Source: Bacteriovorax sp.
Lineage (GTDB): Bacteria; Bdellovibrionota; Bacteriovoracia; Bacteriovoracales; Bacteriovoracaceae
Assembly: GCA_014377485.1 (NCBI GenBank)
Contig: JACMPM010000069.1
Span: 1 to 57,120 of the forward strand
Reading direction: 5' to 3'
Length of the DNA: 57,120 nt
Below are positions 1 through 57,120 of this stretch, piece after piece. Below the pieces are notes generated by a model. That model saw only the letters and a list, made by a program, of their open reading frames with translations, was not told the origin of the DNA and searched no databases. The translations under genes and the position numbers were made by a program. Numbering within the stretch: the first letter of the stretch is position 1; every line of letters begins with the position of its first letter.

Positions 1-129
1 AAAAAAGATGTAGTTTATAATTCAGCACAGGAAACAAGCTGGCAAGATGTAAAAACTGCAGATCAAGTAGAAAAAGATACTCAAGAAGAATTTTTGGAAA
101 GCAATCGACGCAAGCTCGATATTATTTGA
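1..129 (+). CDS. C-terminal end of a protein truncated by the window edge
   Basis: Reading frame 1 is open from the first base to a TGA at 127-129 and gives 42 residues, rich in Lys, Glu, Asp and Gln, with no membrane segment. The 5' part lies outside the window, so no function can be assigned. It converges on the minus-strand gene at 170, and the hairpin between them could end transcription from both sides. Codon use looks like that of the neighbours, so the frame is probably real, but the fragment is short. Confidence 0.5.
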   Translation, partial: KKDVVYNSAQETSWQDVKTADQVEKDTQEEFLESNRRKLDII

Positions 130-137
130 TCAAAAAA

Positions 138-157
138 AAGGGCCTTAATAGGCCCTT
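138..157 (-). terminator. Intrinsic terminator of the 170-913 gene
   Basis: The inverted repeat AAGGGCC (138-144) / GGCCCTT (151-157) has a 6-base loop. On the minus strand it is followed by eight T (complement of 132-139). It sits 12 bases past the stop codon of the minus-strand gene and may also serve the plus-strand fragment that ends at 129. Confidence 0.85.
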
Positions 158-169
158 AACTAGCAAATT

Positions 170-913
170 CTATTTCTTCTTCTTCTTTCTCATTTTCAGA
201 ATAATAAATCCAACTGCACAAAGGCCTACGATCATCAGAATTGATTCTGTCGTACCTGCTCCGTCAGAACCACTGCCTTTTTTCTGAACATTTATATCAG
301 GTTTAGTATTAGCATCAACAACGGTTGTGCTATCAACTAAATCACCTTCAGCTTGTTTTGCCTTCCATTTACCGGCGTCAGCAGTTTTTTGATCGAAAAC
401 TTTTAAGGTAGCAACAACTTTTTCAAAAATATCCTGGTAAGCATCATAGTGATCTTTTGAAACAGAGAACGTCACTGCAACTCCTAGATTATCTTTAACT
501 GTTGCAAGGTAACGAGTATAAAAACCTGGAACTTCTGAAGCCAAGTGTAGGGCGTCAACCCAACGCTGACCATTGATCGTTTTAATGGCCACAGATTTTG
601 CTTCTGATATTTGAGTTTTTCCTCCAGGAAGATTAAAACTTTTGGCCTGTTTTAAATAGGCCTGGTAAGCATCAAGTGAATCTTGTTCACCTCTATACTT
701 TGCCGCTAAAATGATGATCGCTTCTTTCTTTCTGTCCTTATCATCACTCTGACAAACCCACTCAGAGCCTTCAAGAGCACAATCCCATCCAGTCGGTAAT
801 TCAAATTCTGAGAACTGGCTTGAAAAAGTTTTTGCGTGACCTAGAGCTGGAATGCCGAGAACTAGAACTAGTGAAAAAAATAAAGTTTTTAAACTTTGCA
901 TGTACTTGCCCAC
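170..913 (-). CDS. Secreted protein of unknown function with C-terminal membrane anchor and Lys tail
   Basis: I do not recognise the family. The 247-residue product begins with a signal peptide (hydrophobic residues about 9-24, ending GHA-K). A soluble domain of about 170 residues has one Cys pair (CALEGSEWVC). A linker rich in Gly, Ser and Asp leads to a single hydrophobic helix at about residues 222-240 and a final basic run (RKKKKK). This tripartite end resembles bacterial C-terminal sorting or anchoring signals, although no named motif is seen. The start could be the GTG at 913 or the ATG at 901; neither has a strong ribosome binding site. The gene stands alone, with a candidate promoter upstream and a strong terminator downstream. 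Confidence 0.7.
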   Translation of the reverse strand: MGKYMQSLKTLFFSLVLVLGIPALGHAKTFSSQFSEFELPTGWDCALEGSEWVCQSDDKDRKKEAIIILAAKYRGEQDSLDAYQAYLKQAKSFNLPGGKTQISEAKSVAIKTINGQRWVDALHLASEVPGFYTRYLATVKDNLGVAVTFSVSKDHYDAYQDIFEKVVATLKVFDQKTADAGKWKAKQAEGDLVDSTTVVDANTKPDINVQKKGSGSDGAGTTESILMIVGLCAVGFIILKMRKKKKK

Positions 914-945
914 ATCTTTTTAAGAAGGTTAATATGTTTATGATA

Positions 946-973
946 ATTCTACACGATAACATTGGTTTAACAA
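946..973 (-). promoter_or_regulatory. Candidate sigma70-type promoter for the 170-913 gene
   Basis: On the minus strand TTGTTA (968-973) and TAGAAT (946-951) are separated by 16 bases, about 33 bases before the first possible start codon. The match to TTGACA/TATAAT is moderate, and AT-rich DNA gives such matches by chance. Confidence 0.4.
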
Positions 974-1004
974 AACAGTTAAATAATTCCACTTGGATGG
1001 AAAT

Positions 1005-2168
1005 CTAGTACCCACGAGCCGCAAAGCCGGGTTTTATCTCTATTTCCTTATACTTTTTAGTGAGTTTGATAACCGCCCAATCTGATCCAACTTCAAAGAC
1101 CACTCCGGAGCCCACTAAAACGTTACCGCCAAAATAATCTGTCTGGTAGATATCGAACTTAGCTCCCTTTTCCACATCGGTAGAGAGGCCCTGGTCGATT
1201 TTTATGAAGTTACCTCTAGCTGAAACTTTTAAAACCGAACCATCGATATGGTACTCTTTAAAGGTTTCAATCTTGATTGACTCGGAAGTCACACCAACTG
1301 AATTCCAGCTTAGACTGGCAAGAATAATATTTCCTTTATCAGTAGAGCGACCTGCGATGATTGATTCACCTTTTATTCCAAATAAAAATTTATCGAAGGC
1401 ATAATTGGCTCCAATATAAGGAGATGTCTTTTCGCGATTGAGAGAATTGAACAAATAGGATTGTCCTGTGTTCATTAATGGTTTTGTAGTTGGAGCATTG
1501 GTATATTGATCTCGCTTCAAAGAACGAATCCCTTCAATACCTACCAGCAAACTGAGTCTGGTAAATTTATAAAGAGCTTCGGCCTTATAGACCACTTCAG
1601 AACTTAGATCATTTGGTGGAGAATTATAGCCTACTTTAAAATCGAGCTTCCATGGATTTGCCAGATAAGTAGCGTAGAAATCAACACCGTATTCAGTTCC
1701 ATCGTCACCAAGAATAACTTCTTGCTGAGTATTGGTGTAGATGGAATTGGTGTAGAGAGTTTTTCGGTAACGAAGTCCCAAGGCATATCGAAGTAGATTA
1801 ATGGGTTCAAAAGCATATTTAGCCTCGACTCCCACCGACTCCGGTCCCGAATTAGAGGCCGTAACCGCTCCATTGCTTGAACTCACACTTCTTAATCTTG
1901 CCATAAGCGAAGTTTCTAAATTAGAACTGAGACCATAAGAAATTTTAAGATCAGTGTCGATCAAACGATATGAACTGTTATCAAGTTTTGGAACCTCTAA
2001 GCCGTCATTGTCAAAATGAGCAGTCATTGAAAAAACGGAAGCCTCAACTTGTATAGCATATGCTTTATGGTTTAATAATTCTGCTCCACCTCTTTGAACG
2101 GCAGCTGCTTGAGCGCTAAAAAAAGTAGAACAAAAAAAAAGAAAACAAGAAATTAGAAATTTTGACAT
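1005..2168 (-). CDS. Probable outer-membrane beta-barrel protein with C-terminal FlgT-C-like domain
   Basis: The 387-residue product has a signal peptide (cleavage probably after FSAQA, about residue 21). About residues 25-290 show alternating polar/aromatic strands typical of a porin-like barrel, for example LETSLMARLRSV and LRYALGLRYRKTLY. The last 80 or so residues (GNFIKIDQGLSTDVEKGAKF onward, then VLVGSGVVFEV) look like the small beta domain at the C-terminus of flagellar assembly protein FlgT, often found on envelope proteins. The gene overlaps the upstream 2153-2755 gene by 16 bases, so the two are probably co-transcribed. The barrel and domain calls are from sequence texture, not alignment. 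Confidence 0.55.
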   Translation of the reverse strand: MSKFLISCFLFFCSTFFSAQAAAVQRGGAELLNHKAYAIQVEASVFSMTAHFDNDGLEVPKLDNSSYRLIDTDLKISYGLSSNLETSLMARLRSVSSSNGAVTASNSGPESVGVEAKYAFEPINLLRYALGLRYRKTLYTNSIYTNTQQEVILGDDGTEYGVDFYATYLANPWKLDFKVGYNSPPNDLSSEVVYKAEALYKFTRLSLLVGIEGIRSLKRDQYTNAPTTKPLMNTGQSYLFNSLNREKTSPYIGANYAFDKFLFGIKGESIIAGRSTDKGNIILASLSWNSVGVTSESIKIETFKEYHIDGSVLKVSARGNFIKIDQGLSTDVEKGAKFDIYQTDYFGGNVLVGSGVVFEVGSDWAVIKLTKKYKEIEIKPGFAARGY

Positions 2169-2755
2169 AATTGGTTCACGAAAAAAAAATGATCTCGAGT
2201 ATCGAAATCATAAAGGTTAGTCTTAGCAATCCATTGCTGGGGGCCCTTCTCAAAGAGCACGAAACTGGCCCCATTCATTACAAAGGGGGAGGAGAACTCA
2301 ATCTTGGCTGTCTCTATCGCCGACTCCATATGATCGCTGTAATCAAATCGGCCAATGGGTAAAAGTGGATTGGTCGTTTCCTTTGATTTTTTAAACCGCG
2401 CACCAGATTCTTTTAAAAAAGAATGCAAAGACTCCTGGCAATAAAAGAGGTCGGGAGAAATTTTGGGTGTCAGACCCAGTACTCCTTTTTTCCCCATAGA
2501 AAAACTAATGCCATTAAATTCGATTTGAGAAATTTGATCGATCCCAAGAAGATGACTGTCTAAAAGATCTGATAGATCTTCTTCAAAATTATTAATTTCA
2601 TCATTTTTTTGAAAATCAATTGTAAATGGAGGCAAAAGAGTTAATTGAAGCTTTTCACCTTTTTGATACTTGGAATCAAAACGCTTCCGGAAGCTTTCAA
2701 TTTTCGTATGGTGGATAGAGCTTGGATCAAAAGTCAGACCGATAAAAAATTCCAA
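2153..2755 (-). CDS. 2H phosphoesterase / 2',5' RNA ligase-like protein lacking both catalytic His
   Basis: The 200-residue cytoplasmic protein has the frame of a 2H phosphoesterase. The segment QLTLLPPF lines up with the usual HITLxPPF, and LLPIGRF lines up with the usual HLTLGRF. In both places the catalytic His is replaced (Gln and Leu), and the second Thr is Pro. Family members join or open 2',5' RNA linkages or cyclic phosphates, so this protein should not catalyse that chemistry by the known mechanism; a binding role is possible. It overlaps the downstream outer-membrane gene by 16 bases. The assignment rests on two short motifs and their spacing. Confidence 0.4.
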   Translation of the reverse strand: MEFFIGLTFDPSSIHHTKIESFRKRFDSKYQKGEKLQLTLLPPFTIDFQKNDEINNFEEDLSDLLDSHLLGIDQISQIEFNGISFSMGKKGVLGLTPKISPDLFYCQESLHSFLKESGARFKKSKETTNPLLPIGRFDYSDHMESAIETAKIEFSSPFVMNGASFVLFEKGPQQWIAKTNLYDFDTRDHFFFVNQLCQNF

Positions 2756-2826
2756 AGCGCACTCCAGTTTAAAGTTTATCTTATTAATAGCTTAAGAAGA
2801 TTCTGAACTGGTGACAAGGATTAAAT

Positions 2827-3558
2827 TTAAACGGCTTTTTTTTGCTCTATTACCTGAGTTGTAATCGAAGGGCCCGGGAGAAAAATACGATTGATCCAGC
2901 AGTTGTTTGAAATTTCAGATTCAAATTTTCCACCACACTCTAAAGCGAGATGATGAATGGACTCCAAACCTAATCCGCCTGCTTTGTTTGAAAAATTTTT
3001 ATCAAGTATTAGCTGAGACAGTTCGTCAGATATTTTTTTTAATTCCTGATTTGAATTGTTTTGGTTTCTAGTTTCAATAGTCAAACCTGATTCATTAAAT
3101 TGAAAATGGATATGGACTTCATTTGTTTTAGCTTCGCTCATATTTTTAATCAGGTTATTAAAAATTCGGTAGAAAACCGGAAAATAAACCACTGAAGTCT
3201 CATCTTCCTTAAAATCTTTATGAATAAAAGTTTGAACAGTCTCTGCTGGTAAATAAGTTTGAATCAAACTCTTCACTGCAATTTCTGCAATACTAAATGG
3301 AACCCAATCATAGGTATTGGGTAAATTTTTATGCTTATATTGAAAGTGATCTTTTATTAAACTTTGAAGTGTGCGGACTTCTTTTTCCAGCATTTTAATT
3401 TCTTCGACACTGATTACTTTATTAATGCTCTGACGTTGGTTAAAAAAAAGAATGAGTCCGTGAGTTTGATTGATGATATCGTGAAAAAAAAGACGTTCAC
3501 GCTTATTGTGATCGCCAAGATTATGTTCTTTTAGGTCTTTCTTTTTAAACCAAAACAT
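2827..3558 (-). CDS. Soluble sensor histidine kinase-like protein
   Basis: Read from the ATG at 3558, the product is 243 residues with no membrane segment and no sensor domain. An H-box-like helix (RLFFHDIINQTHGLILFF) is near the N-terminus. It is followed by an N-box (FNNLIKNMSEA) and a G-box with the ATP lid (AGGLGLESIHHLALECGGKF), so this is a minimal DHp plus HATPase_c protein. Such proteins autophosphorylate on His and need a separate receiver; no response regulator is nearby. A TTG at 3579 would add seven residues but has no ribosome binding site, whereas GAGGG precedes the ATG. The gene follows eno by about 50 bases on the same strand, separated by a perfect 9-bp hairpin. Confidence 0.65.
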   Translation of the reverse strand: MFWFKKKDLKEHNLGDHNKRERLFFHDIINQTHGLILFFNQRQSINKVISVEEIKMLEKEVRTLQSLIKDHFQYKHKNLPNTYDWVPFSIAEIAVKSLIQTYLPAETVQTFIHKDFKEDETSVVYFPVFYRIFNNLIKNMSEAKTNEVHIHFQFNESGLTIETRNQNNSNQELKKISDELSQLILDKNFSNKAGGLGLESIHHLALECGGKFESEISNNCWINRIFLPGPSITTQVIEQKKAV

Positions 3559-3597
3559 CAGGCCCTCTTGTGTCTTCAAACTTTTGAGGAGGGCCTG
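3559..3597 (-). promoter_or_regulatory. Hairpin between eno and the kinase gene, containing the kinase ribosome binding site
   Basis: CAGGCCCTC (3559-3567) and GAGGGCCTG (3589-3597) form a perfect 9-bp stem with a 21-base loop. On the minus strand the 3' arm holds the GAGGG that precedes the kinase ATG at 3558. No T-run follows, so a plain intrinsic terminator is less likely than a translation-masking or mRNA-end structure. Confidence 0.5.
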
Positions 3598-3609
3598 AAA
3601 ACACTTAAT

Positions 3610-4890
3610 CTACTTTACTGGTAGATAAATTGCTTTTGGGCCGAGCTCCTCTTCAATGCGAAGAAGTTGATTGTATTTTTCCATGCGGTCTGAGCGGCTA
3701 GCTGAACCTGTCTTAATATGAGCAGATCCAGTGGCCACAGCTAAATCAGCGATAAATGAATCTCCAGTTTCGCCTGAGCGGTGAGAGATGATGGCCTTAT
3801 AATTATTTTTATAACCCAACTCCATCGCTTCAAACGTTTCAGTGAGTGTCCCAATTTGGTTAACTTTCACTAAAATGGCATTGGCTTCACCCGTCTTAAT
3901 CCCGGCTTCAAAAATTTTCTTATTAGTAACAAAAAGATCGTCACCAACTAAAACAACTTTTGATCCAAGTACACGAGTAAGTTCAATCCAGCCCTGATGA
4001 TCCCCTTCATCCAGACCATCTTCTATGGAATAGATCGGATACTTCGAGCATAATTCTGAATAATATTTGATCATATCAGAAGTACTTAACTCTTTTCCTT
4101 GCATATTATATTTTCCATTCTTGTAGAATTCAGAAGCTGCTGAATCTAGGGAAATAGAAATATCCACACCAGGAGTATAACCAGCATCTTTAATTGCCTT
4201 TAAGATACAATCAATCGCTTCTTCGTGAGATTTTAAATCTGGAGCAAATCCACCTTCATCTCCAACGTTAGTCGAATAGTGAGCATCGTGAAGAACTTTC
4301 TTCAAGGCGTGAAATACCTCAACTCCAGCTCGAAGATTTTCAGAAAATGATTTTTTTAAATGAGGCACAATCATAAATTCTTGAATATCAAGATTGTTTG
4401 AAGCATGTGCTCCCCCGTTGATAATATTCATTAACGGAGTTGGCATAATGTATTTATGGTGAGCATTTGGGGCGTGAAGTTTTTCTGATAGGTATTGAAA
4501 CAAACTCATTTTGAGATCAAGTGCACCGGCCCTAGCAACGGCCATTGAAACACCCAAAACAGCATTAGCACCCAATTTAGCTTTATTTTCAGTTCCATCT
4601 AACTCAATCATTAAAAGATCTATTTTCTTTTGATCTGTAACTTCCAGGCCAATAAGTTTTGGTGCTATAAGTTCAGAAATATTCTTGACTGCATGTAGAA
4701 CAGATTTCCCCATATAATAAGATTTATCACCATCGCGAAGTTCCAGCGCTTCTTTAGATCCAGTAGAAGCTCCGGAAGGAACTGCAGCGCGCCCCATGAA
4801 ACCGTCTTCAGTAAAGACATCTACTTCAACTGTTGGGTTTCCGCGTGAATCGAGAATTTGACGGGCCTGAATTTTTTTGATCTTTGACAT
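3610..4890 (-). CDS. eno: Enolase
   Basis: The 426-residue product is full length for bacterial enolase, which converts 2-phosphoglycerate to phosphoenolpyruvate in glycolysis. Family signatures are plain: [14 protein letters not shown] near the N-terminus, the GASTG loop, [16 protein letters not shown], the metal ligand region [10 protein letters not shown] and VGDDLFVTN, the catalytic-Lys region [10 protein letters not shown], and [15 protein letters not shown] near the end. AAAGGA about 8 bases before the ATG supports the start. The gene follows murI by two bases, so the binding site lies inside the murI end and the two are probably translated from one mRNA. Confidence 0.97.
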
Positions 4891-4892
4891 GG

Positions 4893-5717
4893 TTATTTTC
4901 CTTTGAAAGGTCCGTGTAAGGACTCACGATTTTTTTGGATCCATAAATTATTTGAGGTTGAGAGAAAATTATAAAATTTTGAAGGCACTTGACCAGATAC
5001 TTTAGATTCATTTTTTATCGTAGTGAGATCAACTACTCTTTGGGCCACATGAGAGCATGGTGAAATCGCCTTTAAATCGAGCAGTTTTTCTATTCGCTCT
5101 CTCACTAATGGATAATGAGTACAGCCAAGAATGGCGTAAGCATAGTGATGAGATTTTAAAAAGGATAACTCGTTTTCAAATTCTTTTTCAAATTGATCTT
5201 TGTGATCTGGATGATAATAATAGTCTTCAATTAATCTTGCTAAATTTTTTAAACTATAATGATCTATTTGTGAATCTGGATCCAGGCGCTCTTTGAGTCT
5301 TTTGAAACGCTCCGACTTTCCCGTCGATTCAGTTGTAAGAACCATCATCTTTTTTTCTAGACCTTCAGGCATTATATAATAGGCATTCAAATAAGGCTCA
5401 ACTCCTACAAAAGGAATACCTTTAAACTTCTCACGCAATAAATCAATACTAGCGGCCGTAGCTGTGTTGCAGGCCACGACGATTAGTTCTACACCGTGAG
5501 CTATAAGCTCTTCAGCAATATTAAAAGATCGTTCAGTGATAAATTCATCTGACTTGGGGCCATAGGGAGCATTAGCATCATCACTTACATAATAATAACT
5601 AGCTTCGGGCATCAGTTTGAAGAGTTCACCGAGGACGCTATAGCCTCCGATCCCTGAATCAAAGAGCCCTATTTTTTTTTCCTTAATAATTTTGTCAGTG
5701 TTTGTCATATCAGGCAT
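4893..5717 (-). CDS. murI: Glutamate racemase
   Basis: This enzyme supplies D-glutamate for peptidoglycan by interconverting L- and D-glutamate. [10 protein letters not shown] holds the conserved Asp-Ser, and the two catalytic Cys are in [11 protein letters not shown] and [19 protein letters not shown] is also typical. The start is uncertain: TTG at 5741, ATG at 5717 or ATG at 5708 are in frame. I chose 5717, giving 274 residues, close to the family length, although no strong ribosome binding site is seen. It is the first gene of a murI-eno-kinase unit. Confidence 0.93.
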
Positions 5718-5755
5718 TATCTTAAACAAAGAAATGATCAAAGTTAAGGGTAAAA

Positions 5756-6505
5756 ATGTTCACTTTTCTAAACTTTATAAAAAAAAGTTTTACTATTCAG
5801 GCTTCGAAACCACTGACGCAATTTTATCAACAATCTGCCATAAACTCGACTCAATGGGTATCGCTGGCCATTAACAAAAATAGCATTGCCGGGAGCTTTC
5901 TCACTAAGGAGCTTGACCTTCTGACAGAATCCGACTTTTTTAGTCTCAAAATGGCCGAAACCAATGAGGGAATACTCCATCAAATCTGGAGAAATCAGCA
6001 ATCGATTTGCAAGTCCAATATCGAGCGCAATTCTCCACTCCTTTTAGAATTTAATCTACTTATAAATAAGCTCATAGAAGCTGAAATCCACTACTTTCAA
6101 AATCAATTGAACCAATCTCAGGTTGATAAAATCTTTTCTCCTAATGAGGTTTCCCAAGAAGAAAAAGCATTGGAATGGTTGAGAGTCAGTTTTCAAGTAT
6201 TAGAGAAAGCTGTTATTGAAAGCCTGACTAATCCCGAATATCTTTTCCAGACACTTTTATTTTTCGGCATTAATCCAAAAACAAAAACTCATGAAATTCG
6301 TATAATCACCTTTAATCTTGATATTAAATTTGAGCTTCATAATAATGGTTCACTTCGCGTGAAAATTTACAATGATAAAAGTGGCGAGTTAGGAAGCAAT
6401 AAAAAAACGGATCTAGAAGGCGATTTTAATTTTAGAAAGCGAGAAATGCTTGATGAATTAACAAAATTATTCTCAGTCCTCTCGCCTGGCATAAAGTGGT
6501 CTTGA
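5756..6505 (+). CDS. Hypothetical protein
   Basis: I do not recognise this 249-residue protein. It has no signal peptide or membrane segment, and is rich in Gln, Asn, Leu and Phe. The middle (about residues 85-165) is probably helical, and the last third has beta-type stretches (HEIRIITFNLDIKFELHNNG). It starts 38 bases from the divergent murI start, and it converges with nth four bases past its stop. Nothing around it suggests a function. Confidence 0.6.
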   Translation: MFTFLNFIKKSFTIQASKPLTQFYQQSAINSTQWVSLAINKNSIAGSFLTKELDLLTESDFFSLKMAETNEGILHQIWRNQQSICKSNIERNSPLLLEFNLLINKLIEAEIHYFQNQLNQSQVDKIFSPNEVSQEEKALEWLRVSFQVLEKAVIESLTNPEYLFQTLLFFGINPKTKTHEIRIITFNLDIKFELHNNGSLRVKIYNDKSGELGSNKKTDLEGDFNFRKREMLDELTKLFSVLSPGIKWS

Positions 6506-6509
6506 ATAT

Positions 6510-7163
6510 TTACTTTTTAGTAATGATAGGATTTTTTTTCAAAATATTAAAAGCAGAACATATTTCACATGATAGTCCGTCACAACCTCGAGCACTACAG
6601 TATTCGCGTCCATAAAAAATAATCTGCAAATGAAGCTTGTTCCATTTATCTTCAGGAAAGATTTTTTTTAAATCCTTTTCCGTCTGCTCAACATTTTTTC
6701 CATTAGTAAGACCCCATCGCTGTGCCAATCTATGGATGTGAGTGTCCACAGGAAAGGCAGGAATTCCAAAACTCTGCGCCATAACTACTGAAGCTGTTTT
6801 ATGACCGACTCCAGGAAGGGACTCAAGGGCCTCAAAACTTTGCGGCACATGACCTTCATACTTATCTATTAAAATCTGTGAGAGTTCGTGGATAGCTTTT
6901 GATTTTCTGGGCGAAAGCCCACAAGGCTTAATAATGCTGGCAATTTCATCAACGGTCAGTTTGACCATTTTTTCTGGCGCATCGGCCTTCTTAAAAAGGG
7001 CCGGTGTAATTTTATTTACTCGCACATCCGTGCACTGAGCGGATAGTAAGACCGCGATTAATAGGGTGTAAGGATCGCTATGATCCAGTGGAATGGGAGT
7101 TTCTGGATAGAGCTCCTCCAACCTTCTAAGAATATAACTAGCTTTTTCTTGGCGTAATGACAT
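6510..7163 (-). CDS. nth: Endonuclease III (DNA glycosylase/AP lyase)
   Basis: The 217-residue product is full length. It removes oxidised pyrimidines and nicks AP sites in base-excision repair. The helix-hairpin-helix LPGVGHKTA carries the catalytic Lys, and the catalytic Asp is in FPVDTHIHRLAQRWGL. The C-terminal iron-sulfur loop has four Cys at 189, 194, 199 and 202. The spacing (4, 4, 2) differs from the classical 6, 2, 5, so the cluster may be bound differently or be absent. The gene is single and converges with the 5756 gene. Confidence 0.93.
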   Translation of the reverse strand: MSLRQEKASYILRRLEELYPETPIPLDHSDPYTLLIAVLLSAQCTDVRVNKITPALFKKADAPEKMVKLTVDEIASIIKPCGLSPRKSKAIHELSQILIDKYEGHVPQSFEALESLPGVGHKTASVVMAQSFGIPAFPVDTHIHRLAQRWGLTNGKNVEQTEKDLKKIFPEDKWNKLHLQIIFYGREYCSARGCDGLSCEICSAFNILKKNPIITKK

Positions 7164-7236
7164 GTTAATATTGTGACAAAACGAAGCTATTTAATCAATT
7201 ATTAAAAAAAAATTAAGTAGGAATAAAATACTTAGT

Positions 7237-7264
7237 TTGGAAAATGGTAAACTGAGTTTACAAT
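7237..7264 (+). promoter_or_regulatory. Candidate sigma70-type promoter for the protein-glutaminase gene
   Basis: TTGGAA (7237-7242) and TACAAT (7259-7264) are 16 bases apart and lie 33 bases before the ATG at 7298, in the 128-base gap between the divergent nth and glutaminase genes. Confidence 0.45.
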
Positions 7265-7297
7265 TTTAGTATGATATATCGATAACAGTGGGTGACT

Positions 7298-8041
7298 ATG
7301 TTTCGCAATTTGTTTCTTTTCTTTTTTATGGCCTTCAATCTTCTAAATTATAGCTATGCCATTACAAATAATTCTACGAATGAAAACTTTAGTAGCACTT
7401 TAAAAAAAGTTGCCCCGGCCGTCAGTAGCGCTGGAACGATTGATTATAAAGCTGGGTGTTCAAGTTGTGCACAGGCTGCCTCGAACGAAAGAAGTGCTAC
7501 GCTAATTTCAAAAGATAATAATCAAAAAATCGATCTTACTATTTTAAGTGAGGATGAGGTCAATAATACCTTTACAGAAATTGCAGCTCGAGATGACATC
7601 CCCTTTGCCTATCCAATGGATGGTTGTTATGCACGTGCTCATAAAATAGTTCGTATTTTAGAAGACAAAGGAATCATTGCGGGAAAAGCTTTTCTTGAGG
7701 GTGAACTCTTTATTGATACAAAATATGGTGAAGTTGGCTGGGGATATCATGTGGCCCCAGTGGTATTAGTTAAAAAAGGCAACGCTATACTCCCATATGT
7801 TATTGACCCTTCTCTATTTTCAAAAGCTGTTCCCTACGAAGAATGGAAAGCTAAAATAACTTCAAAATCAAAATCAAAACTAGCTCGCGAATACTTCACG
7901 AACCGCTTTGCCTACGATCCCGGTGATAGAGTTTTGTCATTAAAAGCCTATGAAGATGAAAATATTGATGACATGGAAAGTACTAATAGAAACTTCACCC
8001 GCGTTCTTGCCATGTATAACACTACGAAAGGTAAAAAATAA
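7298..8041 (+). CDS. Secreted protein-glutaminase (protein-glutamine deamidase)
   Basis: Enzymes of this family deamidate glutamine side chains in proteins, using a Cys-His-Asp triad on a papain/transglutaminase-like core. From the ATG at 7298 the product is 247 residues with a signal peptide (about residues 1-22). The triad candidates are C110 in MDGCYARAHK, H151 in GWGYHVAP and D170 in VIDPSLF. Their spacings (41 and 19) nearly equal those of the Chryseobacterium enzyme (Cys156, His197, Asp217). Residues from about 23 to the mid-80s would then be a pro-region, including a CSSC pair. A GTG six bases upstream is an alternative start. The gene has its own candidate promoter, and a small secreted protein follows 18 bases downstream. 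Targets are unknown; in a predator they could be prey proteins. Confidence 0.8.
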   Translation: MFRNLFLFFFMAFNLLNYSYAITNNSTNENFSSTLKKVAPAVSSAGTIDYKAGCSSCAQAASNERSATLISKDNNQKIDLTILSEDEVNNTFTEIAARDDIPFAYPMDGCYARAHKIVRILEDKGIIAGKAFLEGELFIDTKYGEVGWGYHVAPVVLVKKGNAILPYVIDPSLFSKAVPYEEWKAKITSKSKSKLAREYFTNRFAYDPGDRVLSLKAYEDENIDDMESTNRNFTRVLAMYNTTKGKK

Positions 8042-8059
8042 TTAAAAGGAATTAAAGTT

Positions 8060-8356
8060 ATGAAAAAAATATTATTAATCCTGGCAACTCTTCTTGTATC
8101 GGCCTCAACCATTGCAGACACAAAAATGAAAAATGAAATTACTGATTCTTTTACAGATAAAGTAAAAACAATCAAGGAAGATGAAAAAGAAATGGTGGTG
8201 CAGTTTGCTCGCCATGCGGCCCTCTACAAAATGGCAAAAACAAATCCGCGCTATGAAGAATTAAAAACTAAACTAGAAAAATTGAAAAAAGAAGAAAAGA
8301 AAGTTAAAGTTGTAGCAGTCATACCGATGATGGAAATAAAAGATATCACCGAATAA
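8060..8356 (+). CDS. Small secreted Lys/Glu-rich protein
   Basis: The 98-residue product starts with a clear signal peptide (MKKILLILATLLVSASTIAD). A charged helical stretch rich in Lys and Glu (about residues 45-85) follows, ending in a hydrophobic VVAVIPMMEI segment. There are no Cys residues after the signal peptide. I do not recognise the family. It lies 18 bases after the protein-glutaminase on the same strand, so co-expression is likely and a role as partner or inhibitor is possible, but only the position suggests it. Confidence 0.6.
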   Translation: MKKILLILATLLVSASTIADTKMKNEITDSFTDKVKTIKEDEKEMVVQFARHAALYKMAKTNPRYEELKTKLEKLKKEEKKVKVVAVIPMMEIKDITE

Positions 8357-8388
8357 TAACTTTACTCACAAGATTCCTCGGAGGGCCT

Positions 8389-8637
8389 GTGAAAATAGAT
8401 ATAGTTCAAGACGCGAAAGACCATACTTACACTATCGCTGTGAAAATCGATCAGTTTAAAACGCTAAGAGATTATGAAGTCATTCACAATCTTATCAATG
8501 CCATTTCACTTGATTTCGACCTCGACCCTGAGATTTCGGTCGAAGACTTAAAAAATATTGTCATTGAAGCCAGGAAGGAAGAAGCTGATGAAGTGACATG
8601 TGATATTGGACCTGAAGGAATCGACATCGAGTTTTAA
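8389..8637 (+). CDS. Small acidic hypothetical protein
   Basis: This 82-residue acidic protein starts at a GTG preceded by a strong ribosome binding site (GGAGGG at 8380-8385), which decides the start. It has no signal peptide, Cys pair or membrane helix. The pattern is a beta-alpha fold: a two-strand start, a helix around YEVIHNLINAIS, and a strand at the end (DIGPEGIDIEF). The family is not recognised. It ends two bases before the convergent CpaF gene. Confidence 0.6.
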   Translation: MKIDIVQDAKDHTYTIAVKIDQFKTLRDYEVIHNLINAISLDFDLDPEISVEDLKNIVIEARKEEADEVTCDIGPEGIDIEF

Positions 8638-8639
8638 TT

Positions 8640-9776
8640 CTACGCCGCTTCACCTTTTAATTTTTGATTATACCATTCTGGTGCCAAGAAGTTGCTTTTT
8701 GGAAATGGCAGTTTGTTGACAATAATGTCTTCGAAGAATGATGGTACATAATTACACGCTATCATCTCCCCGATATATTTTCCAGTCTCTTGATCTTTAC
8801 CTGTTTGAACCCATCTAAAAATATCGCGACAAATATAATTTCCATGCTTATCAATGCCTAGAATTTCTGAAATATGAGATGTTCTTCTACCACCATCATG
8901 CATACGTGTTACCTGAACAACTAATTGCATGGCCGAAGCAACCATTTTTCGAACCGCATCAGGTGGAATTTTTGTATCTCCCATCAGGCATAATGTCTCG
9001 AGTCTGGTGCAGGCATCTACAGGATTGTTGGCATGAACTGTCCCCATACTGCCATCGTGTCCAGTGTTCATTACTTGAATTAAGTCCAGTGCTTCTTCAC
9101 CTCGAACCTCTCCAACAATAATTCGGTCTGGGCGAAGTCTCATCGCTGACATAACGAGATCGCGAATACTAACTTCACTAACACCACGTTCAGCATCGGC
9201 CTTTCTAGTAACAAAATTTACAACATGATCGGCCTTAACTTGAAGTTCAGCTGAATCTTCAATAATGAGAAGTCGTTGGGTTTTGGGAATACGTGAGCCC
9301 AATACGTTGAGCATGGTAGTCTTTCCCGAACCTGTTCCGCCGGAAACAATAATATTTTTGCTCAAGAAAATACAAATATCTAAAAATCGCGCGGCATCTT
9401 TAGACAAAGATCCAAATGTTATTAAGTCATTTAAAGTTAATTTTTCTTTTGAAAATTTTCTGATCGCTGCGGTAGTTCCATTTCTGGCCATTGGAGGAAG
9501 AACAACTGCAATACGAGATCCATCTGGCAAAAAACCATCAAGCCTCGGATTATCTTTATCAATTCTTCTTCCAATTGACTGAGCAATCGCTCTCATTGCT
9601 GCAAGAAGTGCTTCTTCATTATGAAATTGAGCATCTGTTTTAAAAACTAGACCTTTTTTTTCCACGAAAATTTCTTTGGGACCATTGATCATAATTTCAG
9701 AAACGCCGGGATCCTCAAGGAGATCCTTTATTGGATAAAGAAACTGTTCAATTGCGTCCTTAAAAACTGATGACAT
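8640..9776 (-). CDS. cpaF: CpaF/TadA-type secretion ATPase
   Basis: The 378-residue product is a hexameric ATPase of the type II/IV secretion superfamily, which powers Tad/Flp pili in other bacteria. Visible parts are the N-terminal domain, the Walker A SGGTGSGKTT, the Asp box LLIIEDSAELQ, the Walker B region RPDRIIVGEVRGEEALDLIQ and the His box GSMGTVHAN. It lacks the extra N-terminal region seen in many CpaF proteins. No pilin, TadB/C or secretin gene is nearby. The only neighbour in the unit is the cupredoxin-like gene, which ends two bases upstream, so the two are coupled. Bdellovibrionota often hold several dispersed tad-type genes. Confidence 0.88.
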   Translation of the reverse strand: MSSVFKDAIEQFLYPIKDLLEDPGVSEIMINGPKEIFVEKKGLVFKTDAQFHNEEALLAAMRAIAQSIGRRIDKDNPRLDGFLPDGSRIAVVLPPMARNGTTAAIRKFSKEKLTLNDLITFGSLSKDAARFLDICIFLSKNIIVSGGTGSGKTTMLNVLGSRIPKTQRLLIIEDSAELQVKADHVVNFVTRKADAERGVSEVSIRDLVMSAMRLRPDRIIVGEVRGEEALDLIQVMNTGHDGSMGTVHANNPVDACTRLETLCLMGDTKIPPDAVRKMVASAMQLVVQVTRMHDGGRRTSHISEILGIDKHGNYICRDIFRWVQTGKDQETGKYIGEMIACNYVPSFFEDIIVNKLPFPKSNFLAPEWYNQKLKGEAA

Positions 9777-9778
9777 AA

Positions 9779-10330
9779 TTATTCACTCTTATTATCTAGA
9801 TCCATTACATCGCCCATGCCTTTTAAATCTTTGAGTTCGTCTTTTTTAATCTGTACCCATTCAGTCGGAGTGTCTTTTGGTTTCCAGATTTTAACTGTAT
9901 CTGACGCTAAACCACGTCTCATACTCTCATCTCTATCGGATGGTTTCTCTAAAACCATAACTCTTCCGCTAAATGTATTATTTGGACAGTTGAATTGAAA
10001 AACGCCTACCTTATCAAAGAAAGTTTCGGCCTCAACAATTTTTGCCTGGGCCGCTGTTGCATAAACATTTTTGTCGGGGATATTAAAACAGGCCGAATCC
10101 ACGCCAACTGCAGTGACAAAAAAACGAACTTTTTCTCCCTTAAAAACTACAAGCCTATTTGGAAAAAAACCGTCTTTACTAACAATGATCGCTTGTTCAC
10201 GGTATGGAACATCCAGACTTCTTTCTTTATTATAACTATCTTCCACGGCGAATGCCTGTGTATAAAAGGAAGTTGAAAAAATTAGTAGAGAAAATATTTT
10301 TCGCGTTTTAATAAAAACCTCGCCAGACAA
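9779..10330 (-). CDS. Secreted cupredoxin-like protein
   Basis: A signal peptide (KTRKIFSLLIFSTSFYTQAFA) is followed by one cupredoxin-type beta sandwich at about residues 40-130: VSKDGFFPNRLVVFKGEKVR, then VDSACFNIPDKN and VGVFQFNCPNNTFSGRVMVL. The layout is that of cytochrome oxidase subunit II-like domains, but the usual His ligands are absent and only two Cys remain, so copper binding is doubtful. The in-frame start at 10330 is a TTG without a ribosome binding site. A GAGG followed by an ATT codon at 10312 would begin the protein exactly at the signal peptide and is an alternative. It lies two bases upstream of cpaF and is probably in the same transcript. Confidence 0.65.
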   Translation of the reverse strand: MSGEVFIKTRKIFSLLIFSTSFYTQAFAVEDSYNKERSLDVPYREQAIIVSKDGFFPNRLVVFKGEKVRFFVTAVGVDSACFNIPDKNVYATAAQAKIVEAETFFDKVGVFQFNCPNNTFSGRVMVLEKPSDRDESMRRGLASDTVKIWKPKDTPTEWVQIKKDELKDLKGMGDVMDLDNKSE

Positions 10331-10385
10331 TAAAGTCTATTTTTAGGCTTGTCGGTATCTTAGCGAAAAACTTTAGTCGGATATA

Positions 10386-10778
10386 TTATTTCGATATTGA
10401 GCACTTTTTTGAACTTTCAAATGCCGCTTTTGAAATGGGTGATTTATTAAGAGTCAATTTGACCTCTGGAACATCCTTATATGAAACTAAGTCTATTTTT
10501 AGATCCCACTTACCTAGATTTTCTCCTTTAGCATCCTTAAAGATAAATCCACCTGCTGAAAAATCACTCTCTTCTAAAATAATTTTATCCGCTCCATTGC
10601 TATATGAATTCACTAACAGAAGTTGTTCTTCAGGAATAAAATTAAAAACATATTTATTCCCATCAATGACTTCTTCGAACTGGCAGTTAAAATATTTTGA
10701 ATTGGGAAGACGTGATTCTCCGCCTTTAAATGAACTACAACCAACTAATAAAAACGCCAATATCCAATTTTTTTTCAT
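10386..10778 (-). CDS. Small lipoprotein of unknown function
   Basis: The 130-residue product has a lipoprotein signal (MKKNWILAFLLVGCSS) with the lipobox Cys at residue 14. Two later Cys could form a disulfide. The mature part is beta-rich and resembles small envelope proteins without a named fold. AAAGG before the ATG supports the start. It lies upstream of the cupredoxin/cpaF pair on the same strand, separated by 55 bases, and is divergent from the 10906 gene. Confidence 0.65.
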   Translation of the reverse strand: MKKNWILAFLLVGCSSFKGGESRLPNSKYFNCQFEEVIDGNKYVFNFIPEEQLLLVNSYSNGADKIILEESDFSAGGFIFKDAKGENLGKWDLKIDLVSYKDVPEVKLTLNKSPISKAAFESSKKCSISK

Positions 10779-10905
10779 TCACTACCTTTTGAAATCACAC
10801 AATAAAACAATTACCTATCGGAAATTTTTATAAAAAATTAATCTAAAATCAAAAACAAACCGAAACAATCAGGTAATCTAATGTATTTAAGAAAAGGATA
10901 ATCTA

Positions 10906-12042
10906 TTGAAAGAGCGATATAAAATCTCAAAAATAATAGTAGTTATTGGGTTAGCCCTGCTAATTGGTCCATTTTCTACATGTTCTGCAGAAGGTTGCTT
11001 AGATTATTTTAAAAGAATCTTCTCCTACAAACCAAAAATTGAGACTGAATTCGATTTAAATAAACACCTAAATAATCGAGTCTTTATTGCAAATTATGCC
11101 AAGAAAAATGGCATACCTGTTTTCTTAAAACAAAACGATTCGGGAGAAGAAATTCCCGTCATTCTAGTCAATAGCAAATCATCAAAAAAATTAACTCAGT
11201 TTATAGATAATAGTTATGGTACCGAAGTTTCCCTCCAACCTAATTATGATAATGACCACGGACTTCTGCGTACAGGAAATACAATTATTGACGTCGACTC
11301 TCCTGGATATAGAGGTTACGGTGAAATTCACAAAACTGGATTAGCGTGGAAAGAATTTGAATCTTATATTTCAAGAAGAAAAAATGACTCCGGAGTTATC
11401 TTAGAAGTAACTTACCTGCTAACTCCTGAAGAAAAAAAAGCAATCGATTATTATCAGCGCATCAGGAGAGCAGCTATATTTCGAGTGAAGTTTGCCTTCA
11501 AAGGCGCTAAAACCGAAGATCACCCTTTTTTATTAAACACCGGTGGTGAACATTGTTTTATTTTCTGTAAAGCACAGGCCGTATCGAGCCATAATTCTGA
11601 ATTGCAATCAAAACTTAATTTTTTGGGATTAAAAAACATTGACGAGTTTTTTAAAAAACCAGAGGTTATTGCGAATATTGAAAAAATTAAAGAAATTGTT
11701 CTCAATACAAAACCAATGGACTTGAAACCTGAAATTCTAAAAGACGCGAAGATCATTAAGTCCTTCGATAATCTTTATCCTAAAGAAATTAAAACTGATG
11801 ATCAAAAATATGAATTCTTAAGATGGGTGATCTCCTACGAAGGATCAGACCGCTACACCCGAGTCTTAAAAGAATTAGGTGTATCAAGCGACTACGGAAT
11901 TAAAGATGCTAGTAATAAGCGAGTAAGTGCAATCTTGGTTTATGACGAAGCTGCAACTCCGGAAAATTTTAACAATGCCCAGTATTCAGCAAAAGGTGCT
12001 TTTACTCCTTGGCCGACTGGAATTCAAAAACCTGTGGAATAA
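10906..12042 (+). CDS. Secreted protein, possible permuted papain-like (LRAT/DUF4105-like) fold
   Basis: The 378-residue product starts at a TTG with AAAGGA seven bases before it, and has a signal peptide (hydrophobic residues about 8-22). I do not recognise a named family. H142 lies in GYRGYGEIHKTG. After a stretch reading VTYLLTPEEKKAIDYYQ, C217 lies in NTGGEHCFIFCKAQ. The order His, then a Lx-PEE helix, then a Cys at the start of a helix is what permuted papain-like families (NlpC/P60 relatives, LRAT, DUF4105) show, so a Cys peptidase or acyltransferase is a reasonable guess. The last 100 residues form a separate part. It is followed after 6 bases by the secreted CoA-transferase-like gene, and the two surely form one unit. 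Confidence 0.55.
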   Translation: MKERYKISKIIVVIGLALLIGPFSTCSAEGCLDYFKRIFSYKPKIETEFDLNKHLNNRVFIANYAKKNGIPVFLKQNDSGEEIPVILVNSKSSKKLTQFIDNSYGTEVSLQPNYDNDHGLLRTGNTIIDVDSPGYRGYGEIHKTGLAWKEFESYISRRKNDSGVILEVTYLLTPEEKKAIDYYQRIRRAAIFRVKFAFKGAKTEDHPFLLNTGGEHCFIFCKAQAVSSHNSELQSKLNFLGLKNIDEFFKKPEVIANIEKIKEIVLNTKPMDLKPEILKDAKIIKSFDNLYPKEIKTDDQKYEFLRWVISYEGSDRYTRVLKELGVSSDYGIKDASNKRVSAILVYDEAATPENFNNAQYSAKGAFTPWPTGIQKPVE

Positions 12043-12048
12043 TATTTT

Positions 12049-14337
12049 ATGATGAAGAAAACGTTACAAACATTTTCATTAATCTTTCTCTTAACGTTCT
12101 CTGCAATGGCCAACGACATTTGCGTGAACCTGGTAGAGAAATTAATTGCCAAGCAAAATGTTCATGGTTATGCCGAATCCGCACATCTTCTGACAAAATT
12201 AAAAAAGTTTGCTGATGACAACAAACTCCTTAACCAAGTTCTTGAAGTTGGACCAGGAGAAAGAAGAGTTGAAAGACTTTTTGTCGCCATCGATATGAAT
12301 GATGAAGAGATGGTTCAAAAATACTTAAAAGCTTTTAACTTAGAAGATAGTGAAAATCCTGTTTTGGCACTAGAATTTGGTTTTGAAGTTCAAAGCCAGT
12401 ATGTCACTGGAGTCCTTAGAACTTCACCAGATCCAACTGCTCCCATTTATAGATGGGGAAAAAAAGATTTACCAAGAAATCAATGGGCGCAAGACTGGAT
12501 GATAAAGGGCGGATTCAACCGCTACCCTGAAAGACTAAACAATCCAATTTGGGGATACTCTCATATTCTTGAGATCGATAAATCAGAGGCAAAAAATGTT
12601 AAACACTTTTTAGAAAATCCTCTCGAGAGAGGACCATGTAAATCTGATAACTGCGTTGCTTGGACTTCCAGTATTGAATTAGGTCTCACCAAACCCGATT
12701 CAACTACTGAAGAACGAAAATATCTCTTCAATGAACTTGGAGTCTCTAGGGCATCTGCACATTATGAAATCGGTCGCAGACTTATGCATGCCACCGACCA
12801 AAGACACTCGGGGGTTATAGTATTTGTAAACGGTGAAAAAGGGCGCGAAGCTTTTGCTAAAAATTTAAGAAATTTTTTACCTCCGGAACCACAAATCCCG
12901 TATACCAATATCATTAAGGGATTAGGCCATGACCCAAAAGGTGAATTAATGGCAGCGGTCGGACAAATTCCAGATGGTTCAAAAATTTTCTTTCCTATTG
13001 CTGCAGGTGCAAGCCCAGAGGCCATGAGTGCGATTATACAGAGGGCCGCCGAAGCTAAAAAAGGATTTGATATTTCTATTTTAGTTAATGGAATTAATGA
13101 ATCAACTTTGAGAAAAGGAGCAGAACTTCCCGGAGGTAAAATTCGTTTTAATTCACTGTTCGTTGGAAGTAGCATGCGTAAACTTCATAGCGAAGGAAAA
13201 ATAAATTATATTCCAGGTTATTTAAGTGATTTCCCTCGTTACATGCGCGACCCAAAAATGAAAGACTTTCAATACGATGTTATTGTGGTGAGAGTCAGTC
13301 CACCTAATGAAGAAGGCTTTCATTCTTTTGGCCCCAATTACGATATGATACATACTATTTTGGAAGCACACCCAAATATTAAAATTATAGCCGAAGTAAA
13401 TCCGAATATACCATTCACTGCTGGAGAAAATAAAATACACTCCAGTAAGATAACAGCAATGTTTAAAAGCACAGCCAAGCTTGCAGGCCCCCCAGTTGTT
13501 CCATTTACTGATGTCGAAAAAAATATAGGTAAATATTTAGGGGAATTAATTGAAAATGATTCAACTCTTCAAGTTGGTATTGGAAATATTTTTGGTGGAC
13601 TGGCAGATGGTTTACAAAGCGCCAATAGAACTAATTTAAAAATTTCAACAGAAATGTTTGGTGATGGTATGAAAGAGATCATGGAAAGAGGAATTGCAAC
13701 AAAAGCTGAAACTGGCTTTGCTTATGGATCAGAAGATCTTTATAAATGGCTCAATAAAAACAAAATTGTTCAATTTGTTTCAACAGAAAAAGTAAACGAT
13801 CCATCTCTCATCCAAAACACGGAGAAATTTCACGCAGTCAATACAGCACTTCAAGTTGATCTCAGGGGTTCTGCCAATGCTGAAATGGGGCCAGAAGGAC
13901 GCCTGAGCAGTCCTGGTGGACAAGTTGAATTTATGTCAGCAGCTTCAAGATCTAACGGTGGAAAATCCATCATTGCTATTAGATCAACAGCTAAAAACGG
14001 TGAATTCTCTACCATTGGACTTAATCTCTATGCAGGCAATGTTACAACTCCGGCGGAAAGTGTCCACTATGTAGTAACCGAATACGGAATAGCAATGCTC
14101 AAAGGAAAATCTGAATCAGAAAGAGCAATCTCCTTAATTAATATTGCACATCCTAAATTTCGAGCAGGATTAAGAGATAAGGCCGTTGAAGCAAATGTTC
14201 TTTCATCAGAAGATGCTGCACAGATAATTATAGATGTACCTGTCGTTGCCAATGTGAAAATCGAAAACTATCGCCACATTGCAAGTGAGAGTTCAATTTG
14301 GATGAAAATTTGGACCAAAATTGTAGAAATGTTTTAA
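12049..14337 (+). CDS. Secreted two-part protein: His...Cys N-domain plus acetyl-CoA hydrolase/transferase domain
   Basis: The 762-residue product starts with a clear signal peptide (KKTLQTFSLIFLLTFSAMAND). The region 22-290 has H172 (GYSHILEI) and C202 (SDNCVAW), an order seen in permuted papain-like enzymes. From about residue 300 to 745 it is a complete acetyl-CoA hydrolase/transferase module: YIPGYLSDFP, VVRVSPPNEEGFHSFG, TLQVGIGNIFGGLADGL, STEMFGDGMKEIMERG, QVDLRGSANAE, NGGKSIIAIRST and VHYVVTEYGIAMLKGKSESE. E535 in the STEMFGDG motif fits the catalytic Glu of 4-hydroxybutyrate CoA-transferase. Family members are cytoplasmic; here the module carries an export signal, although CoA is not expected in the periplasm. 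The domain may act on another thioester or only bind. It follows the 10906 gene by 6 bases. Confidence 0.75.
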   Translation: MMKKTLQTFSLIFLLTFSAMANDICVNLVEKLIAKQNVHGYAESAHLLTKLKKFADDNKLLNQVLEVGPGERRVERLFVAIDMNDEEMVQKYLKAFNLEDSENPVLALEFGFEVQSQYVTGVLRTSPDPTAPIYRWGKKDLPRNQWAQDWMIKGGFNRYPERLNNPIWGYSHILEIDKSEAKNVKHFLENPLERGPCKSDNCVAWTSSIELGLTKPDSTTEERKYLFNELGVSRASAHYEIGRRLMHATDQRHSGVIVFVNGEKGREAFAKNLRNFLPPEPQIPYTNIIKGLGHDPKGELMAAVGQIPDGSKIFFPIAAGASPEAMSAIIQRAAEAKKGFDISILVNGINESTLRKGAELPGGKIRFNSLFVGSSMRKLHSEGKINYIPGYLSDFPRYMRDPKMKDFQYDVIVVRVSPPNEEGFHSFGPNYDMIHTILEAHPNIKIIAEVNPNIPFTAGENKIHSSKITAMFKSTAKLAGPPVVPFTDVEKNIGKYLGELIENDSTLQVGIGNIFGGLADGLQSANRTNLKISTEMFGDGMKEIMERGIATKAETGFAYGSEDLYKWLNKNKIVQFVSTEKVNDPSLIQNTEKFHAVNTALQVDLRGSANAEMGPEGRLSSPGGQVEFMSAASRSNGGKSIIAIRSTAKNGEFSTIGLNLYAGNVTTPAESVHYVVTEYGIAMLKGKSESERAISLINIAHPKFRAGLRDKAVEANVLSSEDAAQIIIDVPVVANVKIENYRHIASESSIWMKIWTKIVEMF

Positions 14338-14346
14338 TTATACAAA

Positions 14347-14961
14347 CTAAATAGTAAGATCGTCAGCGTCTTTGCCTACAGGACGGCGCTGATCTACTGG
14401 TTTAATTGACTTCGTTTTTGGTGGGGCTTTGGCCGTTTTTAATTTTTTAAATTTTATCAGCAACTCTCCCGACTTATTTTCAAACTCTGGATTACTCTGA
14501 TCAACCTCTTGGGGAATGGCAAAAGTTCTTTCAAAATGAACTTTAGTAGAACGTCTAGATTTAGGATTTTTTATATCGACTGATTCAACATCACCCTTTA
14601 ATTTTATTTGTCCTTTTTCAATTTTTATATCGAGAGGTTTGTTTTTAATCTGTTTGATTTTAAGAACAAATATTTGATGTGTCGGAGTCTCACGCCAATC
14701 GTATTCACCAATCACTTCACTGGCATCACTTTCTGCGCCTGAACTAAAATTCTCTTTATCCATTTTTTTGATTAAGTCTTCAAATTTTTTATCAAAATTT
14801 TCAAAAGCAGAATCATTAAGAAGCGATTTGATCATCTCCTCCCGGGCCTTCATTATTTCATTTATCTGAAGTTGAACTTCTTGATTCGATTGGGCGTATG
14901 AACTAAAACTACTGGCCATGATTATAATAGCAAATATAAAGGAAAATCTTTTTTTATTCAT
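14347..14961 (-). CDS. Exported Hsp20/alpha-crystallin-like small heat shock protein
   Basis: The 204-residue product has a signal peptide (FSFIFAIIIMASSFSSYA), a helical charged segment (about 25-85) and a compact alpha-crystallin-like beta domain (about 90-175). The latter shows IKIEKGQIKLKGDV, VHFERTFAIPQEVD and GELLIKFKK, in the usual order with the FxRxFxLP hallmark. A Lys/Pro-rich tail follows. Small heat shock proteins hold unfolding proteins, normally in the cytoplasm; this one is predicted periplasmic. It converges with the CoA-transferase-like gene nine bases away. Confidence 0.7.
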   Translation of the reverse strand: MNKKRFSFIFAIIIMASSFSSYAQSNQEVQLQINEIMKAREEMIKSLLNDSAFENFDKKFEDLIKKMDKENFSSGAESDASEVIGEYDWRETPTHQIFVLKIKQIKNKPLDIKIEKGQIKLKGDVESVDIKNPKSRRSTKVHFERTFAIPQEVDQSNPEFENKSGELLIKFKKLKTAKAPPKTKSIKPVDQRRPVGKDADDLTI

Positions 14962-14984
14962 TTTATGATGACCTCATCAAAAAA

Positions 14985-15296
14985 CTAGAAATCAGCTAAT
15001 TTTATAATATTGTAAGCAGGTATTTCGTAAGGATGATTTTTTTTCAGAGCTATTACCACCTCTTTAATAACTGAATCTTCACAAACCATTTCAACTTTTA
15101 GCTCTCTTACTTCTTCTAATTCTCCGACTCTACCGACAGAAGGTTTAGCCCCCGCAAGAGCTCTGAACTGCCCCATGCCTAAGGTTTCAAACGAGCAGCG
15201 ATCATAATTTCCAATTTTTCCAGCACCAGCATGAAACATTGCTATCTTAACAAGTTCTGAAGCACTTTCAGGGACAAAAAAACATATTTTATACAC
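14985..15296 (-). CDS. NIF3/YqfO insert-like (PII/CutA-fold) protein
   Basis: This 103-residue protein corresponds to the ferredoxin-like insert domain of NIF3/YqfO proteins standing alone. KICFFVPESASELVKIAMF, HAGAGKIGNYDRCSFET and KKNHPYEIPAYNI match the start, the GxIGxYdxCSF loop and the HPYEeP end of that family. CutA and PII share this fold. No enzymatic activity is established for stand-alone versions; metal or small-molecule sensing is a guess. It sits between the Hsp20-like gene and the reductase gene on the same strand, with gaps of 23 and 42 bases. Confidence 0.8.
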   Translation of the reverse strand: MYKICFFVPESASELVKIAMFHAGAGKIGNYDRCSFETLGMGQFRALAGAKPSVGRVGELEEVRELKVEMVCEDSVIKEVVIALKKNHPYEIPAYNIIKLADF

Positions 15297-15338
15297 TTTA
15301 ATAACCTCATAACTTTTTCAACAGAACTCATATAGTTT

Positions 15339-16001
15339 TTAGATATTTAACATCTCTGAGTTCTCAATAATTGTTGAACCAGTTGTTTCACTAAAGATCG
15401 AGTCTGTCAGATATGCTGCCACTCTATGCGCTTCAATCCCTCGATATTTTTTTAAAGGACCGATCAAAGTTGTGCTTAGGAACGGAGAGATTTTTTTAAG
15501 AAAACGTTCGGCTCCTCTCACTTCACTACGTTCGCCTAGTATGAGAGAAGGGCGAATAATTGTTAGCTTAGAAAATTTCAAAGCGCTTAATGCCGCTTCC
15601 ATTTCCCCTTTAACCTGGTTATAAAAAAATGGTGATTTACTATCGGCACCTAAAGCTGATATTACGGCAAACTGCTTAGAACCAAATTTTTTTGAAAACT
15701 CTGCAACATTGATAACAAAATCCTTATCAACTTTTTTAAACGCTTCTTTATTCCCAGCTTTTTTTATAGTTGAACCCAATGAACATAAACCGGCATCTAT
15801 ACGATCAACACCGTAATCTGCTAAATCAACAGAATCCAGTAAATCAAGACTGCAGATGATTTGTATAATTTTTGGATTAGAAATATTTTGAGAGGTTCTA
15901 GAAACTAAAATAATTTTCCCAACACGAGCATCGCTTAATAAATTTTTAAGAGCAAAGCCCCCAACCAATCCGGAGCTGCCAGCAAGAATAATATTTTTCA
16001 C
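15339..16001 (-). CDS. NAD(P)-binding oxidoreductase (atypical SDR, HTATIP2/TIP30-like)
   Basis: The 220-residue product has a Rossmann fold with the dinucleotide loop AGSSGLVGG near the N-terminus and a conserved later part: FAVISALGADSKSPFFYNQVKGEMEAAL, LTIIRPSLILGERSE. The YNQVKGEME stretch holds the Tyr-x3-Lys pair. This matches small NAD(P)H-binding proteins related to TIP30, whose substrates are mostly unknown. I start it at the GTG at 16001, where GGGGGA precedes; the TTG at 16013 has no binding site. The strong inverted repeat at 16021-16052 lies just upstream. Confidence 0.75.
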   Translation of the reverse strand: MKNIILAGSSGLVGGFALKNLLSDARVGKIILVSRTSQNISNPKIIQIICSLDLLDSVDLADYGVDRIDAGLCSLGSTIKKAGNKEAFKKVDKDFVINVAEFSKKFGSKQFAVISALGADSKSPFFYNQVKGEMEAALSALKFSKLTIIRPSLILGERSEVRGAERFLKKISPFLSTTLIGPLKKYRGIEAHRVAAYLTDSIFSETTGSTIIENSEMLNI

Positions 16002-16020
16002 AAGATCCCCCAAATGAGAT

Positions 16021-16052
16021 AAGGCCCAACGAGAATGAACTCGTTGGGCCTT
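16021..16052 (-). terminator. Terminator after the FKBP lipoprotein gene
   Basis: A perfect 13-bp stem, AAGGCCCAACGAG (16021-16033) with CTCGTTGGGCCTT (16040-16052), has a 6-base loop. It lies 28 bases past the stop codon of the FKBP gene. The T-run after it on the minus strand is short and broken (ATCTCATTT), so termination may be partial. Confidence 0.65.
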
Positions 16053-16079
16053 ATGCTATCTTACTTAAAATCTAGTAAA

Positions 16080-16817
16080 CTATTTTTTCTTTGGAGCTGG
16101 AGCTGCATGACCAGGAGCTGCACCAGGTGCTGCTGCAGGAGCTGCTTCAATTCCTAGAAGTTCAACTTCAAATACTAGAGTCTCTCCACCACGAATTTTT
16201 GGAGGTGCACCAGCGTCTCCGTATGCAAGTTCAGAAGGAATAACAAATTTTGTTAATCCACCAACTTTCATAAGTTGAACACCTTCAGTCCATCCTTTGA
16301 TTACGCGATTAAGTGGGAAAGAAACTTCCTTTCCTCTTTCTCTTGAAGAATCAAATACTGTCCCGTCTGTTAGCGTTCCATGGTAGTGAACTTTTACAAT
16401 ATCAGTTTCTTTTGGAGTAACTCCAGTTCCGACTTTAAGGTGTTTGTACGCCATTCCAGAAGCAGTTTTAGTTGCTCCGTCTTTTACGAATTTATTAAGA
16501 AATTCTGCGCCTTTTTTCTTAACGTCGACAGATTGTTTCTCCATACGAGCTTTGAACATGTCTTGAATTTTTTGTTGGTATGCCATTGGATCAACTTTTT
16601 GTTTTTCACCTTTAGCTGCATCTTTTAAACCTGCTGCCAGAGAGTCAATCTCAGAGTCAGACATCGCAAGTTGAGTTAAACGAGATCCAAACATTGTTCC
16701 AATTGAATAAAATGTTTTTTCTTCTTCTGTTTTAGGATCTTTTCCTTTTGAACAACTAACAGCACTAAGTACTATTAAGCCAATAACAACTAAACTCGGT
16801 AGAACTTTGTTCTTCAT
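16080..16817 (-). CDS. FKBP-type peptidyl-prolyl isomerase, lipoprotein (FkpA/Mip-like)
   Basis: The 245-residue product folds proteins in the envelope by cis-trans isomerisation of prolyl bonds. It has a lipobox (VLSAVSC), a helical dimerisation region (about 30-115, starting YSIGTMFGSRL) and a full FKBP domain: VKVHYHGTLTDGTVFDSSRERG, FPLNRVIKGWTEGVQLMKVG, IPSELAYGDAGAPPKI, LVFEVELLGI. An Ala/Pro/Lys tail of about 25 residues follows. AAAGGA touches the first ATG at 16826 but stands nine bases before the ATG at 16817, which decides the start. Confidence 0.93.
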   Translation of the reverse strand: MKNKVLPSLVVIGLIVLSAVSCSKGKDPKTEEEKTFYSIGTMFGSRLTQLAMSDSEIDSLAAGLKDAAKGEKQKVDPMAYQQKIQDMFKARMEKQSVDVKKKGAEFLNKFVKDGATKTASGMAYKHLKVGTGVTPKETDIVKVHYHGTLTDGTVFDSSRERGKEVSFPLNRVIKGWTEGVQLMKVGGLTKFVIPSELAYGDAGAPPKIRGGETLVFEVELLGIEAAPAAAPGAAPGHAAPAPKKK

Positions 16818-16910
16818 TCTTTTCATTCCTTTGTAAAATTTGCTGATTAAATTTTATATCCCTATTACGTTAATGCCGAAGAGATTAAAGATCAAGTTAC
16901 CAAATACTTT

Positions 16911-17675
16911 TTAAAGAACAGTTTTTAAAAGATCTGATCTTTTTTTGCTTTTCGGTAAAGATTTTTCCCAATCTCCGTAGAGAGGATTGGGTAGTACTAT
17001 AAACTTTTCACCAAAATCTTGCTGATGAGAATCGACCAACGCACGGCGCTCATCACTAGTCTTACTATCCCAATCCTTATGAAAGTCCCCTAAATTATCA
17101 CCGAAGAACATTACGACATCATATTTTTTTAAAACTTCAACTCGTCGAACCTCTTTACTCCAATCATTGCTTAAAAAATAAAGATTTTCTGGTTTTGCGG
17201 GAATCCCCAAACGCTTAAAATTTTCTAAAGTGTCTTCTTTTTGAGTTGAGAGACGATTTGAAATATAAATCACTTCAACTTGTCTTGAGACAGCATATTT
17301 AATGAACTCTTTTGCCCCAGGAATTGCTTCAGAGGCCCGCTGTTTCACCCATCGATTAAAACTATCTTGATCCCAGTCGAGATGATTTTTAATTTCAAAG
17401 GCCCCGCCAAAAGAATTATCTAAAACCGTTTCATCAATATCAAAAACCAACGCTCGTTTTCTATTATGCTTGTCTTCTAAGTCTCGATCGAGTCTTAAGC
17501 GGGCCAGATTATAAGCTTGGTAGCAAAGAGCTCGGTACTCTCCACTCGTTTGGAACCATAAGTAAGCCCCTACTTGGTACTCACGGGTATAAGGTTCTCT
17601 TTGGTTTACAGAATTTCCCGAGCAAGAAGACAAGACTAAGATTGCACAAAAAAAGAATGCATTAATTGATTTCAT
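16911..17675 (-). CDS. HAD-superfamily acid phosphatase lipoprotein, e(P4) type
   Basis: The 254-residue product has a lipobox (LVLSSCSG) and the layout of class C acid phosphatases such as Haemophilus lipoprotein e(P4), which dephosphorylates nucleotides at the outer membrane. The four key Asp are visible: FDIDETVLDN carries the nucleophile pair, and FFGDNLGDFHKDW carries the metal-binding pair. The N-terminal helix AYLWFQTSGEYRALCYQAYN matches the family WxQxSxEyxAl motif. It lies 84 bases upstream of the FKBP gene and 30 bases downstream of rnhA on the same strand. A likely role is nucleotide salvage. Confidence 0.88.
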   Translation of the reverse strand: MKSINAFFFCAILVLSSCSGNSVNQREPYTREYQVGAYLWFQTSGEYRALCYQAYNLARLRLDRDLEDKHNRKRALVFDIDETVLDNSFGGAFEIKNHLDWDQDSFNRWVKQRASEAIPGAKEFIKYAVSRQVEVIYISNRLSTQKEDTLENFKRLGIPAKPENLYFLSNDWSKEVRRVEVLKKYDVVMFFGDNLGDFHKDWDSKTSDERRALVDSHQQDFGEKFIVLPNPLYGDWEKSLPKSKKRSDLLKTVL

Positions 17676-17705
17676 ATTTCACTCCACTCTAAAATATTAT
17701 TAAAT

Positions 17706-18365
17706 TTAAAAACCTGCCTCATCCAGAGCGAGATTGGCCATTCGATCACACATTTCGTTTTGAGGATGACCAGCATGCCCTTTAACCCAAAGAAATTTTA
17801 TATGATTAAAACGAGACTTTAATTGGTCGAGCTCTTTCCATAAAAGGAGATTCTCAGGCTCTTTATTATCGGCTTTTTTCCAGCCGCGGGCTTTCCAGCC
17901 AATCACCCATTTCTCGATTCCTTCAGTTACATATTTAGAATCGCTGTAGACAAAAACAGGACTTTCAGGATCCGAAGTTCCTTCCTCAATCCACTTTTCA
18001 ATTAATCCTTTCAGACCTCTAATGACTCCTTCCATCTCCATTTTATTATTGGTGGTAGGTACATCTACCCCTGAAGATTTTAAGATCACTTCGCCTGTTG
18101 TATCTTGAATCATAGTGGCCCAGGCACCAGGACCTGGGTTTCCTCTACAAGCGCCATCGGCAAATATAGCAAAGCCCTGAGTCAGTTCTTGCATTTCGTC
18201 AGGTAGGGGAAAATTGGTCGAAAAATCGACGACAGCTTCCTTTTTATCTTCTGGAAAAGCCTCAACTTTAAAGCTCAATAGATCTAAAGCCTCTAGAGCT
18301 TGAGCGTCATCATCAAAAACATTGCGTAATTTTCGAAGACTTTTTTGTATTTCAGTTTTTCTCAT
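17706..18365 (-). CDS. rnhA: Ribonuclease HI with N-terminal extension
   Basis: The 219-residue product is about 65 residues longer than E. coli RNase HI. The extra part is an N-terminal helical region (residues 1-65) not recognised as an RNA:DNA hybrid-binding domain. The catalytic core has all acidic residues: FADGACRGNPGPGAW, TTNNKMEMEGVIRGL, VYSDSKYVTEGIEKW, and the end VKGHAGHPQNEMCDRMAN. It degrades RNA in RNA-DNA hybrids. A second RNase H (rnhB) lies at 53.9 kb. It is divergent from the PTPS gene. Confidence 0.93.
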   Translation of the reverse strand: MRKTEIQKSLRKLRNVFDDDAQALEALDLLSFKVEAFPEDKKEAVVDFSTNFPLPDEMQELTQGFAIFADGACRGNPGPGAWATMIQDTTGEVILKSSGVDVPTTNNKMEMEGVIRGLKGLIEKWIEEGTSDPESPVFVYSDSKYVTEGIEKWVIGWKARGWKKADNKEPENLLLWKELDQLKSRFNHIKFLWVKGHAGHPQNEMCDRMANLALDEAGF

Positions 18366-18445
18366 TTCGATATCTCATTGGTTTCTATGGGTGAATTCTA
18401 TCGGAATGAGTATTCTTTTTAAAGCACTTATGTTAAAACTCCCGT

Positions 18446-18940
18446 ATGAATACAGCATTTTCAATACGTGTCTATAAACAATATTTTAATTTTGCTTCAT
18501 CGCATTTCATGCTTTTTAAAGATGGGACGCGTGAGCCTTTGCACGGACATAATTACCGCGTTCAAATTAAAGGAAACGCTCTTGATTTAGACGATGATAT
18601 GGTTTTCGACTTTTTAGACATCAAACCTATTGTTCGCGAAGTTTGTGACTCTCTTGATCACAAGCTTTTAATCCCGGCCAATAATCCTCATCTCCATATT
18701 GAAGAAAGAGAAAAAAATTATATTTTAAGCACTCGTGATGAAAGTTTTTTTAGCATTCCCCAAACTGATGTGCTGATACTTCCAATTGAGAACACTTCAG
18801 CTGAGCGACTTGCCGCATACATGGCTTACCAAATCAGAGATAAGGTTTTAATGAAATTTAAATTTGAATTCAAGTCCCTCGAAGTCGAGGTCGAAGAAAC
18901 TCCCGGTCAAGCGGCCGTTTTTGTTTTGACCAAAGATTAA
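18446..18940 (+). CDS. 6-pyruvoyl-tetrahydropterin synthase / QueD family protein
   Basis: The 164-residue product has the zinc ligands H20 (FASSHFM), H33 and H35 (LHGHNY), and the conserved VFDFLDIK, LDHKLL and ENTSAERLA segments. The Cys found four residues before HGH in true PTPS and QueD is missing (Arg there), and E30 stands three before it. An E-x-x-HGH pattern is what I recall for the PTPS-III type that replaces FolB in folate synthesis; no queuosine gene is near. So the function could be dihydroneopterin cleavage rather than queuosine synthesis. A peptidase gene follows 24 bases later. Confidence 0.82.
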   Translation: MNTAFSIRVYKQYFNFASSHFMLFKDGTREPLHGHNYRVQIKGNALDLDDDMVFDFLDIKPIVREVCDSLDHKLLIPANNPHLHIEEREKNYILSTRDESFFSIPQTDVLILPIENTSAERLAAYMAYQIRDKVLMKFKFEFKSLEVEVEETPGQAAVFVLTKD

Positions 18941-18964
18941 TAGAATAAATCAAAAAGGATATTT

Positions 18965-19663
18965 ATGAAATTCATAGAACTCACATCTGGATCAAGTGTA
19001 AAAGGCGAAATCATCCACGCCTTTAAATCCGAAAAAAGCATCCCGGAAGCCAACACCAAATACAATTATATTTTAGGCGCAGTTCACGGCGACGAAGTCG
19101 AAGGTGCCCATTTGGCGCAAGAACTTTTCAAATGGCTAGCTGAAACTTCGGAAGTTGATATGCCCGTAATTGTCGTTCCGATTGTCAACGTTGATGGTTT
19201 TAAATTAAAAACACGAGTCAATGGTAATGGAGTCGATTTAAACCGCAATCTTCCGTCAACTCAATGGACTCCCGAAGCACGTGAAGCCAAGTATTTCCCT
19301 GGAGTGGCCCCATTGTCCGAACCAGAAAATAAATATCTTGTTTCTCTCTTTGAAAAATATCCACCACGTTTTATCTTAAGTTTTCATTCTTGGTATCCGG
19401 TTATTAATTATAATGGTGCCTGCAAAGAAATAGCAGATTTTCTCACAAGCCATAACAAATACCCAATTGAAGCTGATTTCCTTACACATCCAACTCCAGG
19501 CTCATTAGGCGAATACGGTCCACAAGTTCTGGGTTCACCTGTATTAACTTTTGAATGCCCGGTGCTTTCAGACACGGTGACACTTGAGAGTATATGGAAG
19601 GAAAATGAAGAGGGTTTTAAAAAACTCTTCACATCTAAAGTCATCGAAACATTTAAGTCTTAA
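18965..19663 (+). CDS. M14-family zinc carboxypeptidase, MpaA-like
   Basis: The 232-residue product has the zinc site HGDE and the later His in LSFHSWYP, the substrate-binding VNVDGFKLKTRVNG and DLNRNLPS, and the catalytic Glu in LTFECPVL. The closest known role is murein peptide amidase MpaA, which trims diaminopimelate from peptidoglycan tripeptides in the cytoplasm. No signal peptide is seen, consistent with that. The gene follows the PTPS gene by 24 bases with AAAGGA before its ATG, and ends at a bidirectional terminator. Confidence 0.82.
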   Translation: MKFIELTSGSSVKGEIIHAFKSEKSIPEANTKYNYILGAVHGDEVEGAHLAQELFKWLAETSEVDMPVIVVPIVNVDGFKLKTRVNGNGVDLNRNLPSTQWTPEAREAKYFPGVAPLSEPENKYLVSLFEKYPPRFILSFHSWYPVINYNGACKEIADFLTSHNKYPIEADFLTHPTPGSLGEYGPQVLGSPVLTFECPVLSDTVTLESIWKENEEGFKKLFTSKVIETFKS

Positions 19664-19693
19664 TTATTAAAAGTTTTTTGGAATTAAAACAAA

Positions 19694-19713
19694 AAAACCG
19701 CCGAAGCGGTTTT
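19694..19713. terminator. Bidirectional terminator between the M14 peptidase and ferredoxin genes
   Basis: AAAACCGC (19694-19701) and GCGGTTTT (19706-19713) form a stem with a CGAA loop. The minus strand has seven T after it and the plus strand four, so it can end both convergent genes. Confidence 0.85.
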
Positions 19714-19737
19714 GTGATTTATATATTAAATGAAAAA

Positions 19738-20592
19738 TTAACCAACTTTGGTAAATTTGATGACTTCTACAGGACAAGCTTCGGCAGCTTCTTGAATTCT
19801 AAGTCCGTCATTCAACGGAGCACCTGGACGGATAAGACAGGTCGTATCTGTTACTTCAAAAACTTCTGGAAAGATCCCTTCGCAAGCATCGCACACAATA
19901 CACCCAGGCTCGATCCAAACTTTTGAAACTGAATAATTAGCAGCAGCCGCGGCTCCGCCACTTACATCTCCACCAGCAGCACCTGCAAATATGGCCGCAA
20001 ATTCTGGGTTTGTTGCTATCTTTAATGCCTTTCCAGTTTTTGGAAGAGGAGGAGAAATAAAAGTTCTTTCTGGAATTTCAAATCTTGTAATTTCTTTGGG
20101 AACAGCGAATTTTTCATTCGTTTCTGTGGCGCTTAAAGTTGCATTATTAAATTTTTCTTTAAAAGAATTTCCTTTCATAGAAATATGATGAGTCACGCTT
20201 TCTCTAGAAGAAGCTACTTCGATTTCAATAGTTGCACTATCTAGACCCTTAGCTTCTATCAGATCTTTCATCTTATGACCTAGATCTAAGTCGCGAGCGA
20301 AATCTTTTCCGGAAGGTTCAAATTCACGAGTAATTTCCATTTGAACTGGATTTCCAAATGGATTAAATAGTTGAATTTTTAAGCGGTCGAAACTAACAGG
20401 TTCTGCCGTTTGATCCCATACGAAACTAAAAGCAAATCCGTTTTCACCGTATTGGCTTTTTAAAATTTCAATTTTAGGTTTTACAAAAAGAAAATTAAGC
20501 GCACCCGAAAGTAAGCTTAAAGCTCCGATTCCAATCAAAAGTCCTATTCCTAAAAGAATCGCCACTGCCATGGCAATAAAGGTCGTATTCAC
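19738..20592 (-). CDS. Membrane-anchored protein with C-terminal [4Fe-4S] ferredoxin domain
   Basis: The 284-residue product begins with a membrane helix (about residues 5-37). It continues as a beta-type domain (45-150) of unknown family and a Gly/Ala linker (AGAAGGDVSGGAAAAA). It ends in a single-cluster ferredoxin: C231, C234 and C237 (CIVCDACEGIFPEVF) plus C273 (EACPVEVIKF). Such domains carry one electron at a time. The helix has a short N-side, and the orientation of the ferredoxin part is not clear. The GTG start is supported by AGGAG five bases before it. A redox partner is not evident nearby. Confidence 0.75.
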   Translation of the reverse strand: MNTTFIAMAVAILLGIGLLIGIGALSLLSGALNFLFVKPKIEILKSQYGENGFAFSFVWDQTAEPVSFDRLKIQLFNPFGNPVQMEITREFEPSGKDFARDLDLGHKMKDLIEAKGLDSATIEIEVASSRESVTHHISMKGNSFKEKFNNATLSATETNEKFAVPKEITRFEIPERTFISPPLPKTGKALKIATNPEFAAIFAGAAGGDVSGGAAAAANYSVSKVWIEPGCIVCDACEGIFPEVFEVTDTTCLIRPGAPLNDGLRIQEAAEACPVEVIKFTKVG

Positions 20593-20666
20593 AAAAACTC
20601 CTACTAATAAAACGAGTCAATTCATCAGCTATTGTGATTATATTTTATCATAAGAAACTGAGATGT

Positions 20667-21623
20667 TTAGGAAAAAAGTGAGATCGATAGCTTTAGATTA
20701 AAAATTGCGTGAAGTTCTGTGCCTTCTGGCCTGCCAAAACCCAATAATGTTCCATCTTCATTGTAAACCCAATAGAAATTCTCCGAACAAATTGGCAAAG
20801 GATTGTTTCGCTTTTCGACATCAATTAGCGGAAAGCGTTGTCCCTGTAAATAACGTTTAGTTTGCGCCAAATTCAAAATAATATGATCAAGCTCTAAAAC
20901 TTTATCAAGTGGAATACCGTAACTCTCAAGCAAAAATGATTCATGCTTTAGTGGCCACTGCTCTTTCACCATGGCCTGACCAACTTTCATGGTTCCAATT
21001 GCTAATCTCTCAAGGGTTTCAAGAGCTCCAACGCCTTCAAGCAGTATTGCAATCTCTTCAAATAAACTCCTGACATATGTTCCTGAAGAAACTGTTACTA
21101 CAAAATCAAAAAAAGGATATTGAAAATCGAGTATTTCAAAAGAATAGATTTCTCTTTTAACTTTTTCTTTAACTATTATGCGGCCTTCAAGGGCGTGTTG
21201 ATAGAGACGCTTGCCTTCAAATTTAACAGCTGAAACTGCATGTGGACTCTGCCAATACTCTCCTAGGAACTTTTCACCTAAAAAGGCTTCGAGTACTTCT
21301 TTAGTTTGACTCTTCCAATAATCACTTATTTCTTTTGTTTCACAAATCGGTACAGTTAGATCCCCTGTTTCTGTTTTACCACCAAAGACTCCTCGGGCCC
21401 GATAAGTTTTTGGCAATAACTGATGAACATAATCATTTAATTTTTGAGCACCTTGAATCCCGATGAGAAGTACACCTTCGGCAAATGGATCAAGTGTTCC
21501 AAAATGACCAATTTTTCCAAAATCAAAACTGAGATTTTTTTTAAAATAATGAACGACATCAAATGATGAAACACCAACTGGCTTACGCACATTAAATACT
21601 AAGGGGATTTTTGTGTAGTCCAT
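20667..21623 (-). CDS. truB: tRNA pseudouridine-55 synthase
   Basis: The 318-residue product makes pseudouridine 55 in the T-loop of tRNAs. The hallmark KPVGVSSFDVV, the catalytic Asp in GHFGTLDPFAEGVLLI, AVSAVKFEGKRLYQHAL and SSGTYVRSLFEEI are all present. It follows rbfA by nine bases at the end of the rimP-nusA-infB-rbfA-truB unit. Confidence 0.95.
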   Translation of the reverse strand: MDYTKIPLVFNVRKPVGVSSFDVVHYFKKNLSFDFGKIGHFGTLDPFAEGVLLIGIQGAQKLNDYVHQLLPKTYRARGVFGGKTETGDLTVPICETKEISDYWKSQTKEVLEAFLGEKFLGEYWQSPHAVSAVKFEGKRLYQHALEGRIIVKEKVKREIYSFEILDFQYPFFDFVVTVSSGTYVRSLFEEIAILLEGVGALETLERLAIGTMKVGQAMVKEQWPLKHESFLLESYGIPLDKVLELDHIILNLAQTKRYLQGQRFPLIDVEKRNNPLPICSENFYWVYNEDGTLLGFGRPEGTELHAIFNLKLSISLFS

Positions 21624-21632
21624 GAGTTTTAA

Positions 21633-21998
21633 TTATTCTGGATCAGAATTATTATCAGAATTTGAATTCAGTAGATCCATGATCTTTTTCTCTTCTTCAA
21701 ACTGGTTGTCGTAGACGAAACTAATAGCAGGAACATGTCTCACATCTAGAACTTTAGCGAGTTCAGAACGAATTCGTCCTGAAGCTGCTTCGATTGCTTT
21801 TTTTGCGTCGCCTCGAGTATGAGAATCAAAGGTATCCCAAGACACGACAGCGTACCCATAGTCTGGAGACATTTCTACTTTAGTAATGCTTACTCTTTGA
21901 AGACGACTATCACTAATTCCAGTACGAAGGAGACTGTTGATTTCATTCAACAGCCTTTCTTCAAATTTAGCTTTCTTAAAATTATTTTTTTTGGCCAT
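21633..21998 (-). CDS. rbfA: 30S ribosome-binding factor A
   Basis: The 121-residue product has the RbfA KH-like fold: ERLLNEINSLLRTGISDSRL, VSITKVEMSPDYGYAVVSW, and the C-terminal VPAISFVYDNQFEEEKKI. RbfA helps mature the 16S 5' end and acts in cold adaptation. It sits six bases after infB and nine before truB, the usual order. Confidence 0.94.
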   Translation of the reverse strand: MAKKNNFKKAKFEERLLNEINSLLRTGISDSRLQRVSITKVEMSPDYGYAVVSWDTFDSHTRGDAKKAIEAASGRIRSELAKVLDVRHVPAISFVYDNQFEEEKKIMDLLNSNSDNNSDPE

Positions 21999-22004
21999 AA
22001 CTAC

Positions 22005-24911
22005 TTATAAAACTGGTCTGGATTCTTTCGATCCAGAATGTGTCATTCCTGCTGCGTCTTCTAGGGTTCTTTTCTTCTGAATCATTAAGTATGCTTCAAA
22101 AATATCGGCAGCTTTAATTTCAGAATATCCTTCAAGTGCAATACCACACTCGTAACCATTCTTAACTTCCTTAACATCGTCTTTGAAACGTTTAAGCGAT
22201 GAAAGTTTCCCATCATGCATAATTTTACCGTTTCTAAGTAGACGTATATTACAGCCTTGAGCGATCTTGCCATCAATCACGTATGAACCAGCAATAACTC
22301 CAGCTTTTGGAATATTGAAGACTTCACGTACTTCTGCACGACCAATAAATTCTTCAACGAACTCAGGTTCAAGAAGACCTTCAAGTGCCAATTTAACATC
22401 GTTAATAAGTTCGTAAATAACAGAGTAGTTTTTAATATCTACACCTTTATCTTCAGCCATTTTACGAGCAGAAGTTACAGGACGCATGTTGAATCCGATA
22501 ACGAATCCACCTGAAGTTGCTCCCATTTGTACATCTGAATCAGTAATTGGGCCTACACCACCAGCGATAACTTTAACCGCAACTTCAGCGTTCCCAAGAG
22601 TTTCAAGAGCGGATTTAATCGCCTCGTAAGATCCTTGAACGTCAGAGCGAATAATAAGGTTAAGGAATTTTTGCTCTTCACCTTCTTTAGCAGCATTGGC
22701 AAAGAAATCTTCCAGCGAAACTTTTTTCTTCTCAGGAGCGGCAGCAAGAAGTTTTCTTTCTTGAATACGGTTCTCTGCGATCTTTTTAGCTTCTCGTTCA
22801 CTTTTTACTATATTGAGCCTGTCCCCTGGAGCTGGAGTTCCTTCCAGACCAAGAATCTGAACTGGAGTCGAAGGTCCAGCATCATTTAACTGGCTACCCA
22901 CGTGATCTGTTAGAGATCTTGCACGACCAAAAGTTTCTCCCACTACAAGGTAGTCACCTTTATTAAGTGTTCCGTTTTGAATAAGAAGAGTCGCAATTGG
23001 ACCTCTGCCTGGTTCAATTTTAGATTCAATAACAACACCCTCAACCGCAGCTTTTGGGTTCGCTCTTAAATCAAGAATTTCAGCTTGAAGTAAAATAGCA
23101 TCTAATAATTCATCAATCCCAGTACCTTTTAGAGCAGAGACATGAACATATTGTGTCTGTCCGCCCCAGTCTTCAGGCATTAAATTGAATTCAGTAAGTT
23201 CTCTTTTAACGTTATCTGGATTAGCACCAGGTTTATCCATTTTGTTAACAGCGATGATGATTGGTACACCAGCGTTCTCACAATATTTAATTGATTCTTT
23301 AGTCTGAGGCATTACCCCATCATCAGCAGCAACTACTAAAACAACGATATCCGTTGCATGAGCTCCACGTTGTCTCATCGCTGCGAAAGCCGCGTGACCT
23401 GGAGTATCTAGGAAAGTAACTTGTTTTCCACCTTCAACTTGAACAGAGTAAGCACCAATGTGTTGAGTGATACCACCAGCTTCACCTGAAGCAACTTTAG
23501 CTTTTCTAATCGAATCCAAGAGAGTTGTTTTACCATGGTCGACGTGACCCATGATTGCAACGACTGGTGGACGAGTAGGAAATGCACTTTTTTGATCTTC
23601 TGAAACTGCAGCTCTACCAATGATTTTTTCTTCATTGAATGCTTTATCTTCAACTCTATAACCAAAAAGAGCACAGATATCGGCAGCCAAGGCCGGACCA
23701 ACATAATCAGTTTCTTTGATTAGAAGATTTAATTTTAAACATTCATCAACCAGGTCTTTAAACTTGAGACTTAGCTTTTTAGCTAGTTCGCCTAGCTCCG
23801 AACCTTTATGAATTATGATAACGCGTTTAGATTCTTTAACTTCAGTTCTTTCAGTTTGTTGTGTAGCTCCCAAATAATCCTTTTTTCTCATAATTTGAGT
23901 ATAGATCGGTCTACCTGTACCACTTAGAGCGGTATAAGATCGCAATTCTTCTTCAGCGCGAGACATTGTGATGGCCTGAGCTTTACTCGCAATAACTTTT
24001 TTACCAGTCATTAAAGAGGCTAATCCACCTAAGCGTTTTTTATCCGCTTCTTCTTCGCCACGTTTTTTTTCTTCTTCTTCTTGAGGCGTTCCAGTACCAA
24101 CTTTAGGAGTTGTTGCTAGAGGGCGACGAGCAGCATCTTCTTTAGCTTTAGCTTCTTGAGCTTCTTTGAAAAGAGGATCTTTAGAAGGTGTATAAACAGG
24201 TGTAAATCTATGAGGACGATCTACACCAGCTTTTCTATCTTCAGCTTTTATTATAGTAGTAGCGGGAGATTTTCTCACTTCTGGTACTGCTTCAACACGA
24301 GGCTCAGGAGTACGAACAACTGGTTTTGAAACTACTCGAAGACCGCCGCTTGTAGCAGGTCCTGGAGTTTTGGCAACAACCTGATGTGGCTCTGAATCTT
24401 CAGACGTTTCTTCAAATTCTTCGTTATCGACGTATTCTTCTTGTTCTGCTTCATCTTCATAAAGAGCGCTTAAAGAAGAAGATTGAGTTTCTTCACCTTC
24501 GTATTCATGACCTGAATCTTTTTCATCAGTTTTTCTACGAATAACGGTCGCTTTCTTTTTTACAGTCGAAGATTTCGCTGAAACAACTTCAGAATCTGAT
24601 GCAAGAACAGCTTCATCTGAATTTTTTTTCTCAATTGCTTTTTTATCAACTGCTTTAGTAGCGACAGTTTTCTTTTCAACCGATTTAGTTTCGCTTGCTA
24701 CAACCTTCTTTCTGACAACTTTCCTTTTAACGTCAGAACTAGAACTTTCTTCTTTATCTTTTTTTAAAGCAGAAAGAAACTTTGTGACATCATCGTCAGA
24801 AAGTTCGGCCATATGGTTTCTTACGTTAAAACCTTTAGTCTTTAGCGATTCGACCAAATCCAGCGGGCCTATCTCTAACTCTTTTGCCAATTCAAAAACT
24901 TTTTTAGGCAT
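22005..24911 (-). CDS. infB: Translation initiation factor IF-2
   Basis: The 968-residue product delivers initiator tRNA to the 30S subunit. The first 60 or so residues are the IF2 N-terminal helical domain. They are followed by a long Lys/Glu/Ala-rich linker (to about 420) and a second IF2_N motif. The GTPase core has GHVDHGKTTLLDSI, DTPGHAAFAAMRQRGA and NKMDKPGANP. The C-terminal beta barrels end in GYECGIALEGYSEIKAAD. It lies between nusA and rbfA, with a 29-base gap after nusA. Confidence 0.97.
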   Translation of the reverse strand: MPKKVFELAKELEIGPLDLVESLKTKGFNVRNHMAELSDDDVTKFLSALKKDKEESSSSDVKRKVVRKKVVASETKSVEKKTVATKAVDKKAIEKKNSDEAVLASDSEVVSAKSSTVKKKATVIRRKTDEKDSGHEYEGEETQSSSLSALYEDEAEQEEYVDNEEFEETSEDSEPHQVVAKTPGPATSGGLRVVSKPVVRTPEPRVEAVPEVRKSPATTIIKAEDRKAGVDRPHRFTPVYTPSKDPLFKEAQEAKAKEDAARRPLATTPKVGTGTPQEEEEKKRGEEEADKKRLGGLASLMTGKKVIASKAQAITMSRAEEELRSYTALSGTGRPIYTQIMRKKDYLGATQQTERTEVKESKRVIIIHKGSELGELAKKLSLKFKDLVDECLKLNLLIKETDYVGPALAADICALFGYRVEDKAFNEEKIIGRAAVSEDQKSAFPTRPPVVAIMGHVDHGKTTLLDSIRKAKVASGEAGGITQHIGAYSVQVEGGKQVTFLDTPGHAAFAAMRQRGAHATDIVVLVVAADDGVMPQTKESIKYCENAGVPIIIAVNKMDKPGANPDNVKRELTEFNLMPEDWGGQTQYVHVSALKGTGIDELLDAILLQAEILDLRANPKAAVEGVVIESKIEPGRGPIATLLIQNGTLNKGDYLVVGETFGRARSLTDHVGSQLNDAGPSTPVQILGLEGTPAPGDRLNIVKSEREAKKIAENRIQERKLLAAAPEKKKVSLEDFFANAAKEGEEQKFLNLIIRSDVQGSYEAIKSALETLGNAEVAVKVIAGGVGPITDSDVQMGATSGGFVIGFNMRPVTSARKMAEDKGVDIKNYSVIYELINDVKLALEGLLEPEFVEEFIGRAEVREVFNIPKAGVIAGSYVIDGKIAQGCNIRLLRNGKIMHDGKLSSLKRFKDDVKEVKNGYECGIALEGYSEIKAADIFEAYLMIQKKRTLEDAAGMTHSGSKESRPVL

Positions 24912-24940
24912 TATTAACTCCGTTTACATTTCTTTCATAC

Positions 24941-26350
24941 TTACTTTAATTTAAAAGCAGCAAGCTCTTCTCTTAAGCGTCTTTCAGCCTCTGAGAATTT
25001 ATCTTTGCCGTCGCCTTTGTCTTCTTTATGCTTATCTAATAAACCTTTATAAGCTGGAACAGCTGAAGCTGATACCAACTCTTCTTCATCATCATGAAGA
25101 TTGATTAATCCTTTCTCGATAGCTTCGTGAGTATCTTTTATAATATTTTGTGCATCAGCTACATTTCCATGAAGCATGACTGATAATGTTTCTGCATCTA
25201 AAGCAGCTAAATCACCAATCGACATAATACCGTTTTGAACTAGCATTTGAGCGCGAGCATCTGAAACCGAAACAATCTGAAGAAGATTCTCGACAGCTTT
25301 CTTGATTTTTTCTTGCAACTTAGTTTTAGAAATAATGTTGATTTTATAACCAGTGAGCATTGCTGCCAGACGAACGTTTTGTCCGCGGCGACCGATTGCC
25401 AATGATAATTGATCTTCTTCAACAACTACGTCCATTGAGTGATTATTGTAATCAACTTGAATATTAGAAATTTCTGAAGGAGCAAGTGCTGCTCTAGCAA
25501 AGATTTCGATATCAGAGTTCCATCTAACGATATCAATTTTTTCACCTTGAAGTTCGTTAACCACGTTTTGAACGCGAGACCCTTTCATACCAACACAAGC
25601 TCCAACTGGATCGATGTCTTTTTCACTTGTATAAACGGCGATCTTCGCACGTTGTCCCGGCTCTCTAGCCGCTGATTTAATTTCGATATTTCCATCAAGA
25701 ATTTCTGGAACTTCTACTTCAAATAATTTTACCAGGTACATTGGTGAAGTTCGTGAAAGACGAATTTCAGGTCCTCTGTTAGTCATTACAACTTCAGATA
25801 AATAAGCCTGAATTCTGTCACCAGTTTTAAAGTTTTCACCTGGAATTAATTCTTTTCTTGAAAGAATTGCATCAGACTTCCCTAGATCAACGATAACGTT
25901 TCCGCGTTCATATCGACGAGCAATTCCAGTAACCAACTCACCTTCACGGTGTTTGAAATCAGAAAACAAAATTTCTCTTTCAGCATCTCTTACTTTTTGA
26001 AAAATAATTTGACGAGCTGTTTGAACATCTACGCGAGTAAAACTTGGATTTTCAATACGAATTCCCAATTGATCTCCCACTTCAACAGCTTCGTCCAAAG
26101 TACGAGCATCATTTATAGTGATTTCAATAATCGGATCTTTAACGTTTTCTACAACGTTTTTGTATTGATAGATTTCGATTTCATCTTCAGCATCGTTATA
26201 GCGAGTTTCGTACTCACCCTGGATACCGTATTTCTTTCTAGCAGTTACTAAAAAAGCTTGTTCAATCGCTTTCACGACAACTCTCTTGTCGATCCCGCGG
26301 TCTTTTCCTAGTGTTTCAATCATTCGTCCGAGTTCTGAGAAATTATTCAT
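24941..26350 (-). CDS. nusA: Transcription termination/antitermination factor NusA
   Basis: The 469-residue product binds RNA polymerase and modulates pausing, termination and antitermination. The N-terminal domain is followed by an S1 domain (GELVTGIARRYERGNVIVDL) and two KH domains (DPVGACVGMKGSRVQNV, LSLAIGRRGQNVRLAA). A helix-hairpin-helix-type C-terminal repeat (VQNGIMSIGDLAALDAE) comes next, and a charged tail. AGGAAGG before the ATG supports the start. It is 19 bases after rimP. NusA often feeds back on its own operon; the hairpin in the leader may be the site. Confidence 0.96.
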   Translation of the reverse strand: MNNFSELGRMIETLGKDRGIDKRVVVKAIEQAFLVTARKKYGIQGEYETRYNDAEDEIEIYQYKNVVENVKDPIIEITINDARTLDEAVEVGDQLGIRIENPSFTRVDVQTARQIIFQKVRDAEREILFSDFKHREGELVTGIARRYERGNVIVDLGKSDAILSRKELIPGENFKTGDRIQAYLSEVVMTNRGPEIRLSRTSPMYLVKLFEVEVPEILDGNIEIKSAAREPGQRAKIAVYTSEKDIDPVGACVGMKGSRVQNVVNELQGEKIDIVRWNSDIEIFARAALAPSEISNIQVDYNNHSMDVVVEEDQLSLAIGRRGQNVRLAAMLTGYKINIISKTKLQEKIKKAVENLLQIVSVSDARAQMLVQNGIMSIGDLAALDAETLSVMLHGNVADAQNIIKDTHEAIEKGLINLHDDEEELVSASAVPAYKGLLDKHKEDKGDGKDKFSEAERRLREELAAFKLK

Positions 26351-26369
26351 TTCAACCTTCCTGTCTGTC

Positions 26370-26903
26370 TTATTCTATTTCTGGTTGGTGACTATTAAAG
26401 TCTGTTTCCAAATTTGCTTTCTTTATCTGTGTATAAGGAATTTGTATTTGAACTCCCCTGGCATCAAAAACAATCGATTCATCTTTTGCTTCTACTAACT
26501 TCACTTTAATTTTTAAATTATTGCGAAGAACTTTTGGAAATTCTGGATAGATTGTTTCATCAATTTTCTTTGTTAAGCCCAAAGTTATCTCCTGACCTTC
26601 AACACCCTTAAAATGTTCGATGGAAGTCAGATATCTAAAAAGTCCTGGCGAAGAAACTTCTAAAGTTAAATTCTCAGGCATCCATGTTTCACTTTCAATA
26701 TAAGGAGTAAAAGCACGGTCTACCTTCACACAGTCTTCAATTAAAGCTGTTTTGGTTTTAGGATCCATAATGAAGAGACTCAACTGACCAGTTGGTGCAT
26801 TCCAATCAAGATCGTACATCTCGAGGCTCAAATCATTTAATATCTTTGAAGCGATGTCGTAGAATTTTAATTCCATTCCGCTTCGTGGACCGCGAAGTAC
26901 CAT
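26370..26903 (-). CDS. rimP: Ribosome maturation factor RimP
   Basis: The 177-residue product helps build the 30S subunit. It has the family pattern: ELKFYDIASKILNDLSLEMYDLDW, LSLFIMDPKTKTALIEDCVKVDRAF, and the conserved NLTLEVSSPGLFRYLTSIEHF. The ATG at 26903 has GAGGA seven bases before it, which decides the start over the ATG at 26876. It opens the rimP-nusA-infB-rbfA-truB operon. Confidence 0.93.
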   Translation of the reverse strand: MVLRGPRSGMELKFYDIASKILNDLSLEMYDLDWNAPTGQLSLFIMDPKTKTALIEDCVKVDRAFTPYIESETWMPENLTLEVSSPGLFRYLTSIEHFKGVEGQEITLGLTKKIDETIYPEFPKVLRNNLKIKVKLVEAKDESIVFDARGVQIQIPYTQIKKANLETDFNSHQPEIE

Positions 26904-26931
26904 TTAGAATCCTCGTAAAAAAATAAAAAAA

Positions 26932-26956
26932 AAGGGTGAATAAAAAATCCACCCTT
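26932..26956 (-). terminator. Terminator-like hairpin in the leader of the rimP operon
   Basis: AAGGGTG (26932-26938) and CACCCTT (26950-26956) form a 7-bp stem followed on the minus strand by nine T, one A and seven T. It could end the rimI transcript. It also lies between a good candidate promoter at 27049-27076 and the rimP ribosome binding site, which makes it a candidate attenuator. Confidence 0.75.
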
Positions 26957-27048
26957 ACTATATCAGTACAAATTAATACTTTATTTCTGGCGATAGAAAC
27001 TTTTTAAAAGTTCATAGAAGATACGAATAAAAAGTGACTACGTTGGGT

Positions 27049-27076
27049 ACTATAACAAAATTTTGAGGATTTGCAA
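27049..27076 (-). promoter_or_regulatory. Candidate promoter of the rimP-nusA-infB operon
   Basis: On the minus strand TTGCAA (27071-27076) and TATAGT (27049-27054) are 16 bases apart. Transcription would begin near 27042 and give a leader of about 140 bases that includes the terminator-like hairpin before rimP. Confidence 0.55.
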
Positions 27077-27077
27077 A

Positions 27078-27554
27078 CTAACTGTGGGATTTATTAGCTT
27101 TGATCATTATGAGTGCTGAACGATTTGTTCCATAAAAATCTTTTTTGCGATGAATGATTTGGAAACCCGCTGACGAATAAAGTTTTTGTGCTGCATGATT
27201 ATCTTCTTCAACTTCTAAAAAAAATTGTGAACAGCCAGCAGTTTCAAGATTAATAAGTGCTGCGCGTAAAAGTTTTTTTGATAACCCTTTATTTCTATAT
27301 TCAGGATTTATCAAAATCTTAAGTAAATGAGCGAAGGAATCTGCGGCCGATTTGTCAAAAAGACAAAACCCAATCACCTCTTTATCCACTTTAAGCGCAA
27401 TCAATAATCGATCATGCCCAAAAAATAAATGAGTCCAAGATTCCAAGTCCCAAGGCGTAGGGAAATATTGGCGGTCTAATTCTGAAAGCACGAAGGCCAT
27501 CTCACTCGTTAGAGTTTGATGGCCTTCAATTGTAAAAATATTATATTCAAACAC
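27078..27554 (-). CDS. GNAT N-acetyltransferase, RimI-like
   Basis: The 158-residue product has the acetyl-CoA loop (NPEYRNKGLSKKLLRAAL) and the RimI-like end LEVEEDNHAAQKLYSSAGFQIIHRKKDFY, including the conserved ExNxxAxxLYxxxGF stretch. RimI acetylates the N-terminus of ribosomal protein S18, but related GNATs act on other substrates. The GTG start has no clear ribosome binding site, so the true start may lie further in. It follows the TPR regulator by 15 bases. Confidence 0.78.
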   Translation of the reverse strand: MFEYNIFTIEGHQTLTSEMAFVLSELDRQYFPTPWDLESWTHLFFGHDRLLIALKVDKEVIGFCLFDKSAADSFAHLLKILINPEYRNKGLSKKLLRAALINLETAGCSQFFLEVEEDNHAAQKLYSSAGFQIIHRKKDFYGTNRSALIMIKANKSHS

Positions 27555-27569
27555 TAAATTTTTAAAAAA

Positions 27570-28838
27570 CTAAACTGGAGAGCTTAAATCAACGTTACCA
27601 ATTGATCGCTCAGAGTTCGTTTTAACTTCCATATGGAAACGGATTTTAGCAAGCGGGTTAAATGTATAACCATCTTTTCCGCGAATAATATATTTTCTCT
27701 TAGAATCTGAATCAGTCGGTTCAATCAATTTTCTCAAACGACTTACGCTCGTATAAATAAGTTTGTCGTGGATTAAAGGATTGTATTCATCTTTCCAGAT
27801 CATTTTCGCCAATTGTTCTTTATCAAAATAAGTACCGGAGTTTTTCGACAATAAGAAAAGAATTTCAAGAAGAACAAAACGGTGTTTAAAATCGATTGTT
27901 CCAAGAGATCTTTCAACAATTTTTCTATTAGTGCGGTCTAGGTATAAATCAACAGTACTATCATTAACATCATCAATTTCAGCTTCAATAAGGTGATTTA
28001 AACGCTTGAAGACTGCAACATCAATAGATTCTTGAGCGAGGTGGAACATATTAAGAGCTTCATCAAAGTTTCCTGCTTTTTTAAGAGCAGTCGCTTTACC
28101 AAATAGAATATACCCATATAGGTTCCAGCATTTTTTACTTTGAAGATATTCATTGGCAAGCTTGTAGTAGTTAAGCGCTTTTTCATTTTCATTGAGCTCA
28201 ATAAAAATCTTTGCGTAATAATTATACATTGCACCTGAAAGGTAGAATTTTTTTATGATTTTTAAAAGATCGTTGAGTTGGTCTAAGTAACGAAGTGATA
28301 AATCAAAATCTTTTCTGTAAAAAGCATTAGTTGCAAGAGAGAGAAGACATTTTGAAAGTAGTTCTGGTTCGTTTTCTTCTGTCGATTTTTTGTAAGCTAA
28401 TTCAAAATTAGATTTTGCCGCTTCAAAATTACCACCGTAATTTTTTACAACACCCAGGTTATAGAAAAATTCAGATGTAAGAGTTGGAAGAGCCCTACTG
28501 AGAGCGTCCATTAATTTTTCACTTTCAAGAATGTATTTTTGAGCTTTTGTATCTTCTAATTTTTCAGAAGCTAATCGAATTAAAAATCCGTATGTTTTGA
28601 GAATTGAAAATCCATCTCTTATAGGTTCTGCAAATGATAAAGCTTTTACGAAAGCTTCTTCTGCTTTATCTAAATCCGCCTTATCGTAATACACTTTTCC
28701 CAACTGATAATACGACCTACCGATGTCAGAACTAGTTATTGCAAGATCTTCTTTTTTTGTATCATCTTGAAATAGTCCAAGTGCTGGATGACCTTCAGAA
28801 AGTGTTTCTGAACCGCCAAAATCTAGAGTCGTAACCAT
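27570..28838 (-). CDS. TPR protein with C-terminal winged-helix DNA-binding domain
   Basis: The 422-residue product carries repeated 34-residue TPR helices from about residue 40 to 280 (for example DIGRSYYQLGKVYYDKADLDKAEEAFVKAL, split here as helix pairs). It ends in an OmpR/PhoB-type winged helix at about 305-395: FKHRFVLLEILFLLSK, FDKEQLAKMIWKDEY, YTSVSRLRKLIEP, YIIRGKDGYTFNP. This order (TPR first, wHTH last) is unusual; SARP and AfsR types have the wHTH first. It is probably a transcription regulator controlled by protein contacts. GGGAGA five bases before the ATG supports the start. Regulated genes are unknown; thrS is divergent. Confidence 0.75.
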   Translation of the reverse strand: MVTTLDFGGSETLSEGHPALGLFQDDTKKEDLAITSSDIGRSYYQLGKVYYDKADLDKAEEAFVKALSFAEPIRDGFSILKTYGFLIRLASEKLEDTKAQKYILESEKLMDALSRALPTLTSEFFYNLGVVKNYGGNFEAAKSNFELAYKKSTEENEPELLSKCLLSLATNAFYRKDFDLSLRYLDQLNDLLKIIKKFYLSGAMYNYYAKIFIELNENEKALNYYKLANEYLQSKKCWNLYGYILFGKATALKKAGNFDEALNMFHLAQESIDVAVFKRLNHLIEAEIDDVNDSTVDLYLDRTNRKIVERSLGTIDFKHRFVLLEILFLLSKNSGTYFDKEQLAKMIWKDEYNPLIHDKLIYTSVSRLRKLIEPTDSDSKRKYIIRGKDGYTFNPLAKIRFHMEVKTNSERSIGNVDLSSPV

Positions 28839-28964
28839 AGGATTCTCCCAAAAAATTTTACCTCTAACTCTTCTTAAAAAAGTGAAGTGGGAAGGTCATA
28901 TCACGTGCTGATTTCAGCGTCAAAAGGGCGTTGTAAGATTTTTCTAAAAGTAAGATTCAACTCG

Positions 28965-28993
28965 TTGATTTAAATGATTATCACTGCTATTCT
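28965..28993 (+). promoter_or_regulatory. Candidate promoter of thrS
   Basis: TTGATT (28965-28970) and TATTCT (28988-28993) are separated by 17 bases and lie 44 bases before the thrS ATG. No T-box, tRNA-like operator or terminator is visible in the 199-base gap. Confidence 0.5.
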
Positions 28994-29037
28994 ATGAGTG
29001 TAAAATTTTCACATTTCATCCTCTTTCGGAGACTTAA

Positions 29038-30786
29038 ATGGCCAAATACGACCTTGACACAATCCGCCACTCGACCGCTCACCTCATGGCCCAAGCTGTT
29101 AATCGAGTTTATAAAGACCATAATCCTCAATTCGGGATCGGCCCAGTGATAGAAAATGGATTTTATTACGATATTGATATGGACGCAAAAATCAGCGAAG
29201 ACGATTTAGCAAAAATTGAAAAAGCGATGACAGAAATCATCGATGAAAAACTTCCCATTACACGAATGATTTTTAATCGCGATGAAGCCATCGAATTTTG
29301 GAAAAATAGAAATCAACCTCTAAAAGTTGAAGTTGTTTCTGACATCCCCGCTGACCAGGAAATTTCTTTGTACCAGCAAGGAGAATTCGTCGACCTTTGC
29401 CGTGGACCTCACGTTGAAAACACGGGACATCTTCCTAAATTTTTTAAATTACTTCACACTGCCGGTGCATACTGGAAAGGTGATTCTAATAATAAAATGC
29501 TTCAAAGAATTTACGCTGCTAGTTTTACTACCAAAAAACAACTTGAAGACCATTTAGTCTTTTTAGAAGAAGCTAAAAAACGCGATCACAGAAAACTTGG
29601 AAAAGAACTCGAACTTTTTCACTTTGATCAAGTCGCACCTGCTTCACCATTCTTCATGCCAAAAGGGACAACTGTTTATAACGAATTAGTTGCCTTCATG
29701 AGAAGAATTTATGTGAAGTACGACTACGATGAAGTCATTACTCCGATGCTACTCGACTCTGAACTTTGGCATACTTCTGGGCACTACGCTCATTACAAAG
29801 AAAATATGTATTTTTCTCAAGTTGATAAAAAAGAATTCGCGCTTAAGCCTATGAACTGTCCATGTCATATGCTTATGTTCAAGCATTATAAATACTCATA
29901 CCGCGATCTTCCAATGAGATATGCAGATTTTGGACGCCTACATCGCTATGAAAGCGCTGGTGCTGTTGCAGGTTTAACTCGCGTGCGTTCATTCTGCCAG
30001 GACGATGCCCATATTTTTATTTCGATGGATGGAATTGAAGCAGAAATCATTAAATTAATGGAAATGTTTTTTATCTGTTATGACCACTTTGGCTTTAATC
30101 AAATTAAAGTTGGATTGTCGACTCGTCCTGAATCAAAGGCCGGAGATGAAGCGACTTGGGATACAGCAGAGGCGGCGCTAAAGGGTGCACTTGATAGAAC
30201 AGGTCACGCTTATCATATCAATGTCGGTGACGGTGCTTTCTATGGACCAAAAATTGATATTCAAATTGCTGATGCAATCGGTAGATGGCATCAACTTGGA
30301 ACGATTCAATTGGATTTCCAACTTCCAGATCGTTTTGATTTAAAATACACCGACAAAGAAGGTCACGATGTCCGCCCGGTAGTTATTCACCGCGCACTTC
30401 TTGGATCATTAGAGCGATTTTTTGGTGTTTACCTCGAACATGTTGCAGGTATTTTTCCTTTCTGGCTTTCTCCAGAGCAAGCGGTTATCGTTCCAGTGAG
30501 TACTGATAAACACTTAGACTTTTGTAAAACTTTAGCTCTTGAATTAAAGGAGCTTGGACTTCGTATAAAGGTGGATGAGAGAAACGAGACAATGGGATAC
30601 AAAACTCGTCAAATCCAACAGTCAAAAGTTCCATTCATGTTAGTGGTTGGAGATAGAGAAATGGAGAATAAGGCCGTCAGCATGAGAGCTCATGGTGAAG
30701 CCAACTCTAGAAATTTAACGATCGATGAATTGAAAGAACTCTTTTTAAATTTAAATTTAGAAAAAGTTCCAGCTAAATTGCGCTAA
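29038..30786 (+). CDS. thrS: Threonyl-tRNA synthetase without the TGS domain
   Basis: The 582-residue product charges tRNA-Thr. It starts directly with the editing domain (IRHSTAHLMAQAVNRVY, with the zinc-like HxxxH) and lacks the N-terminal TGS domain of about 60 residues in E. coli ThrS. The class II core is complete: motif 1 region (LLDSELWHTSGHYAHYKENM), the zinc Cys in LKPMNCPCHMLMFKH, motif 2 YADFGRLHRYESAGAV, motif 3 HRALLGSLERFFGVYLEH, and an anticodon-binding end. CGGAGA before the ATG supports the start. The codons upstream do not continue as an open frame, so this is not a wrong start. Confidence 0.95.
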   Translation: MAKYDLDTIRHSTAHLMAQAVNRVYKDHNPQFGIGPVIENGFYYDIDMDAKISEDDLAKIEKAMTEIIDEKLPITRMIFNRDEAIEFWKNRNQPLKVEVVSDIPADQEISLYQQGEFVDLCRGPHVENTGHLPKFFKLLHTAGAYWKGDSNNKMLQRIYAASFTTKKQLEDHLVFLEEAKKRDHRKLGKELELFHFDQVAPASPFFMPKGTTVYNELVAFMRRIYVKYDYDEVITPMLLDSELWHTSGHYAHYKENMYFSQVDKKEFALKPMNCPCHMLMFKHYKYSYRDLPMRYADFGRLHRYESAGAVAGLTRVRSFCQDDAHIFISMDGIEAEIIKLMEMFFICYDHFGFNQIKVGLSTRPESKAGDEATWDTAEAALKGALDRTGHAYHINVGDGAFYGPKIDIQIADAIGRWHQLGTIQLDFQLPDRFDLKYTDKEGHDVRPVVIHRALLGSLERFFGVYLEHVAGIFPFWLSPEQAVIVPVSTDKHLDFCKTLALELKELGLRIKVDERNETMGYKTRQIQQSKVPFMLVVGDREMENKAVSMRAHGEANSRNLTIDELKELFLNLNLEKVPAKLR

Positions 30787-30798
30787 TAAAATTTACAT

Positions 30799-30822
30799 CT
30801 TGGGGTTGATGATGACCCCAAG
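30799..30822 (+). terminator. Weak terminator between thrS and ddl
   Basis: CTTGGGGT (30799-30806) and ACCCCAAG (30815-30822) form an 8-bp stem with an 8-base loop, 12 bases past the thrS stop. The T-run after it is short (AAGTTTTC), so some read-through into ddl is likely. Confidence 0.6.
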
Positions 30823-30847
30823 AAGTTTTCATCCAAAGGATTGGTCC

Positions 30848-31843
30848 ATGAAAAAAAATATTCTGCTCCTCTGCGGAGGCGGCGGTTCCGAACACGAAGT
30901 CTCTTTAGTTTCTTCAAAATATATTGAAAAAAATCTTAATGATATTGGACTTTATAACGTCATCAAAGTTGAAATTGGAAAAGATAATATCTTTCGCAAA
31001 TTAAGCAGTGATAATGTTCAGGGCGAAGTTGTTGAAATGAATTTTAAGCGCCAATTAGTTGGCTCTGAAACTGAAGACATACATATTGTCGTTCCCTGTA
31101 TACATGGTCCTCCCGGTGAAACAGGTGAAATTCAAACCTTCTTTGAATTAATTGATCTTCCTTATATCGGATGCGGACCTGAGGCCAGTATCAATTGCTT
31201 TAACAAAGTTACAAGTAAACTGTGGTTTAACGCTCTTGAAATTCCCAATACGCCTTTTGAATTTCTTGCAAGTATGGAAGATAAAAAACGTGCCCACGAC
31301 TTGTTTGATCGTTTTGGAAAAGTTTTTGTAAAAGCAGCTTCACAAGGCTCAAGTATAGGATGTTATCAGATCTTTAAAAAAGATGAACTCGATGATGCTC
31401 TTTTGAAAGCATTTAAATATTCTAGCTATGTTCTGGTTGAAAAAATGGTTGATGCCAGAGAGCTTGAAATTTCTACTTATGAATTCGAAGGGTCTATATA
31501 CGCGACTATACCAGGTGAGATTAATTGCCCAAGTAAGTTTTATTCATACGAAGAAAAATACGATCCAAACAGTAAAACTTCTACCGAGATTGTAGCGCCC
31601 AATTTACCTAAAGAAGCAGTAGAAAAGATGAGAAGCCATGCCATTAAAGCATTTACTCATTTAAAACTTCGCCACTTATCACGAATTGATTTTTTCTATA
31701 CCGTTGAAGGGGAAATATTCTTAAACGAGATCAATACATTTCCAGGCATGACCCCTATATCGATGTTTCCAAAAATGATGGAAAATAACGGGCATTCATT
31801 TAATAAGTTTTTTAAAGAAATTATCGCTAAAAACATTTTATAA
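30848..31843 (+). CDS. ddl: D-alanine--D-alanine ligase family ATP-grasp enzyme
   Basis: The 331-residue product joins two D-alanines for peptidoglycan in known relatives. GGGGSEHEVSLVS holds the first-substrate Glu, CIHGPPGETGEIQ is typical, and the flexible-loop Ser is in KAASQGSSIGC. FYSYEEKY resembles the Tyr loop of Ddl, and FLNEINTFPGMTPISMFP the metal-binding end. AAAGGA precedes the ATG at 30848 and decides the start over an upstream in-frame GTG/ATG series. Only 22 bases separate it from the aminotransferase fusion gene, so it may be co-transcribed with an amino-acid pathway. A different amino-acid ligase activity cannot be excluded. Confidence 0.88.
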   Translation: MKKNILLLCGGGGSEHEVSLVSSKYIEKNLNDIGLYNVIKVEIGKDNIFRKLSSDNVQGEVVEMNFKRQLVGSETEDIHIVVPCIHGPPGETGEIQTFFELIDLPYIGCGPEASINCFNKVTSKLWFNALEIPNTPFEFLASMEDKKRAHDLFDRFGKVFVKAASQGSSIGCYQIFKKDELDDALLKAFKYSSYVLVEKMVDARELEISTYEFEGSIYATIPGEINCPSKFYSYEEKYDPNSKTSTEIVAPNLPKEAVEKMRSHAIKAFTHLKLRHLSRIDFFYTVEGEIFLNEINTFPGMTPISMFPKMMENNGHSFNKFFKEIIAKNIL

Positions 31844-31865
31844 GCTACTAGTTAAGAGGTCACGA

Positions 31866-34800
31866 ATGTTACTACCAATTATAAACACTGAAGACGCAAA
31901 CCACGGTTCTGAAATTTTAAAGCATTTTTATGCCAATAAAATGATACCCGCAGAAAAGAAAACTTATATGACCAAACTCAAGGACTCTCTTGGTCCTTAT
32001 ATGGGAATAGAAAGCAGCGATGGCAGCACCCATTATCTTTTGGATGCAGCTTCGCAAATTGCAACTTTGGGACACGGATTTAACCCATCTGTCTTTTTTG
32101 GTACAACTGAATTCTTAGAATCCTGGATGAACGATGCCACGACCAAAGAATTTAAAGATATGCGTTTAGCCTTTCAAAATTTTTTCAACCGCAAATTAAA
32201 CTGGAATAAAACATCTATCACTATGGTTCACTCTGGTGCAGAAGCTAATGAAACTGCGTTAGGTTATTGTTATCGATCCAGAGTTAATATTGGGGCCAAT
32301 AAAGTTCTCGCTTTTGAAGGATCTTTTCACGGTCGTATGATGATTACTTTGGCGGCCACATGGAATAAATCGAAGCGAGAACCATTTGAATGGAAAAACT
32401 ATCTCGCTGAGTACGTAAAATACCCTGAGCTAAATGACGGACAAATAAATGTTAGTTTTCCAGATAAATGGAGAGAGACATGGAATGAAGCTTCGCTTAA
32501 AGATTTTAAAACTCCTGAGAGTTGGTCTAGTGACCCAATGATCACAAAAGAGGTGGAATCACTTCTTAGTGTTCGCAAGCAGCTACTTACTAAAAAAATC
32601 TTTTCAATTTTAATCGAGCCAATGCAATGTGAAGGCGGAGATTGTTATTCTTCTGACCGATTTCATACTGGTTTATTATTAATGGCAAAAACTTTCAAAG
32701 TTCCAGTGATTTACGATGAAGTTCAAACAGGCTTTCATTTAGGTAAAGAATTTTTCTGGCATCGCCAATTCAATCTACGAGGCATTAAAGGTCAACAGCT
32801 TAATCCAGACTATGTTATTTGTGCAAAAAAGGCCCAAATAGGAATTGTCTTAAGCCATCGTGAAACTAAAAATATTTTTAAAGGTGAGGAGTTCTCTGTT
32901 GCTTCAGCTTTCCGTGGCTATGCACATGCAATTAGCCTCGACCAGTGCCAGTCTCGCATTATTGAGTTAGAAAAGATTGTCATTCCAAAATTAAATGCTC
33001 TGCTAAAAAAGCATGATAAATTTATTTCACGTCCGCGTGTTAACGGTCTAGCATTTGCTTTTGACTTACATGACCCTGCTATGCTCAATAAGTTTGTCGA
33101 TATTCGTTTTAAACACGGGCTCCTCTACTACCCAGCGGGAAGCCAGACTCTTCGCTTTAGATTAAATCTCGCTTTTGGCGAAAAGGACTTAAACTTTTTA
33201 TTTGAAAGATTAGATTTTATTTGCCGTGAACTATTCTTAAACGAAGTTCACCCAATACCAACTCATGTGGAAACTGATTGTATTGATTCTAATGAATCTT
33301 ATGAATGGCATGAATTGCTGATTACCACTAAACTTGAAAAACTTTTGGGTAAAAAAATTAACAGTAAGCAAGTTTTTGAAAAAATCGAAAAACTAATTAC
33401 CAGTAAAACAGCTACTCAATTAATAGAAATTACTGCCGATAATTTTTTAACTTATCGCCAGGACATAATCAATTTAGAGAGAAAAGTTTATGAACCGGCC
33501 AGACAGACCGATATCGAAAAATTTGAACACACGGTTCTTAATCGCAATTCATTATGCTTAGGAATTATCAACAATAGCGATAAAAAATTAATGGGTATTG
33601 CTTTTGCTGGTCCATTAAAACTTTATCCGCTTGAGCGCGGCGTTCGCATGGATCCTAATTTTCATGAAGAAGATTCTCTCTATATGCTGGATGTAACTGT
33701 CGATCCAGCACTTCAAGGAGAAGGCTTAGGCAGAGGTTTAAAATACGCTCTTTCGGCCATGGCCCTCACTAAAGGAATTAAGCGAATCCAAGGACGCAAT
33801 CGCGACCGACTGGCTGCTGCTATGATCAATATTAATATGTCGTTGGGGGCAATCGAACAGGAATATATCCATGAAGATTATCCTGATTTTGAAACTCATC
33901 GAGATGTTTTTTATTATACAACCAAGGCCGAATGGAAAAAACCAAATATTCATTTGTCCCGGGCGATATCGATTCCACTTTCGGTGAGAAGTTTAAGCAA
34001 AGAATATTTTGACCATCAAATGCCTTTTGCTGTTAATAAAGTTTGTCTTTCAAATTTTGTCAGCGAAACATTCTTAAAAGGAATTAAAGAAGTTATTAAT
34101 CTTCTCCCTGAAAATCTTCGTCATGGTTACACTTGCTCCGGCCAATCTGAGTGCGTGGATAAAGTTGCAAAAACTATCTGGGTGAAGTCCCGTCCTGAAA
34201 TTAAAGAGAATCACATTACGAAAATGATGACTTTCAAAAATCATTATTTTGGTAATGGTTCTGCCTTGTCTCGATCCTTAAGCCTGGATGTTGAACCTTA
34301 TTTTGAAGTGACGAAACTTCCAAATGCCAATGAAATTAACTACCAAAAAGTTTTAGCCGTTGTGGAAAGTGAATTCAAACTAGGAACTTATCTGGCCGTT
34401 TGGGTAGAACCTCTTCTGCAAAAAACCATGGAAAAAATGCCTTACGAATTTTTGCGTGGATTACGCAACCTTGCCACCAAATATAAAGTTGCTCTGGTTT
34501 ATAATGAAACAGCTTCGCAGTTTTTTCGTTTCTCGGAGAAAAACTTTTTCGCTTCGAGCTTTAGTGATATCACGCCAGATGCTGGCCTTGTTTATTTTTC
34601 CGGTCAAGCTGGAATGGCCTTTGCCAGTGATGCCTATTATCTAGAGCAACCATTAATGATGATTAGTACCTGGGATGGAGATGAATTCTCTTTTAATACT
34701 TATTACCATTCATTTAAAGATGTCATTAAAAACCAAGATGATTATAAAAAAACCGCTAAACTTTTCCATCAAAAGTTAATTGATAATCTTTCTCTTTATG

Positions 34801-34946
34801 AAATTGATGTTATGAAAATTGAAAATGGTTTTGGATTCTTTATAGGCTCTATTCCGGCGTCGTTGAGCGAAATGTTTATCCATAATGGGGAACGCTACAC
34901 AGTGTGTCCTTCGTACGATTCGATGAAGGAGTATTTAAACTCATGA
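31866..34946 (+). CDS. Aminotransferase (Lat/GABA-AT type) - GNAT - pseudo-aminotransferase fusion
   Basis: The 1026-residue product has three parts. Residues 1 to about 470 form a class III PLP aminotransferase close to lysine 6-aminotransferase and GABA-AT: FEGSFHGRMMITLAA, IEPMQCEGGDCYSSDRF, IYDEVQTGFHLGK, and the PLP Lys at about 322 in CAKKAQIGIVLS. About 520-690 is a GNAT domain (LDVTVDPALQGEGLGRGLKY, NINMSLGA). About 700-1026 again has class III layout (NHYFGNGSALSRSLS, AVWVEPLLQKTME, ALVYNETASQFFRF) but the PLP Lys is Q914 in YFSGQAGMAF and the Asp is Asn, so it should be inactive. The end overlaps the next gene as ATGA. Confidence 0.88.
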   Translation: MLLPIINTEDANHGSEILKHFYANKMIPAEKKTYMTKLKDSLGPYMGIESSDGSTHYLLDAASQIATLGHGFNPSVFFGTTEFLESWMNDATTKEFKDMRLAFQNFFNRKLNWNKTSITMVHSGAEANETALGYCYRSRVNIGANKVLAFEGSFHGRMMITLAATWNKSKREPFEWKNYLAEYVKYPELNDGQINVSFPDKWRETWNEASLKDFKTPESWSSDPMITKEVESLLSVRKQLLTKKIFSILIEPMQCEGGDCYSSDRFHTGLLLMAKTFKVPVIYDEVQTGFHLGKEFFWHRQFNLRGIKGQQLNPDYVICAKKAQIGIVLSHRETKNIFKGEEFSVASAFRGYAHAISLDQCQSRIIELEKIVIPKLNALLKKHDKFISRPRVNGLAFAFDLHDPAMLNKFVDIRFKHGLLYYPAGSQTLRFRLNLAFGEKDLNFLFERLDFICRELFLNEVHPIPTHVETDCIDSNESYEWHELLITTKLEKLLGKKINSKQVFEKIEKLITSKTATQLIEITADNFLTYRQDIINLERKVYEPARQTDIEKFEHTVLNRNSLCLGIINNSDKKLMGIAFAGPLKLYPLERGVRMDPNFHEEDSLYMLDVTVDPALQGEGLGRGLKYALSAMALTKGIKRIQGRNRDRLAAAMININMSLGAIEQEYIHEDYPDFETHRDVFYYTTKAEWKKPNIHLSRAISIPLSVRSLSKEYFDHQMPFAVNKVCLSNFVSETFLKGIKEVINLLPENLRHGYTCSGQSECVDKVAKTIWVKSRPEIKENHITKMMTFKNHYFGNGSALSRSLSLDVEPYFEVTKLPNANEINYQKVLAVVESEFKLGTYLAVWVEPLLQKTMEKMPYEFLRGLRNLATKYKVALVYNETASQFFRFSEKNFFASSFSDITPDAGLVYFSGQAGMAFASDAYYLEQPLMMISTWDGDEFSFNTYYHSFKDVIKNQDDYKKTAKLFHQKLIDNLSLYEIDVMKIENGFGFFIGSIPASLSEMFIHNGERYTVCPSYDSMKEYLNS

Positions 34947-36040
34947 GTACAAATTGCCAATTCCCTTATATTAAATACCAAACAGGAAAAACTTCAAAAG
35001 AATGGGGATTTTCTCATGGCGAAGAATTTAGAACGGCCATTGCAGAATTGGCCGAAATTCGTCGTGGCTTGATGCTTGCCAAAAACCCTGCTCTTTCTAG
35101 AAAATTAGATGTCCTTGCATTAGAGCAATTAGAGCTTTCGCGTACGTTTGCTCCACATCTAGCACTTGAGATTGAAGGAATCGCAGCAGGTGCTAATCTT
35201 ACGTTAACAGATTTAGTGATCCTAAATAACTATACTGATTTTCGTGATATTAGTTTGCCAGAGGAAGGTTGCTCCACTGTTCATATCCAGACTCCAACTG
35301 AAATTCTCTCGGGTCAAACTTGGGACATGCACCGATCAGCTAAAAACTACATGTGTCTCATTCACGTTCCTCAGACTCAAACGCATACTGCTCAGTTAGT
35401 TTTGACATTAGTAGGATGTGTGGGACTTATGGGTGTTAATACTGACAATGGATTGATTGGAGTGAATAATATAAACACTACAAACGCCAAAACCGGCCTT
35501 ATCTGGCCTGTTCTTGTTCGAAAAACTTTAGAGGCTAAAAACCTTGGGGAGATGCGCACCATCCTTCTCAATGCCCCAGTGACATCGGGACATAATTATC
35601 TAATTAGTACTCCTGAAGGCGGCGAGCACCTAGAAATTACTCCCTCTGTTTCAGAAAAAGTTTCCGCTTTAAATCAAGGCCAGGTTGGTGGAATTTTTCA
35701 TACTAATCATTGTTTGGGTTTTGAAATTGAAAAATTGGAAGATAAAAAATCAATGAGTTCGACAACATTTAATAGATACAAACTACTCTCCAAAAAAACT
35801 CATAAGGTAACAGACCTAATCGACTTTAAAAATCTTCTTACCGATCACGATGATTTTCCTAAATCTATTTGTTCTCACTTTGAAAATGGAGCGCAAGATC
35901 CTTCTTTTACTTGTGGTGGTGGTGTGAGTAATTTAAAAACGGGAACTCATATTTTCTGGCGTGGTTGTCCGGCACATGACAGTGATTATAAAGAATATGA
36001 ATTTTTACTCGATGGACTTGATTTTAAAAAGATTAAATAA
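34943..36040 (+). CDS. C45-family Ntn hydrolase (acyl-CoA:6-APA acyltransferase-like)
   Basis: The 365-residue product starts at the ATG of an ATGA overlap, with AAGGAG 11 bases upstream. It belongs to the penicillin acyltransferase family: self-cleavage before a Cys frees the nucleophile, here C110 in LPEEGCSTVHIQT, followed by ILSGQTWDMHRSAKNY and GLMGVNTDNGLIGVNNINTT. Later SGHNYLISTPEGGEHLEIT and FHTNHCLG are family segments. Members hydrolyse or transfer acyl groups on amines. In this unit it may remove an N-acyl group from a pathway intermediate, the step done by YodQ in Bacillus; that is inference from context. Confidence 0.85.
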   Translation: MSTNCQFPYIKYQTGKTSKEWGFSHGEEFRTAIAELAEIRRGLMLAKNPALSRKLDVLALEQLELSRTFAPHLALEIEGIAAGANLTLTDLVILNNYTDFRDISLPEEGCSTVHIQTPTEILSGQTWDMHRSAKNYMCLIHVPQTQTHTAQLVLTLVGCVGLMGVNTDNGLIGVNNINTTNAKTGLIWPVLVRKTLEAKNLGEMRTILLNAPVTSGHNYLISTPEGGEHLEITPSVSEKVSALNQGQVGGIFHTNHCLGFEIEKLEDKKSMSSTTFNRYKLLSKKTHKVTDLIDFKNLLTDHDDFPKSICSHFENGAQDPSFTCGGGVSNLKTGTHIFWRGCPAHDSDYKEYEFLLDGLDFKKIK

Positions 36041-36054
36041 ATAACGAGATCACA

Positions 36055-37239
36055 ATGAAACTTCCTTACTATATTTCCTGGACCAAGCAAAAAGATGCTG
36101 CAAGCTTTGAAATTGCTAGTGTTGATGGTGTTACAATTACGACTACTGATGGACTACGCCTAATTGATATGACTTCAATCAGCTACCAAGCACATTTTGG
36201 TCATAACCATCCTACTATAATTAAGCATATCAAGGAACAGCTAGATACTATTCCTATGAGCTCACCAAAGGGAATTTATCCGCATAAAAATGAAACTACT
36301 TATAAGCTTCTTCAGTATATGAAAAAAGAAGATGGCAAAATTTTTTATACAACAGGCGGAGCAGAGAGTGTTGAGAACGCTCTCAAAATGGCCAGAGATT
36401 TTACTAAGAAAAAAATAGTTCTCGCACGCTCGAACTCTTATCACGGAGCAACTCTTGGTGCTTTATCGGCAACAGGTGACTGGAGAAATCCAGCCCACAT
36501 GACTCCTGAAGGTTGGGTCGTTAGAATCCCGGAGCCCAACGAAAAGGAAGCCCTCAAAAAAACTCGTGAAATTATTTTACAAACCGGTGCTGAAAATATA
36601 GCGGCCATTATTATTGAAACAATTACAGGTGGAAATGGCGTCTATTCAGGGACAAAGGAATGGTGGCAGGGCCTTAAAAAATTATGTGTCGAATTTAATA
36701 TACTTCTAATAATGGACGAAGTTGTTTGTGGTTTTGAGCGAACCGGACTTTCATTCGGATATATGCATTATGATGTTGAACCAGACCTCATTTGTCTTGC
36801 CAAAGGAATTACTGGTGGAATGATTCCATTTGGAGCTGTTTGGACTTCAAAAAAAATTGCTGATTATTACGAAGATAATATTTTGTGCTGTGGCCTGACA
36901 AATTACGCTCATCCGCTAGGCATGGCCGCCATGAGAGGAGTTCTTGAGATAGTTCATGATAAAAAATTTCAAGAAAATTTAAAGCACGTAGAAAATATTT
37001 TTAAAATAGAGCTTGAAAAATTAAAAAGTCTCTCAATTGTTAAAGAAATCAGAGTTCATGGTCTTCTTTGTGCAATTGATCTCAAAAAGACGATTGATGG
37101 AAAGAAATTTTTCCAAAAAGGTATTTATCTTGTGTCCCAAACGAATCGAATTATTCTAGTACCTCCACTCGTCATAACGGAATCCCTTCTAACAGAAGGA
37201 ATGGGCAAGGTCTACGAAGTTCTAGAGGAAAACCTATGA
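36055..37239 (+). CDS. Class III aminotransferase, YodT-like
   Basis: The 394-residue product is a complete PLP-dependent class III aminotransferase: FYTTGGAESVENALKMARDF, NSYHGATLGALSATGDWR, IIIETITGGNGVY, IMDEVVCGFERTG, and the PLP Lys in LICLAKGITGGMIPFGAV. The position next to CoA-transferase subunits and the GNAT-containing fusion is that of YodT in the Bacillus yod cluster. The substrate is not known; an omega-amino or beta-amino acid such as N-acetyl-beta-lysine is likely. The stop overlaps the next start as ATGA. Confidence 0.88.
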   Translation: MKLPYYISWTKQKDAASFEIASVDGVTITTTDGLRLIDMTSISYQAHFGHNHPTIIKHIKEQLDTIPMSSPKGIYPHKNETTYKLLQYMKKEDGKIFYTTGGAESVENALKMARDFTKKKIVLARSNSYHGATLGALSATGDWRNPAHMTPEGWVVRIPEPNEKEALKKTREIILQTGAENIAAIIIETITGGNGVYSGTKEWWQGLKKLCVEFNILLIMDEVVCGFERTGLSFGYMHYDVEPDLICLAKGITGGMIPFGAVWTSKKIADYYEDNILCCGLTNYAHPLGMAAMRGVLEIVHDKKFQENLKHVENIFKIELEKLKSLSIVKEIRVHGLLCAIDLKKTIDGKKFFQKGIYLVSQTNRIILVPPLVITESLLTEGMGKVYEVLEENL

Positions 37240-37940
37240 ACAATAAAAATTCAAAAGTTTTTAAAGATGCAGTAAGTGCTCTTTTCGACTTTCAATCAGG
37301 CATGACACTTATGAGCGGAGGCTTCGGACTCTGCGGTATTGCAGAAAATTGTATCGATGCGCTCGCAAATATGAATGTATCTGACCTGACTGTGATTTCG
37401 AATAATATTGGAAATTCAGGAAGAGGTTTAGTTAAAATCTTGGTTCAAGATAAAATTAAAAAAGCTTATTGCTCTTATGTCGGAGGAAATCCCGATCTAG
37501 AAGTGCGCATGCTTAACAAACAAATAGAAGTTGAACTAGTTCCTCAAGGAACCTTTTCAGAGCGCATTCGTGCAGCTGGAATGGGTATCCGTGCTTTTTA
37601 TACTCCTACCGGTTATGGGACTTTAATAGCCGAAGGCAAAGAAGTTAAAATTTTTGATCGCCCTTGCATTATGGAAACGGCCTTACATGCTGATTTTGCC
37701 ATCATCAAAGCTCAGCGCGGAGACACTTTTGGCAATCTATGGTTTAAAGAAACGGCCAGAAATTTTTCTCCACTGATGGCAATGGCCGCTAAAACTACGA
37801 TTGTTGAAGTAGAAGAACTTGTTGAAGTGGGAGAAATTGATCCGCATGATATTCATCTTCCTGGTTTATTCGTACAACGAATTTTTCTTGGAAAAAATTA
37901 TAAAAATGAAATTGAATTTTTAATTACCGAAAAAGAATAA
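37236..37940 (+). CDS. 3-oxoacid CoA-transferase subunit A
   Basis: The 234-residue product is the alpha subunit of a two-subunit family I CoA-transferase: MSGGFGLCGIAENCIDAL, VISNNIGNSGRGLVKIL, YVGGNPDLEVRML, LVPQGTFSERIRAAGMG and TPTGYGTLIAEGKE. It pairs with the next gene to move CoA between acyl-CoA and 3-oxo acids. It starts by a 4-base overlap with the aminotransferase gene and ends 18 bases before subunit B. It corresponds to YodS/ScoA/AtoD types; the exact substrate is not visible. Confidence 0.92.
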   Translation: MNNKNSKVFKDAVSALFDFQSGMTLMSGGFGLCGIAENCIDALANMNVSDLTVISNNIGNSGRGLVKILVQDKIKKAYCSYVGGNPDLEVRMLNKQIEVELVPQGTFSERIRAAGMGIRAFYTPTGYGTLIAEGKEVKIFDRPCIMETALHADFAIIKAQRGDTFGNLWFKETARNFSPLMAMAAKTTIVEVEELVEVGEIDPHDIHLPGLFVQRIFLGKNYKNEIEFLITEKE

Positions 37941-37958
37941 AAACGATAAGGATTTAAT

Positions 37959-38582
37959 ATGGCCTGGACTAATATTGAAATGGCAGATGAAATTATATTA
38001 TTTTTCAAACCATATTCATCAGTAAATCTTGGAATTGGAATGCCCACTGCAATCGCAGAACGAATTCCACATGAACTCAATATCATGATTCATTCAGAAA
38101 ATGGAGTCCTTGGAGTAAGTGGCAGACCTAAAAAGGATTCTGCCTCACCTACCCTCATCAATGCTGGAAAAGAAACAATAGCTATTAAAAAAGGCGCTAG
38201 TTATTTTGATAGTTCAATGAGTTTTGGAATGATTCGTGGCGGACATATTGATTATTGTGTCCTGGGTGGAATGGAAGTAGATGTATCGAGAAATCTTGCT
38301 AACTGGATGGTTCCTGGTAAAAAAGTTACAGGGATGGGCGGGGCAATGGATCTGGTCAATGGATCCAAACAAGTCATCATTATGATGAATCATTTCTCAA
38401 AGGATGGAGTCTCTAAACTTCTTCCTCAATGCCTTTTGCCTTTTACCGGCCTTGATGTCGTTGATATTGTAGTGACAGAGTTGGGAGTTTTTAAACCTAC
38501 CGGTACCAAATTTGAAATAATAAAACTGGCCCATGGTGTAGCAGTTGAAGATCTAAAAATGGATAAAACTATCCTCAACTAA
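37959..38582 (+). CDS. 3-oxoacid CoA-transferase subunit B
   Basis: The 207-residue product is the beta subunit with the catalytic Glu E47 in IHSENGVLGVSG, after VNLGIGMPTAIAERIP. Later parts are SFGMIRGGHIDYCVLGGMEVD, MVPGKKVTGMGGAMDLVNG and VVTELGVFKP. It forms a covalent glutamyl-CoA intermediate in known relatives. AAGGA before the ATG supports the start. It is the last gene of the unit; no terminator is visible in the 89-base gap before the protease gene. Confidence 0.92.
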   Translation: MAWTNIEMADEIILFFKPYSSVNLGIGMPTAIAERIPHELNIMIHSENGVLGVSGRPKKDSASPTLINAGKETIAIKKGASYFDSSMSFGMIRGGHIDYCVLGGMEVDVSRNLANWMVPGKKVTGMGGAMDLVNGSKQVIIMMNHFSKDGVSKLLPQCLLPFTGLDVVDIVVTELGVFKPTGTKFEIIKLAHGVAVEDLKMDKTILN

Positions 38583-38671
38583 AATGCTCAAATGTTTGAT
38601 GAAGATAGTTTTCAAGGCCCACAAATTTATTGGATGATGAACAGAAGTTATTTGTTCACAAGGATGGTCTA

Positions 38672-39520
38672 ATGATAAAAAAGCTTATTTCACTAATTTT
38701 TTCTCTGGCCTTATTTTGTTCTTTTTCAAACTGTTTTGCCCTTACAAATTCAATAGTGGCAGAATCACCTGAGTGGACAAATGTCATGCAAATTAAAAGC
38801 GAGGCACCTGATTCAACTGGTGACACAACTCCTGGCTACTGCAACGCTACTCTAATTAATCACAATGTTCTAATTACAGCTGCACATTGTGTAAAACTAG
38901 CTTATATCTCAGGCATGAAAAAAATTGATATTCAAATTGGATATTACAAATATATCACTAGAAAAACTGATGGAAAATTAGTTCGTATCGGATATGTTGC
39001 AAAATATAACCTCACAAAAAATGTAAATGTGGAACTTCCTCGCTCATTGATAGATAAAATCTCTCACAGTGGTGAAAAATCGACTATCGATCCAACTGAA
39101 GATGTTGCTCTTATTTGGTGGAACGAAGAAACTCCAGAGATGGCCGACATTCAGGTTGCAGATATTGTTTCTCCTGCTGAACATAATTCCCTTATTAAAA
39201 ATATTTCACAAACAACTCTTCAGGCCGTCACAGTTAATCCATTTAGTGAAATGAGCTTAGATACAAAAAGAATTGCCACATTAAATAATTTTAAATGGAG
39301 TGGTTATGTTTATTCTAAATCTCAAAGCCGAGTTGAAGTGGGAGATAGCGGTGCTCCGCTCTTTGCTAAGATAAATGGTAAATTTAAAATTCTTGCAGTG
39401 GTAAAAGGAAAAGCATCTACTGTTTTTGATAACTGGGATGCATACGCTGGCGTGAATCCGCATTTATGTCAGATGGCGGAACTCTTGCCGACGTTTATTA
39501 AGATTGAGGCTTGTAAGTAG
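38672..39520 (+). CDS. Secreted trypsin-like serine protease
   Basis: The 282-residue product has a signal peptide (KKLISLIFSLALFCSFSNCFA) and a chymotrypsin-fold S1 domain. The triad is visible: His in VLITAAHCVK, Asp in DPTEDVALIWW, Ser in VGDSGAPLF. The start at 38672 has AAGGA before it; an upstream in-frame extension would hide the signal peptide. Mature N-terminus near NSIVAESPEW suggests a short pro-region. In a predatory bacterium it could digest prey proteins; that is inference. It ends at a strong terminator. Confidence 0.9.
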   Translation: MIKKLISLIFSLALFCSFSNCFALTNSIVAESPEWTNVMQIKSEAPDSTGDTTPGYCNATLINHNVLITAAHCVKLAYISGMKKIDIQIGYYKYITRKTDGKLVRIGYVAKYNLTKNVNVELPRSLIDKISHSGEKSTIDPTEDVALIWWNEETPEMADIQVADIVSPAEHNSLIKNISQTTLQAVTVNPFSEMSLDTKRIATLNNFKWSGYVYSKSQSRVEVGDSGAPLFAKINGKFKILAVVKGKASTVFDNWDAYAGVNPHLCQMAELLPTFIKIEACK

Positions 39521-39826
39521 AATTGGAAAATTGATTGGGGGTTTGCGGAGGTTTCTACTTCGGCTCCTGCCTCTCGCAGAAATACAGCCCGTCGTGGGCA
39601 TAAAAAAGGGGGCCCCTGCAAAGCCCCCATTTTTTTTGGCATCCTGCCACTAGTAAGAGAACATCCTATCCTCTACACTTATAAGTATAACCGTATTTAA
39701 TTTTTTGTTGTAAAATTTTTTTTCGTGGGTAAAGTTTTCCACAAAATTTTAAAACAGGTTATCATTAGTGTGGTGTCACTTTGATGCTTATGAAATAAAA
39801 ATAGAATTTATCAGGAAAGTAGAAAC
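39521..39826 (+). other. Gene-free stretch with GC-rich segment and terminator
   Basis: No convincing coding frame lies in these 306 bases. The part 39540-39600 is markedly richer in G+C than the surroundings and holds short inverted repeats such as GCCCGTCGTGGGC. It is followed at once by the strong hairpin at 39608-39628. From 39650 on the DNA is AT-rich and probably holds the promoter for the 39827 gene. The GC-rich block plus terminator could be the 3' end of the protease mRNA or a small RNA. Confidence 0.5.
39608..39637 (+). terminator. Strong intrinsic terminator after the protease gene
   Basis: GGGGGC (39608-39613) and GCCCCC (39623-39628) form a stem with a 9-base loop, followed by A and eight or nine T. 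A run of six A on the other side means it could also work on the minus strand, where no gene needs it. Confidence 0.88.
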
Positions 39827-40186
39827 GTGTTTAACCTAATAACATCGCTCCTAGGTCTTAAAAAAAACTATAAAATTCAATCTTTTACCTTTTTTATTCC
39901 TTCTCCTCCTGCTCGAGCCTCAGGCTACAGAGAAAAACAGTTTGATAAGCTTTTCTATGAATTTATTAATAAAGGCTACCGAATTTTGAACTTCACTACC
40001 CAGGCATCTACTGGAGAAAAGCAGTCGGGAATGTGGATAATTTTTGTAGTACAAGCGCTCAATAAAAAAGCCGAAGATCTCAATCTGGATGAAATATTTC
40101 TAGATTCTTTAAAAAGCAAAGCCCCTGTTAAAGAGGCCATAGAAGGCTTTTACTATATTGATGATCGAGTTCAAGAGAATGATTAG
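39827..40186 (+). CDS. Hypothetical protein
   Basis: I do not recognise this 119-residue protein. It starts at a GTG and has no signal peptide. Pro- and Ala-rich IPSPPARASGYRE is followed by a mixed alpha/beta stretch (GYRILNFTTQA, GMWIIFVVQAL). The layout suggests a small single domain. Its end overlaps the next gene by eight bases, so the two are translationally coupled. Confidence 0.6.
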   Translation: MFNLITSLLGLKKNYKIQSFTFFIPSPPARASGYREKQFDKLFYEFINKGYRILNFTTQASTGEKQSGMWIIFVVQALNKKAEDLNLDEIFLDSLKSKAPVKEAIEGFYYIDDRVQEND

Positions 40187-41489
40187 TAGATGCTTCTTTT
40201 TCTTTTTCTTCTTGTTCATTGTTGGCTGTAATTTTCTAACAAAAAAAGTGGAATCAATGGCAACGCCAAAAGCTTCCGAAACAAAGTCTGACAAGTCTAA
40301 TAAAAAAAATCTTTATTGTTACGAAAATAATAAAATACAACTTCTTGTTGAAGATGAATCAACTCAAAAATATTACCGCCCTTTAATGGGTAATATTTTT
40401 GAAACAAAAAAATTTAGTTTTATCCAAAAAGCCGCAATGCTTTCTTTAATTGAGATGAGCCGACGTCCAGATGAAGCTTCTCCTTCGGCCCGCTTACAAT
40501 ACTTTTTACGTTTAAATCATAAAGATTATTATTTTGATTTCCATCCTAAAAACTTGGTAGACGAAACTAAAATGTCTTACCTTAAAGGGCTAGATATTTT
40601 ACTAAAAACCTTTGATAAATCTAAAACTCTTAATCATCTTGCAGATACTCTCGATCAACAATTACCAAAAAATATAAACATTAGTCCTGACTTTGAAAAT
40701 TTTCTTCAAACGTATAAAATTGAACTTTTAAAAAACGATGCCTTATCTGAGAGCTTTTTTAAAGGAGATGAAGCTCTAACAAAACATGAATCATTCAAAC
40801 GAATCAATTTAAAAAAACTTATCACTTTATTTAATTCAGAAAACATTTCAAATGATTCGTACTATGAATACTCTCAAAATTCTCTTTTTAAAGTAGATTC
40901 AGGTCATATCAACTTCGCCTTAAAATGCAATTTTGATATAAACAAAGAGAATACCATAAAAGAAGAACAAGTTTTGATTGATCAAAAAAAATCACATTAT
41001 TTTGCGTTGAAGGAAGGCGATAATTTTTTCATAGCTGTTAGTTCGGCAATTATTCAAAAGCCATTTAAAAATTATAGCACTACATATTTTATAAAATCTC
41101 GCCCTTCTCCAGTACCATTGCCAATTTGCCAATTCAATAATTCTGAACAGGAAATCATTCTTTTTTCTTCATCTGGTAGAAATCCTTCTCAACATTTAAA
41201 ACATTTAGTTTCTTATGATATAGATCAGGTTGATTCATTTCAATCATTGGGAGAGTTACTTAAGTTCTCGCGCCATTTATTTTTAAGTAATCCTGATCGC
41301 ATTCTTTATGAATCAAAAAGAGGGAGAAAATCACAATTAGATTTCTTCCTCAGTATGAATTTTCCTATTTATCATGTGGAATCTCTTGGAGATATAATTG
41401 GAGTTGCGGCCTTTAAAAATGGCAAGCATGATGATCTTAGTCTCATTGTCGATGATCGTAGCAAGGCTCGACTTTGGTGTGGCCTTTGA
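40179..41489 (+). CDS. Lipoprotein of unknown function
   Basis: The 436-residue product, from the ATG at 40179, has an unusual Phe-rich lipoprotein signal (seven Phe in a row, then LFIVGC). The mature part has no recognised domain. It is rich in Lys, Asn, Ser and Phe, with a helical first half and beta-type second half. It overlaps the gene before it by eight bases and the ferredoxin gene after it by four (TTGA), so the three genes form one tight unit. The run of CTT-like codons at 40190-40215 could be prone to slippage. Confidence 0.6.
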   Translation: MISRCFFFFFFLFIVGCNFLTKKVESMATPKASETKSDKSNKKNLYCYENNKIQLLVEDESTQKYYRPLMGNIFETKKFSFIQKAAMLSLIEMSRRPDEASPSARLQYFLRLNHKDYYFDFHPKNLVDETKMSYLKGLDILLKTFDKSKTLNHLADTLDQQLPKNINISPDFENFLQTYKIELLKNDALSESFFKGDEALTKHESFKRINLKKLITLFNSENISNDSYYEYSQNSLFKVDSGHINFALKCNFDINKENTIKEEQVLIDQKKSHYFALKEGDNFFIAVSSAIIQKPFKNYSTTYFIKSRPSPVPLPICQFNNSEQEIILFSSSGRNPSQHLKHLVSYDIDQVDSFQSLGELLKFSRHLFLSNPDRILYESKRGRKSQLDFFLSMNFPIYHVESLGDIIGVAAFKNGKHDDLSLIVDDRSKARLWCGL

Positions 41490-41743
41490 GTCAATCAATA
41501 ACGGTAATTGGACTTGCTTCTCAAAAAATCGTTAAAATAATTCCAATTCCAGATAATTTACCTGAAGACCTAAGCTTAATGAACTTCCTCATTGAAAATG
41601 GTATTACAGTCGCCTCAAGTTGTGGTGGTGTTGGCGTTTGCAAAAAATGTCTTATAAACCACACTGTCTCAAGTTGCCAAATAACTTTGCTTGAATTCAT
41701 CGATATTAACCCATCACTTCAAGTACAAATCTCTTATTTGTAG
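41486..41743 (+). CDS. Short plant-type [2Fe-2S] ferredoxin domain protein
   Basis: From the TTG at 41486, which overlaps the upstream stop as TTGA, the product is 85 residues. ASSCGGVGVCKKC gives Cys-x5-Cys-x2-Cys, the pattern of plant-type ferredoxins, and the fourth Cys is in TVSSCQITLLEF. The domain has the ubiquitin-like start IVKIIPIPDNLPEDLSLMNFLIENG. It is shorter than classical ferredoxins because the loop before the fourth Cys is short. Its electron donor and acceptor are unknown. Alternative starts are the TTG at 41474 and GTG at 41477. Confidence 0.75.
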   Translation: MSQSITVIGLASQKIVKIIPIPDNLPEDLSLMNFLIENGITVASSCGGVGVCKKCLINHTVSSCQITLLEFIDINPSLQVQISYL

Positions 41744-41799
41744 ACTTTAATTCAAAGTTCTTTTAGCATAAAAAATAAAACTAAAACCTAAGGTTTTGA

Positions 41800-42405
41800 A
41801 TGCGCTATTTATCAATTGATCTTGAAGCTACCGGATTAAATGAAAACGATTATGTGATCGAATTCGGAATGATTCCATTTTGTACTGAAACAAGACGAGT
41901 CGAAGAATCGCTGGCCCGTAATTTCTTTATTAAATGTCCATCATTTGAATCACTAAAACCGCAACTTGCAACCTGGGTAATTGATCATAATGAAAAACTT
42001 ATCCAAAAGGCCCATCAATTTGGGATGCAAATGGATAGTTTTAAAGATGAGCTTGAGACTTATTTACTCAGCAAAGAAGTTAAGGCTTATTTTAAAAATG
42101 AAAATAAAGAAAAAATAATTCTATTTGGTAAATCGATGAGTGCAATTGATCTTCCTTTTTTAAATCGCGACTTGGGTTGGGAATTCATGCGAAAGTATTT
42201 CCATCATCGCAACCTGGACCTTTCGTCTACCGCAAATACCCTTATTGATCTAAAATATCTACCACCCGAATGCTCTTCTGGCTCTCACTTGATGAGACAT
42301 TTAGGTATGGGTGAAGTCAAACATACAGCTTTAGAAGATGCAAAAAATACCGCTTTAATGTATATTAAAATTTTAGAAATGTTTTCCAAGCAATCAACAA
42401 AATAA
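41800..42405 (+). CDS. DEDDh 3'-5' exonuclease (RNase T/DnaQ-like)
   Basis: The 201-residue product has the exonuclease motifs: Asp and Glu in LSIDLEATGLNENDYVIEFG, Asp in SAIDLPFLNRDLG, and His...Asp in VKHTALEDAKNTALMY. It lacks other domains, so it is a stand-alone nuclease acting on DNA or RNA ends. Similarity to oligoribonuclease, RNase T and DNA polymerase epsilon subunit cannot be separated by eye. It converges with the M23 peptidase gene 14 bases away. Confidence 0.85.
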   Translation: MRYLSIDLEATGLNENDYVIEFGMIPFCTETRRVEESLARNFFIKCPSFESLKPQLATWVIDHNEKLIQKAHQFGMQMDSFKDELETYLLSKEVKAYFKNENKEKIILFGKSMSAIDLPFLNRDLGWEFMRKYFHHRNLDLSSTANTLIDLKYLPPECSSGSHLMRHLGMGEVKHTALEDAKNTALMYIKILEMFSKQSTK

Positions 42406-42419
42406 AATTAGTATTGAGT

Positions 42420-43091
42420 CTATTGATTGACGGCCAAAAAAGTTGTTGGATCAATAGCTTCGCCATTTTTTCTTATTTCAAAATGCAAATGTGGTCCTGT
42501 AGTTCTTCCCGTCATTCCAATTTGAGCAATCACTTGTCCACGATAAACTCTTTGCCCTTGATGTGTGAAGTTTACTTTAGCGTGTCCATAAACACTAAAA
42601 AATCCATTTTTATGAGCGATCACAGTAATATTCCCATATCCTCCAATTTCGCTTCCAGAATAAACCACAACGCCTTCAGCAGCTGATACGATATGCGAAC
42701 CAATACGAGCAGAGATATCTATTCCCTCATGAGCATGACCCCATCGGTGACCAAAGCCTGAACTAATAACATTACTTGCAGGAACCGGCCAAAGGAACTC
42801 GCCGGACTTTAAATAAGCCTTAGGATCAAAAGGACGAGCTTCAAAATCTTGAACTAGAACGCCGCGCTTGATTGGAATAAATACCCAATCTCCAGGAGTA
42901 ATGGCCTTTCCTGAATTTGATTCAGCAATTTTTTCTTTGGAGACATTAAACTCTTTTGCCAATGTATCAAGAGTATCTGTTGATTTCACTTGAACATAAT
43001 GCCCACTTTTCATAGTGGAGCATGAGACACTCAAGCAACTAGTGACTATAAAAAAAACATAAATAAGTAAAAGTTTTAAAAATTTGGCCAT
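42420..43091 (-). CDS. M23 peptidase lipoprotein with LysM domain (NlpD/EnvC-like)
   Basis: The 223-residue product has a lipobox region (SCLSVSCS) and a LysM domain (about 30-75: HYVQVKSTDTLDTLAKEFNV, GDWVFIP). A complete LytM/M23 domain follows with zinc-site residues in GHAHEGIDI, YGHAKVNF and GPHLHFEIR. E. coli NlpD lacks zinc ligands and only activates amidases; this one keeps them and may be an active peptidoglycan endopeptidase. It follows surE, as nlpD does in E. coli. I start it at ATG 43091; a TTG three bases upstream is the alternative. Confidence 0.9.
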   Translation of the reverse strand: MAKFLKLLLIYVFFIVTSCLSVSCSTMKSGHYVQVKSTDTLDTLAKEFNVSKEKIAESNSGKAITPGDWVFIPIKRGVLVQDFEARPFDPKAYLKSGEFLWPVPASNVISSGFGHRWGHAHEGIDISARIGSHIVSAAEGVVVYSGSEIGGYGNITVIAHKNGFFSVYGHAKVNFTHQGQRVYRGQVIAQIGMTGRTTGPHLHFEIRKNGEAIDPTTFLAVNQ

Positions 43092-43130
43092 CAAACCAAT
43101 CTTCCTTAATTTTTTAGACTAAAAGCAGCT

Positions 43131-43928
43131 CTATTTTAATTGTAAGCCTGCCTTTCCCAGAAACGTCTTTGTTTGTCCTATTAAATCTTCTAAAGGAATT
43201 CCATAATCCATTAGCTTAATAGGTGATACTGAGATCAAATCATCTTCAATTGCCTGACAATCTGAATCCATGAGATTTTCATATCCCTTATAGACTCCAC
43301 CAATCCAATAATAATTTCTTCCTCGAAAATCAACACGCTCGTCAATATCTTCGGAGTAATTGCGAAAGCCAACTTTAGTGACTTTCACTCCTCTAACAGT
43401 TGTTTCTTCTTTCCATGGCACATTGATATTCATCACTGTCATGGGTGGAATAAATTGCGATATATTTGATTGTACAAGAGTTTTAATAAAATTTGAAGCA
43501 GTATAGTAAAACAAATCATTTTTCTCGGTGATTCTAAAATCCATACAAGAGCTAACAGCAATCGCAGGTATTTTATGAAAAACTGCTTCGCGTGCTGCTG
43601 CAACAGTACCTGAATAAAAAATATCTTGTCCGAGATTTGCTCCGCGATTAATTCCTGAAATTACTAAATCAACTTTCTGATTTTTGTTTTTAAAAATATG
43701 AGCAATGCCCATTAGCGAGCAGTCTGCTGGAAAACCATCACAACCATAAACATTTTCTTCAATTTCTATTAAGCGAAGCGTGTGGTCGAGAGTCAATGTA
43801 TGCCCTGTAGTAGATCGCTCTTGCATAGGTGCAACAACTACAACATTGGCAATTGATGAAAGCGTTTCTTTCAAAATTTTAATTCCTGGAGCGTGAACCC
43901 CGTCATCGTTAGTTATGAGGATATTCAT
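43131..43928 (-). CDS. surE: 5'/3'-nucleotidase SurE
   Basis: The 265-residue product has the metal and phosphate site ILITNDDGVHAPGI, the APMQERSTTGHTLT loop and the SGINRGANLGQDIFYSGTVAAAREA segment. SurE removes phosphate from nucleoside monophosphates, especially under stress. The ATG overlaps the stop of the preceding gene by one base (TAATG), and the M23 gene follows after 36 bases. Confidence 0.95.
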   Translation of the reverse strand: MNILITNDDGVHAPGIKILKETLSSIANVVVVAPMQERSTTGHTLTLDHTLRLIEIEENVYGCDGFPADCSLMGIAHIFKNKNQKVDLVISGINRGANLGQDIFYSGTVAAAREAVFHKIPAIAVSSCMDFRITEKNDLFYYTASNFIKTLVQSNISQFIPPMTVMNINVPWKEETTVRGVKVTKVGFRNYSEDIDERVDFRGRNYYWIGGVYKGYENLMDSDCQAIEDDLISVSPIKLMDYGIPLEDLIGQTKTFLGKAGLQLK

Positions 43929-44605
43929 TATAAATCCTGAAAAAAAAGATTATTTTTTTGTAAAACATCCATTTCACTGCTTAATTTCTTTAGGTCTACA
44001 TTGCGGTAGCAAACTTCAATTTTAGAATTAATAGGGAATGAGAGGAGATTAAATTCAAACAAGTCAAAAAGCGAAGTAAGCAAATTATTATGCCAATCTA
44101 TTTTTAAAAGCATTAAACTGTTTTCACCAAGTCTCGAGTGATATCGAGTATAAAAATTGCTTGCAAAAGTATTTAGTAAATTTGACCTATGAAGTCCTTC
44201 AAAAAATTCAAAATTAAAAATAAATCCTTTAAAGTTTTTACCCATTAATTTAGTGGGATCAGAATCTTTAGTAAAATTAAGCAAATAATTATAAGAAAAA
44301 TCAATTGAATTAATTTCTGAAGACCATTCATCAAACTCAAAATAAACGTTCTTTAAACTATGACCCATTTTTTTTAAGTCCTCTGTAAGTTTAAAAACCA
44401 TTGAATCATTAGATCTAGAAAAGTGTAAAAAAATTCGGTCAGTTGGATCGAGCAAATTTAAAATTTGTTCTAAAAAAACATATTCTTGAATAAAATTAAA
44501 ACTTCTTGGAGAAAAATCAAAACAAAAATCCTTTAATCCCAAGGTCTTTAAATGTTTCAGAGTTCTCTTATCGTAAATTCCATCAATTCTTAACTTTTGT
44601 TCCAT
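43928..44605 (-). CDS. Divergent beta/alpha-barrel protein, TrpF-like
   Basis: The 225-residue protein resembles phosphoribosylanthranilate isomerase only at the start: LRIDGIYDKRTLKHLKTLGL, then CFDFSPRSFNF, which parallels the KxCGi...gFxFxpxSpR pattern of TrpF. The catalytic Cys position is Asp here, so activity as TrpF is doubtful. Repeated strand-helix units in the rest agree with a TIM barrel. It stands next to a TrpG/PabA-like amidotransferase, which makes the resemblance more telling, but no other trp gene is present. The stop overlaps surE by one base. Confidence 0.45.
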   Translation of the reverse strand: MEQKLRIDGIYDKRTLKHLKTLGLKDFCFDFSPRSFNFIQEYVFLEQILNLLDPTDRIFLHFSRSNDSMVFKLTEDLKKMGHSLKNVYFEFDEWSSEINSIDFSYNYLLNFTKDSDPTKLMGKNFKGFIFNFEFFEGLHRSNLLNTFASNFYTRYHSRLGENSLMLLKIDWHNNLLTSLFDLFEFNLLSFPINSKIEVCYRNVDLKKLSSEMDVLQKNNLFFQDL

Positions 44606-44673
44606 ATCTAAATGATAACCTAATTCAACCTTGGAGAGGTCTAAGGGAGTAAATTGCCCAAAAAAACTAAAAG

Positions 44674-45222
44674 TTAATGGATAAAATTAAGTAAGTCCTT
44701 AAAAAAAAGGGGACGATTTTCTGTTCCAATAGATTCTGGATGAAATTGATACGATACTCCCCTTACCCACTGACGTATTTGAATTTCTTTTAAACTTCTT
44801 TGGGACTCAAATACCGCTAAAGAATTATAACGCTGAACTAGAATATTAATATTATCGAAATTAATTTTTACTTGTCCACCATGAGTTGGTCTTTGAGAAG
44901 GCTTTATTGCCAGGCCATCCACTAATCCCAATACCTGATGACCAAGACAAATTCCCATTAAATAAATAAGTGAATTACTTTTAAGTTCTTTAATATTTGA
45001 AAAATATTCACGATACTCTTCGGGGTTTCCAGGTCCAGGTCCAAGGATTACAGCAATTGGTGTTTTAATTTTTTGTAAAAATATCGGAAAAATTTTAACA
45101 GAAAAAAAATCTTGATGTGAAACAACTACTATTTCTTTTTCATACGCATAAAGTTCAGTGGCTATATTAAATGTAAAACTGTCTTCAAAATCGATAATAT
45201 AAATTTTTGTTTTATCTGACAT
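44674..45222 (-). CDS. Class I glutamine amidotransferase (TrpG/PabA-like)
   Basis: The 182-residue product has the amidotransferase triad: Cys in YLMGICLGHQVLG, His and Glu in SYQFHPESI. IYIIDFEDSFTFNIATEL and VILGPGPGNPEEY place it with anthranilate or aminodeoxychorismate synthase subunits. The usual RYHSL is RYNSL. No trpE or pabB gene is beside it, so the partner must be elsewhere. It begins inside the lptD end (11-base overlap). The start could also be the ATG at 45246; neither has a strong ribosome binding site. Confidence 0.82.
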   Translation of the reverse strand: MSDKTKIYIIDFEDSFTFNIATELYAYEKEIVVVSHQDFFSVKIFPIFLQKIKTPIAVILGPGPGNPEEYREYFSNIKELKSNSLIYLMGICLGHQVLGLVDGLAIKPSQRPTHGGQVKINFDNINILVQRYNSLAVFESQRSLKEIQIRQWVRGVSYQFHPESIGTENRPLFFKDLLNFIH

Positions 45223-47587
45223 TGAGTGAGGTGAAGTTATTTTCATTATAATTAATATAGACCAAGAGACCAAATTTTTTCTCAATAAGATCTCGAGCGT
45301 AGTTGAACTCTAACTTCCAACAGTTATTGAGAGGAGAATAAATGAACGAATAATTACTTTGAGTAATATTTTTAGTAATGAGATTATAATCAATCGTATT
45401 TTTAAAAGTGAATAAATCACTGGCACGTAATACTAGATCATATCCAACTAGTTTCGCGATGGGTGTATTTGATGTATTAAAAGAATAATATGTAAATCTC
45501 CCTCCTAAGCTGGCACGATCAAAATTATAGGCAGCTGTAGAGGTTAATTTATGATCATACGTTTTATGAAAATAGAATTCTTGAACACTTAATGTGGTTT
45601 TATCTAAAGTTAAGCCAGTGTTTACGTATAGCCTGGTTAGTCGATCAACGAGCAAATCAGACTTAACGTTCAAATCTAAGCCTTGAGAAAGTTCAAAAAA
45701 AGCAATATTTGCATATTCAAAATTATCTTTTAAATAACGTCCATCAACATACGGATCAAAAATTTTAGCCGATTTTTTTATGAGGCGATTATTCCACTGG
45801 AGTTCAATTGTATTACTTAGAGGAAGGGAGTCTTGAGCTGTAACCTGATTGGTAAGATGCTCCTTAGACCTAATGGCGTCGACATAATCAAATTGACCAT
45901 CATCTATTTCAATTTGATCTCTGAACTTTGAATTACCACTAAATTTTTGGTCAGATAAATAGTAATGTTTAATTTTGTATTCTTGAGAATGTCGAAAACT
46001 GTTATTGGTAATAAACGTAATTGTTTCATCTTTACTATTTTTGATTGCAGGAAGCTCGCCAATGGTAGTTTGAGTTACTTTGCTTTTCAAAGTATCAATA
46101 GTTAAATCTAAAGGTTTTTCTTCAGTAAAAGAAAGTCCAAAAACTCTCTCTAATTCAAGCTTAGCTTCAGTCTCAAAAATTAAGCCTTTTTTAATAAATT
46201 TTTTATCAGACTCAGTTGGGAACGTATAGCTTTGATAATCTAGTTTCAATTGGTGAGAAAAAAAGACAGGTCCAAGATTGCCGAGCTGCCAATTCATATA
46301 TGGTGCAAGATTCAATCTTCTGGCGTTTCTTATTGGTCCAGAGACATCTGCAATATTTTGTTTAAAAATTGTATAATCGGAATTTAATCCAAAAGAAATA
46401 TTTTTGGCAAAAGGATAATTGCTATGAAGAACGCTATAAGGAACCGAAGATAATGTTAACTTCGGCAAAAGTTGAACATAATGATTGTCGAATTGGCGTG
46501 GATCTCCGATTAACATATTTTTGTTATAGTAACCTTCACCTGTTAAAGAAAAAAGAGAACTCCTTGCTTCTAGAAAACCGCCGCCGCCAATTTCAGTCCC
46601 ACGCATTTTATTATTAGTAAAAAAATCAAAATCCCTTGAAGTATCAAGATCAGAAGCATTCGTGAAATAAAAGTGGTTGTTAAAATTATGATTTTGAATT
46701 GAATGAAATTCTAAATCAGAAAAATGACGATAATAATGATCTCCGCTTACCTCACTATTGATTTTGAAAGGTTTATAAACTTTGTCATTAAGCTGCAGTG
46801 AATTTATTTCTAACCAAGTTTTTTCATTAAAATTTTGTCTGTATTGCAACTCTCCTCCCAAACCTCGATTACCGAAGGTAGATGGAGTTAGAGTGGCATC
46901 TTTATAATCATCAATGGCCCAGAAAAAAGGTTGTTGATAACGAAAGCCTTCTTTTGAACTAAAGCCAATCATTGGAAAGAGTAATCCTGATTCACGTCTT
47001 TGCTTAATCGGAAAAACGATATAGGGAAAATACATGGCCACTACACCATTAATCTTAATAAAAGCATGTTTGATTTTTACATAATTTCCGAGTTCAATTG
47101 TTACGTTTTTACCAAAAACACTCCAGGATTCAGGACAATCCCGGCACGTGGTATATTCAGCTTCTTCTGCATAAACAATTTCAGGAGTGGTTTGACGAAT
47201 TTTTTTTCCTGTTACCACAAAATTGTCAGACAATACTCTCGCATTATCTAAATCAATCTCTCTAGTGAGAAAATTATATTTCAGCTTGGTACCATACAAA
47301 GTCATTACCGGAGAGATATAGCGGACATTACCAATTACCTCTGCATCTCCAGTGGTAAAATTAATTTTTGCTTTTTCACCATAAATTGAATTTTTCATAT
47401 GGGTAATTACAACATTACCAATCGCTTCAAATTCATTTTCACTGGATTTTCTAAACGCTTTATCAGATAAAACATTTATTTTTTGACCTAAATTAAACTC
47501 AAAAGTTTCTCGGGCCAATAATGGAGTGGATAGGGATAATAAGTAAAAAAAACTAAGTAAGAGTATGGATGAAACGCTGAACTTCAC
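45212..47587 (-). CDS. lptD: LPS-assembly protein LptD
   Basis: The 791-residue outer-membrane translocon component inserts lipopolysaccharide into the outer leaflet with LptE. From the GTG at 47587 it begins with a clean signal peptide (KFSVSSILLLSFFYLLSLSTPLLA). The N-terminal OstA-type beta-jellyroll (about 25-180: AIGNVVITHMKNSIYGEKAK, AEVIGNVRYISP) precedes a large barrel with the conserved FPIKQRRESGLLFP. The longer frame from 47665 would put 26 residues ahead of the signal peptide, so the GTG is preferred. It overlaps folC by 35 bases and the amidotransferase gene by 11. Confidence 0.93.
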   Translation of the reverse strand: MKFSVSSILLLSFFYLLSLSTPLLARETFEFNLGQKINVLSDKAFRKSSENEFEAIGNVVITHMKNSIYGEKAKINFTTGDAEVIGNVRYISPVMTLYGTKLKYNFLTREIDLDNARVLSDNFVVTGKKIRQTTPEIVYAEEAEYTTCRDCPESWSVFGKNVTIELGNYVKIKHAFIKINGVVAMYFPYIVFPIKQRRESGLLFPMIGFSSKEGFRYQQPFFWAIDDYKDATLTPSTFGNRGLGGELQYRQNFNEKTWLEINSLQLNDKVYKPFKINSEVSGDHYYRHFSDLEFHSIQNHNFNNHFYFTNASDLDTSRDFDFFTNNKMRGTEIGGGGFLEARSSLFSLTGEGYYNKNMLIGDPRQFDNHYVQLLPKLTLSSVPYSVLHSNYPFAKNISFGLNSDYTIFKQNIADVSGPIRNARRLNLAPYMNWQLGNLGPVFFSHQLKLDYQSYTFPTESDKKFIKKGLIFETEAKLELERVFGLSFTEEKPLDLTIDTLKSKVTQTTIGELPAIKNSKDETITFITNNSFRHSQEYKIKHYYLSDQKFSGNSKFRDQIEIDDGQFDYVDAIRSKEHLTNQVTAQDSLPLSNTIELQWNNRLIKKSAKIFDPYVDGRYLKDNFEYANIAFFELSQGLDLNVKSDLLVDRLTRLYVNTGLTLDKTTLSVQEFYFHKTYDHKLTSTAAYNFDRASLGGRFTYYSFNTSNTPIAKLVGYDLVLRASDLFTFKNTIDYNLITKNITQSNYSFIYSPLNNCWKLEFNYARDLIEKKFGLLVYINYNENNFTSLNVR

Positions 47588-48800
47588 CGATAAAATAGTA
47601 AGAGCCGCAGACCAAAATTTTCTGATTTTGTGATTTTTTAAGATCTGTTTTCCAATCTGTGACAAAATCTAACAGTCCTTTGTTAATTTTGTTAAGTTTA
47701 CTTTCGAGTTCGTTTATTGCACTTAATTCCAAGGCCTTTGGATGAATAAAGCTTGTTAGAGAAAGCCTAGTCTTACTACCAAAAAAATCTACAATCGTTT
47801 TAAGCATTATCTCGACTTCGTTTAACGGACGCTTCGAAAAACTTATTAACAATTGAGTAGGTAAAAATGGTGATAATTCAAGTGCAAAAAGCTCAATCAT
47901 CCGTCTTACGCCATCTATATTATGTGCTCCTATAAAGATAAGGGTATTTCCATTAAAAGTCATCTCCTCTCTTCGCCCTTTGAACAATGGAATCTCAATA
48001 TCATAAAGCTTAATTTTTTGAGGCTCTAGAAAACGATAAAGGGCACGCGCCATTTCTTGATTTTCAAAAAAATAATTTCCAGCATTCTCTGCCTGACTGT
48101 CACCTTCAATTGGTCTCCACAAGATGTCATGATTTTCACAATACTTCTTTGTTAACTGATTCAGATAATCTAACTTAAAATTTGTAAAAAGAGGTTTCAA
48201 GGCCCTAGAAACAGCAATTTTTTCGCTTAAGATTAGGTCAAATCTGTTCCCTAAAATCATTTGATGATCTCTCGAAATGGAAGTTATACACATACAGTCA
48301 GCATCAAAATGATTAACGGCATCTAATCTTCCACCGAGCCCCACTTCCAAAATAAGATGATTAAGAGGTTTATTAGAATTCAAACTCCAGCGCAAAAATA
48401 CTAAAAATAAAAACTCGTAAAAAGAAATTAAAAGATTCGAATATTCATTTTTTAAATAGTCGTGGGCTTGATAGATTTCATTAGATAGATCTTCATATGA
48501 GATGTTCCCAGTATTAGAATGGAATCGCTCTCTTAGACTTAAAATATGTGGAGATGTCCATAAAGCAAAGCTAGATCCTGATTGCCCAAAAAAATATGCC
48601 AAAGTATGCGCAGTCTGACCTTTCCCATTAGTTCCGGCCACAATGGCCACTTTCGTATTGGCTTCTTTGAATTTTTTTATATAAGGAGCGTAAACTGGCC
48701 TAGTCCTATCTAAGCCAGGCGTGAAGACTTCCATGCCATAATTTTTTTGGATGAATCCTAAAAGCTCTTTCTCTAATTTTTCACTAAATTCAATTACCAT
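47553..48800 (-). CDS. folC: Bifunctional folylpolyglutamate synthase / dihydrofolate synthase
   Basis: The 415-residue Mur-ligase-like protein adds glutamate to folates. VAIVAGTNGKGQTAHTLAYF is the ATP loop. WTSPHILSLRERF, LILEVGLGGRLDAVN and ITSISRDHQMILGN are family segments. It opens a minus-strand unit with lptD, the amidotransferase, TrpF-like, surE and M23 genes. A small hairpin (GCCAC 48812-48816 / GTGGC 48822-48826) lies just upstream of its ATG. In this part of the chromosome folate (folC, possible PabA, PTPS-III) is a recurring theme. Confidence 0.9.
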   Translation of the reverse strand: MVIEFSEKLEKELLGFIQKNYGMEVFTPGLDRTRPVYAPYIKKFKEANTKVAIVAGTNGKGQTAHTLAYFFGQSGSSFALWTSPHILSLRERFHSNTGNISYEDLSNEIYQAHDYLKNEYSNLLISFYEFLFLVFLRWSLNSNKPLNHLILEVGLGGRLDAVNHFDADCMCITSISRDHQMILGNRFDLILSEKIAVSRALKPLFTNFKLDYLNQLTKKYCENHDILWRPIEGDSQAENAGNYFFENQEMARALYRFLEPQKIKLYDIEIPLFKGRREEMTFNGNTLIFIGAHNIDGVRRMIELFALELSPFLPTQLLISFSKRPLNEVEIMLKTIVDFFGSKTRLSLTSFIHPKALELSAINELESKLNKINKGLLDFVTDWKTDLKKSQNQKILVCGSYYFIGEVQRFIHTLT

Positions 48801-48932
48801 TCATCCATTTGGCCACTTTTCGTGGCAGTTGAAAAGATGATGGTTTCTCATATCCGATAATAATTCTCAATCTTTATTTAATTATGCCGAATAGAAGTCA
48901 AGTTTTCTTAGGTTTTAGTGGAGAATGAGAGG

Positions 48933-50978
48933 ATGAGATTTACAAAATTTATGCCATTAGTTGGGGTCCTGCTCCAATTACTCATTGCCTCGACGAGCTT
49001 TGCAGCTCAAAAATCGAGTTGCGAAAGTGCAAAGGCTGAATTCAAAGACCTTTATATCAAAATACAGCAAAATCTAAACTATGAAGGAAAAGACGCATCT
49101 TTAGTTAAAGGTAAAGTTAAACTTACGGCCCATGATGGAAAAGATTATGAGGGTAAGGTTTTTGAAGAAGCTCTCTTTCATGAGTACCAAAATTCTCTGA
49201 CCAAAGTGGCTAAAGTTTATCAATTTTCAAAAAAGACCGGCAATGATGATTTAAATTCAAATCCAGCTCTAGTTGATTTCTTTAAAGCTATTGATAAAAA
49301 ATTAACATTGGACATAGGAAAGTTCGAAAATCTTCTTAATGAACTTAAAAAAGCGAGTGAATTGAAAAACACCAGCGCAGCCGATAAAAAATTTATTATT
49401 AACGAAAATGATGTTTATCTCTTGAGACAACTCTTAACTCACGCTCAAGATAAAATCTGTGGGATGGACAAATACGCCAAACAATCTAAAAAAGATGCGA
49501 AGTTAGAAAATATAAAAAATGCTCCACTCAATCGTATGTTATATGCACTTCAAAATGGAAACATTTCTGCTGACTCGGATTTACAATTAGTTAATACCAA
49601 AACGGTAACGGAGTCAGCTGTCGCTCAACAGATGCAAAGTCTTCGTGAATGGATGCAAAAACTTAAGAAAGATAATGTTAATTGTTTTAATGCCATTGGA
49701 AAAAATCCTCTAATTGTCCAAAATAATATTCAATCTTGTAATTACAAATTGTTTGTTGATTCTCTTTTTGGTAATTCCAACGATGCAAACCTGAAATCAA
49801 TTCTTAATTTTATCAACGCCAATCAAAAACACGGAAAAGCCACTCCAATGGCAGAGACCGGGATTGATAATTTGAAACTTGAAGCTTATATCGATCAAAC
49901 ATTTAAAAATTTAAATGATAAAATTTCATGTACAGAAATTGGTGATAAATCTAAAAAAGTTTTTATTCGCAATCTTCCTTATATTAATAATAAATTTGAT
50001 TTTTCAAAACTAAAATGCAAAATCGCCGATAAAGAAGTCGATAACAATGCCTGCGCAAGTGGAATTGAACTTGTTTCAGATGATTTAGGACGAGGTCTTG
50101 AAGTCCGTCCTACAGCTGGCAGTAAAGTTTCATCATTTTCTTTTGATGGTGACTCGCCAACTTGCCAAAATATGAAACTTTCAGGAACGACTGCAAGTAC
50201 TCAGGGACACACAGACAGCAGAATCGTATTATCAAATGCACACGCAATTCCACCAACAAAACCAGACGCTGTAAAACCCGATGTTGTTAAACCAGACGCT
50301 GTAAAACCCGATGTTGTTAAACCAGATGTTGTTAAACCAGATGTTGTTAAACCAGATGTTGTTAAACCAGATGTTGTAAAACCTGAAGTCGTTAAGCCCG
50401 ACTTCGTTAAGCCCGCTGCAAAACAATGTGATCAGAAAAAATGCACTAACAAGGATGCCGTTTGGGATGCTTCTCTAATTACAGGACCTCCACAATGGGA
50501 TTCTGTTCTAAATAACTGTTACTCTGCTCCTTTATTGGAAAACGCTAAACGCACAATCCTATGTAGTTTGGCCGGAGAGCTAGCTGCCATTGTGCCAACG
50601 ATAGAATCCGATGCCAGTTGTCTTAAAGTTGATAAAAAATTAGATCCAAATAGTAAACTCTGTGTTGAAGATTTTGCAATCTGCAAACTTAACACTAAAA
50701 AAAGATGGAATGATGGCAAATGCTCTGACGTTGCAACCGCAGAAGAAAAATGTAATGAATTAAGAGATAAAAATGGTGATCTTACGCCAGGAATAATTTA
50801 TTGGGATTCAAAAGAGAATACATGCAAAGATAAGCGTGAAAATAAATCAAGGGAAGTGGTAGATAGTGTACCTGAAGAAAAACCAACCACAACTTACGCA
50901 AATAAACCCGTACCAGGACGATTCACTCCGGTCACGATTCCAACCAGACAAGTTTATATTTTACCAGGTATGCCTTAG
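48933..50978 (+). CDS. Secreted protein with KPDVV tandem repeat
   Basis: The 681-residue product has a signal peptide (MPLVGVLLQLLIASTSFAA). Residues about 25-430 are Lys- and Asn-rich and helical, with several Cys. A ten-unit KPDVV linker (about 443-492) leads to a Cys-rich C-terminal part, about 180 residues, with ten or so Cys that probably form disulfides. GGAG nine bases before ATG 48933 decides the start over the GTG at 48918. I recognise no enzyme family; it is likely an extracellular or envelope protein. The extended Pro/Lys/Asp linker may cross the peptidoglycan. Confidence 0.7.
   Translation: MRFTKFMPLVGVLLQLLIASTSFAAQKSSCESAKAEFKDLYIKIQQNLNYEGKDASLVKGKVKLTAHDGKDYEGKVFEEALFHEYQNSLTKVAKVYQFSKKTGNDDLNSNPALVDFFKAIDKKLTLDIGKFENLLNELKKASELKNTSAADKKFIINENDVYLLRQLLTHAQDKICGMDKYAKQSKKDAKLENIKNAPLNRMLYALQNGNISADSDLQLVNTKTVTESAVAQQMQSLREWMQKLKKDNVNCFNAIGKNPLIVQNNIQSCNYKLFVDSLFGNSNDANLKSILNFINANQKHGKATPMAETGIDNLKLEAYIDQTFKNLNDKISCTEIGDKSKKVFIRNLPYINNKFDFSKLKCKIADKEVDNNACASGIELVSDDLGRGLEVRPTAGSKVSSFSFDGDSPTCQNMKLSGTTASTQGHTDSRIVLSNAHAIPPTKPDAVKPDVVKPDAVKPDVVKPDVVKPDVVKPDVVKPDVVKPEVVKPDFVKPAAKQCDQKKCTNKDAVWDASLITGPPQWDSVLNNCYSAPLLENAKRTILCSLAGELAAIVPTIESDASCLKVDKKLDPNSKLCVEDFAICKLNTKKRWNDGKCSDVATAEEKCNELRDKNGDLTPGIIYWDSKENTCKDKRENKSREVVDSVPEEKPTTTYANKPVPGRFTPVTIPTRQVYILPGMP
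50259..50408 (+). repeat. 15-bp tandem repeat (10 units) coding KPDVV
   Basis: Ten in-frame 15-base units encode KPDAV, KPDVV, KPDAV, five KPDVV, KPEVV and KPDFV, then KPAAK. Units 4-8 are nearly identical at DNA level, so copy number may vary between strains. Confidence 0.95.
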
Positions 50979-50993
50979 CCCCCAAAATTAATT

Positions 50994-51758
50994 TTAAAAA
51001 ACGTAGCTGGTATCGCTCGAACCTAAAATTGTAATTCTTTCATCACCAATGTCTTCAATTTCTTTGAAGAGTTGGTGTTGAAAATTAGGTTTCAAGTGCC
51101 CAAGAAAAATTGGAACATTTTTTGGCATTTTTTTAATTTCTTCTTTCATACTCGCAGGTGTGTGATGTTGACTATCAGTTGCCACTTTAGAAAGTGCATT
51201 AGGAAAACTAACTTCCGAAAAAATCGCTTTTAAATTTTTAATCTGTTTGGCATATTCCCAAATTTTATCTGTCGGCCCTGTATCTTGAGTAAAAACTACC
51301 GAAGTATTTTTCCTTTCAATAATAAATCCAAGTGCACCCACTTGATGATTCACAGGAATCGGAAGAATGCGATAATCACCTAACTCAATCCAGGTCTCTG
51401 GCTTGATATCGTGAAAACGCAAAGTAGGATTTTCTTTATTAGGCAATAAAGTAAAATCCGGCCAAATAATATCATTTAATAAATGTGTTTTAATTGCATC
51501 TTTTATCGGTGCGTTTGCATAAATTTCAAAGGGCTTCCCTTTAATTCCAAAACAATTATCTGCAAGAAATGCTAAATCAGAAATATGATCAAGATGAGCA
51601 TGTGAAATAAGAATATGATCGATATTGGCCTGCTCTTCAATTTGAATTCCTGAAGCAACTGAACCTGCATCGATTAATAGTTTTCCGTCTATCAAGTATG
51701 ATGTAGCCTTATATCCGGGGGAAACTCCACCATGACCACCAATAATACGAACGAGCAT
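50994..51758 (-). CDS. MBL-fold hydrolase, class II cyclic-nucleotide phosphodiesterase-like
   Basis: The 254-residue product has the metallo-beta-lactamase zinc site SHAHLDHISDL, and later His and Asp in PVNHQVGALGF, VVFTQDTGPT, DSQHHTPASMKEE and FLGHLKP. The early GGHGGVSPGYKATSYLIDGKLLIDAG matches class II cAMP phosphodiesterases (yeast PDE1, CpdP) rather than RNase Z. It may break down cAMP, but tRNA-processing relatives are alternatives. It is single, 88 bases before the rsmI stop, with a convergent repeat protein. Confidence 0.75.
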   Translation of the reverse strand: MLVRIIGGHGGVSPGYKATSYLIDGKLLIDAGSVASGIQIEEQANIDHILISHAHLDHISDLAFLADNCFGIKGKPFEIYANAPIKDAIKTHLLNDIIWPDFTLLPNKENPTLRFHDIKPETWIELGDYRILPIPVNHQVGALGFIIERKNTSVVFTQDTGPTDKIWEYAKQIKNLKAIFSEVSFPNALSKVATDSQHHTPASMKEEIKKMPKNVPIFLGHLKPNFQHQLFKEIEDIGDERITILGSSDTSYVF

Positions 51759-51846
51759 AACTCTACCCTGTTTTTTTTAATTCGTTTCTCTTAAACATAT
51801 TTTCGGGGACTAAGCCTCGGAACTTAAAAAAATTCTTAAATAATAT

Positions 51847-52683
51847 CTACACTTTTCCCGAGCGTGAAAGTTGGTCATATATGGTTTTGGTATCAACCCC
51901 AAGAATTTTAGCAAAAATTTTCGCCAATTTCTTAGTACCACCGATGCCTTGTAGATAGTCTTTAACTAATTCTACAACCTCACTATTATTCATTGGGGAA
52001 TGCTTAAGGTTTTCAACATGAAAAAGAGCTACGAATTCTCCTTTATCCACTACGAGTTCCTTCACAACTTGAAGATTATTTTTAGTTACCCGATAAACCG
52101 ACTCATATATTTTGGTTAGCTCTCTCGTGATAATTAATTCTCCATCAGGCATGGCCCCAAAGAATGAATCGACCGTTTCAAAGATACGATGCGGGGATTC
52201 AAAGAAGATATGAGTTCCGGAAATATTACTCAATTCCAAGAAAAAATCTTTTCGTTCATTTTTAGAGCGACTTATAAAACCCCAAAAATGAAATGGTTGT
52301 GGTGGAAGTCCACTTAGTTCAAGAGCAGTTACAACCGACGTCACCCCTGGAATTGTTTTTATTTCGATTCCTTCTTCCCGCATTTTTTTTAAAAGTGGAA
52401 AAGCTGGATCAGAAATCATCGGACTTCCAGCATCAGATACCAAGTAAATGGTGGTGCCGTTTTTAATTTTCTCCGTAATAATTTTTATTTTTCCTTCACT
52501 ATGTTCGTGAAAAGAATCTATAAGTTTGCCCGAAAAATCTATTTCAAGAGCACCCAATAGATTTTTGAAAACTCTGGTATCTTCTGCATAAAAATGCACT
52601 CCGGTCTTCAGAGTTTCTAGTGCTCTTAAGGTGATATCCTTTATATTTCCAATAGGAAGTGTAATCAAAGTTAAAGATGACAA
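51847..52683 (-). CDS. rsmI: 16S rRNA (cytidine-1402-2'-O)-methyltransferase
   Basis: The 278-residue product methylates ribose at C1402 of 16S rRNA. LPIGNIKDITLRALETL and AEDTRVFKNLL correspond to the TPIGNLxD and AEDTR signatures, and VSDAGSPMISDPAF, IPGVTSVVTALELSGLP and ESPHRI are also present. The first Thr of TPIGN is Leu here, a small change. It is divergent from the STAS gene. Confidence 0.93.
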   Translation of the reverse strand: MSSLTLITLPIGNIKDITLRALETLKTGVHFYAEDTRVFKNLLGALEIDFSGKLIDSFHEHSEGKIKIITEKIKNGTTIYLVSDAGSPMISDPAFPLLKKMREEGIEIKTIPGVTSVVTALELSGLPPQPFHFWGFISRSKNERKDFFLELSNISGTHIFFESPHRIFETVDSFFGAMPDGELIITRELTKIYESVYRVTKNNLQVVKELVVDKGEFVALFHVENLKHSPMNNSEVVELVKDYLQGIGGTKKLAKIFAKILGVDTKTIYDQLSRSGKV

Positions 52684-52786
52684 AATTGCTCTCCTAGGGT
52701 CTAGGCAAAATTCGTAACAATACGGAAAAATAGATTCGGTGCTACAATCATTTTAGCACATCTAACCTTTAAAAAGGAACGATCAA

Positions 52787-53173
52787 ATGGCGATGAAAGC
52801 TCAAATCAGAACAGACTCACAAGGCAATATCACGGTTCATATGAACGGTGGCCTAGACTACGAAAATTCTCTCCCACTTCGCCTCGAGCTTCAAGAATTA
52901 ACACAACAAAACCCTGCATCGACCATCACTCTTGATATGCATTCACTGGATTTCGTCGGATCTTCAGGCATTGGTATTTTTGTAGAAACTCTTCAGATTC
53001 TTAATAAGAGTAAATCTCAAATTAAACTCTCAAATGTAAAAACTGAGTTTATGAAGGTATTTAAACTTTATAATTTTGATGCATTTAAATTGATTGAAGC
53101 TGATTTTGACAGTGATGAAACTGAAAACTTAAATCAAAAATATGGAAATAGAAAAAATACATTTCAGAACTAG
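52787..53173 (+). CDS. STAS-domain anti-sigma factor antagonist-like protein
   Basis: The 128-residue product is one STAS domain, as in SpoIIAA and RsbV: GNITVHMNGGLDYENSLPLR, then TLDMHSLDFVGSSGIGIFVETLQ with a phospho-acceptor Ser pair, and a helical end (FMKVFKLYNFDAFKLIE). Such proteins bind anti-sigma or other regulators depending on Ser phosphorylation. No anti-sigma kinase or sigma gene is next to it; the kinase-like protein at 2.8 kb is a formal candidate only. AAAGGA before the ATG supports the start. It ends by a 4-base overlap with the convergent 53170 gene. Confidence 0.85.
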   Translation: MAMKAQIRTDSQGNITVHMNGGLDYENSLPLRLELQELTQQNPASTITLDMHSLDFVGSSGIGIFVETLQILNKSKSQIKLSNVKTEFMKVFKLYNFDAFKLIEADFDSDETENLNQKYGNRKNTFQN

Positions 53174-53604
53174 AATTGATAATTTAAAAAATTGAATGAA
53201 ATAAGAGGATCCTTTTTAGGGTCCTTTTTATTTTCAATACTAGCTAGACTGTATTCTTTTAAATCTGGAACTCCGAACGAAGACTGGCTATCTTCATATG
53301 GACTTCTACTATCTGGGTAATAATCTTCGCGTGGTTGCTCATTAAACCCACGTTTCTTCATTTCATAGCTTAATATTACATAACTTCCAAAAATTAATCC
53401 TCCATAAAGACCAAGTGAAGCTCCTTTGGCGATAGCTCTAGCACTGGTCCCAAAGGCCATTGTCGCAGCTCCTAGGAGCGCTCCACCAACAATTCCGTAA
53501 CCCGACATTGTTCCAATAATCTTTAATTTTGGATCCATGGCAAATGAAGAACTAGAAAATAGTAGCGTAAAACAAAGAGTGAATGAGATTAAGAATTTTT
53601 TCAT
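53170..53604 (-). CDS. Secreted protein with glycine-zipper-like segment
   Basis: The 144-residue product has a signal peptide (KKFLISFTLCFTLLFSSSSFA). It is followed by a Gly/Ala-rich hydrophobic stretch (SGYGIVGGALLGAATMAFGT, then LGLYGGLIFGSYVIL), which looks like two membrane helices or a glycine zipper. The C-terminus is polar and Pro/Asp-rich. I do not recognise the family. It follows the YraN-like gene by 15 bases on the same strand. Confidence 0.6.
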   Translation of the reverse strand: MKKFLISFTLCFTLLFSSSSFAMDPKLKIIGTMSGYGIVGGALLGAATMAFGTSARAIAKGASLGLYGGLIFGSYVILSYEMKKRGFNEQPREDYYPDSRSPYEDSQSSFGVPDLKEYSLASIENKKDPKKDPLISFNFLNYQF

Positions 53605-53619
53605 ATTATAAAAGGATAA

Positions 53620-53913
53620 TTAAGGTTCATCTTTTTGGCAAAACTTTACTTCAAGTTTTGTATCGACCTCCAAAACCCTACTTAAATAGTCTTGTGCTCT
53701 TAAAAGCCTTCGCCATTGAATTTGCGTTGGGTATTGTGATGATTTAACTTCAAATAGAGACAGAACCCATGATTGATTTTTTTTTGTGAGACCAGCTACA
53801 TCAATTTGACCGGCATTTAAGGAGCGCAAAAGTTGAGAGGAGACTAAAACAGGAAGATAAAAGTTGTGAAGAATGGCAGAAAAATCTTTTTCTAATTTAT
53901 CCCCTTTCCTCAT
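53620..53913 (-). CDS. YraN/UPF0102-like nuclease-fold protein
   Basis: The 97-residue product looks like a short YraN protein. It keeps the nuclease-fold core Asp and Glu-x-Lys in NAGQIDVAGL and LSLFEVKSSQYP, and the helix IQWRRLLRAQDYL. YraN is usually about 120 residues; the N-terminal helix with the conserved GE and A-x-x-L is shortened. Neighbourhood with rnhB is the usual place for yraN. AAGGA six bases before ATG 53913 decides the start over the GTG at 53931. It overlaps the rnhB end by 17 bases. Confidence 0.6.
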   Translation of the reverse strand: MRKGDKLEKDFSAILHNFYLPVLVSSQLLRSLNAGQIDVAGLTKKNQSWVLSLFEVKSSQYPTQIQWRRLLRAQDYLSRVLEVDTKLEVKFCQKDEP

Positions 53914-54631
53914 AAAATTCCTTAACTCCACTAAAAGTTTTCCTATGGATTTCAGTTATACCCAAAAGCGAAATCGCCTCTAAGTGCTTTGCCGTACCAT
54001 AACCAGCATTTGTTCTCCAGTGATAACCAGGATACTGCTCACAATATCGCGTCATCAATTGATCTCGGTATTCTTTTGCAATAATAGAAGCAGCCCCAAT
54101 CAATAAAGATTTTGAGTCACCTTGAATAACGGAAACTAATTCTACAGTTGTAGTTTCTGATTTAAACTTCTTATTTCCATCAATCAGCACCAATCCGGTC
54201 TTTTCAAAATCGCAGCTTTCAGTCACCGCTTCTTTCATAGCTCTAAGAGATGCATTGAGAATATTAATTTCATCGATCAGTTGTGGGGAGATTTCTTTGA
54301 TTAAAACTTTGAGACTCATATTTTTTGAATAGCTATGAGTATAAATTTGATTGACCGTCATCTGGTCTTTTGAAAAAGGAAAGTCCGAAAGAATTTCCTG
54401 TCGTTTCTCACTCGTCAGTTTCTTAGAATCATTGATTCCAAAAATCTGCCATTCTTTTAACAATGTTCGCAATTCTTTTTCTTCATATTTTTCAAAATGA
54501 AGACTCACACTGGCCGCAACAACTGGACCTGCAAGAGGACCACGTCCAACTTCATCTGTTCCAGCTATAAAGAATGAAGTTTCTAGTGAAGTCTCTTTAA
54601 ATGCTGTTCTAAAATACTTAAGATCAAACAT
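53897..54631 (-). CDS. rnhB: Ribonuclease HII
   Basis: The 244-residue product cuts RNA in hybrids and at single ribonucleotides in DNA. The four acidic residues are visible: AGTDEVGRGPLAGPVVAA, LVLIDGNKKF and IGAASIIAKEYRD. GYHWRTNAGYGTAKHLEAI is the typical end. It is a little longer than the E. coli form because of an insert at about residues 50-110. It lies after the terminator of rplS, so it needs its own promoter or read-through. Confidence 0.94.
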   Translation of the reverse strand: MFDLKYFRTAFKETSLETSFFIAGTDEVGRGPLAGPVVAASVSLHFEKYEEKELRTLLKEWQIFGINDSKKLTSEKRQEILSDFPFSKDQMTVNQIYTHSYSKNMSLKVLIKEISPQLIDEINILNASLRAMKEAVTESCDFEKTGLVLIDGNKKFKSETTTVELVSVIQGDSKSLLIGAASIIAKEYRDQLMTRYCEQYPGYHWRTNAGYGTAKHLEAISLLGITEIHRKTFSGVKEFYEERG

Positions 54632-54660
54632 AAATTAGCAAGTTACCTACAAACAAAAAA

Positions 54661-54676
54661 CCCCTCTTACGAGGGG
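54661..54676 (-). terminator. Terminator after rplS
   Basis: CCCCTC (54661-54666) and GAGGGG (54671-54676) form a stem with loop TTAC, flanked by A-run and T-run, so that on the minus strand it ends in GGGGTTTTTT. It lies 24 bases past the rplS stop and before rnhB. Confidence 0.88.
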
Positions 54677-54699
54677 CTTTTTTTATACTAAAGAAATTC

Positions 54700-55065
54700 T
54701 TAGTCTTTTCTATCGTAATCGATCGCGATACGAGCAGATTTACCTGATCTCTCACGAAGGTAGTAAAGTTTCGCTTTACGAGCTTTACCTTTTTGAACGA
54801 TTTCTACTTTATCAACGTTTGGTGAGTGGAAAGGAAAAACTCTTTCTACTCCAATACCGTTAGATACTTTTCTAACTCTGAAGTGACCATTGATGTCGCC
54901 TTTTTGTTTAAAGCCGATACATACACCTTCAAAAATTTGAATTCTTGATTTTGCACCTTCAGTGATTTTTGTGTGCACAGCAATTGTATCCCCTGATTTA
55001 AAAGCAGGAAGATTTTTAGCTTTAGGATTTAAGTGATCCTGGTTAACTACGTCGATCAAGTTCAT
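54700..55065 (-). CDS. rplS: 50S ribosomal protein L19
   Basis: The 121-residue product is full length for L19, a protein at the 30S-50S interface. FKSGDTIAVHTKITEGAKSRIQIFEGVCIG, FRVRKVSNGIGVERVFPFHSP and KLYYLRERSGKSARI are typical. AAGGAG before the ATG supports the start. It follows the RNA methyltransferase gene by 75 bases. Confidence 0.97.
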   Translation of the reverse strand: MNLIDVVNQDHLNPKAKNLPAFKSGDTIAVHTKITEGAKSRIQIFEGVCIGFKQKGDINGHFRVRKVSNGIGVERVFPFHSPNVDKVEIVQKGKARKAKLYYLRERSGKSARIAIDYDRKD

Positions 55066-55140
55066 ACGAACTCCTTATTTCTAAGCTACTCCCAGAGGAC
55101 CAACGAAATGTTGTTCTTACCGAATAGGGTTTATTAAATA

Positions 55141-55701
55141 CTAACTTCCAAACATACGGTCTAAATAAATGGCTACCGCAGATCGCACTGAAAGGTGATT
55201 ATACCCATCAGAGTTTTTCGATATAATTGGCGACAACTTAAAGTCCGCTTTTTCAAGCGCTATTGGGTGTAATCCCCAACCAGTTCCAAATAGTAGAAAA
55301 CAAGGCATATTGCTTCCTTCTATCTTTTTTGTCAATTGCGAAACGTCTCCATCAAAAGAATCAAAGTTTGCCCCCGTTACCGCGATCATAGGAGCCTGCC
55401 CCTCCATCTTGGTTATTTCAGCAATAGCCGTTTCAATCGAGTCAACCGCTCGGGCTATACTTAGCGCATCTTGACGATCGGGATTATAAGCATTCGCTTT
55501 ATCCTGCTCCCAATGCCCCAAAATAGAATCTACCAACTCTCTTTGAGCAACAAATGGAGTTACGATAAAATACTTCTTCACACCAAAAGTACGGCAGCTT
55601 CTCGAAATATCATGAATGTCTAAATTCGTTACAGAAGTTGTTACCAACTCCCCTAATTTATTTTTAATCGGATGGTGAACTAATCCCAAGTAAAGTTTCA
55701 T
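55141..55701 (-). CDS. SPOUT-type RNA methyltransferase (Methyltrn_RNA_4 family)
   Basis: The 186-residue protein belongs to a small SPOUT-fold family usually found next to trmD in deltaproteobacterial-type genomes and Thermotogales. KLYLGLVHHPIKNKLGELVTTSVTNLDIHDISRSCRTFG is the start (given here in two overlapping halves of the motif), and LLFGTGWGLHPIALEKAD and HLSVRSAVAIYLDRMFG form the knotted SAM-binding end. The RNA target is not established to my knowledge. The ATG overlaps the trmD stop by 4 bases. Confidence 0.82.
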   Translation of the reverse strand: MKLYLGLVHHPIKNKLGELVTTSVTNLDIHDISRSCRTFGVKKYFIVTPFVAQRELVDSILGHWEQDKANAYNPDRQDALSIARAVDSIETAIAEITKMEGQAPMIAVTGANFDSFDGDVSQLTKKIEGSNMPCFLLFGTGWGLHPIALEKADFKLSPIISKNSDGYNHLSVRSAVAIYLDRMFGS

Positions 55702-56441
55702 TCTTTTTCCTTTTTCACTAAAAGATCAGGCCTATTTAATTTAGTCACTCTCAAACTTTCTTCTTTCTGATATTTTTCTATTTTTAAATGGTGTCCCGAA
55801 AGCAAAATCTCTGGAACATCTATTCCATCAAAATTGCGAGGTTTAGTGTATTGAGGATGTTCTAGAAGATTTGCCTGAAACGATTCTTGCATACTGCTTT
55901 CTTTATTACCAAGTACGCCACTGAAAAAGCGTAAACTAGAATCGATTATCGCCATTGTAGGGATCTCTCCACCTGTAAGAATATAATCCCCTATGCTTAT
56001 TTGCTCATCCACATAAAGGTTTAAAAAACGCTCGTCGATACCTTCATACCTTCCACAAATAAAAACTAAATCTTTAGAGTCATCTTTGCTAAAGCGACTA
56101 GCAAAATCTTTGCAATAAGAGTTATCCCAAGTTTTCCCTCGAGGTCCTGGAAAAACCACATGAAGCAAGGACTTAAAGTCTTGTCCATAATTACCTTCTT
56201 GAACCACACCTTTCAATAATGCTTCTTTCAAAACATCCGCACGCATTACCATGCCCGCTCCTCCACCATAAGGAGAATCATCAACGCCCTTATAATCTTT
56301 TGGAGTATAATTTCTAAGTTGAACAGTTTTGATTTCGATTCCCGCCCCTCGCTCTCCACGAAGAGCAGACCCAGTGATTCCAAAATTAATCAGAGAATCA
56401 AAATAATTTGGAAACAAAGTTATTATCCAGATTTTTTTCAT
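55698..56441 (-). CDS. trmD: tRNA (guanine-37-N1)-methyltransferase
   Basis: The 247-residue product methylates G37 of several tRNAs. ITLFPNYFDSLINFGITGSA, DDSPYGGGAGMVMRADVL, FICGRYEGIDERF, ISIGDYILTGGEIPTMAII and VPEILLSGHH are all typical. It overlaps rimM and the RNA methyltransferase gene by four bases each. Confidence 0.96.
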   Translation of the reverse strand: MKKIWIITLFPNYFDSLINFGITGSALRGERGAGIEIKTVQLRNYTPKDYKGVDDSPYGGGAGMVMRADVLKEALLKGVVQEGNYGQDFKSLLHVVFPGPRGKTWDNSYCKDFASRFSKDDSKDLVFICGRYEGIDERFLNLYVDEQISIGDYILTGGEIPTMAIIDSSLRFFSGVLGNKESSMQESFQANLLEHPQYTKPRNFDGIDVPEILLSGHHLKIEKYQKEESLRVTKLNRPDLLVKKEKE

Positions 56442-56968
56442 TCAATCATCTCAGGAATAATCACTTCAATTCTACCCAGGGAGATGTCAACTTCCGGAAC
56501 ATATTGATCAATAAAAAGAATTTCTAATATTTCATTCTCAGTTTTTATTTTTAAAACAACTTGGGCACCATTTTCATAAAAATCCATGACTCTACCAATA
56601 GATTTTTTCGTGATAAAATCAAATACCTCTAGACCTAGTAGATCATTGAGATAATATTCATCATCATCCGTCTCTGGAAAATTCTTACGATCAAAATAAA
56701 TATCAAAAGGCACCATCGCTTCAACAGTGTTGCGGTCATTGACACCTTCCAGAGTAACAATCGCTTTATTCCCAATATTAATTTTTTTAATTTTATAATC
56801 TTTTCCGTCTTGTGGAACAGAGCTCGATGTTGATCTCGGCAATAGCGAAACCAAAGCTCCATCATACAATACAGAGTCCTCTGAGTTATATAGAACAAAT
56901 GAAAATTCGCCCTTAATTCCGTGTGGAGTTGTACAGTGACCGATATGAATATTTTCAGATTTTTTCAT
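56438..56968 (-). CDS. rimM: Ribosome maturation factor RimM
   Basis: The 176-residue product assists 30S head assembly. IHIGHCTTPHGIKGEF opens the N-terminal domain, and EYYLNDLLGLEVFD and DQYVPEVDISLGRIEVIIPE form the PRC-barrel end. No ribosome binding site stands before the ATG. The start is only 27 bases from the terminator of the rRNA operon, which leaves little room for a promoter. The usual upstream gene rpsP is absent here. Confidence 0.92.
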   Translation of the reverse strand: MKKSENIHIGHCTTPHGIKGEFSFVLYNSEDSVLYDGALVSLLPRSTSSSVPQDGKDYKIKKINIGNKAIVTLEGVNDRNTVEAMVPFDIYFDRKNFPETDDDEYYLNDLLGLEVFDFITKKSIGRVMDFYENGAQVVLKIKTENEILEILFIDQYVPEVDISLGRIEVIIPEMIE

Positions 56969-56995
56969 GTTAATTTTTCGGCGTTAAAAATAAAA

Positions 56996-57016
56996 AACCC
57001 CGAACAAGCCGGGGTT
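56996..57016 (-). terminator. Terminator of the rRNA operon
   Basis: AACCCCG (56996-57002) and CGGGGTT (57010-57016) form a 7-bp stem with a 7-base loop and a T-run of six on the minus strand (complement of the A-run before 56998). It lies a few bases past the 3' end of the 5S gene. Confidence 0.88.
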
Positions 57017-57031
57017 TTTTTAAATTAAGAG

Positions 57032-57120
<89 letters not shown>

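Follow-up and report, generated by a model that had tools for sequence, protein, structure and literature searches.

The closest described relatives of the protein reported here, designated B, are the 4-hydroxybutyrate and butyryl CoA-transferases (PF02550 plus PF13336; PDB accession codes 2OAS, 3GK7 and, for RipA, 3QLI), which provide the best match over its entire transferase module (35-40% identity) and share with it the catalytic Glu, the GIG loop, and the GGQ and TEYG motifs. Unlike these enzymes, B possesses a signal peptide, an additional N-terminal domain (N-domain) and a module devoid of cysteines; furthermore, its HTE motif has become STE, a nine-residue loop is deleted, and the Arg following GGQ-(D/E)F is lost. 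The AarC enzyme resembles B in the nucleophile, in the internal and external oxyanion residues, the thiolate loop, the Lys for the CoA 3'-phosphate and Glu435, with Ile in B for Val270 of AarC; it differs from B by having neither leader nor N-domain and by keeping the family Arg. The cytoplasmic paralogue of the organism itself (G000:C107:107664-108893; 422 amino acids) carries the same module with 37% identity to B and, in contrast to B, is leader-less, lacks the N-domain, and has retained both the HTEM motif and the loop. No description of an exported CoA-transferase was found in the literature that we searched.

Gene B of Bacteriovorax sp. lies on contig JACMPM010000069.1, within the 57,120-nucleotide stretch of DNA that was analysed as a whole (the window; Table 1). 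According to the open reading frame list of the window it consists of 762 codons and starts with ATG, and its coordinates are exactly those given in a preliminary description, which had recognized that a signal peptide and an additional N-terminal domain precede a full CoA-transferase module. This assignment finds support in Pfam, in solved relatives, in the loss of cysteines from the module, and in the occurrence of the arrangement in ten genomes. Within the C-terminal two thirds of the protein, residues 560-712 match PF13336 (2.8e-49; 167.4 bits against a curated gathering cut-off of 23.7), and residues 365-468 match PF02550 (4.1e-9; 37.2 bits against a cut-off of 24). The best solved relatives of the module are 4-hydroxybutyrate CoA-transferases (2oas, 7.5e-61; 9vag, matching from residue 303 onwards), and the score for TIGR03948, the model of butyryl-CoA:acetate CoA-transferase, is 177.1 bits and thus below the equivalog cut-off of 674.8. 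Judged by its sequence and its catalytic residues, B is a member of the acetyl-CoA hydrolase/transferase family of class I CoA-transferases that has lost a family-wide Arg, and the subgroup motifs place it outside the 4-hydroxybutyrate CoA-transferases. Comparison of gene B with its orthologues yields dN values of 0.08-0.23 for both the N-domain and the transferase, with dS near or beyond saturation; these domains are under strong purifying selection, and divergence is faster in the leader and in the C-terminal tail.

Table 1. Features of the A-B locus, in coordinates of the window
Feature	Position	Strand	Basis or remark
Gene C, small lipoprotein-like protein, divergent from A	10386..10778	-	Syntenic in the genus only; weakly conserved
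Gene A, 378-aa exported protein without known family	10906..12042	+	Precedes B by 6 bases
Gene B, exported CoA-transferase-like protein, 762 aa	12049..14337	+	ORF, Pfam, orthologues in 10 genomes
B signal peptide, residues 1-21	12049..12111	+	Sequence; hydrophobic leader kept in orthologues
B N-domain, about residues 22-300 (~280 aa), no known family	12112..12948	+	Conserved in ten genomes
B CoA-transferase module, residues 303-715, cysteine-free	12955..14193	+	Pfam, solved relatives, alignment
Codon of E535, aligned with AarC catalytic Glu294	13651..13653	+	Invariant among exported (8) and cytoplasmic (22) sequences

The N-domain is found in the genome of the window and in five of the 13 other genomes of the genus, each time fused to the transferase. 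A profile built from it detects four more genomes, distributed over two additional families of the phylum; in these, too, the transferase is present, and a leader is seen wherever the start of the gene is assembled. The sensitive profile searches covered 368 genomes, all of this phylum, and a profile of the exported transferase retrieves the same ten among them; the exported proteins score between 455 and 918 bits, and all other CoA-transferases at most 289. When eight exported proteins were placed in a tree with 22 cytoplasmic sequences, they formed one clade (support 100/100) on a stem of 2.14 changes per column. The exported class is, by these comparisons, discrete and of single origin; its nearest cytoplasmic lineage is unsafe, since the tree program warns of long branches meeting. 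The N-domain is absent from all cytoplasmic homologues compared. A viral or plasmid origin was considered and rejected, as the N-domain has no match in IMG/VR, PLSDB or INPHARED and gene A none in IMG/VR. A scan of genome contigs by exact peptide patterns, which reaches close relatives only, returned L009 as its sole match, the same contig as G001. A weak N-domain match in G021 (E 7.9e-4) was disregarded, as the frame in which it falls is unrelated. The copy of B in G242 (L074:5345-7557) is split into two frames (ORFs of 450 and 251 amino acids), through either an assembly error or a real disruption. The exported CoA-transferase-like protein B is real, conserved and unusual.

Wherever B occurs (10 of 10 genomes), homologues of gene A are found with it in one small cluster. 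A precedes B in the genus, B precedes A in G242, G244 and G246, the two genes are divergent with one gene between them in G243, and A is interrupted by the end of the contig in G013. In G282, a distant A homologue with a leader is present (L073:7135-8439; E 7e-22), and an exported CoA-transferase was not found at the threshold used. Large ORFs with leader-like starts and without a Pfam match adjoin A homologues at L073:4222-7002 (926 amino acids) and L074:8627-11311 (894 amino acids). Like B, the A protein carries a leader, and the leaders are kept in the relatives of both. A has no match in Pfam or the PDB; its invariant residues include Asp117-His118, Arg122 and Cys217-Phe218. A was considered as a possible permuted papain-like (NlpC/LRAT-type) cysteine enzyme, in which a conserved catalytic His would precede a conserved Cys: its Asp-His and Cys-Phe pairs are invariant, but two relatives have just two cysteines, which may form a disulfide.

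Searches with the N-domain yielded nothing of note in Pfam, the PDB or PHROGs. AlphaFold, supplied with an alignment of two sequences (window and L009), returned mean pLDDT values of 33 for mature B and 41 for the N-domain alone, and neither of these models was taken into fold searches. A reading of the N-domain as a permuted papain-like (NlpC/LRAT-type) cysteine enzyme was rejected: L052 has Asn in place of the candidate His (WGYSH), and Pfam and PDB matches were not obtained. In A and the N-domain alike, the leader is immediately followed by a short motif that is similar in the two and contains an invariant Cys, and their profiles give two collinear weak matches, one at either end, with a chain score of 58 compared with 21 for the reversed profile. 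Homology between A and the N-domain is suggestive only, since the score of the real chain was reached by 5 of 150 column shuffles.

Gene C is an uncertain member of the A-B cluster. Downstream of B, a Hsp20/alpha-crystallin-like protein with a signal-peptide-like leader is encoded (14347-14961, minus strand; PF00011, 3.7e-8), which may be a small heat-shock protein that is exported. A HAD subfamily IIIB acid phosphatase with a lipoprotein-like leader is encoded farther on (16911-17675, minus strand; PF03767, 4.6e-43). Upstream lies the gene for an exported cupredoxin-like protein (9779-10330, minus strand) with a Pfam score under the cut-off, which overlaps or abuts a gene for a CpaF/TadA-like ATPase (8640-9776).

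Tentatively, we regard B as a catalytically competent class I CoA-transferase that is exported by the Sec system and works with A on extracytoplasmic acyl thioesters, with acyl-CoA from prey as their likeliest source. The family match, the kept catalytic residues, the leaders, the absence of cysteines, the purifying selection, the linkage of A and B, and the single origin of the class all speak for this reading. For the comparison of active-site residues, the AarC sequence was taken from a printed alignment, in which E294, N347, G388, K408 and V270 carry the right letters at the published numbers (PMC4876117). In AarC, Gly388 and Asn347 provide the external and internal oxyanion holes, respectively, and Lys408 stabilizes the 3'-phosphate of CoA (PMC4876117). 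AarC E294, N347, G388, K408 and E435 align with E535, N583, G624, K649 and E678 of B, which all eight exported sequences keep. The counterpart of V270 is I511, and all six mapped positions are uniform across the exported proteins. For the AarC carboxylate-side residues S71, T94 and R228, the alignment to B is not reliable. The candidate catalytic Glu proposed in the preliminary description is the residue that aligns with the AarC nucleophile, and the CoA-binding residues that it wished to see compared include a 3'-phosphate Lys retained in every exported protein; among the cytoplasmic sequences a Lys occupies this position in just 11 of 22.

Around this core, the exported class shares changes that do not occur in the cytoplasmic set. 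Position 533 holds Ser, or Tyr in one sequence, instead of His (HTE to STE or YTE in 8/8), and the HTE(M/L) motif of the subgroup is not found. The nine-residue loop with its invariant Lys, situated before the (F)xxG motif, is deleted in 8/8. D627 is replaced by Glu and R669 by Ala, Ser or His. R630, the family Arg after GGQ-(D/E)F or GG-x-x-DF, is Ser or Thr in 8/8 and remains Arg in 21 of 22 cytoplasmic sequences, in AarC and in L057; an Arg after the GG motif is present in an AarC-like protein of the phylum. The earlier statement that B bears most family motifs was fair and at the same time incomplete, as 47 of the 83 columns conserved among cytoplasmic homologues are kept across all exported sequences. 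RipA uses the region of the deleted loop for tetramer contacts (PMC3180442), and the assembly of B may consequently differ. With H533, the loop and R630 lost, CoA binding in the exported class may be altered, a point against the reading given above, and the losses particular to this class would allow for a change of substrate. The same glutamate chemistry might be directed at a non-CoA acyl thioester or activated acyl group, pantetheine- or protein-bound for example, that A or the N-domain presents. The joint change of H533, the loop, R630 and R669 around a kept catalytic core and the long stem of the exported clade would suit such a substrate; we nevertheless consider it unlikely, as the Lys for the CoA 3'-phosphate is universal in the exported class and present in only half of the cytoplasmic sequences.

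The loss of family-wide residues, together with an N-domain and a partner that belong to no known family, could also indicate a reused fold, in which a non-catalytic binding or structural protein is exported and the CoA-transferase fold serves only as a carrier for the N-domain or A. A fold without catalysis would have no need of the nucleophile, both oxyanion residues, the GIG loop, and the GGQ and TEYG motifs, all of which persist in every exported sequence from three families; the retention of the nucleophile, the oxyanion residues and the 3'-phosphate Lys favours real thioester chemistry, and we regard the reused fold as decidedly improbable.

The N-terminus of B, MMKKTLQTFSLIFLLTFSAMA-ND, displays by eye the n-, h- and c-regions of a Sec/SPase I signal, with a basic n-region, a hydrophobic core, an AxA-like end and conservation in orthologues. 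A hydrophobic, diverged, AxA-like leader is found in each relative with an assembled start, and the best ten-residue Kyte-Doolittle mean near the start is 2.4-2.8 in exported proteins versus 0.1-1.7 in cytoplasmic homologues. The only cysteines of B (C25, C197, C202) are invariant and lie within the N-domain; the module contains none in the eight exported sequences counted, three to eight in each of the 22 cytoplasmic homologues, and three in the AarC segment used. Loss of cysteines fits an oxidizing compartment and lends the predicted export support additional to that of the leader. A start codon further in, which according to the preliminary description would remove the hydrophobic segment, is unlikely, since all orthologues have a leader and conservation begins directly after it with C25. 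That B is a cytoplasmic enzyme whose hydrophobic N-terminus is no export signal, as the location of the remaining family members might suggest, is highly improbable given a leader that stays hydrophobic in three families despite sequence divergence, a cysteine-free module, and a leader on A as well.

In the exported CoA-transferase that we favour, E535 would attack an acyl thioester to form an acyl-glutamyl anhydride and then a glutamyl-CoA thioester, which would hand CoA, the presumed thiol, to another carboxylate or to water. B would leave the cytoplasm by the Sec route and may operate outside it jointly with A, the exported protein encoded beside it; A and the N-domain may serve in substrate binding or preparation, or in directing the enzyme to its target. 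Bdellovibrionota are known for preying on other bacteria, and the phylum is the basis for assuming that this genus preys as well. From this lifestyle, the likeliest source of thioester would be acyl-CoA that escapes from the prey into the shared periplasm or bdelloplast. It counts against this reading that free acyl-CoA is not known to occur outside cells. Acyl groups cross membranes by dedicated proteins (PMC9558356). Salvage of prey CoA by pantothenate auxotrophs was rejected, as panB and panC are present in 14 of 14 genomes of the genus, with and without B. The preliminary description had placed the module correctly, after a leader and an additional domain, and had left open whether it acts on prey CoA or another thioester or is a reused fold; it had missed the constant partner A and the class-specific changes (HTE to STE, the nine-residue loop, the Arg).

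It is possible, although this should be read with reserve, that A and B form a two-protein exported system whose CoA-transferase chemistry, outside the cytoplasm, is directed at acyl thioesters from a different organism, the partner being a new family of exported domains. The locus points to exported chemistry in the Bdellovibrionota for which the literature searched contained no description. CoA esters are treated as intracellular metabolites, and this assumption becomes directly testable with a conserved exported CoA-transferase whose module is free of cysteines and keeps its catalytic core. If the proposal is true, usable acyl-CoA or an unrecognized thioester would be present in the space shared by predator and prey.

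Follow-up and report, generated by a model that had tools for sequence, protein, structure and literature searches.

In the window (the whole stretch of DNA analysed, 57,120 nucleotides), positions 31866-38582 carry five packed genes on the plus strand, encoding a three-part fusion protein, a C45 Ntn hydrolase, a class III aminotransferase and the two subunits of a CoA-transferase. The features at the locus are as follows.

30798-30823: 11-bp hairpin between thrS and ddl
30848..31843, + strand: ddl, D-alanine--D-alanine ligase (better start, ATG at 30848)
31866..34946, + strand: fusion protein AT1 - GNAT - AT2', 1026 aa (profile matches, homologue alignment)
31866..33230, + strand: AT1, residues 1-455, class III aminotransferase of the LAT/GABA-AT type (profiles, 22-homologue alignment)
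33411..33935, + strand: GNAT domain, residues ~516-690 (PF00583, fold matches of the model)
33966..34946, + strand: AT2', residues ~701-1026, degenerate class III aminotransferase domain (profiles, alignment)
34943..36040, + strand: C45 Ntn hydrolase, 365 aa, starting at the ATG of an ATGA overlap (AAT/C45_proenzyme, alignment)
36055..37239, + strand: class III aminotransferase, 394 aa (Aminotran_3, 1e-79)
37236..37940, + strand: 3-oxoacid CoA-transferase subunit A (TIGR02429, 245 bits, cut-off 128.5)
37959..38582, + strand: 3-oxoacid CoA-transferase subunit B (TIGR02428, 253 bits, cut-off 243.6)

Operon layout and conservation

The five-gene packed unit described in an earlier, sequence-only reading of this DNA was borne out, its coordinates and strand agreeing with the open reading frames and with the Pfam and NCBIfam domain matches. 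The ATGA overlaps described there are present at two of the four junctions, between the fusion and C45 genes (34943-34946) and between the aminotransferase and CoA-transferase A genes (37236-37239), and absent from the other two, which are gaps of 14 and 18 bp. The ddl stop lies 22 bp upstream of the fusion, so the packed run includes ddl, which is probably co-transcribed with the operon and is not judged a member of the pathway. The order thrS-ddl-fusion-C45-aminotransferase-CoA-A-CoA-B is kept throughout the family; in other families thrS and ddl do not adjoin the fusion, and for this reason, together with the hairpin that follows thrS, both were rejected as pathway genes.

All five operon genes are conserved among Bacteriovorax-type bacteria, in about ten genera of the family, at 39-95% identity to those of the window, and because of this conservation the gene set is not a chance assembly. 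The fusion and C45, an acylating and an amide-cleaving enzyme, stay together in all families. In a distant relative from another family (G040), the fusion-C45 pair is accompanied by a divergent CoA-transferase pair, an aminotransferase and a thiolase. The genes downstream of C45 in G324 encode MutL and tRNA IPP-transferase and were set aside as housekeeping. No published description of the five-gene set or of the fusion was found in the literature searched.

The C45 protein matches the AAT/C45_proenzyme profile at 141.5 bits (cut-off 85), and its Gly-Cys autocleavage site, Cys110, is kept in 18 of 18 aligned homologues. Its closest solved relative is the Penicillium acyl-CoA:6-APA acyltransferase (PDB 2X1D), with which it shares near full-length similarity (1e-19) and the autocleavage site; unlike the Penicillium enzyme, it is bacterial and belongs to a catabolic operon, with 4-acetamidobutyrate as its proposed substrate. 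The closest solved relative of the 394-aa aminotransferase is taurine:2-oxoglutarate aminotransferase.

The three-part fusion protein

The first gene had been read as an aminotransferase-GNAT fusion, and both of these domains are present, but the protein is not bipartite: a degenerate second aminotransferase domain, at residues ~700-1026, had been overlooked. The fusion matches Aminotran_3 (9e-37, Pfam). In the first domain, AT1, the PLP lysine K321 is invariant among 22 homologues, as are E256, D284, E285, R157, R430 and R432. Profile comparison places lysine 6-aminotransferase (LAT, PDB 2CIN) nearest among solved structures, at 128 bits versus 112 for GABA aminotransferase, and AT1 shares with LAT and with the mitochondrial GABA aminotransferase the EGGD, DEVQTG and KKxQ motifs and the substrate arginines. 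The earlier description of this domain as lysine 6-aminotransferase-like thus holds as far as the nearest solved relative is concerned, but not at the level of the family, since AT1 scores 79.3 bits against the L-lysine 6-transaminase profile TIGR03251, far below its cut-off of 520.8. AT1 also departs from both enzymes in being fused and in lacking a conserved PLP-phosphate threonine.

The GNAT part is a weak but genuine match, by sequence and by model. Taken alone, the segment scores 22.8 bits against PF00583, barely above the gathering score of 20.7, and the best PDB fold matches of its model (mean pLDDT 71) are GNAT folds of a generic kind, silent on the substrate. The acetyl-CoA loop is of the Q/R-x-x-G-x-G/A type, and the RN pair at 644-645 is invariant. 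No NCBIfam family, including AblB/YodP (TIGR03827), was matched by this segment.

AT2' has Q or H in place of the PLP lysine, while its S-T-W-D-G-D stretch at 934-939 is invariant. The PLP lysine is therefore conserved in AT1 only and the phosphate threonine in AT2' only, so that neither repeat has both, and this complementary loss of catalytic residues leads to the prediction of one composite active site. From these residue patterns, AT1 and AT2' probably pair as a class III-like pseudo-dimer: they would take the places of the two monomers in a normal class III dimer, with one active site per chain, to which AT1 would contribute the PLP lysine together with the substrate arginines, and AT2' the threonine that reaches the PLP phosphate across the interface. 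An AlphaFold model of the whole fusion, computed with nine close relatives in the alignment, reached a pLDDT of 48, too poor for the AT1-AT2' interface. If the prediction is true, the fusion is out of the ordinary among PLP enzymes: a pseudo-dimer within one chain, whose two halves complement each other's lost catalytic residues.

KamA in the host genome and across the phylum

The sequence-only reading had linked the operon to lysine or beta-lysine and had proposed a search of the genome for lysine 2,3-aminomutase and thiolase genes, both of which are encoded there. The aminomutase, KamA, is a protein of 458 aa that matches lysine 2,3-aminomutase 2A5H at 2.8e-70 and keeps its R134, D293, D330 and K337 (lysine-binding or key residues); against the TIGR03820 equivalog it scores 274 bits, under the cut-off of 525. 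Its gene lies on contig C139 and the operon on C11. A role of this KamA in EF-P beta-lysylation is unlikely, as the genome encodes a separate EpmB-like paralogue. Thiolase and succinate semialdehyde dehydrogenase are each represented by several candidates, none of them diagnostic; the thiolase on C141 was rejected as the partner of the operon, since its neighbours encode enoyl-CoA hydratase and 3-hydroxyacyl-CoA dehydrogenase and it probably serves another pathway. A search of the host genome gave no match to TIGR03827 (AblB/YodP), and 3,5-diaminohexanoate dehydrogenase (KDD, NF052381) is absent from it.

In a survey of 369 genomes of the phylum, with counts that treat genomes as independent of relatedness, the fusion was found in 62 and KDD in 56. 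KamA is encoded in 56 of the 62 fusion genomes, and five of the six without it are 68-88% complete. The fusion and KDD occur together in none of the 369 genomes, whereas KDD is present in 49 KamA genomes that have no fusion. The link to lysine and beta-lysine is thus supported both by KamA in the host genome and by the phyletic and gene-context ties of the fusion to KamA.

The operon might instead act on another substrate, for instance GABA, taurine, a further beta- or omega-amino acid, or lysine itself through LAT chemistry; its link to KamA would then reflect only shared ancestry or ecology. Sequence is a poor guide to the function of an aminotransferase, and the second one here is nearest a taurine aminotransferase; moreover, KamA was not found in one fusion genome that is 90% complete (G054), and only about three label changes are needed on the KamA tree, that is, few independent gains and losses. 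The exclusion with KDD among KamA genomes, however, and the pairing of the fusion with two distant KamA clades in the same tree argue against this explanation, and the combination of GNAT, amidase and 3-oxoacid CoA-transferase misfits simple LAT, GABA or taurine routes, which makes it quite unlikely.

Acetylation of beta-lysine by AblA/AblB is known from osmoprotection, and in principle the fusion could serve to make an osmolyte, N-acetyl-beta-lysine or a compound derived from it, rather than to break beta-lysine down. The two systems share KamA and an acetyltransferase, and all 13 genomes with AblB above the cut-off also have KamA. AblB, however, is a separate family that occurs on its own in some relatives; the AblB genes examined stand apart from the fusion operon, the host genome has the operon without an AblB match, and a catabolic role suits the CoA-transferase, the amidase and the aminotransferases. 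The osmolyte explanation is accordingly considered highly improbable. Eight genomes encode a true AblB alongside the fusion, and in these AblB could perform the acetylation.

A proposed route for beta-lysine breakdown

On balance, the operon is probably the downstream half of a catabolic route from lysine through beta-lysine, with substrates, step order and domain packing as we infer them. Catabolism of beta-lysine is the well-supported part of this reading; an acetylated, yod-like order of steps is plausible. KamA, encoded on another contig, would convert lysine to beta-lysine (3,6-diaminohexanoate), the 6-amino group of which would be capped by the GNAT domain. A transaminase would then take off the 3-amino group, leaving the 3-oxo acid 3-oxo-6-acetamidohexanoate, which the 3-oxoacid CoA-transferase would activate and a thiolase encoded elsewhere would cleave into acetyl-CoA and 4-acetamidobutyryl-CoA. 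After release of CoA, the C45 hydrolase would remove the acetyl cap to yield 4-aminobutyrate, and the other aminotransferase would convert this to succinate semialdehyde. Each enzyme class of the chain is encoded in the genome, and the CoA-transferase is of the 3-oxoacid type. Because of the LAT/GABA-AT character of AT1, its sequence suggests a role on the terminal amine, with the 394-aa taurine-type enzyme acting on the 3-amine; the reverse assignment is possible.

Beta-lysine could also be broken down without this acetyl-capped order if the GNAT domain used another acyl group or amine, if C45 were an acyltransferase, or if AT1 acted on beta-lysine in the way LAT acts on lysine, taking off its 6-amino group. 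The proximity of AT1 to LAT, the acyltransferase as closest solved relative of C45, and a GNAT domain that is not AblB, with true AblB beside the fusion in some genomes, are all consistent with such a scheme. A 3-oxo intermediate, by contrast, fits the 3-oxoacid CoA-transferase pair and the thiolase beside the fusion in G040, and the constant association of acylating and amide-cleaving enzymes fits capping and uncapping; the uncapped variant is therefore regarded as unlikely.

The comparison system for the acetyl-capped order is the yodT-S-R-Q-P-kamA gene set of Bacillus subtilis. Both systems cluster the gene for a class III aminotransferase with those for the CoA-transferase subunits A and B, and both include an acetyltransferase, an amide-cleaving enzyme and a KamA encoded in the genome. 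The operon had been proposed as a variant of this set, but it is distinct from the yod system proper: its GNAT, which lacks a TIGR03827 match and is thus not AblB/YodP, sits fused between two aminotransferase domains; its amidase is a C45 Ntn enzyme from another family, with no YodQ-type deacylase in the operon; kamA lies far away, outside the operon; and there is one extra aminotransferase.

The lysine fermentation pathway comprises KamA, KamDE, KDD, Kce, and Kal or Kat (PMC3149608). The proposed route shares with it the opening step, in which a KamA from the same clade turns lysine into beta-lysine, but none of the 62 fusion genomes has KDD, the fusion operon standing in its place. KamA relatives at 62-68% identity sit in a canonical lysine fermentation cluster of this kind, with KDD and a MutS-like gene and, in G092, also lysine 5,6-aminomutase. 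Within the phylum the two exits from beta-lysine exclude one another, and this holds even for relatives that share one KamA type, so that the partner genes of a KamA indicate its role.

More tentatively, at somewhat short of an even chance, the fusion may be one protein with three functions and an aminotransferase site divided between two domains (the lysine in one domain, the phosphate threonine in its dead twin and the GNAT between them). It would perform both acetylation and transamination of beta-lysine, and together with C45 it would form a previously undescribed lysine module that, in this phylum, replaces the fermentation genes acting after a shared KamA. Known predators belong to the family, and little is known about their use of amino acids from prey; the operon gives this family a specific set of candidate lysine-degradation genes that can be put to the test. 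Lysine from prey had been suggested in the earlier reading as a useful carbon source. KamA relatives of 31-35% identity are present in other families (f6 and f11).

Operon layout and the fused aminotransferase

The sequence-only reading placed five packed genes at 31866-38582, and all five ORFs are present there on the + strand. The first (the fusion, 1026 aa) and third (AT, 394 aa) match class III aminotransferases, the second is a C45 Ntn hydrolase proenzyme, and the last two are 3-oxoacid CoA-transferase A and then B (Pfam, NCBIfam). The ATGA overlaps described between these packed genes occur at two of the four junctions, the other two having gaps of 14 and 18 bp; the C45 start is best placed at ATGA, 34943, yielding 365 aa. 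The packed run extends 5' into ddl, the D-alanine--D-alanine ligase gene. A strong 11-bp GC-rich hairpin (30798-30823), terminator-like in both directions, lies between thrS and ddl. Because the ORF-finder start of ddl (TTG 30800) sits within this hairpin 3' of thrS, ATG 30848 is probably the true start.

The fusion is built of three parts:

aa 1-455, + strand: AT1, class III aminotransferase
aa ~516-690, + strand: GNAT, usual acetyl-CoA loop present
aa ~701-1026, + strand: AT2', second class III aminotransferase domain

AT1 had been described as resembling lysine 6-aminotransferase (LAT), which is indeed its nearest solved relative by profile (128 bits, followed by mitochondrial GABA aminotransferase at 112 bits), but by curated score it is not LAT. 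The predicted model of the GNAT part (pLDDT 71) matches GNATs; that of the full-length fusion is of poor quality. AT2' matches many solved aminotransferases by profile (best 6e-9), and bioA-type models as well.

Residue conservation was read from 22 fusion homologues of several families. In AT1, the PLP lysine K321, D284, E285, E256, R157, R430 and R432 are invariant in all 22, and the column corresponding to T330 of LAT, the threonine that extends over the dimer interface to the PLP phosphate of the other subunit, is variable (A, T, V, I, F, M or L). AT2' carries Q or H in the position of the PLP lysine and mostly NET in place of DEV; its S-T-W-D-G-D, the counterpart in the alignment of STFGG in acetylornithine aminotransferase, is kept in 22/22. 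Such complementary loss is the pattern expected of an internal pseudo-dimer, and we infer that AT1 and AT2' form one with a single active site.

Proposed pathway and relation to known systems

Judged from sequence, the GNAT, an aminotransferase, the 3-oxoacid CoA-transferase, a thiolase, an amide hydrolase and a second aminotransferase fit one chain. The GNAT would cap the 6-amine, transamination would convert C3 to a ketone, the CoA-transferase would activate the product to a CoA ester, thiolase would cleave it, the C45 enzyme, whose Gly-Cys cleavage site is conserved, would uncap as an amidase, and GABA would be transaminated. Either aminotransferase may take the 3-amine: the GABA-AT/LAT character of AT1 argues for action on a terminal amine, and the taurine-type relatives of the 394-aa AT argue for action on a beta-amine. 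The same logic is ascribed to the Bacillus yod genes. The proposal of a beta-lysine route varying on yod is partly supported, and its kamA prediction holds. By membership the operon is not a yod operon: here the GNAT lacks a TIGR03827 match, the hydrolase is of a different family, and kamA lies outside the operon. The route also differs from lysine fermentation via 3,5-diaminohexanoate dehydrogenase (KDD), which is absent from the genome. The operon appears to be a variant of a known pathway type, with an unusual fused enzyme.

Probable lysine 2,3-aminomutase and its partners

As predicted, the genome contains kamA; it encodes two KamA-family proteins, one of them EpmB-like. The other (458 aa, contig C139) aligns to the lysine 2,3-aminomutase structure 2A5H at 2.8e-70 and keeps all four ligand-holding residues: R134 for the carboxylate of lysine, D293 and D330 for its side-chain amine, and K337 for PLP. 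It probably acts on lysine, since close relatives (62-68% identical) in G031, G091 and G092 sit in fermentation-type clusters, divergently oriented beside KDD. These add one unnamed gene and a third gene, MutS-like in G031, resembling lysine fermentation clusters, among whose members are one hypothetical and one mutS-family gene (PMC3149608); G092 additionally has lysine 5,6-aminomutase alpha (765 bits). In the fermentation-type cluster of G031, a ketol-acid reductoisomerase-like protein (L077:7698-8648, -; 176 bits, below the cut-off of 226) adjoins kamA; a second KamA (51% identical; contig C83, L134) and a second, weaker KDD-like gene occur in the same genome.

In an initial sample of 57 relatives, all Bacteriovoracaceae genomes with the fusion have the 458-aa KamA type at >=67% identity. 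In a phylum census of 369 genomes (KamA at >=183 bits), 62 contain the fusion, 56 contain KDD and none contains both. KamA is present in 56/62 fusion genomes, the exceptions being five assemblies 68-88% complete and G054 (90%), the sole well-assembled one. KamA genomes comprise 56 with the fusion, 49 with KDD, none with both and 25 with neither, many of the last in family f12; families f6 and f11 have weaker KamA relatives (31-35% identity). Six genomes have the Bacteriovoracaceae KamA type without the fusion: four have KDD and two are incomplete (84%, 56%). Fisher's test gives ~1e-23 for the co-occurrence of fusion and KamA and ~1e-17 for the exclusion; both values take every genome as an independent case and are overoptimistic. 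The KamA tree requires about three changes for each label (bootstrap 2-4); one clade holds KDD-linked and fusion-linked KamAs together, and the fusion pairs also with a second, distant clade.

AblB, the beta-lysine acetyltransferase, is confined above cut-off to KamA genomes (13/13), a further indication that KamA makes beta-lysine. Eight genomes carry true AblB alongside the fusion, at a site away from the operon in the ones inspected. The GNAT of the fusion may therefore serve a different purpose in these genomes, which is the chief weakness in assigning it the acetyl cap. Stand-alone osmolyte-type AblB genes in fusion-positive relatives (L117, L118, L119, L121) adjoin neither kamA nor the operon; kamA and AblB are adjacent in G309 (L120).

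Gene order

The nearest relatives are metagenome-assembled genomes of Bacteriovorax and Bacteriovoracaceae, and the order thrS-ddl-fusion-C45-AT-CoA-A-CoA-B is constant in about ten Bacteriovoracaceae genera, where contigs permit a view. Beyond this family, only the fusion-C45 pair remains linked (G040, G054, G324, G325). On the flanks of the pair in G040 (L069) lie CoA-transferase A and B genes and a class III aminotransferase gene, all of them divergent (27% identity for the aminotransferase), together with a thiolase gene. These supply the same functions from other subfamilies, plus the thiolase required by the proposed pathway. In G054, a DAP-epimerase-like gene (L070:11951-12727, -) lies directly upstream of the fusion on the same strand.

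Follow-up and report, generated by a model that had tools for sequence, protein, structure and literature searches.

A class III aminotransferase fused to a GNAT acetyltransferase and to a lysine-less aminotransferase copy in Bacteriovorax and other bacteria: a candidate asymmetric pseudodimer

Background

L-lysine epsilon-aminotransferase (Rv3290c, 2CIN) and GABA transaminase (1OHV) are class III aminotransferases that form homodimers, each chain of which carries an Asp, a Lys and a cross-subunit Thr. In class III dimers the phosphate of PLP is held by the Thr of the other subunit, as described for Thr332* of YgjG, a putrescine aminotransferase (PMC4244111). Likewise, T297 of GabT comes from the other subunit, according to a paper that numbers the same family class II (PMC9309667). 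Both 2CIN and 1OHV resemble in fold the two aminotransferase parts of the fusion protein described here (Z about 35 and 29), and share with its live half the Lys, the Asp, the SGAE loop, the FHGR arginine, the EGG glutamate and the RFR arginine. In contrast to these enzymes, the fusion protein has Asp, Lys and Thr split over two unequal halves with a GNAT between them.

In serine palmitoyltransferase (LCB1/LCB2), the PLP Lys is present in one subunit and absent in the homologous partner, and a single site has been proposed (PMC3794620). The fusion protein likewise contains a homologous partner that lacks the PLP Lys, making serine palmitoyltransferase a precedent for how it may work, although serine palmitoyltransferase belongs to another PLP family, consists of separate chains and has no fused acyltransferase. 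The P-protein of glycine decarboxylase contains two homologous PLP-fold halves per chain, one of which binds PLP, but differs from the fusion in reaction and family and in having no GNAT. With respect to gene content, the Bacillus subtilis kamA-yodPQRST operon groups genes for KamA, a GNAT, an aminotransferase and a CoA-transferase; unlike in the fusion, its GNAT and aminotransferase are separate, its deacetylase YodQ is not of the C45 type, and no dead half is present. Furthermore, the arginine succinyltransferase (AST) pathway proceeds by acyl protection, omega-transamination, AstD-type oxidation and deacylation, a likeness that extends to the AstD-like aldehyde dehydrogenase (ALDH) discussed below; the differences are that the fusion GNAT is not AstA, that the substrate is linked to lysine 2,3-aminomutase and that the enzymes are fused. 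A literature search, mostly of freely accessible papers, returned no report of the fusion, of a class III pseudodimer or of the route proposed below. Dead partners of PLP enzymes are known, and a class III aminotransferase of such build is, as far as found, apparently undescribed.

Architecture and distribution of the fusion protein

The window is the whole stretch of 57,120 nucleotides analyzed here, from Bacteriovorax sp. contig JACMPM010000069.1. An open reading frame on its forward strand (31866-34946) encodes one protein of 1026 amino acids, present as a single copy in the genome, in which a live class III aminotransferase, a GNAT and a dead aminotransferase copy are joined in a single chain. 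Comparison of the entire protein with Pfam yielded Aminotran_3 at residues 51-449 (E 9e-37) and GNAT at 544-641. The N-terminal part (residues 1-460; 31866..33245, +) is the region of the Aminotran_3 match, and residues 9-460 of its predicted structure match lysine epsilon-aminotransferase and other class III enzymes with Z about 35. The GNAT acetyltransferase part (residues 461-690; 33246..33935, +) alone exceeds the gathering score of Pfam Acetyltransf_1 and matches solved GNATs by profile comparison (E 3e-4); the acetyl-CoA loop Q-G-x-G-x-G is present at 617-622, here as Q617-G-E-G-L-G, with Gly622 nearly invariant. The C-terminal part (residues 691-1026; 33936..34943, +) is weakly recognized by Pfam, its 336 residues alone matching Aminotran_3 at E 0.0045, while a family profile of 39 homologues reached E 7e-18 against class III aminotransferases of solved structure.

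An AlphaFold model of the full chain, a check proposed in an earlier note on this DNA, was a confident single chain (pLDDT 89.5, pTM 0.90), although pTM alone is no proof of a class III dimer arrangement. Such confidence would be expected if the three parts are well packed in a fixed arrangement. Among the matches listed in a full-chain fold search, only the N-terminal half was represented, and the arrangement between domains is outside the view of such a search.

The fusion is conserved in more than 55 genomes of Bdellovibrionota, Planctomycetota and Myxococcota; the survey across Bdellovibrionota advised in the earlier note thus found a protein not restricted to that phylum. Of 57 relatives searched, the carriers were 22 of the 35 genomes from the window's family, plus two from a distant family; a sample of the phylum contained it in 60 of 368 genomes. 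By named records, the carriers include Bacteriovorax, Halobacteriovorax and relatives (Bdellovibrionota), Pirellulales including the isolate Botrimarina hoheduenensis (Planctomycetota), and Enhygromyxa salina (Myxococcota). The order of aminotransferase, GNAT and dead part is constant across fusion homologues. Intact copies in dozens of independent genomes show that the fusion gene is no assembly artefact. In a distant Bdellovibrionota lineage (L028/L113, L029/L120), an N-terminal extension comprising the first approximately 110 residues precedes the aminotransferase.

Active-site residues of the two aminotransferase parts

The N-terminal half retains the residues expected of a working class III enzyme, as the earlier note had stated for the PLP Lys and the Asp. 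Lys321 (32826..32828, +), the predicted Schiff-base lysine by profile alignment to canonical enzymes, and Asp284 (32715..32717, +), which by alignment would bind the PLP pyridine nitrogen, are each found in 55 of 55 fusion homologues. The neighboring K322 was rejected as the PLP Lys, being Arg in 17 of 54 homologues (Myxococcota), whereas K321 is invariant. His155-Gly156-Arg157, Glu256, Arg430 and Arg432 are likewise present in all 55 aligned fusions, and the S/G-G-A-E loop is kept almost always. The phosphate-binding Thr loop, however, is replaced in the alignment of intact homologues by S347-x-x-R350-G351-Y352 (32904..32921, +). Position 348, the site of the Thr, is Leu, Ala, Phe, Met, Val or Ile across the fusions, with the exception of one sequence with Ser and one with Thr, and is closely followed by the invariant Arg350-Gly351.

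The C-terminal half presents the converse. Its predicted structure (pLDDT 93.2) matched class III aminotransferases over the whole length (Z about 29, rmsd 3.2-3.5), and no Lys occurred within residues 906-916 in the homologues compared. An aminotransferase-like fold and a missing PLP Lys, both claimed in the earlier note, are thereby confirmed; neither a different fold nor a Lys at the correct position was found. The assignment of Gln914 as the residue replacing the Lys was off by three positions and is rejected, as profile alignment to canonical enzymes places Phe911 (34596..34598, +) there, in a column that is never Lys. Gln914 (34605..34607, +; Gln in 51 of 52) aligns instead with Gln324, which is conserved three residues past Lys321 in the live half. 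Asn880 (34503..34505, +) does occupy the position of the PLP-ring Asp by profile alignment, as proposed, but Asn is merely common in this column (29 of 52) and not conserved. In the dead half generally, the ring Asp is usually gone and the SGAE loop is altered.

One loop of the dead half is retained, S934-T935-W936-D937-G938-D939 (34665..34682, +). Ser, Thr and Trp are present in 52 of 52 intact homologues, Gly938 and Asp939 likewise, and the complete STWDGD motif in essentially every sequence. Profile alignment places Thr935 at the canonical class III Thr position. In domain numbering, S244, T245, W246, G248 and D249 account for five of the twelve invariant columns of a part with a mean identity of 33%. 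In the lineage represented by G040, G054 and L119, the chain stops 16-20 residues past the STW loop, the rest of the small domain having been dropped. Asp937 and Asp939, which border the loop, might contact substrate. A recent internal duplication as the origin of the two aminotransferase parts was rejected, as their profiles are only about 16% identical and other class III enzymes give the C-terminal part a better score than the N-terminal part does.

Across three phyla, the live half thus keeps Lys and Asp without the phosphate-binding Thr, and the dead half keeps the Thr without the Lys. As a control, Asp, Lys and Thr were found in one chain in 60 of 60 ordinary class III enzymes, including the second aminotransferase of the operons. 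This reciprocal split, together with the confident full-chain model, lends support to the suggestion of the earlier note that the live site could be made complete by the dead half of the same chain. Judging from residue conservation and the model, the single chain is likely a pseudodimer in which one site is live, and the simplest reading is a division of labor in which one half catalyzes and the other lends a loop. The two aminotransferase parts would form an asymmetric pseudodimer, either inside a single chain or through an exchange of halves by two chains. The N-terminal part would give Lys321, Asp284, the SGAE loop and the substrate arginines to the single working site, while the C-terminal part, a decayed structural partner, would give the Ser-Thr-Trp loop to the PLP phosphate. 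We infer the contact geometry of the Thr935 loop with the PLP of the live half.

Two other accounts of the dead half were considered. Dead enzyme copies frequently become regulatory, and the C-terminal part could be just a folding scaffold, a domain for regulation or effector binding, or a surface on which the neighboring C45 hydrolase or second aminotransferase docks; it would then have no share in the live site, and the N-terminal halves would form an ordinary homodimer. The invariant Asp937, Asp939 and Gln914, which have no assigned role, would fit such a function, but the residues retained in the dead half cluster on precisely the STW loop. Furthermore, an N-N homodimer would be without the Thr at both of its sites, because the live half lacks it in its own chain, and we regard this account as improbable. 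It is far less probable still that a recent, non-functional joining of genes or pseudogenization produced the fusion. A few draft genomes with the fusion frameshifted or split across contigs were all that was found in its favor, and it is contradicted by the conservation of the gene, which dozens of genomes from no fewer than three phyla carry intact and in colinear form, with identities of 30-90%.

Operon organization

The fusion gene is followed on the same strand by a gene for a C45-family (Ntn-type) hydrolase (34943..36040, +; NCBIfam C45_proenzyme, 141 bits against a cut-off of 85), the start of which overlaps the fusion stop in ATGA (34943-34946), and which is immediately 3' of the fusion in nearly all loci. 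Downstream are a second, canonical class III aminotransferase, AT2 (36055..37239, +; Aminotran_3 E 1e-79), with Asp, Lys and Thr all in one chain, and subunits A (37236..37940, +; TIGR02429, 245 bits against 128.5) and B (37959..38582, +; TIGR02428, 253 bits against 243.55) of a 3-oxoacid CoA-transferase. The order fusion, C45, AT2, CoA-transferase A and B is kept in the window's family. In Planctomycetota the operon reads fusion, C45, AT2, CoA-transferase A, KamA, CoA-transferase B and thiolase, and the L085 operon likewise includes KamA; in both, the thiolase was seen where the contig was long enough.

The operon-encoded KamA of Planctomycetota and L085, a lysine 2,3-aminomutase homologue, is 64-67% identical to a KamA encoded elsewhere in the window's genome. 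Within the window's family, this long KamA was detected in all 22 genomes carrying the fusion and in 3 of the 13 lacking it (Fisher p 1.6e-6), or by genus in 10 of 10 versus 2 of 12 (p 1e-4), p-values that are optimistic and counts that are inflated as the genomes are related. Outside the main set, KamA was present in 20 of 25 fusion-bearing genomes; no matching KamA was detected in the other 5 of the 25, some of which are incomplete drafts. The KamA of the window's genome and its relatives has Asp at both sites aligned to D293 and D330 of 2A5H, which we take to be the Asp pair binding the epsilon-amine of lysine. TIGR03820 is its best model at 274.5 bits yet falls under the equivalog cut-off of 525.4, and this KamA therefore represents a divergent subgroup.

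In many Myxococcota, an AstD-like ALDH is fused N-terminally to the three-part protein, resulting in chains of about 1550-1810 amino acids (eleven loci), some of which have an additional region between ALDH and aminotransferase. The fused Myxococcota ALDH scored 301-369 bits against the AstD model, under the equivalog cut-off of 579.3, with AstD the top subfamily by about 60-130 bits. At locus L098, an AstD-like gene is directly 3' of the fusion. In the window's genome, the fusion gene has no ALDH either fused or adjoining, and the best AstD-like gene sits in an arginine (AST) operon. A locus of the same genome (L168, G000:C76) contains an AstA-like gene beside an AstD-like dehydrogenase, beyond the end of an aminotransferase, in an apparent AST operon.

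Predicted metabolism

We consider it fairly probable that the fusion serves lysine catabolism as a bifunctional enzyme, a pseudodimer of one chain or of exchanged halves that acts in a 3-acyl-beta-lysine route. The observations behind this reading are the architecture, the residue split, the conservation, the operon content and the co-occurrence; the substrates and the order of steps are what we infer from them. The sequence points to acylation preceding transamination, with beta-lysine from lysine 2,3-aminomutase as the amine. Lysine 2,3-aminomutase would convert lysine into beta-lysine, the GNAT would acylate the 3-amino group, and the fusion aminotransferase would take off the 6-amino group. 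The resulting semialdehyde would be oxidized to 3-acylaminoadipate by the AstD-like dehydrogenase, part of the same chain in Myxococcota. The C45 hydrolase would then strip the acyl group from 3-acylaminoadipate, AT2 would yield 3-oxoadipate, and CoA-transferase and thiolase would produce succinyl-CoA and acetyl-CoA. On chemical grounds, the acyl cap would be needed because free 3-amino-6-oxohexanoate would be expected to cyclize to a five-membered pyrroline, the same purpose that it serves in arginine biosynthesis and in the AST pathway. The route is consistent with the data in that it employs every gene of the operon, puts the fused activities in sequence and accounts for the AstD-like type of ALDH. 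Speaking against it are the window's genome, where no ALDH is fused to the fusion gene or adjoins it, and the fusion-bearing genomes in which no matching KamA was detected. Putative channelling between acylation and transamination, which the earlier note had read from the fusion in either direction, is compatible with the operon.

The same pseudodimer could instead serve the classical beta-lysine route, which reportedly was worked out in Pseudomonas by Barker and colleagues and passes via N6-acetyl-beta-lysine, here leading on through GABA. The GNAT would produce N6-acetyl-beta-lysine, AT2 would act on the 3-amino group, and CoA-transferase and thiolase would lead to 4-acetamidobutyryl-CoA; the C45 hydrolase would then deacetylate, and the fusion aminotransferase would be a GABA transaminase, followed by a succinate-semialdehyde dehydrogenase (SSADH). 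All of the listed enzymes are accommodated by this route as well, the best PDB sequence matches of the live half are GABA transaminases, and the kamA-yodPQRST operon of B. subtilis is of similar gene content. However, the fused or adjacent ALDH is nearer to AstD (326-407 bits) than to SSADH (192-232 bits), the steps joined in one chain would not be consecutive, and the GNAT gave no match to the AblB model TIGR03827 in NCBIfam at E 0.1, a threshold that a distant relative could escape. The 3-acyl-beta-lysine route also agrees better with gene order, and we regard the classical route as rather unlikely, though it is the main rival. An ectoine-type EctA/EctB fusion was set aside, the neighboring CoA-transferase, thiolase and KamA being catabolic.

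It is possible, though we would stop short of calling it probable, that the new lysine route and the loop-donor pseudodimer both hold, with a Myxococcota polypeptide of at least about 1550 residues uniting three consecutive steps. If the pseudodimer holds, the fusion would be, as far as found, the first class III aminotransferase whose obligate dimer has been remade into one asymmetric chain, and evolution would have visibly partitioned a composite active site between two halves. The split makes class III subunit complementation directly testable by single mutations (K321, T935). Furthermore, the operon would represent an apparently undescribed means of lysine degradation in predatory bacteria, Planctomycetota and Myxococcota, the genes of which are now annotated by superfamily only.

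Genes upstream of the fusion

A D-Ala-D-Ala ligase gene (Ddl; 30800-31843) lies just 5' of the fusion and is the single match in the genome; since there is no other, it is probably an essential housekeeping enzyme. The gene order ThrRS, Ddl, fusion is constant across the family. A terminator-like hairpin of 11 pairs (30798-30823) is located between the genes for ThrRS and Ddl; taken as a whole, sites of this kind show no excess over shuffled sequences. Divergent from ThrRS family-wide is a gene for a TPR protein with a C-terminal winged-helix (Trans_reg_C) domain (27570-28838, -), a possible regulator.
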